Assembly (NCBI GenBank): GCA_947631705.1
Contig: CANRMJ010000008.1
Location: 1-50,611 of the forward strand
Length of the DNA stretch: 50,611 nucleotides
DNA from: an uncultured Clostridia bacterium
GTDB taxonomy: Bacteria > Bacillota > Clostridia > Oscillospirales > Acutalibacteraceae
Reading direction: 5' to 3'
In this document: one piece after another, positions 1 to 50,611 of the stretch
Layout: every line of letters starts with the position of its first letter
Numbering within the stretch: the first letter of the stretch is position 1
Program-made: the position numbers and the translations under genes
The notes under the pieces: model-generated
What the model was told of the DNA's origin: nothing
What the model saw: the letters and a program-made list of their open reading frames with translations, nothing else
Databases searched by the model: none

Positions 1-519
1 GAGGGTGATAACCGTTCCCGCGTTGTCCTTTTCGCACTCCTCTATCGTGTAACCGTCGGCTCCTTCGGAAATCCATTTGTGAGCCACATCCTCACCAAAT
101 GCCTTTGAGACAACCTCAACCTTAGAAGAAACCATAAACGACGAGTAAAAACCAACACCGAACTGACCGATAACCTCTATGTCGTTTTCCTTAGCCTCAT
201 CGTTATCGTTTTTAAAATTGAGAGAGCCTGATTTAGCAATTGTTCCGAGGTTTGTTTCAAGCTCCTCGCCGGTCATTCCGATACCGTTATCGGAAATCGT
301 TATTGTGCGCGACTCCTTGTCTACATCAACAAGAATTTCAAAATCACCCTTTGAAAGACCAACGGAATCATCTGTCAGCGATTTAAAATAGAGCTTGTCT
401 ATAGCATCCGACGCATTTGAAATAAGCTCTCTGATAAAAATTTCCTTGTTGGTGTAGATTGAATTAATCATCATATCAAGGAGTTTTTTAGATTCAGCCT
501 TAAACTGTTTTTTTCTCAT
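1..519 (-). CDS. htpG: Molecular chaperone HtpG (Hsp90), 5' part only
   Basis: This is the N-terminal ATPase part (173 residues) of a cytosolic Hsp90 chaperone; the rest lies outside the window. GHKL-ATPase motifs are visible in order: ELISNASDA at residues 31-39 (catalytic Glu and Mg-binding Asn), DNGIGM at 77-82, and GQFGVGFYS at 118-126 (nucleotide lid). The ATG is chosen because AAAGGTGA sits at proper spacing before it and the protein begins as Hsp90 family members do. Transcription runs out of the window from a consensus promoter overlapped downstream by a CIRCE operator, so HrcA control is expected. The identification is secure; only the C-terminal part cannot be inspected. Confidence 0.97.
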
Positions 520-554
520 AAAAATCACCTTTGCAATAAAATAATTTCAGAGTT

Positions 555-581
555 TTAGCACTCTCATGTTTAGAGTGCTAA
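555..581 (-). promoter_or_regulatory. CIRCE operator (HrcA binding site) of htpG
   Basis: TTAGCACTC, nine spacer bases, then GAGTGCTAA form a perfect 9+9 inverted repeat identical to the CIRCE consensus. It starts four bases downstream of the htpG -10 box, so bound HrcA would cover the transcription start. CIRCE normally controls groESL and the hrcA-grpE-dnaK-dnaJ operon; in Bacillus subtilis htpG is not under CIRCE. Confidence 0.96.
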
Positions 582-585
582 AACT

Positions 586-613
586 ATTATAGCCTTTATT
601 TTCCATTTGTCAA
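586..613 (-). promoter_or_regulatory. Sigma-A promoter of htpG
   Basis: On the minus strand TTGACA (608-613) and TATAAT (586-591) are both perfect consensus, separated by 16 bp. The predicted start lies near 579, inside the CIRCE operator. Confidence 0.9.
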
Positions 614-653
614 TAGAAAAACAAAATTTCTGCAAACTTCGTAAACAACACTT

Positions 654-683
654 AACCCCCTCTCCCGTTCGGGAAAGGGGGTT
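654..683 (-). terminator. Hairpin downstream of the 43-residue micro-ORF
   Basis: AACCCCCT-C-TCCCG and its complement pair around a TT loop with a single C/A mismatch, giving a very stable stem. It lies between the micro-ORF stop (701) and the htpG promoter. The tail on the minus strand is only moderately T-rich, so termination is likely but not textbook. Confidence 0.55.
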
Positions 684-700
684 GTTGTTTCATTTCTCAA

Positions 701-832
701 TTAAAATTCCGCAAAAGTTGAGGCAGGGGTTATTTCGCCGTAGTCGGTGTCACTGAGAAGGTCTGTTGAAACAGTTTTGAGGAGCGAATATTCAAGTATT
801 TCGATCTTCGGTTCTTTATAAACTTTCTTCAT
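701..832 (-). CDS. Micro-ORF, 43 residues, paired with the large surface protein
   Basis: This short ORF starts 13 bp after the stop of the 1630-residue secreted protein. Its ribosome site (GGAGG) overlaps that stop region, so the two are almost certainly co-transcribed and probably translationally coupled. It reads MKKVYKEPKIEILEY at the start, then an acidic, Ser/Thr-rich tail ending in TFAEF. There is no signal peptide, membrane segment or cysteine. The 37-residue ORF at 15028-15141 has the same pattern: Met-Lys-x-Val-Tyr, a Pro at position 8, Glu plus an aromatic at 14-15, then an acidic Gly/Ser tail. The function is unknown. It could be a precursor peptide or a partner of the surface protein, but no modification enzyme is nearby. 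The start, spacing and second copy argue for a real gene. Confidence 0.75.
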   Translation of the reverse strand: MKKVYKEPKIEILEYSLLKTVSTDLLSDTDYGEITPASTFAEF

Positions 833-845
833 TTTATTCAACCTC

Positions 846-3800
846 CTAATTAAGCTCGGCGTTCGTAACAATGTTAGAATAAACGGTTTGGCTTATTTTC
901 TTACCGTCAACAACCGTTTCGTAAGTCACATAGGAAACATAAGAGATGTTCTTATTAGAGAATCCTGCATATCCAATTGAAACAGCAAACTGATTTGTGT
1001 TTTTCATTATGCTTGAAACGGGGACGGAAAGATTAAGAATGTTGTTGGCACCGTCTACATCGCCAAGTGTGAGTTGATCGGTTGCGGGCGAGCTGCTGGC
1101 GTCAAGAACAACTCCGGCGCCTACTATAGTTGCACTTGAGCTGGAGGGTTTGGCAAACGAACCCACAAACTGAGCTCTTTGATTAGAAAGAACGGGTTTG
1201 CTTATTACAGATACGTCAAAGTTGCTGTCGCCGTCTGTATCAACATAAGTGTCTATGGTATTTGCCACTATAGGTTTAACATTAAGATTATCGCAAGCAT
1301 AGAACGTATATGAATTTGTGTAGGATAAAATTTTTCCTGTGTTTTTATCAATCAATTGCTGAACTTTGTTGTCATTTGACGGGTCTGCATAATCAACTGT
1401 TGTTAATTGATTGTATTTAACGTCCTGAGAGGCAAACTGATTGTCGTTATCGTGGCGATACGTGATAATTTGGTAATCACCCGTTTTCTCGCTCTCTATC
1501 GGTTTGTAGGTAACGAGAAGGGTTGTATCTTTAGTAAATGTGGGAGTAGCCGACGGATCATAGTGTGTTTCTGTCTTCACTCCGTCTTCCATAACGTAGT
1601 ATTTGTCTATCTGATAGAACATACGCTTTTGAACAGGAGCTTCGGAAAGATTATAATCAGTGCCTTTTTTAACATAAGCATATCCGATAGCGTTTTTAAC
1701 AACAGGGTTGTTGATAAACGTTATTTGGGCGTATTCATCACTTTTACCTGAAACCGAACTTATAAAGAGCTCCGTATTGCCTCTTACATTGAATGTGTAA
1801 GATGTTCCGTTTGTCATCAAATGCTTTTCCTGTTTCAAATCGGTTGTAGCTGCCGTTATCGACGCAAACCATGCGCAGGACTCGCCTGCAACGGGATTTT
1901 CAACAGTCACCTCATCGCCGTAATTGAATTTCTTTGCGTCGGCCACGCTGTTGATATTGCCCTCAACAAGATTGCCGCTTGAGTTGATGTAATACTCTTT
2001 ACCGCTAAGATCCGTAAGGCTTACAGTGTACTGATGATGATTTTCCTTGCTGTTCACGGCAGATTCAATAGCTGTAGTTGCAGCGTCTATTTCCGATTCG
2101 CTCTCATATGCAATAATCGGCTGATTGTTTATTGTGATTGTTTTGGTAATCTGATTATCCTCTTTTGCCGCTTCGGCTTTGATGTTATCAACAATATATG
2201 CGTCCGCGTTAAGGCTTGCTATTCCGTTGAATACTATAAGATAACCATTATAAGCGTCTTCATTAACAAGTTCAATTTCATTTTTGCCTATATTTGCTGC
2301 CAGTTCAAGGAATTCTTTCATTTCGGCAGCAATATCAACCTGCTGTGAGGCAGGAACATTTGCCCTCTGCTCATCAGTCATATTGAGATATTTAAATTTG
2401 TTTTCAGAAGAACCGTTTATACGTTCCTGTAATTTTTCTATAGACTCAATAGTTACTCTGTTTGAACCAATCGCCTCATAAAGACGTTCTCTCGCCTCTT
2501 CATAGCTGATACGTTCTGTTTTATTGCCGCTTTCGGTTCCGTCATTATAATCAATGACCTGTTCGCCGAAGTCAGCTCGATGCGAATTCTTACATTTATC
2601 ATAGGCAGTCCAGAGAGCGTCATATCTGCTTTGCATTTTCTCCGCCACACTGTTCGCGTCCATAGTCCAGTAGTCAAACGCGCTGTCCGCGTCGGCTCTT
2701 GCCGTCGCCAAAGCCTCTACAGAGCTTTTTGTATAATCGGAGCTGTTCGCTATAATTTCATCCGAAAGCTTTACCAAATCGGTAAGCGGAGTTATATCAA
2801 TAACTGTAACGGACTGTTCGTAGGGTGTCTTTTCAAGCAAAATATTTCCGTTTCCACCATCTTTCGAAGGATCGGAATAAAACGCAGCACCGAGAAATTT
2901 GTTTTCAAGCTTATATTCAGTCATAGACGGTTTTGTGGTTTCTTTTAAATTCCTGCTTAAATCGTCAGCGCTCGTTGTATAGCTTGTGCTTGCGGGGATA
3001 TAGGCGCTTAATTTGCCGCGCATTACTGTTGTTACGCCGAAAGCAAGAATTACATTTCTCGCTGTATAACCATTACTATATACATCGGTTATTCCCAAAA
3101 TATTATCCATCTTATCCGTTGATTGAGAAAGCCAACTGTCGCTTAAACCTTCGCCACCTACACACGTGTAGCTCATTGTGTTGCCATTGTCGGTTCCGTT
3201 TCCGCCTGATAATGCATAAATATCCGAAAGCGTAAATTTTGCACCGTTATTCGTTGTGGCAGTCAAATTCCCCTTAGCATTGTCTTTAGCATTTTTGATA
3301 TGAGTATTAAATTCGACACTACTACCCGCATCGCTATAAGATTCAGTCTTCCAATACGATGAAGAATCAAGGTTAAGATTTATCGAATCAAGTCCGTTGT
3401 CGTTGCGCACTCCTGTGTCTTTTACATCTTGGCTTAACGTCATTCTCACATAATCAAGATCTATACATTCAGATGCGCCGGAATTTGTTCTGAATATTAC
3501 ATGGTTGTTTTCTCTTGTGTAAGTAAATTCATGATTTTCAGTTGTGCCGGCTTTGTTTGTAAATTGTGCTTTTACCGTAACCGTGTCTTCCACGCCATTA
3601 TTGTCGCTTATAATTTGACCGTCTGTAATCTTTGTTGTGAACGCAGGTTTAAGGCTGTTGAACGAATCATAAACGCTGAGAACGATTTCTTTATACTTTT
3701 CCACAAGATCCCTTACGTGGAATGCCTTTGTGGGGCTTGTGATTTTTGCGCCGGTTTTAAAGGCTTCGGCATTATTCACGGCAATCTGAACATCATCCGA

Positions 3801-5738
3801 ATTAGCATAATTATTACTAAGCTCACCTTTGGTATATTTTTCGCCTTCTGTGATAACGCTGTTAAGAGAATAATTTTCCGCGTAATCAACCTGAGCGTCA
3901 AAATTAAGTAAAACGCCTTTTATTGCCCCGGTGACATTTACCATTTGATTTTCTACCGCGTCGTAAGCCTCATCGCTGTCCGCATCCTTATACTCGTCAA
4001 GAGGATAATTGTCGGCATCGTGCCAAATTGCTTCCTTTGCGGCGTTCACGGTATTGGAAATACTTTCCGCTTTTCCGTTATCTAATGCAAAGAAAGCCTG
4101 ATTATCAAGCACATACTGCGCATTGTCTATCGCGTTTTCAAGGAGCACTGTATCAACTCTCGGCGCCTTTTCCTGAAGAATAACCGCATAAAGGGTCTTG
4201 GCGGCATTGCTCATTTTCGATTCCGCGTCTGCCGGATAATTTGCGGCAGGATTTGTTTTCATAAGCTCCTGTGCCGCTTTGTAAGCCGTTTCAAGCTCGT
4301 TCCAGTTTTCATACAGAGTCTTACCAGTTTCAGATGTGTTCTCATACTTTGCTCTCTGATAATCTATGGCGTCTCTCAATCCCTGATATTCGGCGGGATC
4401 GGGTTTTGCCGATTTGCTGCCGAGGTCATTAACAACCTTTTCAATATCTTTTCCGACTTGATTTACCACGTTTTGAGTATCATTAGCATAATCATATTTA
4501 TTCTCAGAATTAGAATATTTAGAATCGGATATATTAAGATTAATTGCGTCATCAAACGCTTTTATAACCTCGCTCAACTGACCGCCGGCATAAGTGCTTG
4601 TTGCGCTTATATCAAGCTTTTGGCTGTTTCTTGAAACGGCGTCTGTAAGAGCCTTGTAGTTGATAACATAAACGGGTGCGGCATCATTTGAAATATATCC
4701 GCCTTCTGCATCGTCTACATTGTTTTTACCATCGTTGCTTGCAGTAAAATACCAGTTGGGAGTTAATGTTTTAACATATTCATTTACGCCGGGAGTGTAT
4801 TTAACCTTTAAGCCGTTATACAGCGGAACATTACAAGCATTATATTGCCCCTCAATAAGACCCGGTATACCTGTTTCGTAATTGCTCGCTACAAGACGTT
4901 TCTCATATGTTTCAAGATCAGTCCACTGATATACAAAATCATTAAAATTATGTTGCTCATATCTCCACATTGAAAGCCAGAAACCGTTTGGATTTGCCGG
5001 TGCTGCCTTGCCGTCTTTAGCAACACCATTATACCAATGTTCGAGTTGTTCCTTTGTGGAGTTGCCAAAACTTTTTTCTCTGTACGGATAATAACCCAAA
5101 GTAAATTCAGTTGAATCCCTGCGGCTTGTTGCGGATTTTGAAGGATAAATACTGAAAATAAATTTATTATCACTGCCATCTATTTTTGCAATTACAGGAA
5201 CACCGGGAACATTTTCGCTGCCATCGTAAAAAACAACAGCCGGAGAGTGATAAACATTTACTTTAACTGAGTTTGTGCTCGTTCCTGAACCTGCGGGACT
5301 ATCCGAAAGCGGTGCGGAGTAAAGAATATTATTATAAAAAATCGCCTGATCAGCATTTGTGGGCATAACCTCTGTAATGTTTGAACCCGGTGTCCACTTT
5401 GAATCCACCATCGTTTTTGTAGCTGATGTAAGCGCGGTCACGGCGTCATCCAAATTGTCTTTGGTAACTTCGTTATCTCCGCCGTAATAATAACGGTCAT
5501 ACAGTTTCATAGCGTTACAGTACGCCGTATACGCGGCACCCATATTTTCATAAATTGTGCCGTCCATCTTAACTTCATAATCTGTTATGGCTGTTTTTAA
5601 TACCGCAGCCGAAGCTGCCCTTTCATCTTCCTGCGCGTGCGCCGTGTGCGCCGTGATTGCCGCAACAGGAACAGATGTAACCAGCATAACAAGGCAAAGC
5701 ACAAAGCAAAGCATTTTTGTTGACATTTTAGCTTTCAT
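846..5738 (-). CDS. Large secreted surface protein with FIVAR-like helical segments
   Basis: This 1630-residue protein has a classical signal peptide (about residues 1-36, cleavage near the AHA-Q site). The N-terminal third is globular and rich in Tyr, Asn and Asp. At about residues 440-690 and 1010-1200 there are charged helical segments with the spacing of FIVAR domains, as in large Gram-positive adhesins and carbohydrate-binding proteins. A beta-rich region follows, then a C-terminal Ig-like domain of about 110 residues ending in a YxxY...VYSN strand. That last domain resembles the C terminus of the 927-residue protein at 15235. No LPxTG motif, SLH repeat or dockerin is visible, so the attachment mode is unclear. 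A strong ribosome site (AGGAGG) supports the start. The exact ligand cannot be inferred. Confidence 0.85.
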   Translation of the reverse strand: MKAKMSTKMLCFVLCLVMLVTSVPVAAITAHTAHAQEDERAASAAVLKTAITDYEVKMDGTIYENMGAAYTAYCNAMKLYDRYYYGGDNEVTKDNLDDAVTALTSATKTMVDSKWTPGSNITEVMPTNADQAIFYNNILYSAPLSDSPAGSGTSTNSVKVNVYHSPAVVFYDGSENVPGVPVIAKIDGSDNKFIFSIYPSKSATSRRDSTEFTLGYYPYREKSFGNSTKEQLEHWYNGVAKDGKAAPANPNGFWLSMWRYEQHNFNDFVYQWTDLETYEKRLVASNYETGIPGLIEGQYNACNVPLYNGLKVKYTPGVNEYVKTLTPNWYFTASNDGKNNVDDAEGGYISNDAAPVYVINYKALTDAVSRNSQKLDISATSTYAGGQLSEVIKAFDDAINLNISDSKYSNSENKYDYANDTQNVVNQVGKDIEKVVNDLGSKSAKPDPAEYQGLRDAIDYQRAKYENTSETGKTLYENWNELETAYKAAQELMKTNPAANYPADAESKMSNAAKTLYAVILQEKAPRVDTVLLENAIDNAQYVLDNQAFFALDNGKAESISNTVNAAKEAIWHDADNYPLDEYKDADSDEAYDAVENQMVNVTGAIKGVLLNFDAQVDYAENYSLNSVITEGEKYTKGELSNNYANSDDVQIAVNNAEAFKTGAKITSPTKAFHVRDLVEKYKEIVLSVYDSFNSLKPAFTTKITDGQIISDNNGVEDTVTVKAQFTNKAGTTENHEFTYTRENNHVIFRTNSGASECIDLDYVRMTLSQDVKDTGVRNDNGLDSINLNLDSSSYWKTESYSDAGSSVEFNTHIKNAKDNAKGNLTATTNNGAKFTLSDIYALSGGNGTDNGNTMSYTCVGGEGLSDSWLSQSTDKMDNILGITDVYSNGYTARNVILAFGVTTVMRGKLSAYIPASTSYTTSADDLSRNLKETTKPSMTEYKLENKFLGAAFYSDPSKDGGNGNILLEKTPYEQSVTVIDITPLTDLVKLSDEIIANSSDYTKSSVEALATARADADSAFDYWTMDANSVAEKMQSRYDALWTAYDKCKNSHRADFGEQVIDYNDGTESGNKTERISYEEARERLYEAIGSNRVTIESIEKLQERINGSSENKFKYLNMTDEQRANVPASQQVDIAAEMKEFLELAANIGKNEIELVNEDAYNGYLIVFNGIASLNADAYIVDNIKAEAAKEDNQITKTITINNQPIIAYESESEIDAATTAIESAVNSKENHHQYTVSLTDLSGKEYYINSSGNLVEGNINSVADAKKFNYGDEVTVENPVAGESCAWFASITAATTDLKQEKHLMTNGTSYTFNVRGNTELFISSVSGKSDEYAQITFINNPVVKNAIGYAYVKKGTDYNLSEAPVQKRMFYQIDKYYVMEDGVKTETHYDPSATPTFTKDTTLLVTYKPIESEKTGDYQIITYRHDNDNQFASQDVKYNQLTTVDYADPSNDNKVQQLIDKNTGKILSYTNSYTFYACDNLNVKPIVANTIDTYVDTDGDSNFDVSVISKPVLSNQRAQFVGSFAKPSSSSATIVGAGVVLDASSSPATDQLTLGDVDGANNILNLSVPVSSIMKNTNQFAVSIGYAGFSNKNISYVSYVTYETVVDGKKISQTVYSNIVTNAELN

Positions 5739-5907
5739 AAATAAAATGACCTCCTAATTTCAGATTAAAAAAGGTTGGATTGCGGATTAAAAAACACTAC
5801 GTTTCCGAAATCTGACCATTTTCTGTGTGCAACGCAACAGATTTTAACCAACGCATCCTGCGGGCATAAATTTAATATTTACCCGCGCCTTTTTAAATTC
5901 GCGTGTT
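5739..5907 (-). promoter_or_regulatory. Long structured 5' leader of the large surface protein gene
   Basis: From the promoter at 5908-5936 about 160 nt precede the start codon. On the RNA a GCGGG...CCCGC hairpin comes first, then an AAATCTG...CAGATTT hairpin, and then CCAACC followed by six U. CCAAC could pair with an earlier GTTGG, which would make an attenuator. No known riboswitch class was recognised by eye. Confidence 0.35.
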
Positions 5908-5936
5908 ATTCTATTACAGAGCATAAAGGAAGTCAA
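5908..5936 (-). promoter_or_regulatory. Sigma-A promoter of the large surface protein gene
   Basis: TTGACT (5931-5936) and TAGAAT (5908-5913) on the minus strand are separated by exactly 17 bp. This is the best promoter in the intergenic region. Confidence 0.75.
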
Positions 5937-6198
5937 TGAAGTTAATAAATAGTTTAGAAATAAGTTTGAGGAAATTTTTTAAAAAATTTTAGTCATTTTG
6001 CACAAGTTCTTTAAAAAAATTTATAAATTGTTAATTTTTGCCGTTTTTATGCGGATTTTAAGAAATTTCAAAAATCCTTTTCACATCTTATTATTTGATA
6101 TTTTTGATAGAAACCGATGAAATTTAACTATTTTCTTAAATTCTTTTGTGCAAATTGCCAAATGCTGTTTTTGACATAATTTTTAAATAAAGCAAAAC
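5937..6198. other. AT-rich intergenic stretch without a gene
   Basis: No ORF with a ribosome site is visible. The sequence is dominated by A and T runs. It holds one 9-bp inverted repeat, TTTGCACAA at 5997-6005 and TTGTGCAAA at 6146-6154, too far apart for a simple hairpin. It may act as an upstream AT-rich element for the surface-protein promoter. Confidence 0.5.
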
Positions 6199-6227
6199 AA
6201 AAATCCTCTCATTCGGAGAGGATTTTT
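6199..6227 (-). terminator. Terminator of the sugar symporter gene
   Basis: AAAAATCCTCTC and GAGAGGATTTTT form a perfect stem around a five-base loop. A T-rich tail (TTTTTGTTTTG) follows on the minus strand, 57 bp after the stop codon of the upstream gene. Confidence 0.88.
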
Positions 6228-6283
6228 AAAAAGCGGAATTTGCCGCCACGGTTTTCAGTTTTATTTATAAGTAATAATACAAA

Positions 6284-7783
6284 TTATTCATTGCTGATTT
6301 TTGCGGTTCTTGCCGCTTCAAGCTCCGCCTGAGCTTTTTCTTTTGTTTTTCCTGTATAATCGTTGAAGAACATGGGGATTATCGTGAGCAAAAATCCTAC
6401 CGCCGGAACTATTGTTACAAGAGCGAGCAGCATTTTCTGCGTTTCGGGTGATTGCTGGAAAAATATCTGCCTGCCCTCAATATCAACAAGCGATTTATCC
6501 ACAGCTCTGAAATCCGAACGATCAAGGATCTGACCGAACACAGCGGTTGCAATTCCGGCATTTACCTTTGAAAGGAACGTTTGGAAAGAGAAACAAACCC
6601 CTTCGTGGCGTTCACCTGTTTTCCATTCAAGATAATCAACAGCGTCTGCGATAAGCGCATACGTTATAACATTATATATTCCGAGCGGCAAGCCCATAAG
6701 GAACAGGAACACCCAAAGAATATAAATGTTGATATTTGAAACATCGTGCGCAAAAACAACATAGCAAAGCGCGTGAACAACAAGTCCGAACACGGCTGAA
6801 CCGATATAAATTTGCTTTAACGAAAACTTTTTTCTGAGCATCGGGAAAATCGCCATTGCGGGAACCATACCCACTCCGATTGCAACGGTAAGCGTTGTAA
6901 CAACCGTTCCGCGAGGAATCCAAAAATCATACGCGGCTTTGGCGTCAACATTCGGCAAAATGTTTCCGAGAGAATCGAATATACCCGAAAAATCGGTATA
7001 ATTTTGAATTATAAGATAATTTCCTATATAATCGGCGCACTGATTCGCGGTAACCATTGTTGAGCCGAGGAGCGACGCAAGAATTACGATAATAAGGAGC
7101 TTATCTTTCCCGACAACCGTAACCGTTTCTCTGAATGTCGGCGTATGGTCTGCCTTCGGCACTCTCTCTTTTGAAACGAAGAAAATCAAAATCGAAAGCG
7201 CGCAGCCGAGAACCGCGAACAATACTGCCGAAACAAAAAAGCCTGTTTTATATCCGAGATTAGACTGATATAGAATCGGAACAAGAAGTGCCGGAAGGAT
7301 TCCGCCGAAAGTTGAGCCCAGTCTTGCTGTTGAAATAAACGAGGTGCGTTCGCTTTCAAGAGGCGTTATAACAGATGAAAGCCCCCAAAACGGAACATCT
7401 TGAACAGTGAATGCAACTCCCCAAATTATATATGTAAACAGCGCCCATATAAAAGCGGCGCTTGAACCGTCTTCAAACGGGGCTGTAAACAGAAGAACGG
7501 TGCACACTGCTATCGGAACGGGAGCAAAAAGCAAATACGGACGCATTTTGCCCCATTTGGATTTTGTTTTATCAACAATCATTCCCATTATAGGGTCATT
7601 GAGAGCGTCAAAAATACGACCGCAAAGAATTATCGTTGTGCTTTGTTTCAAAGAAAGCCCCGCGCCGTTTTGAAAGAAAACGAGCGCAAACATAGACATA
7701 ATGGTGTATATGCCGGAGCGTCCGAACGCGCCGAGTGTAAAGCATATACGCTCTTTCATTGTTAAATATTTTTTATTTTCCAT
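6284..7783 (-). CDS. GPH-family sugar:cation symporter (MelB-like MFS)
   Basis: This 499-residue polytopic membrane protein belongs to the glycoside-pentoside-hexuronide:cation symporter family. Family signs are the early cation-site region with GRIFDALNDPIMG (about residues 50-62), the following WGKMRPYLL loop, and about 12 hydrophobic segments. A long loop near residues 255-285 between central helices is a small insertion. It probably imports a mono- or oligosaccharide together with Na+ or H+; the substrate cannot be read from sequence, and no hydrolase is in the same operon. It is a monocistronic unit with its own promoter (7817-7845) and terminator (6199-6227). The GGGG ribosome site fits the ATG start. 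Confidence 0.9.
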   Translation of the reverse strand: MENKKYLTMKERICFTLGAFGRSGIYTIMSMFALVFFQNGAGLSLKQSTTIILCGRIFDALNDPIMGMIVDKTKSKWGKMRPYLLFAPVPIAVCTVLLFTAPFEDGSSAAFIWALFTYIIWGVAFTVQDVPFWGLSSVITPLESERTSFISTARLGSTFGGILPALLVPILYQSNLGYKTGFFVSAVLFAVLGCALSILIFFVSKERVPKADHTPTFRETVTVVGKDKLLIIVILASLLGSTMVTANQCADYIGNYLIIQNYTDFSGIFDSLGNILPNVDAKAAYDFWIPRGTVVTTLTVAIGVGMVPAMAIFPMLRKKFSLKQIYIGSAVFGLVVHALCYVVFAHDVSNINIYILWVFLFLMGLPLGIYNVITYALIADAVDYLEWKTGERHEGVCFSFQTFLSKVNAGIATAVFGQILDRSDFRAVDKSLVDIEGRQIFFQQSPETQKMLLALVTIVPAVGFLLTIIPMFFNDYTGKTKEKAQAELEAARTAKISNE

Positions 7784-7816
7784 TTATTTACCCCGCTTTA
7801 TTTATTATTTAATAAT

Positions 7817-7845
7817 ATTATAGGGTATAAGTCTATTCAAGTCAA
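7817..7845 (-). promoter_or_regulatory. Sigma-A promoter of the sugar symporter gene
   Basis: TTGACT (7840-7845) and a perfect TATAAT (7817-7822) are separated by 17 bp on the minus strand. Confidence 0.85.
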
Positions 7846-7880
7846 ATAAATATTATTTTTATTTAAAGAATAATAAAGCC

Positions 7881-9083
7881 TTATTCTTCTATTCCCAAAA
7901 TTTCCTGAGCCTCGTCACCGCCGAGTGTTTCTATTTTACGCAGGTTTTTTTGAATAATGCGGTTCCTGTCTGTCGCGTCGTCAAGGACTTTGCCTGCCTC
8001 CTCAACCTTTTTCTTAGCCTTTAAGAGCAGATCTCCGAATTTATCGTATTGCGCCTTCGCGGCTCCCAGAACTTTCCAAACCTCATTTGCCTTTTTGTTT
8101 ATAGCCATTGTTCTGAATCCCATTGCAAGCGAATTTAAAAGAGCCGTAACGGTGCTTGGTCCCGCAATCATAATGCCCTCCGCCTGTAATTTTTCGGCAA
8201 CGGCATTTTTGCTTGAAGTGATTTCTGCATAGAGCCCCTCCGTTGCAAGATAAAGAATCGCAAACGGGGTTGTTTCGGGAGTGCTTATGTATTGCTTAAC
8301 AAGCTTTGCCTCGTCGCGAACACGCTGTTCAAGAGCCTTTTTTGCTTTTTCAAGCTCCTCAGTGTTTCCCGCGTCCGCCGCGGCGGAAAGCCTTGCGTAA
8401 TCCTCCATAGGGAATTTGGAATCTATCGGAAGATACGTTATTGAGTCGTCCTCCTGATTCGGAATACGAACTGCAAATTCAACCTGCCCGTTGTATTTCG
8501 GATTTGTTTTTACATTAGTGTCATACATTCCGGGTATGGTTTCGTCAAGGATATTTCCAAGCTGAACCTCCGCCCATGTGCCCCTTGCCTTAACATTTGT
8601 GAGCACACGCGTTAACCCCTTAACGTTATCGGTAACTCCCGCGGAAAGATCTTTCATTTCAACAAGTCCCTTATATACATTTTGCAGCTGTTCCGAAACG
8701 GTTTTGAATGAGGCATTTAAGCGCTGATTCAACGTTTCAGTGAGCTTTTCATCAACGGTTTTGCGCATTTCCTCAAGTTTTTTCTCGTTGCTCTCCTGCA
8801 TTAACGCAATAGAGTCATTTATCCGTTTCGTCTGTTTTTCGGCGTTTTCGTTAAGCGACTCGTTTATTTTAATCATCTGCTCGTAATTTTTTTCCGTAAG
8901 AGAGTGCATCTGCTGCGAAACGGCGCGCAGCCCCTCCTCTGTGCGTTTTGCGTTTATATCGGTTTTCTGGTCTAATAGGGCTATGCCGTTATCCTTTTTC
9001 GGCTTGTTCATAATGATAAGCACAATCGCAATCAGCAACAAAACCACAAGCACCGCAAGCATAATCAAAATATAAGTTTCCAT
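7881..9083 (-). CDS. rmuC: RmuC-domain DNA recombination protein
   Basis: This 400-residue protein has one N-terminal membrane anchor (about residues 5-25), a long coiled coil (about 45-130), and the RmuC domain at about 140-350. The RmuC hallmark GTWAEVQLGNILDE sits near residues 168-181 and LPIDSKFPMEDY near 218-229. RmuC proteins are membrane-tethered, nuclease-fold proteins that limit DNA rearrangements at inverted repeats; the biochemical activity remains poorly defined. AGGAGGTGCC before the ATG fixes the start. The gene is transcribed alone from a promoter whose -35 lies in a palindrome. Confidence 0.93.
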   Translation of the reverse strand: METYILIMLAVLVVLLLIAIVLIIMNKPKKDNGIALLDQKTDINAKRTEEGLRAVSQQMHSLTEKNYEQMIKINESLNENAEKQTKRINDSIALMQESNEKKLEEMRKTVDEKLTETLNQRLNASFKTVSEQLQNVYKGLVEMKDLSAGVTDNVKGLTRVLTNVKARGTWAEVQLGNILDETIPGMYDTNVKTNPKYNGQVEFAVRIPNQEDDSITYLPIDSKFPMEDYARLSAAADAGNTEELEKAKKALEQRVRDEAKLVKQYISTPETTPFAILYLATEGLYAEITSSKNAVAEKLQAEGIMIAGPSTVTALLNSLAMGFRTMAINKKANEVWKVLGAAKAQYDKFGDLLLKAKKKVEEAGKVLDDATDRNRIIQKNLRKIETLGGDEAQEILGIEE

Positions 9084-9110
9084 TTGGCACCTCCTGAATT
9101 TTATAACCTC

Positions 9111-9140
9111 ATTTTATCATAACGTGTTGTTTTAAACAAC
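9111..9140 (-). promoter_or_regulatory. Promoter of rmuC with overlapping palindrome
   Basis: TTGTTT (9134-9139) and TAAAAT (9111-9116) have a 17-bp spacer on the minus strand. The -35 box is embedded in the perfect 15-bp palindrome GTTGTTT-T-AAACAAC (9126-9140), a possible operator. Confidence 0.6.
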
Positions 9141-9335
9141 ATTATATTTTTCTGTGTACTAAAATAAGGACTTTTCCAATTTGAATCAAGTAATTACTTA
9201 CAGATGAATCGAAAAGTATTAAACGCTTTCCGCGCCGAAACAGAAAGCGTTTTCCCGATTAATATCTGTTTGGGCTGACGCATCCGATATTTCAATAATA
9301 AATTAGCTGAATTTCCAAATCAACGCATCAAACAG
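9141..9335. other. Intergenic region between rmuC and hisC with a 10-bp hairpin
   Basis: The divergent gap has no ORF. A perfect hairpin, AAACGCTTTC (9221-9230) with GAAAGCGTTT (9243-9252), is followed by a short T run on the plus strand. It could end a small transcript, but no clear promoter for one is visible. Confidence 0.3.
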
Positions 9336-9364
9336 TTGATTAAAAAATCCGCTTGTGATAAAAT
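9336..9364 (+). promoter_or_regulatory. Sigma-A promoter of hisC
   Basis: TTGATT (9336-9341) and TAAAAT (9359-9364) are separated by 17 bp. The start codon follows 21 bp after the -10 box, giving a very short leader. Confidence 0.7.
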
Positions 9365-9385
9365 ATGCCGTGAGGTATAAGGAAT

Positions 9386-10447
9386 ATGGACAAAATCTGG
9401 AAAAATAACATAAGAGACATCGAGCCTTATGTGCCCGGTGAGCAAAGCAAGGAGAAGGGCATTGTAAAAATCAACGCAAATGAAAACCCCTATCCCCCGT
9501 CACCGAAGGCGATTGAGGCAATAAGAAATTTTGAACACCAAAAGCTGCGTTTTTATCCCGACGCAAACGCCGCGGAATTCAAAAAAGCGGTTGCCGATTT
9601 TTACGGCGTTAAGCCGCAAAACGTTTTTCTCGGCAACGGTTCCGACGATGTTATCGCGCTTTCATTTCAGTCGTTTTTCAACGGAGAGCTGCCGATAGCG
9701 TTTCCCGATATCACATACAGCTTTTACCCCGTTTGGTGCAGACTTTTCAAAATCCCCTATAAAAATTTTCCTCTCAAAAGCGATTTTCATATAAATGCTG
9801 ACGATTACAGAGAAAAAAACGGAGGAGTTGTTATTCCGAATCCCAACGCTCCAACATCTTTAGGCGAAGGCAGAGAATTTATAGAAAAAATCCTGCGCTG
9901 CAACAGGGACTGCGTTGTGATTATTGACGAGGCATACGTTGATTTTGGTTGCTATTCAAGCATTGATCTCACAAAAAAATATGAAAATCTGCTCGTTACA
10001 GGCACTTTTTCAAAAAGCCGCAGCCTTGCCGGTATGAGAATAGGCTATGCCATCGGCAGCAGCGAGCTTATTTCAACGCTTGAGGCAGTTAAAAACTCCT
10101 ACAACAGCTACACGGTAAACAGCATTTCAATGGCGGCGGGAACAGCCGCAATCAAAGACAGAGAATATTTTGAAAAAACAATTTCAAAAGTGATCGCGAC
10201 ACGGGAAAGGGTTAAGACCCGTTTGAGAGAAATGGGTTTCACCGTGCTTGATTCACAGGCAAATTTTCTTTTTGCAACATTCTGTTCTAAAAATATGAAA
10301 GATTACTTTGAATGGCTGAAAACTCAAAAGGTTTATATACGCTATTTCAACCTTCCGAGAATAGACAATTATGTTCGGATCACAATCGGCACTGATGAGG
10401 AAATGGATATTTTTCTCCAAAAAACAGAAGAATTTCTTAGATTATAA
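9386..10447 (+). CDS. hisC: Histidinol-phosphate aminotransferase
   Basis: This 353-residue enzyme is a fold-type I PLP aminotransferase of the HisC/Cobalamin-D group, transferring an amino group from glutamate to imidazole acetol phosphate in histidine synthesis. The N-terminal INANENPYPPSP segment is typical of HisC. VIIDEAYVDF (near 185-195) holds the PLP-binding Asp and Tyr, and the Schiff-base Lys lies in TFSKSRSLAG near residue 210, followed by GMRIGY. The gene stands alone, away from a his operon, so a related function such as aromatic aminotransfer or a CobD-like role is possible. It has its own promoter and ends at a hairpin shared with the convergent PAP2 gene. Confidence 0.85.
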   Translation: MDKIWKNNIRDIEPYVPGEQSKEKGIVKINANENPYPPSPKAIEAIRNFEHQKLRFYPDANAAEFKKAVADFYGVKPQNVFLGNGSDDVIALSFQSFFNGELPIAFPDITYSFYPVWCRLFKIPYKNFPLKSDFHINADDYREKNGGVVIPNPNAPTSLGEGREFIEKILRCNRDCVVIIDEAYVDFGCYSSIDLTKKYENLLVTGTFSKSRSLAGMRIGYAIGSSELISTLEAVKNSYNSYTVNSISMAAGTAAIKDREYFEKTISKVIATRERVKTRLREMGFTVLDSQANFLFATFCSKNMKDYFEWLKTQKVYIRYFNLPRIDNYVRITIGTDEEMDIFLQKTEEFLRL

Positions 10448-10453
10448 GAAAAC

Positions 10454-10475
10454 GCGCGCCTTGTATAAGACGCGC
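10454..10475 (+). terminator. Terminator of hisC
   Basis: GCGCG-C-CTT pairs with AAG-A-CGCGC around a four-base loop, and ATTTCATTTT follows on the plus strand. It lies 7 bp after the hisC stop and just before the stop of the convergent PAP2 gene. Confidence 0.65.
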
Positions 10476-10483
10476 ATTTCATT

Positions 10484-11389
10484 TTACTGTTCAACGCCCG
10501 AAAGCTGTTTCCAGTGAATCTTGCAGTATTCATTACCGTTTATCGGCGGGTAATCCTCATCATCCACCCTTGCCTCGTTATAGCAATCATACTCCTCATT
10601 ATAGGCGCAGCGAACCGCGTTATCCCCGCCTTCCGTGAGCGATGGAATAAACGCGTAAAGAAAGATTCCGCAAACGGCAACAGCGGCAAGCACAGCCCCG
10701 CCTTTTCCTGAAGTCCATTTAAGAAACTTGATTTTTCCGAGGTCGATCTTATCAAGATATGTAAACGGCTTAACTTTAGCTATAAGCAGTATGCATAATT
10801 TCATAATGAAATATCCTGCCGTGCCGGAAAGCACACCCACTATAAAGCCGCCGATTACGTCTGTGGGATAATGCACCATAAGATAAATGCGGCTGCCCAT
10901 TGTGCACGCGGCAAAAACGGGGAAAATCCAAGCGATTTTTTTCTTGCCGTCATTTCTGAAAACAAGAAACATTGCGGTTGCGATTTCAAAAGCCGCGGTA
11001 GTGTGTCCGCTCGGGAAAGAGTAATCGCTTTCGCTGAGAGAGCCGGCGCCTAAGTACCAAGCCCAATACTCGGCATTTCCCTGCAAGGTGTTGTAGGGGC
11101 GGATTCGCAATACGGCGGGCTTAACTATAACGTTTGTAACCAACGTGCCCACAATAATTGCGAACATAAGCGCCAAACCGTATTTTCTTGTTTTTTTGAA
11201 AAGAGCAAGCACAACGCCGAGTATCACCATAGGAATAACGAACGCTTCATCTCCTAAAGTTGTAAACAGCTTTGCAACAACAGTTAAAAACGCATTTTGA
11301 ATGGAGCCGAAAAAACTAAACACCGCCATATCAAAATCATAAAAAATCCTGTCTAATGAATTGCCCATAGTCATAAGGATAACTTCCAT
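10484..11389 (-). CDS. PAP2-family membrane phosphatase
   Basis: This 301-residue polytopic membrane protein is a lipid phosphatase of the PAP2 superfamily, probably acting on undecaprenyl pyrophosphate or another lipid phosphate at the outer face of the membrane. The three catalytic motifs are intact: KPAVLRIRP (about 90-98), FPSGH (about 124-128, with the catalytic His), and SRIYLMVHYPTD (about 164-175). The C terminus (about 255-301) is a hydrophilic tail rich in Asn, Asp, Glu and Tyr with three Cys, not part of the usual domain. GGAGG before the ATG supports the start. A promoter lies at 11420-11448. Confidence 0.92.
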   Translation of the reverse strand: MEVILMTMGNSLDRIFYDFDMAVFSFFGSIQNAFLTVVAKLFTTLGDEAFVIPMVILGVVLALFKKTRKYGLALMFAIIVGTLVTNVIVKPAVLRIRPYNTLQGNAEYWAWYLGAGSLSESDYSFPSGHTTAAFEIATAMFLVFRNDGKKKIAWIFPVFAACTMGSRIYLMVHYPTDVIGGFIVGVLSGTAGYFIMKLCILLIAKVKPFTYLDKIDLGKIKFLKWTSGKGGAVLAAVAVCGIFLYAFIPSLTEGGDNAVRCAYNEEYDCYNEARVDDEDYPPINGNEYCKIHWKQLSGVEQ

Positions 11390-11419
11390 AGAGCACCTCC
11401 AAAATTATATTACTATAAT

Positions 11420-11448
11420 ATATTACCAAAGGCAGGATAATATTTCAA
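11420..11448 (-). promoter_or_regulatory. Likely promoter of the PAP2 gene
   Basis: TTGAAA (11443-11448) and TAATAT (11420-11425) are separated by 17 bp on the minus strand. The -10 matches consensus at four of six positions. Confidence 0.5.
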
Positions 11449-11562
11449 GTTTTTATATTCACTTATTTTTTTACTTTTCTTAATAATTATATAATAATTC
11501 TGTGATAATTTACTTATCATCTTAATGAGAGATTTTTTTGTTTATTAAAAAAAGGAAAGCAA

Positions 11563-12366
11563 ATGATAAATAATCCATATAAGATTCTCGGCGTGCCCGA
11601 CGGCGCGTCCGAGGAGGAATGTGCAAAAGCGTACAAACGCCTTGCGAAAAAATACCACCCGGATCTTAACCCCGATAATCCGAAAGCAGCCGAGAAAATG
11701 GCAGAGATAAACGCGGCATTTGACCAAATTAAAAACGGATATTCCGAAAATCCATACGGCGGCGCGTCTGCCTATGGCTATTCGCAAAGACGACGCGGTG
11801 AAACTTCTTCGCCCGATTACTACACCGCCGCCGCGCAATTTATCAACAACCGCCAGTTCAGGCAGGCAATAAATGTTTTAAACAGTATTGAGGACAGAAA
11901 CGCCCAATGGTATTATCTAAGCGCTGTTGCGAATTTCGGCAACGGAAACCGCGAGCTTGCTCTTTCATATATTCAACAGGCATGCGCGATGGAACCCGAT
12001 AATTACACCTATTCAACCACATACTCCCGAATACGAAATAATATGCGCTCAGACGGATTTTCGCCGTTCGGCAGCTTTGTTGATTATGATGCACCTCAGG
12101 ATACGGAGAGCGGCAGGCGTTACACTTACACAGTTTCGTCACGCGGCGGCTGCCTTTCACGGATAATAAAAATCATTTTCATACTTATAATCATACGATT
12201 CATACTTATGCTTATTTTAAACGTTTTCGGTGCAGGATACAGCCGCAGGAACCAAACTGAATATTACAACAATCCAACAAGCGGATACAGCAGTGAATAT
12301 GACGAAAGCAACAACGCCGGCGCATACTTCGGCTCAGACAATGGCGACGAGGCAATAAATAATTAG
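11563..12366 (+). CDS. J-domain (DnaJ-like) membrane protein
   Basis: This 267-residue protein begins with a J domain whose HPD tripeptide at residues 32-34 would stimulate a DnaK-type ATPase. The middle (about 95-150) reads like TPR helices and would bind a client. A strong transmembrane segment follows at about 195-218, then a Tyr/Ser/Asn-rich tail. The Gly/Phe and zinc-finger regions of true DnaJ are absent, so this is a class III J protein tethered to the membrane, with the J domain predicted in the cytoplasm. The next gene, 14 bp downstream, encodes another small membrane protein with a zinc ribbon; the pair looks like one operon. The client is unknown. Confidence 0.88.
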
Positions 12367-12380
12367 AGCGGAGGACAATT

Positions 12381-12824
12381 ATGAAAAAATTTTTTAGCAA
12401 TCTGGCAATAAAATTTCAGCGTTTTATGTATGGGCGATACGGTTTCGACAGGCTTTACAGAGGGCTTTTACTGATTTATCTCGCAGTTATAATTCTTGCT
12501 CTTATCCTCGGCAAGACGATAGACACAAGAATTTACAGCGCACTTTCAATCGCAGGACTTGCAATCGTTATTTTCGCCTTTTTCCGTGTGTTTTCCAAAA
12601 GCATTGAAAAAAGACGAAGAGAAAACGAAAAATGGCTTGTTTTTGAAAACGCCGTCAACAAACACTTCCGCCTTTTAAGGGACAGATGGAAATTCAGAAA
12701 AACGCACGTTTTCAGAAGATGCCCAAAATGCAAGGCTGTTTTACGGTTAAAAAGAATAAAGGGCAGCCACAAAGTTAGCTGCCCTCATTGTAAGGAAGAT
12801 TTCAAAGTAAAGGTTTTATTATGA
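12381..12824 (+). CDS. Small membrane protein with C-terminal zinc ribbon
   Basis: This 147-residue protein has two predicted membrane segments (about 28-44 and 53-70), a basic linker, and a C-terminal zinc ribbon formed by C114-x2-C117 and C134-x2-C137. The ribbon resembles those of small zinc-ribbon domain proteins, where it holds the fold together or contacts nucleic acid or protein. It follows the J-domain gene after 14 bp, with GGAGG as its ribosome site. No specific family name can be given. Its last six bases overlap the 3' end of the convergent SDR gene. Confidence 0.8.
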   Translation: MKKFFSNLAIKFQRFMYGRYGFDRLYRGLLLIYLAVIILALILGKTIDTRIYSALSIAGLAIVIFAFFRVFSKSIEKRRRENEKWLVFENAVNKHFRLLRDRWKFRKTHVFRRCPKCKAVLRLKRIKGSHKVSCPHCKEDFKVKVLL

Positions 12825-13676
12825 AATCTTTTCGGAGATTTTATTCATTGCGCCGCTTACCACCTTGGATTTAAGGATTCCCTTATACATTGAATCAAGC
12901 AATGTTGCGGGAACGATTTCCACCATACCAAGCAGCTTTGAATTCTTAACTCTGTATAAATGTTTCGGGTGTTTTGACTGAAGAGCGTCAATAACAGCGT
13001 CTACAAGATACTTGGGGTCACTTGACATTTTCAGCTCAAGCTGCATCATAACCTTCATAACCTCAAGAACATCGCGGTAATACTTAGTGCCGGTAATGAG
13101 CTTGTCAAACGAATTGAGGGTGCTGCCGTGCATAGCCGTTTTAAAAGAACCGGGCTGAACCTTTATAACGGGGATACCGAGGAACATAAGCTCACGGCGA
13201 AGCGAATCGTTATATGCCTCAACGGCATATTTTGAAAGAGTGTATGGACCGTTGAAAGGCTGAGGGGTCATCCAGCCGCACTCCGACGAACAATTGATAA
13301 TTCTGCCGTGACCTTCCTTGATGAGCGGGAAAAATGTTTTGTTCATCCTTATCATACCGATAAGATTTACGTCTATAATCTGCTCAACAGTTTCAACATC
13401 ACCCTCTATAAGAGACGCCATTTTCTGAACGCCGGAGAAATTTATCAACGCGTCAAGATGATCTGTAACTCCCTTAACTGTTTCAAGTGCGGCGTCAATG
13501 CTCTCTTGAACTGTAATATCAAGCTTGAGAGCGTGAGCCATTGTTTTTTCATCAATTTCCTGCAAAGCCTTTTCGCTTCTTCCGGCCGCAAAAACATACC
13601 AGCCTTTTTCCGCAAGCGCCTTTGCGACCTCTCCCCCGAGCCCGCCTGTTGCGCCTGTAACGAGTGCGTATTTCAT
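12819..13676 (-). CDS. Short-chain dehydrogenase/reductase (SDR)
   Basis: This 285-residue soluble NAD(P)-dependent oxidoreductase of the classical SDR family has the Rossmann TGATGGLG motif (residues 7-14), a Ser in the NCSSE segment (near 133) and YTLSK (about 146-150) for catalysis. The substrate is not predictable. It resembles SDRs annotated as acyl- or steroid-type reductases because of the extended C-terminal helices. The start at 13676 is chosen because AGGAGA precedes it and the Rossmann strand begins at once; an upstream in-frame ATG at 13718 would add 14 residues without a better ribosome site. The promoter is strikingly similar to that of the neighbouring 321-residue protein gene. 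Confidence 0.88.
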   Translation of the reverse strand: MKYALVTGATGGLGGEVAKALAEKGWYVFAAGRSEKALQEIDEKTMAHALKLDITVQESIDAALETVKGVTDHLDALINFSGVQKMASLIEGDVETVEQIIDVNLIGMIRMNKTFFPLIKEGHGRIINCSSECGWMTPQPFNGPYTLSKYAVEAYNDSLRRELMFLGIPVIKVQPGSFKTAMHGSTLNSFDKLITGTKYYRDVLEVMKVMMQLELKMSSDPKYLVDAVIDALQSKHPKHLYRVKNSKLLGMVEIVPATLLDSMYKGILKSKVVSGAMNKISEKIS

Positions 13677-13741
13677 AAATTTTTCTCCTTTTAACATAAT
13701 CACTGCAATAATTATCATCTAATTATAAACAATTTATAAAC

Positions 13742-13770
13742 ATTTTATCACATATTTATAAAATATTCAA
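13742..13770 (-). promoter_or_regulatory. Promoter of the SDR gene
   Basis: TTGAAT (13765-13770) and TAAAAT (13742-13747) are separated by 17 bp. About 33 of 39 bases around it match the promoter at 14909-14937. Confidence 0.65.
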
Positions 13771-13835
13771 TAACAAATTAAAATTTTCTTAATTAATTTT
13801 ATTTTGCTTGAAATTTTTGTTTCGGTATATAAAAA

Positions 13836-13863
13836 AACGCGGCAGTTTTTTAACCGCCACGTT
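13836..13863 (-). terminator. Terminator of the 321-residue surface protein gene
   Basis: AACGTGGCGGTT pairs with AACTGCCGCGTT (with G-U wobbles) and a run of seven T follows on the minus strand, 17 bp after the stop codon. Confidence 0.9.
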
Positions 13864-13880
13864 TTTTCTTGTTATGTATT

Positions 13881-14846
13881 TCAGCAATACTTCAGAATGT
13901 ATTGATAATCGCGCATATTTATAATTCCATCACCGTTGAAGTCAAACATATATCCCTGACCGAGCGGAACATCGGCAGTATTATAACAAAGGAAGTTATC
14001 AAACTGCGAAACAACCGTTGAAGCGGGTTCTTTCACTCTTTCATGGCACACTGTGCAGTCGTAACACAAATATTTTTCCGAGTTTTCCTCGCTGGTTTCA
14101 TTGCAAAATCTGTAATTATGCGTTGTTTTGGGAACAACTTCCGTATAAGTTTTTCGGCATATATTGCAAGTAAAAGTTTTTATTCCTGTTTCTAAACAGC
14201 TTGCAGGTTTCGTTATCACACCGTCATTCCATATATGAGGGCAATCATCAAATGCCACAAATGTTCTGCCGTATTTTTCAGCATACTCCTGCGCGGTGGA
14301 ATTTTTAAAACCGTATATCGTGCCTCCTTTATAGTATATTGAGTCTTTATCACTAATATCACATTGCGGATTAAATATTGATATATATTCAAAATTACAA
14401 CCATAAAATGCATATTTATCTATTTTTTTTACATTTTTTGGAACCACAATATTTTTTAAAGGACGGCACATATAAAATGACCACGCCTCTAAGTTTTCAA
14501 CACTTTCAGGAATTACAGCGCTCTCCAGATTTTCACACCATCCGAATGCAAAACTGCCTATTTCCTTTACACCTTCCGGTATTGTTACATGTTTTAACGT
14601 CATACAGTCATGAAATGCCGCACGGTCTATGATCGTTACGGCATATCCGTTAACAGTAGACGGAATTGTAACCGTTTCATCGGAACCCGTGTAATCTACA
14701 ATTCTTGCCGTGCCGTCGGGAAGCACAAAATATCTAAAGTCCCCGCACGCAGGTGTCTGTTTAATATCTGCATAGGCAAACATTCCTATTCCCGCTACAC
14801 TTAAAAGCAAAACGGCAGAAATGAATATGCTGATAAATTTTTTCAT
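13881..14846 (-). CDS. Secreted BspA-type LRR protein with dockerin-like end
   Basis: This 321-residue protein has a signal peptide (about 1-26) and an N-terminal beta segment. Leucine-rich repeats of the BspA/LRR_5 type follow, with the recurring pattern I-P-x-x-V-x-x-I-x-x-x-A-F-x-x-C (about 60-165), closed by the capping motif STAQEYAEKYGRTFVAF. A Cys-rich segment with two CxxC pairs comes next (about 213-275). The C terminus, DFNGDGIINMRDYQYILKYC, is one calcium-binding loop-helix of a dockerin or EF-hand; a complete type I dockerin has two. BspA-type proteins mediate adhesion. No cohesin gene is in the window. AAAGGA supports the start, and the gene is monocistronic. Confidence 0.85.
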   Translation of the reverse strand: MKKFISIFISAVLLLSVAGIGMFAYADIKQTPACGDFRYFVLPDGTARIVDYTGSDETVTIPSTVNGYAVTIIDRAAFHDCMTLKHVTIPEGVKEIGSFAFGWCENLESAVIPESVENLEAWSFYMCRPLKNIVVPKNVKKIDKYAFYGCNFEYISIFNPQCDISDKDSIYYKGGTIYGFKNSTAQEYAEKYGRTFVAFDDCPHIWNDGVITKPASCLETGIKTFTCNICRKTYTEVVPKTTHNYRFCNETSEENSEKYLCYDCTVCHERVKEPASTVVSQFDNFLCYNTADVPLGQGYMFDFNGDGIINMRDYQYILKYC

Positions 14847-14908
14847 AAAGCATTATCCTTTACATTAAAAACCACAGATTTATTTAACAATTATAAAAAC
14901 TTATAGAC

Positions 14909-14937
14909 ATTTTACCATATATTATCAAAATATTCAA
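14909..14937 (-). promoter_or_regulatory. Promoter of the 321-residue surface protein gene
   Basis: TTGAAT (14932-14937) and TAAAAT (14909-14914) are separated by 17 bp on the minus strand. Confidence 0.65.
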
Positions 14938-14973
14938 TATAATTATTCGTTAAATAAATTGATTGAAAAAAAT

Positions 14974-15000
14974 AAAGGCGCCGTGAAAAACAGCGCCTTT
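14974..15000 (-). terminator. Terminator after the 37-residue micro-ORF
   Basis: AAAGGCGC and GCGCCTTT form a perfect 8-bp stem with an 11-base loop. On the minus strand ATTTTTTT follows directly. It closes the surface protein/micro-ORF transcription unit. Confidence 0.88.
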
Positions 15001-15027
15001 TTATCTATCCGCTATAAAACGTAAAGA

Positions 15028-15141
15028 TTAATCGAATTCACCGCCGCCCTCTTCAATAAGAGGACCCGAAGCTGTTAAAATATCTTCGGCGATTTTGAAT
15101 TCTTCCGCTTTAACAACCGGCTTTGAGTAAACTTCTTTCAC
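15028..15141 (-). CDS. Micro-ORF, 37 residues, paired with the BspA protein
   Basis: The ORF uses a GTG start behind an excellent ribosome site (AAAGGAGGT, eight bases upstream). It encodes a peptide beginning MKEVYSKPVVKAEEF, followed by an acidic tail with Ser-Gly and a GGGEFD end. It lies 93 bp after the stop of the 927-residue BspA protein and before a terminator, so it is the last gene of that unit. The pattern matches the 43-residue ORF at 701-832 (M-K-x-V-Y, Pro at position 8, E-aromatic at 14-15). There is no signal sequence or Cys. The function is unknown; precursor peptide, small regulator or surface-protein partner are all open. Confidence 0.72.
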   Translation of the reverse strand: MKEVYSKPVVKAEEFKIAEDILTASGPLIEEGGGEFD

Positions 15142-15169
15142 AGAAACTACCTCCTTTACTCAAACCTAC

Positions 15170-15206
15170 ATTCCCACAGGAAGTTTCCGGCTTTCCGTGC
15201 GGGAAT
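15170..15206 (-). promoter_or_regulatory. Stem-loop between the BspA gene and its micro-ORF
   Basis: ATTCCCGCACGGAA pairs imperfectly with TTCCTGTGGGAAT around a short loop on the transcript. No T tract follows in the sense direction, so it is more likely an RNA stability or processing element than a terminator. Confidence 0.45.
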
Positions 15207-15234
15207 TTTTATGGTTCATCAAGAAATGATTTGA

Positions 15235-18018
15235 TTATCCGCCGTAATTTTCTTTAAGCATATCGCCGTAAATTACGTGCGCAGTCTCGCCTGAATCCTT
15301 ATAGATAAGATACGGACGAGCGCAAGCCGGTGACTTGTCGCTTACACCGTAGGTGAGCGCGAACTGTCCGTCTGCCGCCTTGTTACTGTTTGTAATCTGC
15401 TTAACTGTTGCCGACTGGTTTCCGGAAGTCAGACCAACATTGTCAAGAACAAGATCGCTTTCATTCATATCCTTACCGTATACAAAGCCCGATTCAACAA
15501 GCGTGTATCCCTCGGGAACCGAACGTGTCGCAAGGAACTTAACGGCTACGCCCGAATTATCCCATGTTTCGCTTACGGAAGCAACTGTGGGAGCGGCGGC
15601 TTCTGCCGATGTTTCATAAGTTACAGTGATATCCGAACCGCAAAGGAACGTGTATGATGTGCCGTAGGAAACAGTCTTGCCGTTTACTTTCCAAACTGCG
15701 GCAGTGTCGCTTACAGGTGTAACAGTAATCGTGTCGTTATACTTAGCTGTTGCAGTATTCTGAACGGCTCCGGCACCGTTTACGGTGATATTGCAGTTTT
15801 CCGCACTTACTGTGAATGACTTTGAATCGTCTACTTCATATGTGCCGTAAACTACAAGTGATTCGTTAAGCTCATTCTTGATGTATTCGTATGTTGCGCT
15901 CCAGCCTACAAATTTCATTCCCGCATACTGATTGGGCTCGGGAAGAGCATTGAATTCTCCGCCCTTAATCTGCTCGCTTGAATAGATCGCAACAACGTTT
16001 CCGTACATATCAACAAATGTTACATGGAAGGTTTCTTCGTTTACTTCCTCAAATACAGGCTGATATGTTGCGTCTGAATAAGCATATGTTGTGTAAGTTG
16101 TTTCCGTTGTTACAAGCTTTCCGTTTGAATACCAGCCAACAAACTCGGCGCCTTCAAAAGGATGAGCTGTGAGCGTGTAGCTTTCGCCATACGCTAAATT
16201 TTTGGTTTCCGTCTGTTTTCCATAGCTGCTGATAACAACACCGTTGATCGCCATTGATCCGAGATTTGTTGCAAGCACGGTTATTCCGATTTCCGCAACA
16301 AAGGGGTTTCCGTGTTTATCGGCATATGCCTTTGCGGTTGAATCTCTGTAGCCGTAAATCGTTACGGTTTTCGGAATTGTGTTATTATCATCATCTATAT
16401 TACATTCGGGATTCAGTATTTCTACCTTTTTCAATGATTTGCAATATAGAAATGCCTGGTTTCCTATAGTTTTTACACTGGCAGGTACAGAAACCTCTTC
16501 CAAGTAAGTTTTTCCGTTATATTGACCGGCAAAAGCTCCGCCTGCTATGCTTAATGCACCGTCATAAACATCATATGTTGTTCTGGTGTTTCCCAAAGGA
16601 TACTGAATAAGCTGCGTTTTGTCTTTATTATACAAAGCTCCCAGCGATGCTGCATAGTGTTGATTTTCCGGCGCTATAACAAAGCCCTGCAATTGCATGC
16701 AGTTGCTGAACGCGTAAGCGCCTATAGTCTCAACGCTTTCAGGTATTGTTACCTTTGACAGCCATTTGGAGGCGTAAAACGCATAAGGCTCAATTTTTGT
16801 TACGGTTGACGGAATCGTATACGCCGTAGCTGACGCATCTGTACGAGGCGTTACAAGATTCATGGGATACTGAATAAGTATTGTCTTATTCTTATCAAAC
16901 AATATGCCGTTTTGTGATGAATAGTTTTTGTTTCCTTCGGCAACCGTGATGCTTGCCAAATTAAAGCAGCCGTCAAATGCGCCTAAACCTATCTTTTCAA
17001 CGCTTTCGGGAATAGTAACATGGGTGAATCTACTCATTGAAAACGCATAGGCTTTAATGCTCGTTACTGTGTTTCCGGCAATTGTTGACGGGATTTCAAC
17101 AGTATCAGCGGAGCCCGTGTATCCCGTGATTTCAACTTTGCCGTCGCCAAGTACGCTATATTGAAAATCGCTTGATTGGTCTATTGCAACAAAGGATCTG
17201 TGAAATTTCTCAGCATAATCCTGTGCCGAAGAGCCGCTATAACCGTGTATAACAGTTGTTTCGGGAATTGCTTTCTCATCATCGCCTAAAACAACGTTAT
17301 AACACAATATTGTGATATCGGTTAACGAAGTGCAGCCTTCAAATGCTCCGCCGCCGATAATATACATCGTTTCGGGCAATGTTATGCTCTTCAATGTTTT
17401 ATTGTTTTTGAAAACATCGCCGTTGAGAGCCACAACCGTTTTTCCGCCAAGCGTTGAGGGAACTTCAATTGTATCTTCTTTGCCGTTATATCCGGTGATA
17501 TAAACATCTTCGTTACTGCTGTAACGGGCGTATTCCCAAACCTCGGCAGGAGACTCCGGAGCTGAGATTTCAGCAAAAGTTCTTTGAAACTTTTCGGCAT
17601 AATCCTGCGCTGTTGAGTCCGCATAACCGTGTATAACCGTGGTTTTTGGTATCAGATTTTCATATTCTTCCAAAACCGCGCTGGGATTCAATATCGTTAT
17701 ATCGGTTAACGAAGTGCATCCGTCAAATGCCCCGCTGCCGATAATATACATCGTTTCGGGCAATGTTATGCTCTTCAATGTTTTATTGTTTTTGAAAACA
17801 TCACCGCTGAGAGCCGCAACTGTTTTTCCGCCAAGCGTTGATGGAATATCAATATCAGTTTGCAAGCCTTTATACCCGGTAATGTAAACATCATCGTTGC
17901 TGCTGAAACGGGTGTATTCCCAATCGCCTTCCGTATCTGCGTAAGCAGAAAAATTAAGCCCGGCGGTTAAACTTAAAAGCATCACAACGGATAATAAAAT
18001 ACTTATTACTTTTTTCAT
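15235..18018 (-). CDS. Large secreted BspA-type leucine-rich repeat protein
   Basis: This 927-residue protein has a signal peptide (about 1-27). Two nearly identical 128-residue units follow (33-160 and 161-288), each holding a LRR_5 segment and ending in a cap such as STAQDYAEKF. A longer run of LRR_5 repeats occupies about 290-570. About 585-650 and 655-725 hold beta-repeat modules of the Listeria-Bacteroides (Flg_new/InlB) type with FVGW motifs. The C terminus (about 810-927) is an Ig-like domain with ESGFVYGK and a final Y-x-x-Y strand, of the same type as in the 1630-residue protein. BspA proteins bind host or microbial surfaces. No cell-wall sorting signal is visible. GGAGGT fixes the start. 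The leader is long and carries a poly-G tract. Confidence 0.88.
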   Translation of the reverse strand: MKKVISILLSVVMLLSLTAGLNFSAYADTEGDWEYTRFSSNDDVYITGYKGLQTDIDIPSTLGGKTVAALSGDVFKNNKTLKSITLPETMYIIGSGAFDGCTSLTDITILNPSAVLEEYENLIPKTTVIHGYADSTAQDYAEKFQRTFAEISAPESPAEVWEYARYSSNEDVYITGYNGKEDTIEVPSTLGGKTVVALNGDVFKNNKTLKSITLPETMYIIGGGAFEGCTSLTDITILCYNVVLGDDEKAIPETTVIHGYSGSSAQDYAEKFHRSFVAIDQSSDFQYSVLGDGKVEITGYTGSADTVEIPSTIAGNTVTSIKAYAFSMSRFTHVTIPESVEKIGLGAFDGCFNLASITVAEGNKNYSSQNGILFDKNKTILIQYPMNLVTPRTDASATAYTIPSTVTKIEPYAFYASKWLSKVTIPESVETIGAYAFSNCMQLQGFVIAPENQHYAASLGALYNKDKTQLIQYPLGNTRTTYDVYDGALSIAGGAFAGQYNGKTYLEEVSVPASVKTIGNQAFLYCKSLKKVEILNPECNIDDDNNTIPKTVTIYGYRDSTAKAYADKHGNPFVAEIGITVLATNLGSMAINGVVISSYGKQTETKNLAYGESYTLTAHPFEGAEFVGWYSNGKLVTTETTYTTYAYSDATYQPVFEEVNEETFHVTFVDMYGNVVAIYSSEQIKGGEFNALPEPNQYAGMKFVGWSATYEYIKNELNESLVVYGTYEVDDSKSFTVSAENCNITVNGAGAVQNTATAKYNDTITVTPVSDTAAVWKVNGKTVSYGTSYTFLCGSDITVTYETSAEAAAPTVASVSETWDNSGVAVKFLATRSVPEGYTLVESGFVYGKDMNESDLVLDNVGLTSGNQSATVKQITNSNKAADGQFALTYGVSDKSPACARPYLIYKDSGETAHVIYGDMLKENYGG
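17182..17922 (-). repeat. Tandem near-identical 384-bp units inside the BspA gene
   Basis: Unit 1 (17566-17922) and unit 2 (17182-17538) encode 119-residue blocks that match through long stretches, for example PSTLGGKTV, DVFKNNKTLKSITLPETMYI and CTSLTDITIL. They are joined by a nine-residue linker. Recombination between them could change repeat number. Confidence 0.9.
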
Positions 18019-18271
18019 GATTTACCTCCGAATTAATTTTCAGTTGCAAAGTCTTATTGACCTTGCATTGATTAAAGATTTGCCGGAGAACAAGTCCCTA
18101 AAAGCGGAAAAAAATAACTTCAGCGAATAAATGTATGATTGATTCAATCAAACAAAAATCCGGCTTTAAAGCATATATCTTGACTTCCGACAAAGCATGA
18201 TTCAATTTCATTTGCTAAAACGGAATTGAACCCTTTAGCCTCCAAGAGAGGCTTTGAGTTATTTCTGATAA
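18019..18271 (-). promoter_or_regulatory. Long leader of the BspA gene with several hairpins
   Basis: Upstream of the ribosome site lie a hairpin TGCAAGGTC/GACTTTGCA (18045-18067), a 15-bp palindrome TGATTGA-N-TCAATCA (18136-18150), a TTCAATT...AATTGAA hairpin, and an AGCCTC...GAGGCT hairpin in the context CAAAGCC-loop-GGCTAA. The last resembles part of a c-di-GMP-I riboswitch, but the other conserved parts were not found. No clear promoter was seen. Confidence 0.3.
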
Positions 18272-18281
18272 CCCCCCCCCC
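18272..18281 (-). repeat. Homopolymer tract of ten G in the BspA gene leader
   Basis: Ten consecutive C on the plus strand (G on the transcribed-sense strand) lie 254 bp upstream of the start codon of the 927-residue protein. Tracts of this length are prone to slippage, and in other bacteria they switch surface-protein expression. Confidence 0.85.
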
Positions 18282-18540
18282 GCGAAATTTAGTTGTAAAA
18301 AAATCATTGTGCAATACGCACTATGCTGCAAAAATATCCTCTTATTTTTTAAGAAAAAAAGAAATATTTCTAAATTAAAATTAAATCTTATTTTATTTTT
18401 TGTTCACAAATTTTTAACATTTATTTTTTAATTTTTTTGCTTTTTTGAGCGTTAACGAGTGACAAGCCCGAACCGCGCGAAAACAGTTTGTTCATATTTT
18501 ATTTTCAAATATAATTTTTTACTTTCCGTAAAATTTTTGC
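18282..18540. other. AT-rich intergenic stretch between divergent genes
   Basis: No ORF with a ribosome site is visible. Long A/T runs dominate, with one G+C-rich island (about 18450-18480). The promoter of the BspA gene should lie here or just downstream, but no strong -35/-10 pair was found on the minus strand. Confidence 0.5.
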
Positions 18541-18569
18541 TTACATTTTATCTGTTTTTATGCTATAAT
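18541..18569 (+). promoter_or_regulatory. Promoter of the CarD-like regulator gene
   Basis: TTACAT (18541-18546) and a perfect TATAAT (18564-18569) are separated by 17 bp, and TG one base before the -10 gives an extended -10 element. A leader of about 95 nt follows. Confidence 0.8.
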
Positions 18570-18669
18570 TAGTATAAACGAACGAAAAATTTTAAAATTT
18601 TCAACTATATAATACTGTATGTTGTTTAATTTTTCCTTTTTCGTCAAAAATAATAATGGAGGTATCGAA

Positions 18670-19173
18670 ATGTATAATATCGGTGATTTATTTGTATACG
18701 GCGTAAACGGCGCCTGCAAAATTGTTGACATTAAAGAAGAAAAATTCGGCAGCGGTGAAAAAACATACTATATTCTTGCCCCTTATTCCGATTTAAAAGA
18801 AACCATTTTCGTGCCGGTGGACAACGAAATGCTTGTTTCCAGAATGAAAAAAATACTAACTCCCGAAGAAATCAACTCATTGATAAAAACGATTCCTTCC
18901 GCCGAAAGCATTTGGGAGGAAAACGTTAATTTAAGGCGTGAGAAATTCAGAGAAATTATAAGCAAGGCGAACCGCACGGAGCTTATCGCGCTGCTCAAAA
19001 CACTATATGAACGCAGAAAAGCTCTTAAACTTATAGGAAAAAATCTGTCTACCTATGATGAGCGCTTTTTGAGGCAGGCGCAAAACATTATTCACAGCGA
19101 AATCGCGCTTGTTCTTCAGATTCCTCAAGACGAAGTGGCTCCCTACATCGAAAGGGCGATCAACGCCGCGTAA
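18670..19173 (+). CDS. CarD/CdnL-family transcriptional regulator
   Basis: This 167-residue protein starts with the CarD/TRCF RNA-polymerase-interaction fold: IGDLFVYGVNGACKI at residues 3-17, and a second strand set with YYILAP near 38. A helical C-terminal domain follows (about 70-165) with a basic patch of the type that contacts promoter DNA. CarD/CdnL proteins bind the RNA polymerase beta subunit and stabilise open complexes, often at rRNA promoters. The start at 18670 is chosen for the GGAGGTATCGAA ribosome site; an in-frame upstream ATG at 18619 lacks one. The gene is monocistronic and ends at the bidirectional terminator at 19265-19318. Confidence 0.9.
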   Translation: MYNIGDLFVYGVNGACKIVDIKEEKFGSGEKTYYILAPYSDLKETIFVPVDNEMLVSRMKKILTPEEINSLIKTIPSAESIWEENVNLRREKFREIISKANRTELIALLKTLYERRKALKLIGKNLSTYDERFLRQAQNIIHSEIALVLQIPQDEVAPYIERAINAA

Positions 19174-19264
19174 AACAATGGGCAATATTCATCTTCTGAT
19201 GGATAATGACCGCTGATTATTTTCGGCTTTTTCTTAAATAGGAGCATAACAAAACAAAAAAAGA

Positions 19265-19318
19265 GCGCCCGTCCCTCATACGGCTTTAATATCAGCCGTA
19301 TAAGAGACGGGCGTTTTT
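19265..19318. terminator. Bidirectional terminator between the CarD-like gene and the ABC operon
   Basis: A long stem, GCGCCCGTC...CATACGGCT with AGCCGTATA...GACGGGCG, has T-rich tails on both strands (GTTTTTC on plus, CTTTTTTTG on minus). It serves two convergent units. Confidence 0.93.
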
Positions 19319-19379
19319 CTTAACATATTTTGTTTTCGGTTAAAGCCGCCTATAAAGGCGGGAAACACCTTTTCAAATG

Positions 19380-20102
19380 TTATAAAACTTTTGAAAGAAA
19401 ATCGCGCAGCCGTTCATTTTTAGGATTAGTGAAGAACTCATTAGGCTCGTTTTCTTCTTGTATATATCCGCCGTCCATAAACACAACCCTTGAGCCGACC
19501 TCACGCGCAAATCCCATTTCGTGCGTCACCACAACCATAGTCATTCCGTTATCTGCAAGATCTTTCATAACCTGAAGCACCTCGCCCACCATTTCGGGGT
19601 CAAGTGCCGAGGTGGGTTCGTCAAAAAGCATTACCTTAGGATTCATCGCAAGCGAGCGGACTATAGCAGCTCTCTGCTTTTGACCTCCCGAAAGCGAGCT
19701 TGGATAAGCGTCTGCCTTGTCCTCAAGCCCAACCGTTTTTAAAAGGCGCAACGCATTTTCGTTTGCTTCTTCCTTGCTCATAATTTTTAGCTTTACTGGC
19801 GCAAGCGTTATATTTTTCATAATTGTGAGGTTATTGAACAAATTGAAATGCTGAAAAACCATTCCCATATGCTTGCGAACCTCATTGATATCGGTTTTTT
19901 TATCGGTTATAAGCTGACCGTCAAACCAAATTTCGCCCTCTGTGGGAGTTTCCAAAAGATTAAGACAGCGCAGAAAAGTTGATTTGCCTGAGCCGGACGG
20001 ACCGATTATAACGATTTTATCGCCTTTGTTTATTTCATAATCAATTCCCTTCAGAACGTGATTATCATTAAAGCTTTTCTTTAAATTACAAACTTTTATC
20101 AC
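19380..20102 (-). CDS. Polar amino-acid ABC transporter, ATP-binding protein
   Basis: This 240-residue ATPase powers an amino-acid importer of the GlnQ/HisP/ArtP type. All ABC motifs are intact: Walker [10 protein letters not shown] (34-42), Q-loop FQHFNLF (83-89), signature LSGGQKQR (137-144), Walker B with [10 protein letters not shown] (161-170), and the switch His in VVTHEMGF (near 192). The GTG start lies inside the last codons of the permease gene (17-bp overlap), so the two are translationally coupled. It is the last gene of the operon and ends at the terminator at 19265-19318. Confidence 0.95.
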
Positions 20103-20796
20103 TTTTTCTCAGGCTCCTTTCCATAACTTTGATAAGCAGTGTGATAATAACCACCATAACGATATAAATAAGAGCCATTACAAGATACGGCACCATAAAT
20201 TCATAGCTGTTGCTGCCTATATAATTGAACGCGACATACAAATCCATAGCCCCTACAAAGCTAACTACCGAAGTTTCCTTAATAAGAGCAATAAATTCGT
20301 TGCCAAGCGTTGGCAAAATGTTTTTAACAGCTTGAGGAATTACAATTTTCATCATTGTGGTTCCATAGCTTAATCCAACAGAGCGCCCGCCTTCCATCTG
20401 ACCGGGATCAACCGAAAGTATACCTCCGCGCATAATTTCGGAAATATAAGCGCCGCTGTTAAGCCCGAAAACGCAAACCGCAACCGATACCGAAGTCATT
20501 TTCAGCCCGAGTATCGGCAGCATTACATAATAAAACAAAAGCAGCTGCACAACTATCGGCGTTCCTCTGAAGAAACCCACATAAAGGCTGCAAAGTGAAT
20601 TTAAAAATCCTGTTATGCCGCCTTTTTTCGGCAGCACGCGTATTGTTGCGATAACAGTTCCTATCAATATACCTATTATAAGCCCCGCAACCGCAATGAC
20701 AACCGTATTTTTCAAGCCGGTCAAAACGTTTCTGTATCCGCCGTTATTAAAAAATACATTTATAAAAGTTTCTATTTTTTTATCAAAATTTCCCAT
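20086..20796 (-). CDS. Polar amino-acid ABC transporter, permease
   Basis: This 236-residue inner-membrane permease belongs to the HisM/GlnP family. It has about five membrane segments and the EAA coupling loop near residues 130-160 ([22 protein letters not shown]), which docks onto the ATPase. The early R-G-T-P motif ([11 protein letters not shown], near 94-104) is typical of the family. Only one permease gene is present, so it probably works as a homodimer. It lies 79 bp after the binding-protein gene, with a hairpin terminator between them, and overlaps the ATPase gene. Confidence 0.94.
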
Positions 20797-20839
20797 TTAA
20801 CTATCCTTATGTAAGGGACAAGCCCGATAATTTAAAAAT

Positions 20840-20863
20840 AGCCTCATCGAAAACGATGAGGCT
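20840..20863 (-). terminator. Internal terminator between binding-protein and permease genes
   Basis: AGCCTCATCG and CGATGAGGCT form a perfect 10-bp stem with a four-base loop, followed by ATTTTTAAATT on the minus strand. Partial termination here would give more binding protein than permease and ATPase. Confidence 0.85.
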
Positions 20864-20875
20864 GATATTGTTTTT

Positions 20876-21730
20876 TTATGCCACGTTGTTGATAGCCTCT
20901 GTTATGCAGTCGGCAGGCGCCGAATCTATAATCACGTAGCTGAGGTTTCCGTTAACAAGATCTTGAACGGCAAGAGAACCGTTTCTGTAAACCGTGCAGG
21001 TTGCGGGAAGTCCGTCAAAGCCCCAATCAGCATCGCCTTCAACGAAGAACTGACCTGTTGTGCCTCCCTGAACTCCGATTTTCGTGTTGCTGTCTTTTTC
21101 TTTAAGAATTGCAACAACGTCATCTGCCGTTTTGCAGGAATCAAATTCGGTGCTGTCTCCGGGAACAATAATCTTTTGCGCGGCGGAATAATAAGAATCG
21201 GAGAAAGTAACATATTCCATTCTCTCTTCATTAACAGTCAGCCCCGCCATGGCAATATCGCTCTTGTGCTGACCTACGGAAAGACAAACCGAATCAAAAT
21301 CCATATTCTGGATAACAAGCTCTTTGCCGAGTTTCTGAGCAAGAAGAGACGCAATTTCCATATCTATTCCGAGATACTGATCGCCGCTTGTGTACTCAAA
21401 CGGCTCAAACGCCGCGTTTGTTGCAACAAGGAGCTGATCCTTAGAAGTGTCAAGCGCTGCCGATGTTACGGGAGTGGGCGTGCCGTCTCCGAAATACTTG
21501 TTGCAGATTTCTTCAAACGTGCCGTTTGCTTTGATTTCCGCAATGAAATCATTAACAGAGGCAAGAAGCTCTGTCTGCTCCTTATCTACTCCGAAAGCAT
21601 AGTCTTCAGATGTAAGGTCAATGTCTATAACCTTAACCTTTGCATCAGACGCACCGCCCGAGCAAGCAGCAAAAGAGGCAACGATTGCAACGCAGATAAG
21701 AACTGCAAGCACTTTTGTAATCTTTTTCAT
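20876..21730 (-). CDS. Amino-acid ABC transporter binding lipoprotein, circularly permuted
   Basis: This 284-residue lipoprotein (signal peptide with lipobox FAAC, Cys23) is a family 3 substrate-binding protein, but its segments are in unusual order. Residues 39-81 (LTSEDYAFGV ... EIKANGTFEEICNKYFG) are what normally forms the last strand and C-terminal helix of the family. A short linker follows. Residues 98-118 (DQLLVATNAAFEPFEY) are the normal mature N terminus, and the rest of lobe 1 and lobe 2 follow. The protein stops at YVIIDSAPADCITEAINNVA, where usual members continue into the segment placed here at the front. This looks like a natural circular permutation. GIDMEIASLLAQKLG and the DIAMAGLT motif support an amino-acid ligand. 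It has its own strong promoter. Confidence 0.92.
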   Translation of the reverse strand: MKKITKVLAVLICVAIVASFAACSGGASDAKVKVIDIDLTSEDYAFGVDKEQTELLASVNDFIAEIKANGTFEEICNKYFGDGTPTPVTSAALDTSKDQLLVATNAAFEPFEYTSGDQYLGIDMEIASLLAQKLGKELVIQNMDFDSVCLSVGQHKSDIAMAGLTVNEERMEYVTFSDSYYSAAQKIIVPGDSTEFDSCKTADDVVAILKEKDSNTKIGVQGGTTGQFFVEGDADWGFDGLPATCTVYRNGSLAVQDLVNGNLSYVIIDSAPADCITEAINNVA

Positions 21731-21766
21731 AACGATTCTCCTTAAATAAATTTTATATTTTTTACA

Positions 21767-21795
21767 ATTATAGTATATTTTTACATAAATTGCAA
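21767..21795 (-). promoter_or_regulatory. Sigma-A promoter of the ABC transporter operon
   Basis: TTGCAA (21790-21795) and a perfect TATAAT (21767-21772) are separated by 17 bp on the minus strand. Confidence 0.82.
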
Positions 21796-21888
21796 GACAA
21801 TTGTTGAATATCTATTCAACTTATGATAATATTATGTAAAAATATTCAGGCAGAGGTTCCCGTTTGACCGTGAAAGGATCGTGATTTC

Positions 21889-22311
21889 TTGAACCGCATA
21901 AAGTTTTTTGACTGCCGATGCGCCGAGGCGGCGGAAATCAGGCAAAAGGTTTTTATTGAGGAGCAGGGCTTTGAGCATGAGTTCGACGAAACGGACGCCG
22001 CTTCGCTTCACATAGTTATTTACATAGACGGAAAAGCGGCGGGAACGGGCAGAATGTTTACCGAGGACGGCGGAAAATCATACCATCTCGGCAGAATAGC
22101 CGTTTTACCCGAATACAGGCGGCGCCATCTCGGTTCGGATATAGTTAACGCAATGTGCGAAAAGGCAAAGGAACTTGGGGCGGAGCGATGCGTGCTTTCG
22201 GCTCAATGCAGGGTAAAAGAATTTTATAACACGCTGGGCTTTGAGGAAAAAGGCGAAATTTTTTACGATGAAAAATGCCCGCACATTCATATGGAGAAAG
22301 AATTGCTATGA
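21889..22311 (+). CDS. GNAT-family N-acetyltransferase
   Basis: This 140-residue enzyme has the GNAT fold. The acetyl-CoA pyrophosphate-binding segment GRIAVLPEYRRRHLG is at about 68-82, and the LSAQCRVKEFYNTLGF strand-helix near the C terminus is typical of the ElaA-like group. The acceptor amine is unknown. The start is TTG behind AAAGGA; a nearby GTG is out of frame and runs into a stop. The last four bases (ATGA) overlap the start of the GH30 gene, so it leads a tightly coupled three-gene operon. Confidence 0.88.
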   Translation: MNRIKFFDCRCAEAAEIRQKVFIEEQGFEHEFDETDAASLHIVIYIDGKAAGTGRMFTEDGGKSYHLGRIAVLPEYRRRHLGSDIVNAMCEKAKELGAERCVLSAQCRVKEFYNTLGFEEKGEIFYDEKCPHIHMEKELL

Positions 22312-23693
22312 TTAAAATTAATTTAAAAAATGCACGGGATAAGCAAGTTTTAAAGGGCTTCGGCACGTCGGCGTGCTGGTGGAGTCAGAATGTTGCAGAC
22401 AAAAAAACAGCGGAAGAATTATCAAATCTGCTCTACACGAAAGAAGGGCTTAATCTTAATATTTACCGCTACAATGTGGGCGGCGGACGAAACGAGGAAA
22501 ATTGCCGCGTTGCAAATCCGTGGAGAATATGCGAATCGTTTTTTGTTTATGACGACAAAAACGAGGACGAGCATTATCACGGCGACGGATACGATTTTTC
22601 AAAGGATAAAAACGCTTACGATTTTATGAAGCTCTGCCTTAAAAAGGGCAACATAAACACGGTTATTCTTTTCGCTAACTCGCCCCACTACTCTTTTACC
22701 GGCAGCGGACAGGCGAGCGGCAGTTTAATGCATCACACCTGCAATCTGCCGAAAAGCAACTACAGGCGTTTTGCCGAATATTTTCTTGATATAACAGAGC
22801 ATTTTATTGAGGACGGAGTGCCCGTTGATTATATAAGTCCGATAAACGAACCGCAGTGGAAATGGGGCGGCAGCTATGTTTGGCAGGAGGGCTGCCATTA
22901 CGAGCCCGAAGAAATGCGCGAGGTTTTTCACGTTTTTGCCGAGGAGCTTGAAAAGAGAAAGCTCGGCGTTAAACTGTACGGACCGGAAAGCGGCGAAATG
23001 GGCGGTCTGACAGAGGAATATCTCAAACTGTTTCTTGAGGACGATTTGATTATGAAGCATCTTGGCGTTTTTGCCCTCCACTCTTATCATGAGGACAACA
23101 ACGCCGAAATCAGAAGAAACTTCAGAAAAAACGTTGTTGAAAAATATCCGAACATTCGCTTTGATATGAGCGAATGGTGCGAATTGCCCTGCAAAAGTCA
23201 CACAAAATCAATTAAGGGAGCGCTGATTACCGCCAGAATTATAGGCTGGGATTTATGTTTGCTCGGAGCCGAAAGCTGGACAAGCTGGGTTGCGGTTAAC
23301 CAAATTACAAACAGAAACGGCGAAAATTATGATTTCTCCGACGGACTTTTATCCGCAACAGATGATTTCAGCTATTATTATATTGCCAAAAGATATTACG
23401 GCTTTCTTCATTTTTCAAAATTCCTTTCCGCCGGCTCTGTGGTATTGGACATAGGTTACCAGCCCGCCGATAAACTCAGCGTGTTTACTTTCCGCAATCA
23501 AGACAAAAAAGAAATCATCGTTTTTGTAAATGAGAGCGGCGCTAAGGATGCGGAAATTTGCTCCGATTCCAAAAATATGAGCATATATACAACTACGCAG
23601 CAACGAAATTTCGCAAATGATTACAACGGAAAATTTAAGAGCCGTGTTCATATCAAACGCAACTCAATAACTACGGTGGTATTATGGAAATAA
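22308..23693 (+). CDS. Glycoside hydrolase family 30, intracellular
   Basis: This 461-residue enzyme has a GH30-type (beta/alpha)8 barrel with a C-terminal beta domain (about 395-461). LKGFGTSACWW near residues 15-25 and YRYNVGGG at 53-60 are typical of the endo-beta-1,6-galactanase and glucosylceramidase-like branches. The likely acid/base is Glu181 in SPINEPQW, and the nucleophile is Glu289 in DMSEW. No signal peptide is present, so it should act in the cytoplasm on an imported oligosaccharide or glycoside. The start at 22308 is chosen for the GGAGA site and the ATGA overlap with the GNAT gene; the longer in-frame reading would add 11 residues without support. Its 3' end overlaps trmO by 10 bp. 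The substrate is uncertain. Confidence 0.88.
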   Translation: MIKINLKNARDKQVLKGFGTSACWWSQNVADKKTAEELSNLLYTKEGLNLNIYRYNVGGGRNEENCRVANPWRICESFFVYDDKNEDEHYHGDGYDFSKDKNAYDFMKLCLKKGNINTVILFANSPHYSFTGSGQASGSLMHHTCNLPKSNYRRFAEYFLDITEHFIEDGVPVDYISPINEPQWKWGGSYVWQEGCHYEPEEMREVFHVFAEELEKRKLGVKLYGPESGEMGGLTEEYLKLFLEDDLIMKHLGVFALHSYHEDNNAEIRRNFRKNVVEKYPNIRFDMSEWCELPCKSHTKSIKGALITARIIGWDLCLLGAESWTSWVAVNQITNRNGENYDFSDGLLSATDDFSYYYIAKRYYGFLHFSKFLSAGSVVLDIGYQPADKLSVFTFRNQDKKEIIVFVNESGAKDAEICSDSKNMSIYTTTQQRNFANDYNGKFKSRVHIKRNSITTVVLWK

Positions 23694-24370
23694 CTCCGAT
23701 AGCCGAAATTTTCACCGATTTCCCGTCAAAATTCGGCATACCCCGTCAAAGCGGCCGTGTAAGTGAGCTGACGGGAACAATCATTTTCGGAAAAGAATAC
23801 AGAAATGACGAGGCGCTGCGGGGAATAGAACAATTTTCTCATCTTTGGCTGATTTGGGGCTTTTCCGAAAGCGCGGAGAAAGGCGAAAAGAACCGTTCAT
23901 TCACAGTTCGCCCGCCGCGACTCGGCGGCAACAAACGTATAGGCGTTTTCGCCTCACGTTCGCCTTTCAGACCGAACTCGCTTGGTCTTTCATGCGTTAA
24001 GCTTATAGGAATTGAAAAATCGGAAAAATACTCAACCGTTTTAAAAGTCAGCGGAGTGGATATGATGAGCGGCACACCGATTTATGATATAAAGCCGTAT
24101 ATTCCTTATGCCGACCGCATCGACGGCGCAATCGGCGGCTATGCCGACGAAAACAGAAACTTCAAAACAAAAACCGAAATCCCGCAGGAGCTGTTAAATA
24201 AACTTCCGAAAAATAAAAGAACCGCTTTGAGGGCGGTTCTTGAAGACGATCCGCGACCCGCTTACAGGAACGGCGCCGGCGGAGATTACGGTTTTTTATT
24301 TGCGGGATATGAAATAAAATTCAGAGCGGATAACGATAAAATCACTGTTACAAATATAGAAAAATTATAA
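23684..24370 (+). CDS. trmO: tRNA (N6-threonylcarbamoyladenosine-37) N6-methyltransferase
   Basis: This 228-residue protein is TrmO (YaeB/TsaA family), a SAM-dependent enzyme that methylates t6A37 in certain tRNAs using a beta-barrel fold rather than a Rossmann fold. Family hallmarks are FPSKFGIPRQ near the N terminus (residues 13-22), FASRSPFRPNSLGLS (about 87-101) and DIKPYIPYAD (about 133-142). The C-terminal 60 residues carry the DPRPAY segment seen in longer members. Its start lies inside the end of the GH30 gene, with GGTGG as ribosome site. Its link to GNAT and GH30 is positional only. Confidence 0.9.
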   Translation: MEITPIAEIFTDFPSKFGIPRQSGRVSELTGTIIFGKEYRNDEALRGIEQFSHLWLIWGFSESAEKGEKNRSFTVRPPRLGGNKRIGVFASRSPFRPNSLGLSCVKLIGIEKSEKYSTVLKVSGVDMMSGTPIYDIKPYIPYADRIDGAIGGYADENRNFKTKTEIPQELLNKLPKNKRTALRAVLEDDPRPAYRNGAGGDYGFLFAGYEIKFRADNDKITVTNIEKL

Positions 24371-24550
24371 GCAGCCGAAAAGCGAACAGATTGGGTTCGG
24401 TTCTCGCGGCGCAAAAACTGTTTTGTTATAAAAAATCGCCTGTTTTCATATTGCGATGCTTTTAAGCAGTTTTTTGGGCAAATTTGCGAAGTTAAACCTA
24501 TTACTGTTTGGCTCTCCGTTGCTTATAAATATAATTAAAAACAATAATAA

Positions 24551-24574
24551 AACGGCTGCTTTTCGGCAGCCGTT
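24551..24574 (-). terminator. Terminator of the ferredoxin gene
   Basis: AACGGCTGC and GCAGCCGTT pair perfectly around a short loop. TTTTATTATTGTTTTT follows on the minus strand, 15 bp after the ferredoxin stop. The same hairpin may also stop read-through from trmO. Confidence 0.88.
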
Positions 24575-24588
24575 ATGTATTTTTATGA

Positions 24589-24759
24589 TTAGTCCTGTGC
24601 AGGAGCTCCAACCGGGCAAGTGCTTGCGCACGCACCACACTCAATGCAAGTATCAGCATCTATTTCAAACTTGCCGTCGCCCTCTGAAATAGCCTCTACC
24701 GGACATTCAGCAGCACAAGCTCCGCATGAAATGCAATCATCTGAAATTTTGTATGCCAT
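24589..24759 (-). CDS. 2[4Fe-4S] ferredoxin
   Basis: This 56-residue clostridial-type ferredoxin has two CxxCxxCxxxCP cluster motifs: C9, C12, C15, C19 and C38, C41, C44, C48. It is a small soluble electron carrier for anaerobic redox enzymes such as pyruvate:ferredoxin oxidoreductase and hydrogenase. The start is set at the second Met of the reading frame, where CAGGAGGTG lies at the right distance and the product begins MAYKI as in the family. It is monocistronic, with its own promoter in the 84-bp gap after ricT. Confidence 0.96.
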   Translation of the reverse strand: MAYKISDDCISCGACAAECPVEAISEGDGKFEIDADTCIECGACASTCPVGAPAQD

Positions 24760-24792
24760 CCTGTAACACCTCCTGTTTAAAATCATAATTCT

Positions 24793-24820
24793 AATATAAC
24801 ACAATATTTTTAATTTGCAA
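24793..24820 (-). promoter_or_regulatory. Promoter of the ferredoxin gene
   Basis: TTGCAA (24815-24820) and TATATT (24793-24798) are separated by 16 bp on the minus strand, with TG just before the -10. Confidence 0.65.
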
Positions 24821-24843
24821 GAGGAAAATACAGTTAGTTTATA

Positions 24844-25716
24844 CTAATTTTTTTCCAGGTGTTTCAGCGCCTCAGCCTCTTTTTTTGAAATGCCCTGCTG
24901 CTTACCGTCTTTAACCACAACAACCTCATCTCGGTTTACAACAATCGGGGCACCCTCAGGGTTGCTTTCAAGGCTTACTTTCAGTCTGCCCGTTAACAGC
25001 GACGCATCCACAACGGTTCCCCTTCCCTCGCGGCAATCGACAATCGCACCCTTCCTTGGAGTGATTTTTTGAAGATATTCATATGAATTCTGCTCATATT
25101 TCAGGCAGCACATAAGTCTGCCGCAGGTTCCGCTTATTTTGCCCGGCGAAAGACTGAGCCCCTGTTCTTTAGCCATTTTAATTGAAACCGAATGAAAATC
25201 ATTCAGAAATGTTGAGCAGCAAAAAGGTCTGCCGCAAATACCAAGTCCGCCTATCATCTTAGATTCATCTCTCACGCCTATTTGGCGCAGCTCGATTCTC
25301 GAATGAAAAGTGCCGGCTAAATCCTTTACAAGTTCACGAAAATCAACTCTTCCGTCAGCAGTGAAATAGAAGATGATTTTTGTGCCGTCAAACGTGTATT
25401 CAACCTTGGTGAGATTCATATCAAGATTGTGCTTTTCTATTTTTTCACGGCATATTTCAAATGCCTCTTTTTCTTTTTTTCTGTTCTCCTCAACAGTTTC
25501 AATATCTTTCTGATCGGCAATTCTTTTAATCGCTTTCAACGGGGCAACAATTTCCCCGTCGTCAACCATTTTATTGCCCCATGCGGCAACTCCGCATTCC
25601 ATTCCCTTTGCGGTTTCAACAATAACAAAATCGCCTGTATTTATATTAAGTCCGTTCGGGTCGAAATAATAAACCTTGCCTGTGTCCCTAAAACGAACTC
25701 CAACAACCTGTGTCAT
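24844..25716 (-). CDS. ricT: RicT/YaaT, PSP1-domain RNA-processing regulator
   Basis: This 290-residue protein is the YaaT/RicT family (PSP1 domain). In Bacillus subtilis RicT, with RicA and RicF, forms an iron-sulfur complex that promotes RNase Y cleavage and affects sporulation and competence. The conserved Cys clusters are present: GICGRPFCCSTF (near 158-170) and GTCGRLMCCLKYE (near 190-203). The gene follows holB after 12 bp with an AGGAGG site. The order darA-holB-ricT matches the B. subtilis yaaQ-holB-yaaT region. ricA and ricF are not in the window. Confidence 0.94.
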   Translation of the reverse strand: MTQVVGVRFRDTGKVYYFDPNGLNINTGDFVIVETAKGMECGVAAWGNKMVDDGEIVAPLKAIKRIADQKDIETVEENRKKEKEAFEICREKIEKHNLDMNLTKVEYTFDGTKIIFYFTADGRVDFRELVKDLAGTFHSRIELRQIGVRDESKMIGGLGICGRPFCCSTFLNDFHSVSIKMAKEQGLSLSPGKISGTCGRLMCCLKYEQNSYEYLQKITPRKGAIVDCREGRGTVVDASLLTGRLKVSLESNPEGAPIVVNRDEVVVVKDGKQQGISKKEAEALKHLEKN

Positions 25717-25728
25717 TTTGTATTCCTC

Positions 25729-26715
25729 CTATCTGCCCGCCGCTCTGCGCAGCGAATAGCAGATTTTAGTTATAAGCAAAGCATTGTTTGCGTATTTATT
25801 GGCGGCGTCAAGCAATTCTTCCGCCGTGTTATACAGTCTTAAAACAGCGGCGGGCGTGAGCCTTTGAGAAATGGCTTTTACCGCATCTGCCCTGCCGGAC
25901 AAAAGCTCCCCGCTCTTCTCCCCCGCAACCGCGTCTCTGAAAACGGATTTGAGCAGCGTCAGAACCGTTATAAGCTCCTGTCTGTCTTTTCCAAGCTCAC
26001 TTGTGCACTTTATAAGCTCATACTCATTATTTGCGGTAATCGCCGTGCAGATTTTTCCGGCAAGCTCGGTGATTTTTTTCATTTTCCCATCGGCAATACT
26101 CTCTGCGGCAGCACCTATATTGCCTCTGAAAGCATTCAAGGCGTCAAACGCATCGCCATAGCTGATATTCTCATATTTTTCCGAAATATATTTTGCCCCC
26201 AAGCGGGAATCAACGCCGGAAAGACTCAAAACAACGGAGCGCGAAAGCACCGTTTCAAGAAGCATGGATCTGCTTTTAACCGTTAAAATAAACACGGCGT
26301 AAAGCGGCGGCTCCTCAAGAACCTTTAAAATGGCATTCTGAGCGCTTTCATTCATACAGTGGGCATTTCCGAGAATATAGACCTTATACTCCGCCTCATT
26401 AGGCGACATATAAACATCATTTATAACTCTTCTGACAATATCAACATGAAATGAATTTGCTCCTCCGGGAGCACTGTATTCAAAAATATCGGGGTGTATT
26501 CCCTTTTCAGCTTTAACGCATTGCGCGCATTTGCGGCACGGGCGCTCACTTTCCGCGCGGCACACAAGCGCCGCCGCAAGCTCACGCGCCAAAGTGCGCT
26601 TTCCGATCCCGTTTTCTCCCTCAATAACAATAGCGTGCGGAAGTCTGCCGGAGGAAAGCATATATGAAAGCTGTTCTTTGATTTTTTCATTACCGAGAAA
26701 TTCGCTGAAATTCAT
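25729..26715 (-). CDS. holB: DNA polymerase III delta' subunit
   Basis: This 328-residue AAA+ protein is the delta' clamp-loader subunit. The P-loop GENGIGKRT lies at about 33-41 and the zinc module with four Cys follows (CRAESERPCRKCAQC, about 52-66). The sensor region with a VLEEPP motif is near 125-130. The C-terminal collar domain is less conserved. It starts three bases after darA, without a strong ribosome site of its own, which suggests translational coupling. Confidence 0.93.
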   Translation of the reverse strand: MNFSEFLGNEKIKEQLSYMLSSGRLPHAIVIEGENGIGKRTLARELAAALVCRAESERPCRKCAQCVKAEKGIHPDIFEYSAPGGANSFHVDIVRRVINDVYMSPNEAEYKVYILGNAHCMNESAQNAILKVLEEPPLYAVFILTVKSRSMLLETVLSRSVVLSLSGVDSRLGAKYISEKYENISYGDAFDALNAFRGNIGAAAESIADGKMKKITELAGKICTAITANNEYELIKCTSELGKDRQELITVLTLLKSVFRDAVAGEKSGELLSGRADAVKAISQRLTPAAVLRLYNTAEELLDAANKYANNALLITKICYSLRRAAGR

Positions 26716-26718
26716 AAC

Positions 26719-27042
26719 TTAAAACTTTCTGAAATCCTCAACATCTATGGTGAATGCCACTCCGCCGTATTCCTCAACATCAACAGGCTGCGTTAAAAGC
26801 GTTCCCGCAAGCGTGCTGTTTACGCCCTGGCGGCGAACTATTCTTTTCGTTACATTCTGTTTAATCAAGTCAAAAACTTCCTCTGTTTTTTCTTCTTCTA
26901 TACCTATAAAAGCGCAGGAATGACCGCCCTCAAGGAACTGCCCCGTTGTTGAAATTTTCGTGGCTAAAATTCCCGCCTTGCTCAAAGCCTCAAGCACTTT
27001 ACCAATATCCTTGTTTGAAATAATAACTATAATCAATTTCAA
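26719..27042 (-). CDS. darA: Cyclic-di-AMP receptor DarA/PstA
   Basis: This 107-residue PII-like protein is the YaaQ/DarA family that binds cyclic-di-AMP as a trimer. Expected elements are present: the N-terminal strand KLIIVIIS, the ligand-binding ISTTGQFLEGGHSCAFIGIE segment (about 31-51), and the KRIVRRQG strand. The start is TTG behind AAGGAG. It heads an operon with holB and ricT, and a promoter lies at 27103-27132. The downstream partner of DarA is not known in most bacteria. Confidence 0.95.
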   Translation of the reverse strand: MKLIIVIISNKDIGKVLEALSKAGILATKISTTGQFLEGGHSCAFIGIEEEKTEEVFDLIKQNVTKRIVRRQGVNSTLAGTLLTQPVDVEEYGGVAFTIDVEDFRKF

Positions 27043-27102
27043 AAATAATCAACTCCTTTTCAATAATTTTGATTAACTCCAACCCAACGTAAATACATAA
27101 TA

Positions 27103-27132
27103 ATTATACTTTAAAAACGTAATATATTACAA
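27103..27132 (-). promoter_or_regulatory. Promoter of the darA-holB-ricT operon
   Basis: TTGTAA (27127-27132) and a perfect TATAAT (27103-27108) are separated by 18 bp on the minus strand. Confidence 0.7.
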
Positions 27133-27166
27133 TCGCTTTTCGATTAAATTAAAACAAAATTTACAC

Positions 27167-28099
27167 TTAGATAACATATGCAAGCGCAACTATAACGGGC
27201 ATTGTGATAATTGAAAGTATGCTTGACTGAGCCGCCGCCTCCGAACCGAGCGACGCGTCGTTGCCGTATTTAGAGGCATACATCGCCGTATTGGTTGCTG
27301 TGGGTGCAGATGCCGATATTGTCATCGAAACAAGAAGATCGCCCTTAACCCCGCAAAGTCTGAAAACAAAAAGCACACACAGCGGGATCAATACAAGCCT
27401 TAAAAACGAAGTAAAATAAAGTTCTTTTTTCAAAAACATTCTCTTAAAATCCGCGTTTGCGAGAAATGTGCCGAAAACTATCATCGCAAGCGGAGAATTC
27501 GTGCCGCCCACAAGCTCCATGGGATAGTTTATAAAATAAGGAATTTTTGGTTGCAGCAGAAAAAGCGGAATACCTATAATAACAGATATTGAACCCGGGT
27601 TGAGAATTATTTTTTTAAAATTTATTTTAGCCTTGTGCCCGCTGATCTCGTGAATACCGTATGTAAAAGCTATTATATTGAAAACTCCCACATAAACAGC
27701 GCAGTAAAACACTCCCTCGTTTCCCACAACGCTTTTCGCAAGCGGCAAAGCGAGAAAAGCCGCGTTTGAGAGCACGGTTGCATATCGGTAAATTCCTCTT
27801 TCAAGCGGGCTGTATTTTTTACCGAACGCAAGCCCCGCGACTGTTATACCGAGGATATGAGTTGAAGCGGCACAAATAAACGCGATAAAAATACCTCTTA
27901 TATGTTCCGCCGTGTACTCCATTGTTATAAAGGTATGGATTATTGCAATCGGGAGAATTATATTAAAAAGCAAATCTATAACGCGTCTTGCGTCGTCCTT
28001 TGAAAAAATTTTTGCTTTATCGGCGGCGAATCCCACTCCCGCAATAAGATAGAGCATTCCCACCTGCATTGCTATGGTTTTAAGATTTTCGAGAAACAA
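27167..28099 (-). CDS. AEC-family (auxin efflux carrier-like) transporter
   Basis: This 310-residue membrane protein has about ten predicted helices and belongs to the AEC family, whose bacterial members export or exchange carboxylates such as malate. The family pattern is seen in the N-terminal half (LLFNIILPIAIIHTF near 43-57) and in the C-terminal ASAPTATNTAMYA stretch (near 260-272), the crossover motif. The start is TTG with AAGGA upstream. It is the third gene of a unit with citrate synthase and a membrane protein of unknown function, which makes a di- or tricarboxylate a reasonable but unproven substrate. Confidence 0.88.
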   Translation of the reverse strand: MFLENLKTIAMQVGMLYLIAGVGFAADKAKIFSKDDARRVIDLLFNIILPIAIIHTFITMEYTAEHIRGIFIAFICAASTHILGITVAGLAFGKKYSPLERGIYRYATVLSNAAFLALPLAKSVVGNEGVFYCAVYVGVFNIIAFTYGIHEISGHKAKINFKKIILNPGSISVIIGIPLFLLQPKIPYFINYPMELVGGTNSPLAMIVFGTFLANADFKRMFLKKELYFTSFLRLVLIPLCVLFVFRLCGVKGDLLVSMTISASAPTATNTAMYASKYGNDASLGSEAAAQSSILSIITMPVIVALAYVI

Positions 28100-28104
28100 G
28101 CGAT

Positions 28105-28938
28105 TTATCCTTCTTTTGATTTATCTTTTTTTAGCGCCGAAGCGCATAACACAAGAGCAAATATACCGGTGAACAAATATGCGCACGATGAAAACCGAAC
28201 CGCATAAACCTGCACTCCGAAAATCAAAGCCGCAATTCTCGGCAGCGCAAGAATAAGACACATAACACCATATATGACGCCGAAAAAGCAAAATGCTTTT
28301 ATGCTTGTATCTCCGCCGTCTATACATTTTACCGAAAAAATGAAAAATAATATGCCGAATATTATCACCGCAAAATAAATTATGCTTTCGGCAGAGCGGA
28401 TACCGTCGTCATACCTTGTAAGCTGTGAAACAAGCGTGAACAAAAGCCATGAAACAGGCACAAAATGGAAATACTTGAAATTTCTGAAATCGTATTTATC
28501 CGTATTAAAGGACACGGCAAAGGCAATAAAATAAAACGAACTGAGCAGCGCCGCCGCGCCTGCAAGGCACAGCGGAATGAAATAATTTAGCTGAAAATAT
28601 CTTTCTCCCACCGCATAATTATAACAGTTTATACACTGGTGAATGAAATCATAAAACAGCGCCGCCGCGGCAAAAACGCCGGCGACGGAAAAGCATTTGC
28701 TTTTATTTATTTCAAACGGATTTAAAAAAACGCCGCCGACAAAAGCCCTTATTCCGAAAAGCCCGATAAAAACGGCGCACAAAGCCACAAGCCCACCGAT
28801 GGTTGCCTCGTAGCCGCTGATAATAAAGCCTTTTGAGGAATCTGTGAGCAGAAACATCTGAACGAATCTCAGCGCCGCCGCTGAAAGAACGGCGCAAATA
28901 AAAAGAGCGTTAACAATTTTTTCCGCTGTTTTCGGCAA
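28105..28938 (-). CDS. Polytopic membrane protein of unknown function
   Basis: This 277-residue protein has about eight hydrophobic segments and no recognised motif. Polar loops are short, with one Cys-containing segment (HQCINCYNY, about 102-110) and a basic C-terminal tail. The start is TTG behind an excellent GGGAGGG site, 23 bp after the citrate synthase stop and 5 bp before the AEC gene, so the three are one transcription unit. Possible roles are transporter accessory protein or sensor; nothing in the sequence decides this. Confidence 0.75.
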   Translation of the reverse strand: MPKTAEKIVNALFICAVLSAAALRFVQMFLLTDSSKGFIISGYEATIGGLVALCAVFIGLFGIRAFVGGVFLNPFEINKSKCFSVAGVFAAAALFYDFIHQCINCYNYAVGERYFQLNYFIPLCLAGAAALLSSFYFIAFAVSFNTDKYDFRNFKYFHFVPVSWLLFTLVSQLTRYDDGIRSAESIIYFAVIIFGILFFIFSVKCIDGGDTSIKAFCFFGVIYGVMCLILALPRIAALIFGVQVYAVRFSSCAYLFTGIFALVLCASALKKDKSKEG

Positions 28939-28961
28939 CTTTACGCCCTCCCGTTTAAAAC

Positions 28962-30329
28962 TTATCTTTCGCTGAGCGAAACATAATCTCTTTTGCGGGA
29001 TACGCTCTTGTAAGCGGGTCTCATAATTCTTCCGTTAGACGTGAGCTCCTCAATTCTGTGGGCGCACCAACCAACTATTCTTGCAGTTGCGAAAAGAGGA
29101 GTATATAAATCCTCGGGAATGCCGAGAATTTTATAAACAAGTCCCGAATACAAATCAACGTTTGCGCAAATTTCCTTGTTTTCGCCCTTGTGTTCCCTTA
29201 TAAGGTCGGGGCTGAGCTTTTCAATTTTTTCAAGAGTTTTGAATTCTTTTTCAAAACCCTTTTCAAACGCAAGCTCACGCGCACAGTTTTTAAGGATTAC
29301 CGCTCGCGGATCAGAAATCGTGTAAACGGCATGACCCATACCGTAAATCAGACCATTGCCGTCTCCGGCCTCTTTCTTGAGTATTTTTACAAGATAATCC
29401 TTCATCTGCCCCTCATCTTCGGGGTTTGAAACATTTTCGAGAATATCGTTCATCATACGGGCGCAGCTAATATTTGCTCCCCCGTGGCGGGGACCCTTTA
29501 ACGAGCCGAAGCCCGCTGTAATCGCAGAATATGTATCCGTGCCGCTTGAAGTCAGCACCCTTGTGGCAAACGTTGAATTGTTTCCGCCGCCGTGATCCGC
29601 ATGGAGCATCAGCACAATATCAAGCAGCTTTGCCTCTTCATCGCTGAACTTTTTATCGGAGCGAATCTGGTTAAGAATATATTCGGCTGTTGACTGACTT
29701 TTATCAATCGGGTGGAGATACATTGTTTTTCCGTAATATGTTCTTCTTTTAACCTGATACGCGGCATTCATAATACTGGGCGCCTGAGCAATAAGCTGAA
29801 GGCTCTGCCGCAGAACGTTCGCGATTGATATATCATCGGGATTTTCATCATATGAATAAAGGCACATTATACAACGAGCCATTTTATTCATAATATCTTT
29901 AGAGGCGTGATTCATAATCATATCCTCAATAAAATCCTCAGGCAGCTCCCTGCACGTGGAAAGCACCTCATGGAGAGAGGCAAGCTGATTTTCATTCGGC
30001 AAATCGCCGAACAAAAGCAGCCATACAACCTCCTCAAAGCCGAATCTGTTTTCCTTTACGCAGGAAGAAACAATCTGGTTTATATCATAGCCCCGGTAGG
30101 AGAGCTTACCCTCCTTGGCAACGCGTTCTCCGTCGAGAATATAATAGCCCTCTACCGAACATATTCTTGTGAGCCCTGCCATAACACCCGTGCCGTCTTC
30201 ATTGCGCAAACCTCTTTTAACATGGTAGCGTAAAAAATCGCTCTTGTTCACCGAGTTATTTTTATCAAGCTCACCGCATAGACTTGAAATGGCATCCATA
30301 GATATAGGCGAAATATAATGATTTGCCAT
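28962..30329 (-). CDS. gltA: Citrate synthase
   Basis: This 455-residue enzyme condenses acetyl-CoA and oxaloacetate to citrate. It is of the type with an N-terminal extension found in anaerobic Firmicutes. Active-site elements are visible: LHADHGGGNNS (first catalytic His), GMGHAVYTISDPRA (second His) and NVDLYSGLVY (catalytic Asp). The 2-methylcitrate synthase subgroup cannot be fully excluded. No aconitase or isocitrate dehydrogenase is adjacent. It is the first gene of a unit with a membrane protein and an AEC transporter. The promoter is at 30384-30413 and a short hairpin (AAAGATT/AATCTTT, 30357-30375) sits in the leader. Confidence 0.93.
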   Translation of the reverse strand: MANHYISPISMDAISSLCGELDKNNSVNKSDFLRYHVKRGLRNEDGTGVMAGLTRICSVEGYYILDGERVAKEGKLSYRGYDINQIVSSCVKENRFGFEEVVWLLLFGDLPNENQLASLHEVLSTCRELPEDFIEDMIMNHASKDIMNKMARCIMCLYSYDENPDDISIANVLRQSLQLIAQAPSIMNAAYQVKRRTYYGKTMYLHPIDKSQSTAEYILNQIRSDKKFSDEEAKLLDIVLMLHADHGGGNNSTFATRVLTSSGTDTYSAITAGFGSLKGPRHGGANISCARMMNDILENVSNPEDEGQMKDYLVKILKKEAGDGNGLIYGMGHAVYTISDPRAVILKNCARELAFEKGFEKEFKTLEKIEKLSPDLIREHKGENKEICANVDLYSGLVYKILGIPEDLYTPLFATARIVGWCAHRIEELTSNGRIMRPAYKSVSRKRDYVSLSER

Positions 30330-30383
30330 CGTATATCTCTCCTTAAAACTTAATTTAAAGATTAAAGCAATCTTTGAAAAAAT

Positions 30384-30413
30384 ATTATAACTTATTTATA
30401 CCAATAAAGTCAA
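30384..30413 (-). promoter_or_regulatory. Sigma-A promoter of the citrate synthase operon
   Basis: TTGACT (30408-30413) and TATAAT (30384-30389) are separated by 18 bp. The -35 box overlaps the ribosome site of the divergent small secreted peptide. Confidence 0.78.
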
Positions 30414-30425
30414 GGAGGTGAAAAC

Positions 30426-30587
30426 TTGAAAAAGGCTCTTATTATTTTCGCGGTGCTTTTTGCGCTTACACTTGCGGTGCCCGCCATTGCCGCTTTTACG
30501 GAACCGCCCGCTCAGAAAACAGACGAGCTTGTAACACTTTTCACGGCTGATATCAACTGCCCTTTGAGTTTTCATTTATCTTTTTAA
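30426..30587 (+). CDS. Small secreted peptide, 53 residues (putative)
   Basis: A TTG start follows AAGGAGGTG at ideal spacing. The product has a clear signal peptide (basic KK, hydrophobic core to about residue 20, AIAA-type cleavage near residue 23) and a mature part of about 30 residues with one Cys. It resembles no family recognised here. The promoter would face away from citrate synthase; TTGAAA at 30374-30379 with a weak TATACC 17 bp later is possible. The last 35 bp run into the end of gerAC on the other strand. It could be a real exported peptide or the remnant of a longer secreted protein. The strong ribosome site is the main support. Confidence 0.45.
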   Translation: MKKALIIFAVLFALTLAVPAIAAFTEPPAQKTDELVTLFTADINCPLSFHLSF

Positions 30588-31674
30588 ATCTGCAATTTAC
30601 CTTAACGTCGAGCTCAGCGTCCGAAAAAGCGCTTTTCCAGTCGTCGCTCAGCTTAGCATAGTCTCCGGGGCTCGTCATTGAGAGCCTTTCGCCCATACGA
30701 AGGCAGTCGCTCCCGCTGTTAACACAGTCTTTAAAGGCGCTGAGGCAAAGTCTTGAAATTTCCTCATTAACGAGCTTTTCAATTCTTGAGATATGCTCGG
30801 TGGTGATGGTGTTTACAAGCCCTTTTTCCACAGCGTCAAGCATAAGCTGCGCTTTTATATTCGCGTGCAAAACGGGCTTTCCGTTTTTAACGTCAACCTT
30901 CAGCTTTGTTTTTGAGGAAATAATTTCCACGCCTATATCGCCGAGTTCGGGGCTTTTTACATTGAGCAGACCCGATTCGGTTTTATTGCTTAAAAACAGG
31001 AAACCGTAAGTTGATCTGTCGTCAAGCACCTTTGCGTGCTTTTCACCGTTGTAAATCGCGATTCCCGAAACAGACACATTTTCCTCGGACGCAGTTATTA
31101 CCGGCATATAAATATCGGAGGTTTTATCAAAATAAAGATTAAGCAGCTCATGTGTTGTGACTTCGGCTCCAAAGCCTCTCTCCTCACCTGTTCTGAGCAG
31201 AGAAACCACCGATTCCGCCGGAACGAGCGCTTCGTTTTCCGTGCTGTTCATAACCGTTTCGGCGTCTTTGTCGGAAATGCACAAAACAATATCCGGCCTT
31301 GATTCGGAGCTACGCAGAAGATAATCAAGATTTTTATCCAAATACTGCTCCGCAAGATCCATTCCGAAAACGATTATTCTGTTTTGCCCGAAAAACAATT
31401 TTTTTGAAAGGCTTTCGGTCAAGTTTTCAATTGCGTCTGAAATATTCTCGCCGCTTCCTGAGGTGCTCATCGTCACGTTTCCGGAAAGCGCCTCCGCACC
31501 TGTGCCTTCTTTTGAAAGATTGAGCGTCTGAACGGTTACGGCGATTTTGCCGTCTTTGTAATCTATTCCCATTCCCTCAACTATGCTTAAATCGCTTAAA
31601 TTGTTTCTCTCGGTGCAGCCTGTAAAAAGCATAAGGACAAGCAGCACGCAGATTATTATTTTAAAGCTTTTCAA
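30553..31674 (-). CDS. gerAC: Spore germination lipoprotein, Ger(x)C family (GerAC)
   Basis: This 373-residue lipoprotein is the C component of a GerA-type nutrient germinant receptor in the spore inner membrane. The signal peptide and lipobox LFTGC (Cys20) are followed by the family start NLSDLSIVEGMGIDY and the long alpha/beta Ger(x)C region. The start is set at a TTG overlapping the end of gerAB: AAAGGGG lies upstream and the resulting signal peptide is of normal length. A longer in-frame start at 31710 would put a charged stretch before the hydrophobic core. The gene overlaps gerAB by 14 bp and ends convergent with a small secreted-peptide ORF. Confidence 0.9.
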   Translation of the reverse strand: MKSFKIIICVLLVLMLFTGCTERNNLSDLSIVEGMGIDYKDGKIAVTVQTLNLSKEGTGAEALSGNVTMSTSGSGENISDAIENLTESLSKKLFFGQNRIIVFGMDLAEQYLDKNLDYLLRSSESRPDIVLCISDKDAETVMNSTENEALVPAESVVSLLRTGEERGFGAEVTTHELLNLYFDKTSDIYMPVITASEENVSVSGIAIYNGEKHAKVLDDRSTYGFLFLSNKTESGLLNVKSPELGDIGVEIISSKTKLKVDVKNGKPVLHANIKAQLMLDAVEKGLVNTITTEHISRIEKLVNEEISRLCLSAFKDCVNSGSDCLRMGERLSMTSPGDYAKLSDDWKSAFSDAELDVKVNCRFKKINENSKGS

Positions 31675-32704
31675 GAAGAATTTCCCCTTTGCTCTTTTTT
31701 CTGAAAACAAGGCACGCGATAGGAATTATAACCGTGAAAATCAGAAACGGCACAATAACCGCTATATTTTGCACCTTAACAAAGAAATCAAGCTCCCCGA
31801 TTATCCAAACGGCGCCGAAAAGAACAGCGCCCGAAAGAACCGTGCCCTTTCCTCTGCTCTTGATTTTAAAACATTCCGACGAGCAGTATATAAACAAAGT
31901 GCCTTTGAGAAATACAACAAAAATCCAAAAGGCGGTATAAATTGAATCAAGCCTTGAAAATTCGGAAAATTTTGATATTTGGGACAAATCATAAAACGGA
32001 AACGAAACGGCAGACGCCATATTGCCGAGAATTCCGAGTGAAACGAAAAACAGCGCTGCGCAAACCAAAAACGAAAGCCCTATCGCCCAATAAAACGGCT
32101 TTATGATTTTACCGTTCACTTTAGGAGCAAGCACTGTGAGAAACACAATTTCACTTGTTTCACAGGCGAAGCTGAGCGAATTTATAAGAATATTCTGGGT
32201 GGAATTCTGAGTAAACGGAAAAAGATTAAGCATTGAAAACTCATCAAGCCCGAATCCCGCAACGCTTATTATGCCGAGAACGGTTATCGCAAGCGTAAAC
32301 GAGCCGAAACGTGATATAGGTTCAATACCGAGCCAAGCGGCGTATACACACGCAACAATTATGATCGACGCAAGAAATAGAGACTGTGTGCTTTCGTTAA
32401 GCTCCATTGAAGCAAAGAACGAAAATCTGCCTATCGTAACAGCTCCGAGATAAAGAAAATATATCCCGTATAATATTGAAAGCCATTTCGGCTGAAGCAA
32501 ATCTCTCTGTTTGTTAACGGCATAAACAATCGGAACAGAAAAAATCACTGCAATCACAAGTCCTATCGCCGTGCTTATTAACAAATCAGACGAATACTTG
32601 CCGAGCGAAGTAACATTGCAAAGCGTGAAAACCACAAGCACATGGCTAACGAAAAGCATTGCAAAAAGGCTGAACTGTGAAATTTTTCCGCGCTTATATC
32701 TCAT
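31661..32704 (-). CDS. gerAB: Spore germination permease-like protein (GerAB)
   Basis: This 347-residue protein with about ten membrane helices is the B component of a GerA-type receptor, an APC-superfamily permease fold that binds the germinant. The pattern KISQFSLFAMLF at the N terminus is typical of the endospore germination permease family. The ATG at 32704 is preferred because GAGAGGTG lies just upstream; the longer in-frame GTG falls within that ribosome site. It overlaps the end of gerAA by 11 bp and the start of gerAC by 14 bp, so all three are translationally coupled. Confidence 0.92.
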   Translation of the reverse strand: MRYKRGKISQFSLFAMLFVSHVLVVFTLCNVTSLGKYSSDLLISTAIGLVIAVIFSVPIVYAVNKQRDLLQPKWLSILYGIYFLYLGAVTIGRFSFFASMELNESTQSLFLASIIIVACVYAAWLGIEPISRFGSFTLAITVLGIISVAGFGLDEFSMLNLFPFTQNSTQNILINSLSFACETSEIVFLTVLAPKVNGKIIKPFYWAIGLSFLVCAALFFVSLGILGNMASAVSFPFYDLSQISKFSEFSRLDSIYTAFWIFVVFLKGTLFIYCSSECFKIKSRGKGTVLSGAVLFGAVWIIGELDFFVKVQNIAVIVPFLIFTVIIPIACLVFRKKSKGEILLEKL

Positions 32705-34151
32705 TAATATCCGCACCTCTCAGATTTTGTATTCTAACTTTTCTACCGGCGAGCTTTCTCCAGCCCTCTCGGTAGAAAATATCACCTATGCTCTTAACGC
32801 TCAGCGGCGAAATAGGAGCCGAATATGGCACGCCGTAAGGATTGAGCGCAGTAATATTCACACATATAACGCATATTCCGAGAACAATTCCGTAAATCCC
32901 GGTAAATCCGCCCAATAGTATAAAAATAACGCGAAGAACGGAAACACTTTCATAAAGAGGATATATAACATAAGACGCAATCGCCGTAACGGCAACAACA
33001 ACAAGCATCGGCGTTCCTATAAGTCCGGCATTCACAACCGCGTCGCCGATTACAAGCGCGCCTATAATCGAAACAGCATGACCTATCAGCTTAGGCAGCC
33101 TTATGCCCGCCTCTCTCATTATCTCATAAAGAATAAGCACTATAAGCGCCTCCTGCATAAGAGAAAACGGAGTTGTTGCCTCGGCAGCCGCAACAGTATA
33201 CATAAGCGATGTGGGTATAAGCTCCTGATGAAACGTTCCCGCGGCAACATAAAACGCGGGAAGTATTATAGATACAAAAAAAGCAAAATATTTTAAAAGC
33301 CTGTTGAATGTTGCGTAAAACGGCAGATCATCGTAATCATCAACAGTTGAAAACGAATCGGAAAAAAGATGGGGAACATATACGGCAAACGGCGAACCGT
33401 CCATAATTACGGCAACACGCCCCTCCGTAAGCTTTGAGCAAAGCGTATCGGGTCTTTCCGTATAGCCCACAGCCGAAAAATACGAACTGATTTCCGAATC
33501 GAGAAATGAGGAAATCTCTCCAAAATCATGCAGTTTTTCTATATCGGCGTTTTCCAGCCGTTTTTCAACCTCGTTCACAAGCGCGTCATCGGCAACGCCC
33601 TTGATAAACGCTATAACAACCGAGGTTTTCACAGACTTGCCTATTTTCAGTTGCTTTAATTTCAAATCAGGGGTTTTGAGCCTTCTTCTCAAAATCGCCT
33701 TATTGTCGTTTAGCGTTTCCGTGAGGCATTCCTTTGCGCCTTTGATATCGGATTCAGTCGGCGGTTCATCGGTGGTTCTCTTTGTAAAGCCCTGTATTCC
33801 GAGCGCAAGGCATTTTGAAACTCCGTCTATAAAAACAATCGCAAAGCCGGACGCGAGAAAGAAATAAGCGTCTTCAAATGTGTTAACCTCATTCATTTCA
33901 AGCGAATTTATCACGGCTTTTTTTATTGTTTCAAAAAGCTCCGCCGAAGTTTTGTATTTTCCGCTGAATGTTAGAAGCGGTTCCATTATCATGTGAGAAA
34001 GCTGGAGAGAATCTATCATTCCGTCAAGAACACATACAACGCAATCTGTTTCATCAACAATACATTCGCGCAGAAGGAAATCCGAGCAATCTTTAAAATC
34101 GTTTTCGATTCGGTTTTTATTATCTGTTAAAGAAGAGTAAATATTATCCAT
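32694..34151 (-). CDS. gerAA: Spore germination protein GerAA
   Basis: This 485-residue protein is the A component of the germinant receptor. A soluble N-terminal domain (about 1-280) is followed by four to five membrane segments (about 290-430), as in the GerA family. Family hallmarks include GRVAVIMDGSPFA near 247-259 and the ALIVLILYEIMREAGIRLPK stretch near 338-357. GerA-type receptors open ion channels in response to amino acids or other nutrients. The start is uncertain: ATG at 34151 is chosen, but no convincing ribosome site precedes it. It is the first gene of the gerAA-AB-AC operon. Confidence 0.94.
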   Translation of the reverse strand: MDNIYSSLTDNKNRIENDFKDCSDFLLRECIVDETDCVVCVLDGMIDSLQLSHMIMEPLLTFSGKYKTSAELFETIKKAVINSLEMNEVNTFEDAYFFLASGFAIVFIDGVSKCLALGIQGFTKRTTDEPPTESDIKGAKECLTETLNDNKAILRRRLKTPDLKLKQLKIGKSVKTSVVIAFIKGVADDALVNEVEKRLENADIEKLHDFGEISSFLDSEISSYFSAVGYTERPDTLCSKLTEGRVAVIMDGSPFAVYVPHLFSDSFSTVDDYDDLPFYATFNRLLKYFAFFVSIILPAFYVAAGTFHQELIPTSLMYTVAAAEATTPFSLMQEALIVLILYEIMREAGIRLPKLIGHAVSIIGALVIGDAVVNAGLIGTPMLVVVAVTAIASYVIYPLYESVSVLRVIFILLGGFTGIYGIVLGICVICVNITALNPYGVPYSAPISPLSVKSIGDIFYREGWRKLAGRKVRIQNLRGADINEI

Positions 34152-34461
34152 TTGGAACACGGGAACATCTGCCGCAAAACACTTTTACAAAATAAAAGTA
34201 TTCCCGCTCTCCTTTCATACAATTTCTTTTACCTTTTAAACGGCAATATCAAAATTATTTTTTCAATAATTTCAAATATTATGCAAAGAATATTCAAAGT
34301 GATTGGTGTAAAAAATCCAATCAATAAAATGAAACGTCTTAAAAATTTTTTTCGTAATTATTTTAAGACGGACGGATTCCCGCCGAATACCTTAAAGGCT
34401 ACACAGGGCGCGCAGGGATTTTAAATTAACATTTGTAGCCGGAAAGGTAAAAAGATTCAAT
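34152..34461. other. Divergent intergenic region between gerAA and yetF
   Basis: No ORF is supported. It holds a 10-bp inverted repeat, CGTCTTAAAA (34335-34344) with TTTTAAGACG (34361-34370), and a 7-bp one, GGCTACA (34397-34403) with TGTAGCC (34434-34440). The second lies just before yetF and could form a leader hairpin. No sigma-A promoter is obvious on either side, which would fit forespore sigma factors, but no clear sigma-G or sigma-F site was found. Confidence 0.4.
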
Positions 34462-35142
34462 ATGAGTATAACCTTGCTGAGAGCCGTGATAATATATGTT
34501 ACGGTAATAATCGCTGTAAGAATAATGGGCAAAAGGCAAATAGGCGAGCTGAAACCACACGAGCTTGTTATAACGGTGCTCGTTTCTCAGGTTGCGAGTA
34601 TTCCGCTTGAGGACAACAGCATTCCCCTTGCAAATATGTTTGTTCCCATACTGATATTTGTATCATTTGAAATCATCGTTTCGGCAATTTCAATGAAGAG
34701 TCTTAAATTCCGAAATCTCATTCAGGGCAAACCGATTTTTGTTATAAAAGACGGTAAGCTTGACGAAAAGCAGCTTAAAAGACTTCGCTTTACGGTAGAT
34801 GATCTTGTGGATTCCGTTCGACAGAAAGACGTTTTTGATATCTCCACGGTTCAGGACGCTATTATTGAAACGAACGGCAGCATTTCAGTTTTGCAGAAAG
34901 CCGAAAATTCACCCGTAACGCCCAAACAGCTCAAAATAGAAGTGGACAAGGTTTCCGCCCCGATTGTTATAGTTATGGACGGCAAGCCTGTTGAGGAATA
35001 TTTTGGTGAAGATAAAATGCCTGACAAAAAAATAAAACAGATTCTAAAGCAAACGGGAGAAAAGGCGGAAAACATTATGCTGCTGACGGTTGACGGCAAC
35101 GGAAACACGTTTATCATTCCAAAAAGGGGTGATAAACAATGA
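34462..35142 (+). CDS. DUF421 membrane protein (YetF family)
   Basis: This 226-residue protein has three N-terminal membrane helices (about 1-85) and a cytoplasmic alpha/beta domain, as in the YetF/DUF421 family common in spore formers. The conserved RIMGKRQIGELKPHE segment lies at about 20-34 and GKPIFVIKDGKL at about 90-101. The molecular role is poorly known; some Bacillus members are linked to spore resistance or germination. The ribosome site is AAAGGT. It overlaps the following DUF4363 gene by four bases, the usual pairing for the two families. Confidence 0.9.
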   Translation: MSITLLRAVIIYVTVIIAVRIMGKRQIGELKPHELVITVLVSQVASIPLEDNSIPLANMFVPILIFVSFEIIVSAISMKSLKFRNLIQGKPIFVIKDGKLDEKQLKRLRFTVDDLVDSVRQKDVFDISTVQDAIIETNGSISVLQKAENSPVTPKQLKIEVDKVSAPIVIVMDGKPVEEYFGEDKMPDKKIKQILKQTGEKAENIMLLTVDGNGNTFIIPKRGDKQ

Positions 35143-35507
35143 AAAGACTTTGGTTTGCATTCGCTTTTCTGTTAATTGCCGCAGCGGCGTGCGCTTACGA
35201 GCAAATCACCGTTAAATCAAATTATAATGAAATCAAAGCCGTAATAGACGAGGCGATTACCGCCGAAAATGAAGATGAGAAAATAAAATACTGCGATGAA
35301 ATAACCGAAAAATGGGAAAACAGCTACAAATCAATTTCGCTTATGACAGATCATTCGATTTTTCAGAGCGCCGACGTTTCATTCGGCTCACTGAGCGACC
35401 TTGCAAGAGAAGACAAAGACAGCATTAACGAAACGCTTATAGAAGCGAAAAGCGAGCTTGAGCAGATTTACGACAGTTCTAAAATAAATTTTTCAAATAT
35501 TTTTTGA
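35139..35507 (+). CDS. DUF4363-family protein
   Basis: This 122-residue protein starts with a hydrophobic segment (about 3-20) that may be a signal anchor, followed by an all-helical acidic domain. The pattern fits DUF4363, whose genes sit directly after DUF421 genes in many spore-forming Clostridia. Its ATG overlaps the end of yetF (ATGA), so the two are coupled and the products may form one complex at a membrane. The function is unknown. The bidirectional terminator at 35530-35567 follows. Confidence 0.82.
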   Translation: MKRLWFAFAFLLIAAAACAYEQITVKSNYNEIKAVIDEAITAENEDEKIKYCDEITEKWENSYKSISLMTDHSIFQSADVSFGSLSDLAREDKDSINETLIEAKSELEQIYDSSKINFSNIF

Positions 35508-35529
35508 GCCAAAGATTATTACCGTTAAA

Positions 35530-35567
35530 AAAAGCTTTTGAAGCAGCCTGCTGCCTCAAAAGCCTTT
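35530..35567. terminator. Bidirectional terminator between DUF4363 and beta-mannosidase genes
   Basis: AAGCTTTTGAAGCAGC pairs with GCTGCCTCAAAAGCCT with one mismatch. Poly-A before and poly-T after the stem give U tails in both directions. Confidence 0.9.
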
Positions 35568-35595
35568 TTCATATATTTCATATATATTTGATTTA

Positions 35596-38046
35596 TTAAG
35601 TTGCGGAATAATAAAATCTGTTTGCAATATTTTCGGGCTTTAAATTAAATTTCAGTCTGAAAATGCGCCCCGCAAAATCATTTCCCGCGTATTCAACGTT
35701 GTTTACGCATTTAACCGTTACAAAATTCGGATCGATAAATGCACCGTTTGTAAGCCTTATTTTTTTAATTTTATTCGGAAACAGATCAAAGCAATTTTCC
35801 GAAAGGGGCGTGCTTTCTCCCCTTATGTCAACAAAAATATGCCTCGCGTAGGTGCTGCTTTCAAGAATAATTTCGTTATTGATAACGCTGCATTTTATAT
35901 CAGCTTTTTTCAATTTTAACTTTCTTTCCGGCAAAAGTACCTTTGTGCGTTCCGTTATTTGCTCATTTTCACATAAAAGTCTTGCAAAAACAACATTTCT
36001 TGTTTTATCAAGCCCTCCGAGTTCAAGTGAAAGTTCAGAATTAATAGAGTTCGCGCCGACTGTGATATCCTTCTTATTTATGATAACCGCATTGCCGTCA
36101 AAATCATACGCACCGTATTCAAGGGTACATTCTTTAACATTCAGCGTATCGTTAATAATATAAAAACGGGCTGTTTTTTTGCCGGTTTCAATTGAAACGG
36201 TAAACGCCTTATTGAACTGTGCCGACGCGTACATCAGCGGTTTCCATTTTTCGAAATAATCAACGGATGACCAGCTCGGCGCTCCCCAACAATCGTTAAA
36301 CTGCCACCATATCGCTCCGTTGCAGCGCCCTTTGTTTCTGCGCCAATGCTCGGCGCCGCTGCCAACGCACTCCATCTGCGTTATGCCCGTAAGATAAATG
36401 AGATCGTCATAATTGCGCGGCTCGTTGAATTTTTCAAGCAGATAAAAAAGCATTTTGGCGTTTCCGCTTAAACATTTCTGATGATGAAGCATAGTTTTTG
36501 AATAAAGCCCAAGCTCCTCAGGCGGAGCAAATTCCGCAGAACAGTCAAGGCTCGGCAGAGATTCCATACCGTATTCGCTGCAAAAACGCGTATACCTTTT
36601 GCCGTAATAATCAAGCGGTTTTCCGCCGTGCCAAACGTGCCACATATGCGTATCTCCCCAATTATCGGCGGTTATTGATTTTCTGAATCCCTTTCCTATC
36701 GGAGAGGTTTCTATATATGAGGTATCGGCGTCGTACTTCCTAAGCTCATCGGGCAAAATTCTATAAAAGAAATCCCTGTATGCTTTAACTATCTCCGATT
36801 TTTCAGGAAGATACGAAAACATAAACTCGATTTCATTATTTCCGCACCAAAGCGCAAGAGAGGCATGATGTGAAATTCTTTTAACATTGTATTCGATTTC
36901 TTCTTTTACGCAGGAAAGAAAATCATCCTCATAAAACGGATACATCAGGCAGGCAAACATAAAATCCTGCCACACAAGTATCCCTTTTTCATCGCACAGA
37001 TCATAAAACTTATCGGAGCCGTAATATCCGCCGCCCCAAATTCTTATCATGTTAAAGTTTGCAAGACGGGCGTCATTAACCGTTTTTTCAAGCTTTTCGT
37101 CTGTTATCCTGTCTGCGATCGCGTCCTGCGGAATCAGATTCGCTCCCTTTGCGAAAATAGGCTCTCCGTTAAGAATAAAGCGGAAATTGCTGCCGTATTC
37201 GTCTTCCCCTCTGTCAAGAATTATCGTTCGCAGACCAATTCTTTTAGTAATTCCGCCCACACTTACTGTGTAAAGCGGCTGAACGTCTGCTCCCGAAAGC
37301 TCATATGTCCACCAGAGCTGTGGGTTTTCTATAACTGCACTTGCTCTGCCGTTTTCAAATCGGAGCGGAATTTTTTCTCCGCTCGGCGTTATTATCTCTC
37401 CCTGCGGCTTGCCGTTTCCTATTGATGTTATGTCAAGCGTTACCGAGCCGTTTTTGTGAATTTGCCTTATGCTGAAATCCGTTATTTCGGAATCTGAAAG
37501 CAGTAGCTCGATATCGCCGAGTATCCCCGAAAGGGGCACATTCGGTCCCCAGTCCCAACCGAAATGGCAGGCAGGTTTTCTTATATAAGAAACGCCGTTT
37601 ATGCCGTTTGCGTTTCGCGGCAGCGGAGCCTCCTTTTGGCGCTTTTTAACATAATTTACAGGCGATGCGAACTTAATTTTTATCTCGTTCTCGCCCTCTT
37701 TAAGAAATTTCTTAACATTAAATTTACAGCCAACATACGCGTTTTTTCCCTCGCCGGCAAGAATGCCGTTAAGATATATCTCGCAAATAGTATCAAGCAT
37801 TTTGCACGAAAGAATTATTTCATCGTGTTTTAAATCATCTGCCTCAAGCATAAAGCTGCGTTCAAACCATTTGTCCGACTCCGAAACAAAAAGGCAATCG
37901 TTTTCGTTTGTGCCGTAAAACGGATCGGATATTTCACCGCCGACAAGCATTGCGCCGTAATCAGAACACGGCACGTTAACCGTGTAATTTCTTTTTGCCG
38001 ATTCAAGAAACATATTCCATTTTCCGTTTAACGATATCTTTTTCAT
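35596..38046 (-). CDS. Beta-mannosidase, glycoside hydrolase family 2
   Basis: This 816-residue GH2 enzyme removes terminal beta-mannose from mannans or N-glycan cores. Domain order is a jelly-roll sugar-binding domain (about 1-175), an Ig-like domain (about 180-275), a TIM barrel (about 280-590) and C-terminal beta domains. The acid/base is the Glu in WCGNNE (near 402) and the nucleophile the Glu in FCSEYGME (near 490); IRIWGGGYYG near 338-347 is the beta-mannosidase signature. No signal peptide is present, so it works on imported oligosaccharides. It is divergent from nanE-nanA and shares their control region, consistent with use of mannose- and sialic acid/ManNAc-bearing glycoproteins. Confidence 0.93.
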   Translation of the reverse strand: MKKISLNGKWNMFLESAKRNYTVNVPCSDYGAMLVGGEISDPFYGTNENDCLFVSESDKWFERSFMLEADDLKHDEIILSCKMLDTICEIYLNGILAGEGKNAYVGCKFNVKKFLKEGENEIKIKFASPVNYVKKRQKEAPLPRNANGINGVSYIRKPACHFGWDWGPNVPLSGILGDIELLLSDSEITDFSIRQIHKNGSVTLDITSIGNGKPQGEIITPSGEKIPLRFENGRASAVIENPQLWWTYELSGADVQPLYTVSVGGITKRIGLRTIILDRGEDEYGSNFRFILNGEPIFAKGANLIPQDAIADRITDEKLEKTVNDARLANFNMIRIWGGGYYGSDKFYDLCDEKGILVWQDFMFACLMYPFYEDDFLSCVKEEIEYNVKRISHHASLALWCGNNEIEFMFSYLPEKSEIVKAYRDFFYRILPDELRKYDADTSYIETSPIGKGFRKSITADNWGDTHMWHVWHGGKPLDYYGKRYTRFCSEYGMESLPSLDCSAEFAPPEELGLYSKTMLHHQKCLSGNAKMLFYLLEKFNEPRNYDDLIYLTGITQMECVGSGAEHWRRNKGRCNGAIWWQFNDCWGAPSWSSVDYFEKWKPLMYASAQFNKAFTVSIETGKKTARFYIINDTLNVKECTLEYGAYDFDGNAVIINKKDITVGANSINSELSLELGGLDKTRNVVFARLLCENEQITERTKVLLPERKLKLKKADIKCSVINNEIILESSTYARHIFVDIRGESTPLSENCFDLFPNKIKKIRLTNGAFIDPNFVTVKCVNNVEYAGNDFAGRIFRLKFNLKPENIANRFYYSAT

Positions 38047-38070
38047 AAAAACGCCTCCGTTTCGGAAATC

Positions 38071-38099
38071 ATTATATCATTATTAAGCTGTTAATTCAA
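38071..38099 (-). promoter_or_regulatory. Sigma-A promoter of the beta-mannosidase gene
   Basis: TTGAAT (38094-38099) and a perfect TATAAT (38071-38076) are separated by 17 bp on the minus strand. Confidence 0.82.
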
Positions 38100-38129
38100 C
38101 ATTTCAATTTTTAATCCTTTTATGTTGAA
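38095..38129. promoter_or_regulatory. Inverted repeat over both divergent -35 boxes
   Basis: TTCAACAT (38095-38102) and ATGTTGAA (38122-38129) form a perfect 8-bp inverted repeat with a 19-bp spacer. Each arm covers the -35 box of one of the two divergent promoters. It may be a shared operator, though the TTGAA part is also promoter consensus. Confidence 0.4.
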
Positions 38130-38153
38130 GTCCGCCGCGCTATATGGTAAAAT
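38125..38153 (+). promoter_or_regulatory. Sigma-A promoter of nanE-nanA
   Basis: TTGAAG (38125-38130) and TAAAAT (38148-38153) are separated by 17 bp. Confidence 0.78.
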
Positions 38154-38189
38154 ATTCAAAATCAAAAAAGAAAACGGGGTGATTCGCAA

Positions 38190-38870
38190 TTGTCAAAACT
38201 TAAAAGAGGTCTTATCGTTTCTTGCCAGGCAGTAAAAGGAGAACCGCTTTACGGACTGAACATTATGCAATATTTTGCGAAAGCCGCGGTACTCGGAGGA
38301 GCCTCAGGAATAAGAGCGAACTACACTTCGGATATCATAGCTGTTAAAAACGAGGTAAACGTTCCCGTGATAGGAATAATCAAGGAAGTTTATGAGGACA
38401 GCGACGTTTATATTACTCCAACAATTAAAGAGGTTGAGGAGCTTTTAAAAACAGGCTGTGAGGTGATCGCTCTTGACGCAACGGCAAGACCGCGCCCAAA
38501 CGGTGAAAAACTTGAAAATCTTGTTTCATATATACGCAAAAATTCTCCGCAAACAGAGATAATGGCGGACTGCTCAACGTTTGAGGAGGCAAAAGCGGCA
38601 GATAAGCTCGGATTTGATTATATCGGCAGCACAATGCGCGGCTATACGGAATACACAAAAGGCATTTCGATTCCCGATTACGGTTTTCTCAAAAAAATGA
38701 AATCTGAGCTTAACGCAAAAATCATTGCAGAGGGTGGAATATGGGAAATTTCTCAGCTTGACGCGGTGCTGGAATGTGACCCATACGCTGTTGTGATAGG
38801 CAGTTCAATAACAAGACCTATGGATATAACAAAACGGTTTGCGAAGGAGTTTGAAAAATGGAAAATTTAA
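38190..38870 (+). CDS. nanE: N-acylglucosamine-6-phosphate 2-epimerase
   Basis: This 226-residue (beta/alpha)8-barrel enzyme converts ManNAc-6-phosphate to GlcNAc-6-phosphate in sialic acid breakdown. Typical elements are GLIVSCQA at the N terminus (residues 7-14), VIALDATARPRP (about 91-102), the phosphate-binding AEGGIW (about 179-184) and VVIGSSITRP near the end. The start is TTG with GGGGTGA upstream. It overlaps nanA by 13 bp. ManNAc kinase (NanK) is not adjacent and must be encoded elsewhere. Confidence 0.94.
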   Translation: MSKLKRGLIVSCQAVKGEPLYGLNIMQYFAKAAVLGGASGIRANYTSDIIAVKNEVNVPVIGIIKEVYEDSDVYITPTIKEVEELLKTGCEVIALDATARPRPNGEKLENLVSYIRKNSPQTEIMADCSTFEEAKAADKLGFDYIGSTMRGYTEYTKGISIPDYGFLKKMKSELNAKIIAEGGIWEISQLDAVLECDPYAVVIGSSITRPMDITKRFAKEFEKWKI

Positions 38871-39745
38871 ATAGATTCAGAGGGCTTTTTTCGGCTCTGC
38901 TGACTCCGTTTAACGGCAACGGCTCAATCAATTTCAATTCACTTGAAAAGCTCATTGAATTTAATCTTAAAAACGGTGCAGACGGTTTTTATGTAGGCGG
39001 CAGCACGGGAGAGGGTCTTCTTCTCACCAACGAGGAGAGAAAAGCGGTTTTTGAATGTGCCGCGTCTGCGGCAAAAGGCAGGGCAACTCTAATTGCTCAC
39101 GTCGGTACTCTTCACACAGACGCCGCCTGCGAATTGGCGCGAAGTGCAGAAAAGCTCGGCTATGACGCCGTATCCGCTGTTGCTCCCTATTACTACTCAT
39201 TTTCGCTTGAGGCAATTATGAAATATTACAACGATATTTCGGAAAGCACCGATCTTCCTATGATAATATACAATTTTCCCGCTTCGGGAGGTTTTTCTCT
39301 CACAAAAGATATAGCCGAAAAAATGTTTGAAAACAAAAAATTTATAGGAATAAAGCACACCTCTGCCGATATGTTCGCTCTTTGGCAATTCAAGCATATG
39401 AGCAGGGAAACAATCGTTTACAACGGTTTTGACGAAACGCTCCTTTCAGGTCTTTCAATGGGTGCGGACGGCGCTATCGGAAGCACATATAATTTTATGG
39501 GCGGAAAATTCAAGCGCCTTATTTCAGAATTCAAAAAAGGAAACACGGCGAAAGCCCAAAAAATTCAAAACGAGGCAAACGAAATTATTTCCGAAATGAT
39601 TAAGTACGGCGTTTTTCAGTCCGAAAAGGCAATTTTAACGGAAATGGGGATTGATATGGGCGAATGCAGGCGGCCGTTTCTGCCTATAAGCGATGAATGC
39701 CGCCGCTCGATGAAAATAATTGCCGAAAAACTGACGACTGATTAA
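38858..39745 (+). CDS. nanA: N-acetylneuraminate lyase
   Basis: This 295-residue class I aldolase of the DapA/NanA family cleaves sialic acid to ManNAc and pyruvate. YVGGSTGEGLLLT (45-57), the catalytic Tyr138 in IIYNFP, and the Schiff-base Lys166 in GIKHTS are all present; the STGE-x-LLLT form is the sialic acid lyase signature rather than dihydrodipicolinate synthase. AAGGAG lies before the ATG, inside the end of nanE. The pair, with the divergent beta-mannosidase, points to use of host or mucin glycans. No sialic acid transporter is in the window. Confidence 0.93.
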   Translation: MENLNRFRGLFSALLTPFNGNGSINFNSLEKLIEFNLKNGADGFYVGGSTGEGLLLTNEERKAVFECAASAAKGRATLIAHVGTLHTDAACELARSAEKLGYDAVSAVAPYYYSFSLEAIMKYYNDISESTDLPMIIYNFPASGGFSLTKDIAEKMFENKKFIGIKHTSADMFALWQFKHMSRETIVYNGFDETLLSGLSMGADGAIGSTYNFMGGKFKRLISEFKKGNTAKAQKIQNEANEIISEMIKYGVFQSEKAILTEMGIDMGECRRPFLPISDECRRSMKIIAEKLTTD

Positions 39746-39762
39746 AGATAAAATACATACAC

Positions 39763-39791
39763 TTGAAATAAATTGAAATTTTGTATATAAT
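39763..39791 (+). promoter_or_regulatory. Sigma-A promoter of prfB
   Basis: TTGAAA (39763-39768) and a perfect TATAAT (39786-39791) are separated by 17 bp. The predicted start is near 39798, so the leader is only about 28 nt. Confidence 0.82.
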
Positions 39792-39825
39792 ATCCGTGTT
39801 TTTTACGAAAGGCAATGATTATAAT

Positions 39826-40947
39826 ATGATTGAATTTGAAAATTTAAAATTTCGCCTTCTTGAATCCGAAAAGCCGATACAGAATTTAAAAGAGGCTCTT
39901 GCGATAGATCTTATTAAGGACGAAATAGCTCAGCTTGAAGAAAAAGCGGCGGCGCCCGATTTTTGGGATAATATGGAAGAAAGCCAAAAAATTTTGAAAA
40001 AAACAGGCGCTCTGAAATCACGCGCCGCGAACTATGAATCGCTTAAATCGGATTATGACGACGCGCTTGTTATGATTGAGCTTGCAGACGAGGAGGGCGA
40101 CGAAAGCCTTCTTAACGACTGCACCTCGTCTGTTATTGATATAGAAAAAAGAATCGAAAGTATGACTCTTTCAACGCTGTTAAGCGGCGAGTTTGACGAA
40201 AAAAACGCCCTGCTCACATTTCATGCCGGCGCAGGCGGAACTGAGGCTATGGACTGGGCGGAAATGCTTTTCAGAATGTATACGCGCTGGGGCGAACGCC
40301 ACGGCTACAAGGTTTCAACTCTTGATTATCTTGACGGCGACGTTGCGGGTCTTAAAAGCGCCACTATTCTTATTGAGGGCGAAAACGCATACGGCTATCT
40401 GAAGGGAGAAATGGGAATACACCGCCTTGTCAGGGTTTCTCCGTTTGATTCGTCGGGCAGACGCCACACCTCGTTTGCCTCTCTTGAAGTAATGCCCGAA
40501 ATCGACGACGACGTAAACGTTGAAATCAAAGAGGAAGACATAAAAATGGATGTTTACAGAGCATCGGGTGCCGGCGGTCAAAAAGTAAACAAAACCTCTT
40601 CCGCGGTGCGCCTTACACACATACCGACAGGGATAGTTGTTTCCTGCCAGATAGAGCGTTCACAGCATCAAAACCGCGAAGTTGCGATGAGAATGCTTAA
40701 ATCAAAGCTCGTTGAAATAAAAGAACGGGAAAATTTGGAAAGAATAGAAGATATAAAAGGAGATCAAAAGGAAATTGCATGGGGAAGTCAGATACGTTCC
40801 TATGTATTTATGCCTTACACTATGGCAAAAGATCACAGAACGGGCTTTGAAATGGGTAATATAAACGCCGTTATGGACGGCGATATAGACGGATTCATAA
40901 ACGCTTATTTAAAACAGAAAAGCGTTGAGGAAGCCGAAAACAATTAA
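39826..40947 (+). CDS. prfB: Peptide chain release factor 2
   Basis: This 373-residue factor ends translation at UGA and UAA codons. The stop-codon reading motif is SPF (residues 205-207), which marks RF2 rather than RF1. The GGQ motif that triggers peptide release is at 250-252 within SGAGGQKVNKT. The reading frame is continuous through the region near codon 25 where many bacteria carry an in-frame UGA and a programmed +1 frameshift, so that autoregulation is absent here. The ATG at 39826 is the only Met start downstream of the promoter; AAAGG lies rather far upstream (13 nt). The next gene, pdaA, follows after a hairpin that overlaps its ribosome site. Confidence 0.96.
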   Translation: MIEFENLKFRLLESEKPIQNLKEALAIDLIKDEIAQLEEKAAAPDFWDNMEESQKILKKTGALKSRAANYESLKSDYDDALVMIELADEEGDESLLNDCTSSVIDIEKRIESMTLSTLLSGEFDEKNALLTFHAGAGGTEAMDWAEMLFRMYTRWGERHGYKVSTLDYLDGDVAGLKSATILIEGENAYGYLKGEMGIHRLVRVSPFDSSGRRHTSFASLEVMPEIDDDVNVEIKEEDIKMDVYRASGAGGQKVNKTSSAVRLTHIPTGIVVSCQIERSQHQNREVAMRMLKSKLVEIKERENLERIEDIKGDQKEIAWGSQIRSYVFMPYTMAKDHRTGFEMGNINAVMDGDIDGFINAYLKQKSVEEAENN

Positions 40948-40970
40948 AATATGGCATTCATAATAAATAC

Positions 40971-41005
40971 TCCTTCCGAGAAAAATATTCTCGGGAGGAT
41001 TTTTT
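40971..41005 (+). terminator. Terminator of prfB overlapping the pdaA ribosome site
   Basis: TCCTTCCGAG pairs with CTCGGGAGGA (one G-U pair) around a nine-base AT loop, and six T follow. The GGGAGGA of the 3' arm is also the ribosome site of pdaA, whose ATG starts at 41006. Confidence 0.85.
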
Positions 41006-41857
41006 ATGAAAAAAGTATTTGCATTAATAATAACGGTTTCACTGATACTTTGCGGCTGCTCTGCCGCGAAAAGCAACAACGAAACAACATCGAACAACAA
41101 TCAAGAAGATACAAGCGGCGCAACAAACGTTGCCGAAACCACGCTTGAGGCAACGGGAGTCGGCCTTGATTTATCGGGTTATGACACAAATTCAATAACG
41201 TGGGGACCCGGAAATATTACCGACCACGCCAGACCGATCGATCCAACCAACCTTCAGCAGAAATACGGCAAGCTTGGAGGAAAATGGCTTTTGGAAGACG
41301 GAAAGAATGTGTGCCTTACTTTTGACGAGGGCTATGAAAACGGCTACACGGCACAGATTTTAGACACACTTAAAGAAAAAAACGTTAAGGCATTTTTCTT
41401 TTGCACCTATGATTATGTTGAAGATAATCCGGAGCTTGTTCAGCGTATGATAAACGAGGGGCACATTGTTGGAAACCACACCTACAGGCATTACAATCTT
41501 ACGGAAAAAGACATTGAAACGGCAAGTGATGAAATAACTATTCTTCACGATTACGTTGCCCAACAGTTCGGATATGAAATGACTTATTTCAGATTCCCCG
41601 AGGGCGCGTTCAGCGAACAGACTCTCGCTCTTGCAAAAGATCTCGGTTATGAAACGCTTTTCTGGAGCTTTGCCTATGCCGACTGGGACACAAGCGCGCC
41701 GCCCGATCCTGAATCGGCATATGAAAAAATCACGTCCTCAACCCACAACGGCGCCATAATTCTTCTTCATGCCGTGTGCAGCTCAAACGCGGAAATACTC
41801 GGCAGAGTTATAGACAACATCAGAGAACAGGGTTATACCTTTACAACCGAATTATAG
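41006..41857 (+). CDS. PdaA-like peptidoglycan N-acetylmuramic acid deacetylase, lipoprotein
   Basis: This 283-residue lipoprotein (lipobox LCGC, Cys18) has a NodB-type polysaccharide deacetylase domain at about 95-283. The metal site is Asp107 in TFDEG with His158 and His162 in GNHTYRH. FAYADWD and LLHAV further on match PdaA, which deacetylates muramic acid to make muramic-delta-lactam in the spore cortex. The segment after the lipobox is a Ser/Thr/Asn-rich linker of about 30 residues. Where PdaA has RPPRG this protein has FRFPEG. A lipid anchor is unusual for B. subtilis PdaA, which has an ordinary signal peptide. A separate promoter was not seen. Confidence 0.88.
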   Translation: MKKVFALIITVSLILCGCSAAKSNNETTSNNNQEDTSGATNVAETTLEATGVGLDLSGYDTNSITWGPGNITDHARPIDPTNLQQKYGKLGGKWLLEDGKNVCLTFDEGYENGYTAQILDTLKEKNVKAFFFCTYDYVEDNPELVQRMINEGHIVGNHTYRHYNLTEKDIETASDEITILHDYVAQQFGYEMTYFRFPEGAFSEQTLALAKDLGYETLFWSFAYADWDTSAPPDPESAYEKITSSTHNGAIILLHAVCSSNAEILGRVIDNIREQGYTFTTEL

Positions 41858-41873
41858 AAACCGGCAAGCAAAA

Positions 41874-41896
41874 ACCGTCTGAAAGATTCAGACGGT
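41874..41896 (+). terminator. Terminator of the PdaA-like gene
   Basis: ACCGTCTGAA and TTCAGACGGT form a perfect 10-bp stem with a three-base loop, followed by CTTTTTATG, 16 bp after the stop codon. Confidence 0.92.
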
Positions 41897-41956
41897 CTTT
41901 TTATGCTTATAGCAATATTTCTTTTTAAAATATTTTGTTAAATTTCAAATTTGGTG

Positions 41957-41985
41957 TTGTTATAGATTTATATTTAATATATAAT
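41957..41985 (+). promoter_or_regulatory. Sigma-A promoter of the mre operon
   Basis: TTGTTA (41957-41962) and a perfect TATAAT (41980-41985) are separated by 17 bp. A small hairpin, CGGAAA/TTTCCG (42010-42025), sits in the leader. Confidence 0.75.
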
Positions 41986-42047
41986 GTATTTATATGTTGA
42001 ATTTACACGCGGAAATTATTTTCCGATTATGAAAGCGAGAGATATAA

Positions 42048-43028
42048 ATGATTTTGACGAGGGACATCGGCATTGATTTGGGAACGGAAAACACCCTTAT
42101 ATGTGACAAAAAGGGAAGAATATTGATACGGGAGCCCTCTGTTGTTGCGGTAGACGTTAAATCGCGCAGAGTTCTTGCAACGGGCAAGGAGGCAAAGTCC
42201 ATGATAGGCAGAACGCCGGGCTCCATAGTTGCCGTAAAACCGCTGAACGACGGTGTAATCGCCGATTTTGATATGACTGCCGATATGCTCCACGACTTTA
42301 TTTACCGCTCTTCAAAAAGCTCTGTTTTCGCAAAAACAAGAGCCGTGGTTTCTGTTCCCAGCGGAGTTACCGAGGTTGAACGAAGAGCAGTTGAGGACGC
42401 CACGCGCTCTGCCGGCGCGCAGGAGGTTGAGCTTATTGAAGAACCTATGGCGGCGGCTCTCGGAGTTGGTCTGCCCGTGTTTGAGGCAACAGGCTCCATG
42501 ATTGTTGATATCGGCGGCGGCACCTGCGATATAGCAGTGGTTTCACTCGGCGGAATTGCCGCAAGAAAAAGTATTCGTGTTGCGGGAAACGCACTTGATG
42601 AAACAATCATTAACCATATGAAAAAAAATCACAATTTACTTATCGGTTCAATCACCGCCGAAGACATAAAGCTGAAAATCGGCTCTGCCTGCGAATACGA
42701 CGGCGAGGGTGCTATGGAAATTAGAGGCAGAAATTTAGCCGACGGACTTCCCGGAAAAATAGAGGTTACCTCTGCGGAAATCAGAGAGGTTCTCTCTGAG
42801 CCTGTTGGTGAAATCGTTTCCGCCATAAGAGAAACGCTTGAAGTTACTCTGCCGGAGCTTGCCGCAGACATAATAGACAGAGGAATTTACATTACCGGCG
42901 GAACTTCTCTTTTGAGAGGTCTTCCCGAGCTTATATCAAAAGAAACAAAAATCGCGGTTCACACAACCGAAAACCCGCTTGACGCAGTTGCGGCAGGCAC
43001 ATCCGTTAAACTCAGAAGGTCACGATAA
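42048..43028 (+). CDS. mreB: Rod shape-determining protein MreB
   Basis: This 326-residue bacterial actin forms membrane-associated filaments that direct lateral wall synthesis. The phosphate-1 loop IGIDLGTENT is at 8-17 and the phosphate-2 loop VDIGGGTCDIAVV near 151-163. The adenosine-binding GGTSLLRGLP is near 290-299. It is first in an mreB-mreC-mreD-mrdA operon. Mbl and MreBH paralogs cannot be told apart from MreB by sequence alone, but linkage to mreCD favours MreB. The ribosome site is weak (GAGAGA). Confidence 0.95.
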   Translation: MILTRDIGIDLGTENTLICDKKGRILIREPSVVAVDVKSRRVLATGKEAKSMIGRTPGSIVAVKPLNDGVIADFDMTADMLHDFIYRSSKSSVFAKTRAVVSVPSGVTEVERRAVEDATRSAGAQEVELIEEPMAAALGVGLPVFEATGSMIVDIGGGTCDIAVVSLGGIAARKSIRVAGNALDETIINHMKKNHNLLIGSITAEDIKLKIGSACEYDGEGAMEIRGRNLADGLPGKIEVTSAEIREVLSEPVGEIVSAIRETLEVTLPELAADIIDRGIYITGGTSLLRGLPELISKETKIAVHTTENPLDAVAAGTSVKLRRSR

Positions 43029-43871
43029 ATGAAAGATTTTTTTAAAAGCAGCCGTTTCAAACTGATTGCGGCAATAACTGCGCTTTTTCTTGCGGGAGCG
43101 CTTGTGTGCGCGGCAAACGGAAGCAGCAAAACTCTTCAATCGAGCGTTGCCGGCGTTGTTTTCACTCCCGCCGAATGGGTTGCGTCTAAAATTTCATCAG
43201 GAATATCATATATATTCGGTGAGGCAAGCGGAAATTCCGAATATTTGAAAAAAATAAACGATCTTCAGCTTCAGGTTGGCGCGCTTCAGGATAAGCTTGC
43301 CGACTATGAAAATCTGCAAAGGCAAAACGCCCTTTATAAAGACGCGCTTGGTCTGAAAGAGGAAAATTCAGATTTTACCTTTGCGGAGGCAAACGTTATA
43401 TCAAGAGATCCCGCCGATATTTTCGGTTCCTACACAATAGACAAGGGTGCGTCGAGCGGCATAAAAGAGGGCGACGCGGTGCTCTACGGCAACTATATAG
43501 TCGGCATAATCAGCGCCGCTTATCCGACCCACAGTGTTGTAAAAACAATTCTTGACCCTGATTTTTCTGTTTCCGCCTATGAAATCGTTTCGGGTGAAAT
43601 TTCATATGTTACAGGCGACGCCGATCTTGCGGAAAACGGAAAATGCAAAATGGCAAACCTTGCCGCAGACACCACGGTTACATACGGTTCAATAATTTCA
43701 ACAGCCGGAATCAGCGGAAATATACCTAAAGGATTGATTATAGGAACCGTTGAAGAGATAAACGAGGAGCGCACCTCCATTGCCTCCTACGCAGTTATCA
43801 ATCCCGGTGTTGATGTAAACAATCTCACAAATTGCCTTGTGATAACCGGCTATGAAAGCGAGGCGGAATAA
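43029..43871 (+). CDS. mreC: Rod shape-determining protein MreC
   Basis: This 280-residue protein has one N-terminal membrane helix (about 10-30), a coiled coil (about 70-105) that drives dimerisation, and an extracytoplasmic double beta-barrel (about 110-275) with the conserved VISRDPADIFGSYTIDKG segment. MreC links MreB filaments to PBP2 and RodA in the elongasome. It follows mreB directly and its TAA stop overlaps the ATG of mreD. Confidence 0.95.
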   Translation: MKDFFKSSRFKLIAAITALFLAGALVCAANGSSKTLQSSVAGVVFTPAEWVASKISSGISYIFGEASGNSEYLKKINDLQLQVGALQDKLADYENLQRQNALYKDALGLKEENSDFTFAEANVISRDPADIFGSYTIDKGASSGIKEGDAVLYGNYIVGIISAAYPTHSVVKTILDPDFSVSAYEIVSGEISYVTGDADLAENGKCKMANLAADTTVTYGSIISTAGISGNIPKGLIIGTVEEINEERTSIASYAVINPGVDVNNLTNCLVITGYESEAE

Positions 43872-44401
43872 TGGAGCTTTCATACAGACGAAAGAGCATC
43901 AAGGTTTTGTGTTATGCTCTTATTATCGCTTTTATTGCTATTATTCAGAATGTAGAGGGACTTTCCGTTGAAATAGGCTCCGCACGCTGTTTTCCGCTTT
44001 TGACCGCGGCAATTATTTTGGGAATAGGAGAAGATGAAAGGCTTGCCGGTCTTCTCGGTCTTTTCGGCGGAATCCTTTGGGATTTAACAACAACGGTGCA
44101 TCTTGGGTTTAACGCGGTTTTCATGTGCATAACCTGCTTTTGCAGCGCCGCTCTTGTTACCTATATAATCAGAGACACTTTTATTACATGCATGGTGTTC
44201 TCCGTGCTTACGGTATTTTTATATGTATTCCTATATTGGTTATTTTTTATTATCATAAAGGGAGTTCACGGCGCGGAACTGAGCCTTTTTTCCTTTTATA
44301 TTCCAAGCGCCTTTTACACCTCTTTAACGGCGCCGATTATATGGCTTTGCGCAAAGCCGGTTAAGCAAAAGCTGAACGCACCCGTTAAAATTTTTGATTA
44401 A
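43871..44401 (+). CDS. mreD: Rod shape-determining protein MreD
   Basis: This 176-residue integral membrane protein has five to six helices and is the MreD component of the elongation machinery. Position between mreC and the PBP2 gene, size and the GLLGGxLWD-type motif (GLFGGILWDLTT near 62-73) support the call. Its start overlaps the mreC stop (TAATG). The following gene starts after 27 bp. Confidence 0.92.
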   Translation: MELSYRRKSIKVLCYALIIAFIAIIQNVEGLSVEIGSARCFPLLTAAIILGIGEDERLAGLLGLFGGILWDLTTTVHLGFNAVFMCITCFCSAALVTYIIRDTFITCMVFSVLTVFLYVFLYWLFFIIIKGVHGAELSLFSFYIPSAFYTSLTAPIIWLCAKPVKQKLNAPVKIFD

Positions 44402-44428
44402 AACTATTATTTCGGAAAGGAGATTGCC

Positions 44429-46444
44429 GTGAAAAGCAGGCATTTGAGCAGCCGCTCGGTTATTTCAATATTTCTTGTTCTGCTTGTTATGTTTGGCTTT
44501 GGATTTAAGCTGTATGACATTCAGGTTGTAAACAACTCATTTTATACAGCGCAGAACAACACCGTTAAAACATATACTGTGCCGATTGAGGCGGCGCGCG
44601 GTGAAATTGTGGACAGAAACGGCAATTCACTTGTTACAAATCGCCGCGGAAACTCTATAATCCTTGACGCGGCATATTTTCCCTCTCGGTCAGACAACGA
44701 GGCAAGAAACTCAATTATACTTAATTTAATAAAGCTGTTTGAAAAAAACGGTGAGGAATATGTGAACAATCTTCCCCTTGTTTTTGCGGACGGTTCCATC
44801 GCTTTTACCGATGACGAAAAGGCAGTGGAAACTATGAAAAGCAAAGATATGTTCAATCTTCAGAACTACGCCACACCGCAAAACTGCTATGACGCCATGG
44901 CGGAGCTTTACGGTCTTGAGGACTATGATACCGAAACGGCTCTCAAAATCGGAGGGATAAGATACGAGCTCACGAGGCTTTTGTTTTCAATTGAAAATCC
45001 CGTAACGATTGCCGATGATGTAAGTAACGAAACCGTTGCCGCAATCAAGGAAAACAAAGCAAGCTATCTCGGCGCCGATGTTGAAACGATTGCTTACAGA
45101 GAATACGCAGACCCGACCCTTGCGCCGCACATTCTCGGCACGGTAAGAAAAATTAATGCGGATGAATACGCCGAGCTTAAAGACAGCGGCTACGGAATAA
45201 ACGACACTATCGGCGAAAGCGGAATTGAATCGGCTATGGAAAGCGAACTCAGAGGAATTCCGGGCGAGCTCACCGTTACTATAGATAGCAACGGAAATGT
45301 TTCAAAAGAGGTTACAAAAAATCCGGTTCAGGGAAACACGGTTGTTTTAACAATAGACAAGGATTTGCAGCGGCTTGCGCAGGAAAAGCTCAGGGAAACG
45401 TGCAACACGGTAAGCGCTTCTTCAAGCGCGGGCGCGGTTGTTGTTGAGGATATCAACACGGGAGAACTGCTTGCCGCGGCCTCTTATCCAACATATAATA
45501 TAAACGACTATTATGAACATTATTCCGATCTTGCAAAGAATTCAAGGAAACCGCTATGGAACAGGTTTGCTCTCGGTCTGTATGCCCCCGGCTCAACCTT
45601 CAAGCCCATGATGGCGTGCGCGGCTCTTGAAGAGGGCGTTATAAACGAAAACACAACGTTTACCTGCCGCGGCACCTGGCAATATTATGATATTTCTTTC
45701 GGCTGCCTTAACCATACATCACACGGCAGCGAAAATGTCAGAGAGGCGCTGCGTGATTCATGCAACATTTTCTTTTATAACGTTGCGGATCGTTTGAAAA
45801 TCACAAAAATGAACGAATACGGCTCAATGTTCGGGCTCGGCGAAAAAACGGGTGTTGAAATAAATGAGGCGGCAGGAGTGCTTGCAGGCCTTGCAAGCGC
45901 CGAAAGATACAACAGAAAGTGGCAGATGGGTGATACGATTCAAAGCGGTATCGGTCAGTCCGACAACCTTTTTACGCCCCTCCAGCTTGCCAATTACTGT
46001 GCTACGATTGCGAACAGCGGCACAAGATATGACCTTCATTTCGTGAAATCCGTAATAAATACATACGATGGCTCTGTTGCCGAAACAGGCGCCGTGGTTG
46101 CAGAGGATTTGCCGATTTCGGCAGGCACGTTTTCAATAGTAAAGGAAGGCATGAGAATGGTTGCAACAACGGGCGCGCCCGCAAGCATATTCCGCCGGCT
46201 TGACGTGAATGTTGCCTGCAAAACGGGCACATCGCAGGTAAGGCAAAACGGCGAAATCGTTAATAACGGTTTTCTTATCTCCTTTGCTCCGTATGAAAAT
46301 CCCGAAATTTCAATAGCGTCTGTTATAGAGCTTGCCGGCTCAGGAACGTCAACAGCGGAAATAACATCATCAATTATTGATTACTATTATTCAAACAACA
46401 CAGATGAAGCTCCCGCGCAGCAAACGGGCACTCTTCTTAATTAA
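44429..46444 (+). CDS. mrdA: Penicillin-binding protein 2 (elongation transpeptidase)
   Basis: This 671-residue class B PBP is the transpeptidase of the elongasome. It has an N-terminal membrane helix (about 10-28), a dimerisation or pedestal domain (RGEIVDRNG at 57-65) and a C-terminal transpeptidase domain. The catalytic motifs are intact: STFK (serine near 389), SCN (near 440) and KTGT (near 596). Start GTG has AAAGGAG upstream. It closes the mreBCD operon; no rodA gene follows in the window. The Ser-rich stretch before the transpeptidase domain is not unusual. It may be annotated mrdA or pbpA. Confidence 0.94.
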   Translation: MKSRHLSSRSVISIFLVLLVMFGFGFKLYDIQVVNNSFYTAQNNTVKTYTVPIEAARGEIVDRNGNSLVTNRRGNSIILDAAYFPSRSDNEARNSIILNLIKLFEKNGEEYVNNLPLVFADGSIAFTDDEKAVETMKSKDMFNLQNYATPQNCYDAMAELYGLEDYDTETALKIGGIRYELTRLLFSIENPVTIADDVSNETVAAIKENKASYLGADVETIAYREYADPTLAPHILGTVRKINADEYAELKDSGYGINDTIGESGIESAMESELRGIPGELTVTIDSNGNVSKEVTKNPVQGNTVVLTIDKDLQRLAQEKLRETCNTVSASSSAGAVVVEDINTGELLAAASYPTYNINDYYEHYSDLAKNSRKPLWNRFALGLYAPGSTFKPMMACAALEEGVINENTTFTCRGTWQYYDISFGCLNHTSHGSENVREALRDSCNIFFYNVADRLKITKMNEYGSMFGLGEKTGVEINEAAGVLAGLASAERYNRKWQMGDTIQSGIGQSDNLFTPLQLANYCATIANSGTRYDLHFVKSVINTYDGSVAETGAVVAEDLPISAGTFSIVKEGMRMVATTGAPASIFRRLDVNVACKTGTSQVRQNGEIVNNGFLISFAPYENPEISIASVIELAGSGTSTAEITSSIIDYYYSNNTDEAPAQQTGTLLN

Positions 46445-46469
46445 TTTTAAAAATATATAGTTTTAAGTG

Positions 46470-46498
46470 TTGAATAAAGTAAGTATTTATGTTATTAT
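46470..46498 (+). promoter_or_regulatory. Promoter of mgsA
   Basis: TTGAAT (46470-46475) and TATTAT (46493-46498) are separated by 17 bp. A hairpin CGGATGC...GCATCCG (46532-46557), with GC/GC inner pairs, lies in the leader before the GGAGGT ribosome site. It lacks a U tail and may regulate translation or stability. Confidence 0.65.
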
Positions 46499-46584
46499 TT
46501 TAATTGGCAATTGTTTTATCACTATATCTTTCGGATGCTGCCTTTTAGCGGCATCCGTATTAAAAACTGTTTTGGAGGTAATTT

Positions 46585-46995
46585 ATGAATATTGCACTGA
46601 TAGCCCATGATGCGAAAAAAGAGCTACTTGTTCAGTTTTGTATCGCTTACTGCGGAATTATGAGCCGCCATGAGCTTTGCGCAACGGGAACTACAGGCAA
46701 ACTTGTGCACGAGGCCACAGGACTTAATATCAATTGCTTTTTATCGGGAAGTCAGGGCGGAGGTCAGCAAATAGCAAGCAGAATAGCCTGCAATGAAATT
46801 GATTTGCTTATTTTTTTCCGTGATCCGTTAAATCCAAAGCCCCATGAACCCAACGACAATGATTTACTTCGTCTTTGCGACGTTCACAATATTCCTTTTG
46901 CAACGAATATTGCAACAGGAGAGGCGCTCATCCGCGGTGTTGAACGCGGCGACTTTGAATGGAGAGAAATAGTAAACCCAAGATTTAATTCGTAA
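46585..46995 (+). CDS. mgsA: Methylglyoxal synthase-like protein with altered catalytic residue
   Basis: This 136-residue protein matches methylglyoxal synthase throughout: ALIAHDAKK at 4-12 (phosphate and metal-site His-Asp), [12 protein letters not shown] at 32-43, [13 protein letters not shown] near 75-87 and IPFATNIAT near 102-110. The enzyme turns dihydroxyacetone phosphate into methylglyoxal as a bypass of lower glycolysis. However, the catalytic Asp of the family motif SGPLGGDQQ is Gly60 here (SGSQGGGQQ; codon GGT at 46762-46764). In the Escherichia coli enzyme the equivalent Asp71 is the general base. Activity is therefore doubtful, unless another residue substitutes. It has its own promoter and is followed by a terminator before hisS. 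Confidence 0.9.
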
Positions 46996-47015
46996 ATATT
47001 ATTAACTGAAAATTT

Positions 47016-47040
47016 GGGTGGGCTCAGCTCACCCGTTTTT
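47016..47040 (+). terminator. Terminator between mgsA and hisS
   Basis: GGGTG-G-GC pairs with GC-T-CACCC around a TCA loop (47016-47034), followed by GTTTTT. It ends just five bases before the hisS ribosome site, and no separate hisS promoter is visible, so read-through is expected. Confidence 0.75.
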
Positions 47041-47054
47041 GATTGGAGAGAAAA

Positions 47055-48401
47055 ATGGCGCTTATAACAAAAGCTATAAAGGGCACTAAAGATGTTTTGC
47101 CCTCGGAAGTTTATAAAAATCAATATATTGAGGCAAAAGTGCTTGAAACGGCTGAAAAATACGGCTATAAGGAAATCAGAACACCTGTTTTTGAGCATAC
47201 GGAGCTTTTCAAGCGCGGCGTGGGCGACACAACCGATGTGGTTCAAAAGGAAATGTATACGTTTGACGATAAGGGCGGGCGCAGCATAACGCTCAGACCC
47301 GAAGGCACGGCAGGAGCGGCGCGCTCCTTTCTTGAAAGCGGGCTCTGCAATGAAACACTGCCGCAGAAGGTGTGCTATATCACCTCCTGCTACCGCTACG
47401 AAAAACCGCAAGCGGGCAGACTTCGCGAATTTCACCAATTTGGAGTTGAGTGTTTCGGCACCCAATCGCCCCTTGCGGACGCTGAAATTTTGAGCCTCGC
47501 AAAATCTATTTTTGATAATTTCGGGGTTAAAGATTTAAGCCTTGAAATAAACTCCATAGGCTGCCCCAAATGCCGCAAAGAATTTCACGATGCGCTCAGA
47601 GAATATTTCAGTTCAAGAAAAGACGGGCTATGCGATACCTGCCGCGACAGACTTGACAGGAATCCTATGCGTATTCTTGACTGTAAATCGCCTGTTTGCT
47701 CCGAAATCGCAAAAGACGCACCCGTTGTGCTTGATTATCTCTGCGACGAATGTAAAGAGCATTTTGAAGAAGTAAAAAAATATCTTAGAGCGGAAAATAT
47801 TGAATTCACCGTTAATCCAAAAATCGTGCGCGGTCTTGATTACTACACAAAAACGGTGTTTGAATTCATATCCGATTCAATCGGCGCTCAGGGAGCGGTT
47901 TGCGCCGGAGGCCGCTATGACGGGCTTATCGAAGAACTCGGCGGTCAAAAAACACCGTCGCTCGGTTTCGGAATGGGAATTGAAAGACTTCTTCTGCTTA
48001 TGGAATCTCAGGGCTGCGAATTCCCCGAAGACAGCAGACCTGACTTATTCATTGCCGCGCTGGGTGATAAAGCGACTCTGAAAGCCGTTGAAATAGCAAA
48101 AGATATGCGCGGCGAGGGATTTTCGTGCATTTACGACCTTAACGGGCGCGGTCTCAGAGCACAAATGAAATACGCAAACAAGCTGGGTGCTAAATTCACA
48201 ATTGTGCTTGGAGACAATGAAGTCAGCAGCGGCATTGCAAAACTGAAGAATATGGAGAGCGGCGAGGAAACGGAAATTGCTCTTGCAACCTTTGTGAGCG
48301 GATATTACAATATCACCCTTTCGGAGCAGCTTAAAGACCTTGAAATAAACGGGGAAAGCGTTGATTTCGGTTCACTTTTCGGTTTAGGAGATAAAAAATA
48401 A
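47055..48401 (+). CDS. hisS: Histidyl-tRNA synthetase
   Basis: This 448-residue class II synthetase charges tRNA-His. Motif 1 is in the N-terminal region (PVFEHTELFKRG near 45-56), motif 2 includes the YRYEKPQAGRLREFHQFG stretch, the histidine A peptide is VRGLDYYTKTVFEF and motif 3 is GFGMGIERLL. The C-terminal anticodon-binding domain (about 330-425) is present, with a short acidic extension. The ATG at 47055 is selected by the GGAGAG site; an in-frame TTG 12 bases earlier lies within it. The stop overlaps the aspS ATG by one base, the usual hisS-aspS operon. Confidence 0.97.
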   Translation: MALITKAIKGTKDVLPSEVYKNQYIEAKVLETAEKYGYKEIRTPVFEHTELFKRGVGDTTDVVQKEMYTFDDKGGRSITLRPEGTAGAARSFLESGLCNETLPQKVCYITSCYRYEKPQAGRLREFHQFGVECFGTQSPLADAEILSLAKSIFDNFGVKDLSLEINSIGCPKCRKEFHDALREYFSSRKDGLCDTCRDRLDRNPMRILDCKSPVCSEIAKDAPVVLDYLCDECKEHFEEVKKYLRAENIEFTVNPKIVRGLDYYTKTVFEFISDSIGAQGAVCAGGRYDGLIEELGGQKTPSLGFGMGIERLLLLMESQGCEFPEDSRPDLFIAALGDKATLKAVEIAKDMRGEGFSCIYDLNGRGLRAQMKYANKLGAKFTIVLGDNEVSSGIAKLKNMESGEETEIALATFVSGYYNITLSEQLKDLEINGESVDFGSLFGLGDKK

Positions 48402-50185
48402 TGGAAAGTATAAAAGGATTAAAAAGAACAGATTATTGCGGAACGCTTCGCCTGTCAGACAAAGGAAAAGAAGTAACTCTTTTCGGCTGGGCACAGCGCA
48501 GACGTGATCTCGGCAACCTTATTTTTATTGATTTAAGAGATAAAACAGGGATTGTGCAGGCGTCTTTTAATGATAAAACCGACAGAGCAATTTTTGAAAA
48601 GGCGCAGTCGGTACGCTCTGAATATGTGCTTGCTATTAGGGGGATCGTGCGCGAGCGTGAAAGCAAAAATTCCACTCTGCCCACAGGAGAAATTGAGGTT
48701 GAGGCAACAGAGATGAGGATAATCTCAAAGGCTCAAACGCCTCCCTTTGAAATTTCGAAAGCAAGCGAAGTCGGCGATGAAACAACGCTGAAATACCGCT
48801 ATCTCAATCTCAGAAACGAGAAATTGACGCAAAATATTATTATGCGCCACAAAATTGCGAAAATCGCGCGTGAATATTTTTATGAAAACGATTTTATAGA
48901 AATTGAAACGCCCATGATGATAAAATCAACGCCCGAGGGCGCTCGTGACTACGTTGTGCCGAGCAGAATACACAACGGAAAATTCTATGCTTTGCCGCAA
49001 AGTCCGCAAATTTACAAGCAGCTTTTGATGGTGGCGGGCTTCGACAGGTATATTCAGCTTGCGAGATGCTTTCGTGATGAGGATCTGCGCGCAGATCGTC
49101 AGCCCGAATTCACTCAGATAGACCTTGAAATGAGCTTTGTTGATACTAACGACATTATGGATATGGCGGAGGGCTTTATCAAAAGACTTATGAAGGAAAC
49201 GCTTGGAATAGAAATGGATTCGCCTATTCCGCATATGACCTTTGCGAAGGCTATGAACAGCTACGGTTCCGACAAACCCGACACACGTTTTGATATGCTG
49301 ATAAACGATATTTCGGACTGGGCGGCAAAAACCGATTTCGCCGTGTTCAAATCGGCTCTTGAAAGCGGCGGCTCCGTCAAAGCAATCGTTGCCGAAAACG
49401 CCGCGGGCGAATATACGAGAAAGAAAATAGACAAGCTGACAGAATATGTTAAAGGAATCGGCGCAAAGGGTCTTGCATATATCAGATGGGCGGAAGACGT
49501 TCCCGCTTGTTCGTTTGCAAAATTTCTTAAAGAGGGTGAGCTTAACGCTCTTCTGAACAGGCTCGGCGCAAAAAAAGGCGACTGTGTATTTATTGTAAGC
49601 GGCAAAACAAGCCTTGCTCTTTCGGTTTTAGGCGCTCTTCGCCTTACCGTTGCAAAAGCTCTTGGAATAATTCCCGAAAACAAGTGGAATTATGTGTGGA
49701 TAACAGAAATGCCTTTCTTTGAATTTGACGAAGAAAAAAACGAATGGGTGGCAATGCACCATCCTTTCACGATGCCGCTTGAGGAATGTCTCCCCTATCT
49801 TGAAACGGACAAATCAAAGGTTCGTGCCGAGGCGTTTGACCTTGTTTTAAACGGAATAGAGCTATCATCAGGTTCAATGAGAATTACAGACTGCGATTTG
49901 CAGAACAAGATGTTTGAGCTGCTCGGAATGGAGCAGGAGGAAATAGACGCCAAGTTCGGTTTCCTTGTTGAGGCATACAAATACGCCTCCCCTCCCCACG
50001 GCGGAATGGGTATCGGGCTTGATAGGCTTGCAATGCTCATCTGCAAAGCCGAAAGTCTGCGCGACGTTACCGCTTTCCCAAAGGTTCAGAATGCGAGTGA
50101 GCTTATGAGCGGCGCCCCGTCTGTTATAGACGACATTCAGCTCGGTGAGCTCGGAATTGCAATATCGGCAAAGGAAGATGACTGA
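48401..50185 (+). CDS. aspS: Aspartyl-tRNA synthetase, bacterial type
   Basis: This 594-residue class II synthetase has an N-terminal OB-fold anticodon-binding domain (about 1-110), a catalytic core with motif 1 near 145-165 and motif 2 FRDEDLRADRQPEFTQ (about 222-237), the bacterial insertion (GAD) domain (about 285-420), and motif 3 GIGLDRL (about 535-541). The length and the GAD insertion identify the bacterial type. Whether it is discriminating (Asp only) or also charges tRNA-Asn cannot be settled by eye. It is coupled to hisS. Confidence 0.97.
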   Translation: MESIKGLKRTDYCGTLRLSDKGKEVTLFGWAQRRRDLGNLIFIDLRDKTGIVQASFNDKTDRAIFEKAQSVRSEYVLAIRGIVRERESKNSTLPTGEIEVEATEMRIISKAQTPPFEISKASEVGDETTLKYRYLNLRNEKLTQNIIMRHKIAKIAREYFYENDFIEIETPMMIKSTPEGARDYVVPSRIHNGKFYALPQSPQIYKQLLMVAGFDRYIQLARCFRDEDLRADRQPEFTQIDLEMSFVDTNDIMDMAEGFIKRLMKETLGIEMDSPIPHMTFAKAMNSYGSDKPDTRFDMLINDISDWAAKTDFAVFKSALESGGSVKAIVAENAAGEYTRKKIDKLTEYVKGIGAKGLAYIRWAEDVPACSFAKFLKEGELNALLNRLGAKKGDCVFIVSGKTSLALSVLGALRLTVAKALGIIPENKWNYVWITEMPFFEFDEEKNEWVAMHHPFTMPLEECLPYLETDKSKVRAEAFDLVLNGIELSSGSMRITDCDLQNKMFELLGMEQEEIDAKFGFLVEAYKYASPPHGGMGIGLDRLAMLICKAESLRDVTAFPKVQNASELMSGAPSVIDDIQLGELGIAISAKEDD

Positions 50186-50186
50186 A

Positions 50187-50611
50187 ATGAGCAGTTTTTT
50201 TGCAATGATAAACAGAATGAAACTGATTGACCGCTGGGCGCTTATGCGAAACACGTCTAAAGAAAATATTGCCGAGCACAGCCACAGCGTTGCTATTATC
50301 GCTCATGCTCTGTGCGTTATAGGAAATAAAAAATTCGGCAAAAGCTATAATGCCGAAAGGTGCGCCCTGTTAGCTCTGTATCACGACGCAACTGAGGTTA
50401 TCACAGGCGATATGCCGACTCCTGTTAAATATTACAACAGTGAAATCAAAAATGTGTATAAAGATATAGAGAGCATTGCGGGCGAAAGGCTGTTATCTAT
50501 GCTGCCCGAGGAATTCAGAGACGAATACTCCCCTCTTTTTGAAAAGAACGAGGATGATGAGGAACTTTGGAAAATCATTAAAGCAGCGGATAAAACAGAC
50601 GCGCTCATCAA
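50187..50611 (+). CDS. HD-domain phosphohydrolase, YfbR/5'-deoxynucleotidase type, 5' part
   Basis: The first 141 residues of an HD-domain hydrolase are in the window and the frame stays open at its end. HD metal ligands are visible: His33 in AEHSHSVA, His66-Asp67 in LYHDATE, and a late Asp in AADKTDA near the end. RWALMRN (16-22) and GDMPTPVKY (74-82) are typical of YfbR, which removes phosphate from deoxynucleoside 5'-monophosphates. The ATG follows the aspS stop by one base, and the ribosome site AAGGAAG lies inside aspS, so the genes are co-transcribed. Confidence 0.9.
   Translation, partial: MSSFFAMINRMKLIDRWALMRNTSKENIAEHSHSVAIIAHALCVIGNKKFGKSYNAERCALLALYHDATEVITGDMPTPVKYYNSEIKNVYKDIESIAGERLLSMLPEEFRDEYSPLFEKNEDDEELWKIIKAADKTDALI

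Follow-up and report, generated by a model that had tools for sequence, protein, structure and literature searches.

An apparently recurrent circular permutation in lipid-anchored family 3 solute-binding proteins of Clostridia

The stretch of DNA analysed here (the window; 50,611 nucleotides of contig CANRMJ010000008.1, from an uncultured member of the Acutalibacteraceae) encodes an ABC-transporter binding protein that, according to the original prediction, carries what is usually the last segment of a family 3 solute-binding protein at the front of its chain. Normal members read N-M-C, N being lobe 1 from the usual mature N terminus to hinge 1, M the remaining lobe 2, and C a terminal segment with the last lobe-2 strand, hinge 2, a lobe-1 strand and two helices. 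The locus asks whether the order C-N-M is genuine, how often it arose and whether the position of the lipid anchor has anything to do with it. The features concerned are as follows.

20876..21730, minus strand: family 3 amino-acid-type solute-binding lipoprotein, 284 aa, very probably permuted, order C-N-M (ORF, Pfam, phmmer, piece profiles)
21662..21730, minus strand: signal peptide up to lipobox Cys23, residues 1-23 (sequence; C23 invariant in 17 of 17 sequences)
21638..21661, minus strand: short tether, residues 24-31 (sequence; pLDDT mostly low)
21485..21637, minus strand: relocated C-terminal segment, residues 32-82 (phmmer, profile, piece profiles)
21440..21484, minus strand: joining linker, residues 83-97 (conserved; predicted ordered)
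21161..21439, minus strand: N segment, residues 98-190, with Arg170
20879..21160, minus strand: M segment, residues 191-284, with Thr225, Asp269 and the new C terminus
20086..20796, minus strand: cognate permease, 236 aa, BPD_transp_1 (Pfam/NCBIfam)
19380..20102, minus strand: cognate ATPase, 240 aa, ABC_tran, GlnQ-like yet below the GlnQ cut-off (Pfam/NCBIfam)

The original prediction placed the usual last ~50 residues of a family 3 protein directly behind the lipobox, and phmmer, profile, Pfam and piece-profile searches agree with it, as they do with its positions for Cys23, the segment at residues 39-81 and the linker at 82-97. In the phmmer comparison with AncQR (4zv1), residues 99-273 align with chain positions 11-171 (70.0 bits, i-E 2e-18) and residues 29-82 with positions 180-233 (22.9 bits, i-E 5e-4). 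A 17-sequence profile raises the second piece, residues 27-83 against the AncQR C terminus, to 35.6 bits (i-E 5e-8). SBP_bac_3 (PF00497) is matched in two stretches, with 106.8 bits against a gathering cut-off of 26.4, and is matched at E <= 0.001 in all 17 sequences of alignment A1, window included; at that threshold the only other Pfam family found in the window protein is Lig_chan-Glu_bd. Piece profiles find a single C, a single N and a single M piece, in the order C-N-M and not N-M-C. Residues R170, D269 and T225, which we take to hold the backbone of the amino acid, align with their AncQR counterparts and are invariant in 17 of 17 sequences. The gap between stop codon and permease gene is just 79 bp, which leaves no room for an absent end of 50 residues.

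AF2 gives a confident model (pLDDT 88.9) with the two-lobed fold expected of SBP_bac_3, with the relocated segment predicted as two strands (residues 32-35 and 42-49) and two helices (53-68 and 71-80). Foldseek and VIA, both of which align in sequence order, leave this segment mostly unmatched, which is not evidence by itself. No single-domain solved chain among the best 60 of 118 matched (A1), and no single-domain chain among the best 60 of 413 (A2), is collinear over the whole permuted sequence; the tandem protein 6h30 is collinear with window residues 43-205 across its own domain junction. The product of 20876-21730 is very probably a circularly permuted binding protein, lipid-anchored and part of an amino-acid-type ABC importer, in which a conserved linker joins the old ends. 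The reopening had been predicted in the hinge-proximal part of lobe 1; the chain is instead reopened in lobe 2, in the loop that precedes the strand entering hinge 2. Judged from segment order, lobe 1 would then be one continuous stretch inserted into a split lobe 2, which inverts the connectivity of normal members, and lobe 2 instead of lobe 1 would carry the lipid anchor.

Two readings would make the permutation an artefact. An assembly chimera or a frameshift might mimic it, and the window is indeed one contig of a 129-contig assembly, but all 109 loci from L049 to L157 have a single C-N-M ORF, the linker is conserved among homologues and the permuted gene is present in three one-contig genomes (G249, G278, G404). 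With collinear homologues in 17 of 60 genomes as well, an assembly slip is very unlikely, to the point of being negligible. It is equally far-fetched that an unrelated N-terminal domain makes up residues 39-81 and that the normal C-terminal segment lies elsewhere; nothing was found in favour of this, and the profile alignment fixed beforehand as the check matches the region to the AncQR C terminus, as given above, with just one C piece in the chain.

The 17 genomes with a homologue collinear over most or all of its length are the window's own, 13 of the 36 other genomes of its genus and three from other families of the order, and the 16 homologues besides its own are 50-77% identical to the window protein. 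In 19 of the 36 the best match is of the normal-order kind (within residues 82-280), the 12 of these that were read as ORFs all being N-M-C, and the remaining four have a weak match only or none. None of the 36 has both kinds at E <= 1e-10 (Fisher p 1e-6, a guide only, as the species are related). Between the two kinds, permease identity is only 43-46% (five normal loci compared), so that within the genus permuted and normal kinds look like alternative transporters rather than alleles. Among 391 genomes of the class, at least 36, own included, have a near-full-length permuted match (E < 1e-50), and all 35 besides its own, read as ORFs, are C-N-M (29 + 6); in a phylum sample of 398 genomes the permuted profile (E <= 1e-48) matched at least two, its own and one of the same class. 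In both scans at most six candidates were scored per genome under strict cut-offs and the counts are lower bounds. A similar order had been suggested for other gut Clostridia: in a scan of GTDB genomes the best 80 of 469 relatives, all of them named Clostridia loci and some labelled as Blautia, Dorea, Roseburia, Butyrivibrio, Acetatifactor, Agathobacter or Ruminococcus, each have a single C-N-M ORF.

The permease and ATPase genes, the pair expected of a PAAT amino-acid importer, overlap by 17 bp and lie downstream of the binding-protein gene on the same strand. The same pair follows the binding-protein gene, in line with the pairing that was to be checked in homologues, in all 77 named loci that run on for at least 1,600 bases beyond it; three of the 80 are too short. 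In two of the 77 (L088, L154) the permease went unscored by the script because the longest ORF begins inside the binding-protein gene, two from one organism (L111, L112) have an additional binding-permease fusion and ATPase beyond the operon, and one has an extra permease match upstream. A search for a riboswitch as a pointer to the substrate, at Rfam gathering scores in the window and ten loci, returned only a cobalamin riboswitch beyond the operon in L122 (7834-8009) and a tRNA in L086. The best NCBIfam model for the window protein is GlnH (NF007029), but its score of 107.5 against a curated cut-off of 303 rules out membership of that equivalog. The operon and the conservation of Arg170, Thr225 and Asp269 support an ordinary amino-acid importer, whose binding protein presumably binds and delivers its substrate as normal family members do. 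The window genome also encodes a normal-order, cystine-like family 3 protein (L002), and downstream of the transporter in the window is a 927-aa ORF (15235-18018, minus strand) with a signal-peptide-like start and, by eye, leucine-rich-surface-repeat-like motifs.

For a phylogeny, 204 sequences were rotated to normal order and a tree was built from 110 (49 C-N-M, 47 N-M-C and 14 M-C-N). On this tree, which is unrooted, so that gains and reversals are indistinguishable, whose bootstrap had not settled and which has long rows including L033 and L074, C-N-M needs four changes, forced by the starred branches and the same across the 5-95% range of the bootstrap. The window clade makes up group 1, with 39 rows (98/76; 38 of them 99/99). 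Group 2 (L075-L077 and L158-L160) adjoins the normal L178 (100/98), group 3 (L161-L163) is nested among the normal-order proteins of a single genus (100/99 with L191), and group 4 is L033 (1975-2826), which shares a divergent, cystine-like branch with L002 and L111 (100/93) and comes from a genome, G057, that also carries a window-type member of group 1. A tree constrained to a single C-N-M group is rejected (lnL 272.6 lower, p-AU 1.2e-41), as is joining groups 2 and 3 (p 5e-5). Three solved relatives (4zv1, 6h30, 6svf) have normal order. Several separate changes appear to have led to C-N-M, yet the termini are alike in all four groups, the C terminus lying shortly beyond the last lobe-2 helix and the start being at the same strand. 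For group 2, L178 is the closest normal row to the N piece (83%), but the C piece is nearest L032 (73%), then L178 (68%); groups 1 and 4 likewise have different nearest normal rows for their pieces, as expected of short, old segments.

A second permutation, at hinge 1, is found in the relatives L034 and L165-L177, where lobe 2 comes first and lobe 1 last (M-C-N, the window protein being C-N-M). L034 (2064-2951), L165-L173 and L177 are hinge-1-permuted family 3 binding lipoproteins, and in L174 (958-2457), L175 (1208-2740) and L176 (1163-2746) a hinge-permuted domain and a permease are fused in one chain; the 110-sequence tree does not group these three fusions as a single clade. The hinge-1 cut probably arose twice or more (p 0.003). 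In the phylum sample of 398 genomes the hinge-type profile (E <= 1e-58) matched at least three, one of them from another class (G524). As far as the order of segments tells, just one chain crossing between the lobes would continue on both sides in the hinge-type arrangement, and both cuts, in the lobe-2 loop and at hinge 1, would put the anchor on lobe 2. Tandem family 3 domains that run into a permease are also present (L035, 1561-3804, 747 aa; L036, 620-4291, 1223 aa), with arrays in permuted phase, lobe 2 and the C piece first and the N piece last.

One C-N-M change is recent enough to be followed in DNA. The normal L191 (G143) and the permuted L162 and L163 (G116 and G256) are from the same genus and occupy the same locus, with matching neighbours, a gene of one kind upstream and a membrane-protein gene of one kind downstream; within the short stretches read, no permease or ATPase lies alongside L161-L163 or L191. 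Aligned by blastn, L191 matches L162 over the upstream region and signal peptide (61-1100 to 506-1547, 67%), the C segment (1676-1824 to 1550-1698, 81%), the N and M segments (1136-1665 to 1751-2265, 83%) and two downstream blocks (1867-1931 to 2309-2372 and 2258-2801 to 2747-3290, 83% each). In L162 the 149-bp 3' segment is now behind the signal peptide and no match remains at the 3' end. The leader before the first strand in L191, FTTVESGKL, corresponds to FTTVEEGKL inside the new linker of L163. Both pieces of L163 are nearest L191 among normal rows (N 90%, C 69%), so that the change was a rearrangement of a single gene and not a fusion of two unlike genes; a single parent for both halves is clear for this recent event only.

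The usual textbook route to a circular permutation is duplication and fusion. By this route, the probable one here, the gene would have been duplicated in frame and the copies fused, after which the first copy would have lost its lobes and the second its C-terminal segment. The ~150-bp 3' segment might also have moved behind the signal peptide in one step, without duplication, fusion or trimming, and the recent event fits either course. The abutment in L162, where the signal-peptide block ends at 1547 and the segment starts at 1550, and the lack of any matched 3' copy favour such a direct move, and, to the disadvantage of the duplication route, no fused duplicate was seen as an intermediate for the lobe-2 cut. 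Against a direct move speak the status of duplication-fusion as the usual route and the existence, within the order, of family 3 domains fused in tandem (L035, L036), and we consider it rather unlikely.

Natural circular permutations are in many cases old and known as a single event, DNA methyltransferases and imelysins being exceptions in one respect or other. In sequence family, predicted two-lobed fold, Arg/Thr/Asp residues and ABC operon the window protein resembles other SBP_bac_3 proteins (GlnH/HisJ type, AncQR, T. maritima ArgBP), and it has a lipoprotein anchor like the normal relatives studied; GlnPQ (6h30) has two complete tandem substrate-binding domains and the window protein one permuted domain. 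As described in the available text of PMC4990184, TpMglB-2 (Tp0684), a Treponema glucose-binding lipoprotein of 'Type Ic / cluster Bc' with relatives in Gram-positive gut bacteria, is likewise a naturally circularly permuted, anchored ABC binding protein, but it has a cluster B sugar-binding fold in which the first three strands of the N lobe have become the C terminus, whereas in the window protein the C-terminal segment moved to the front. Given the Pfam matches above, membership of Type Ic / cluster Bc was rejected for the window protein. Glycine-betaine binders such as 2b4l (OpuAC) are a permutation family reported with CPSARST in the part of PMC2395249 consulted, and we infer that OpuAC has the hinge-type permutation; the searched text of an OpuA paper (PMC2861598) has no word starting 'permut'. 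The Bacteroidales imelysin-like proteins, a recent natural permutation with close normal relatives at 45% identity, have an unrelated all-helical fold, with multiple origins not mentioned in the available text of PMC3143127. A literature search with most subscription journals outside it, and with partial texts that included these papers, PMC9732360 and PMC7683729, found no account of family 3 amino-acid binding proteins that are naturally permuted. As permuted ABC binding proteins are known elsewhere, the family 3 case is a new, recurrent variant and not a wholly new kind, the surprising part being recurrence at one loop together with a recent event.

Brautigam et al. proposed that the TpMglB-2 permutation may be an adaptation to anchoring (PMC4990184, available text), an idea that our data fit without testing it. 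Clostridial family 3 binding proteins might have been permuted repeatedly and convergently, four times at the lobe-2 loop and two or more times at hinge 1, because the shift of the anchor from lobe 1 to lobe 2 and a continuous lobe 1 improve opening, closing or docking to the permease; this we hold tentatively, at somewhat below an even chance. That the permutation is neutral, tolerated because the fold closes on itself and leaving transport unaffected, comes close to an even chance. An ordinary operon layout and, in one genus, permuted and normal orthologues at the same locus speak for neutrality, but the fourfold change to one cut, together with another cut that would also anchor lobe 2, hints at selection or a strong structural bias. 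Shorter tethers speak against neutrality too, the median length from lipobox Cys to first strand being 9 in C-N-M rows (n=126) and 18 in normal rows (n=44), although rows are related, the difference is small for some tree pairs, six C-N-M and three normal rows without a recognised lipobox were excluded and the comparison for hinge-type rows is unreliable because their profile start is extrapolated. The SBP_bac_3 label hides segment order, and such forms may go unnoticed in gut genomes. With the same termini recurring, a second site and a young event, selection for permutation and the effect of anchor position on ABC importers become directly testable.
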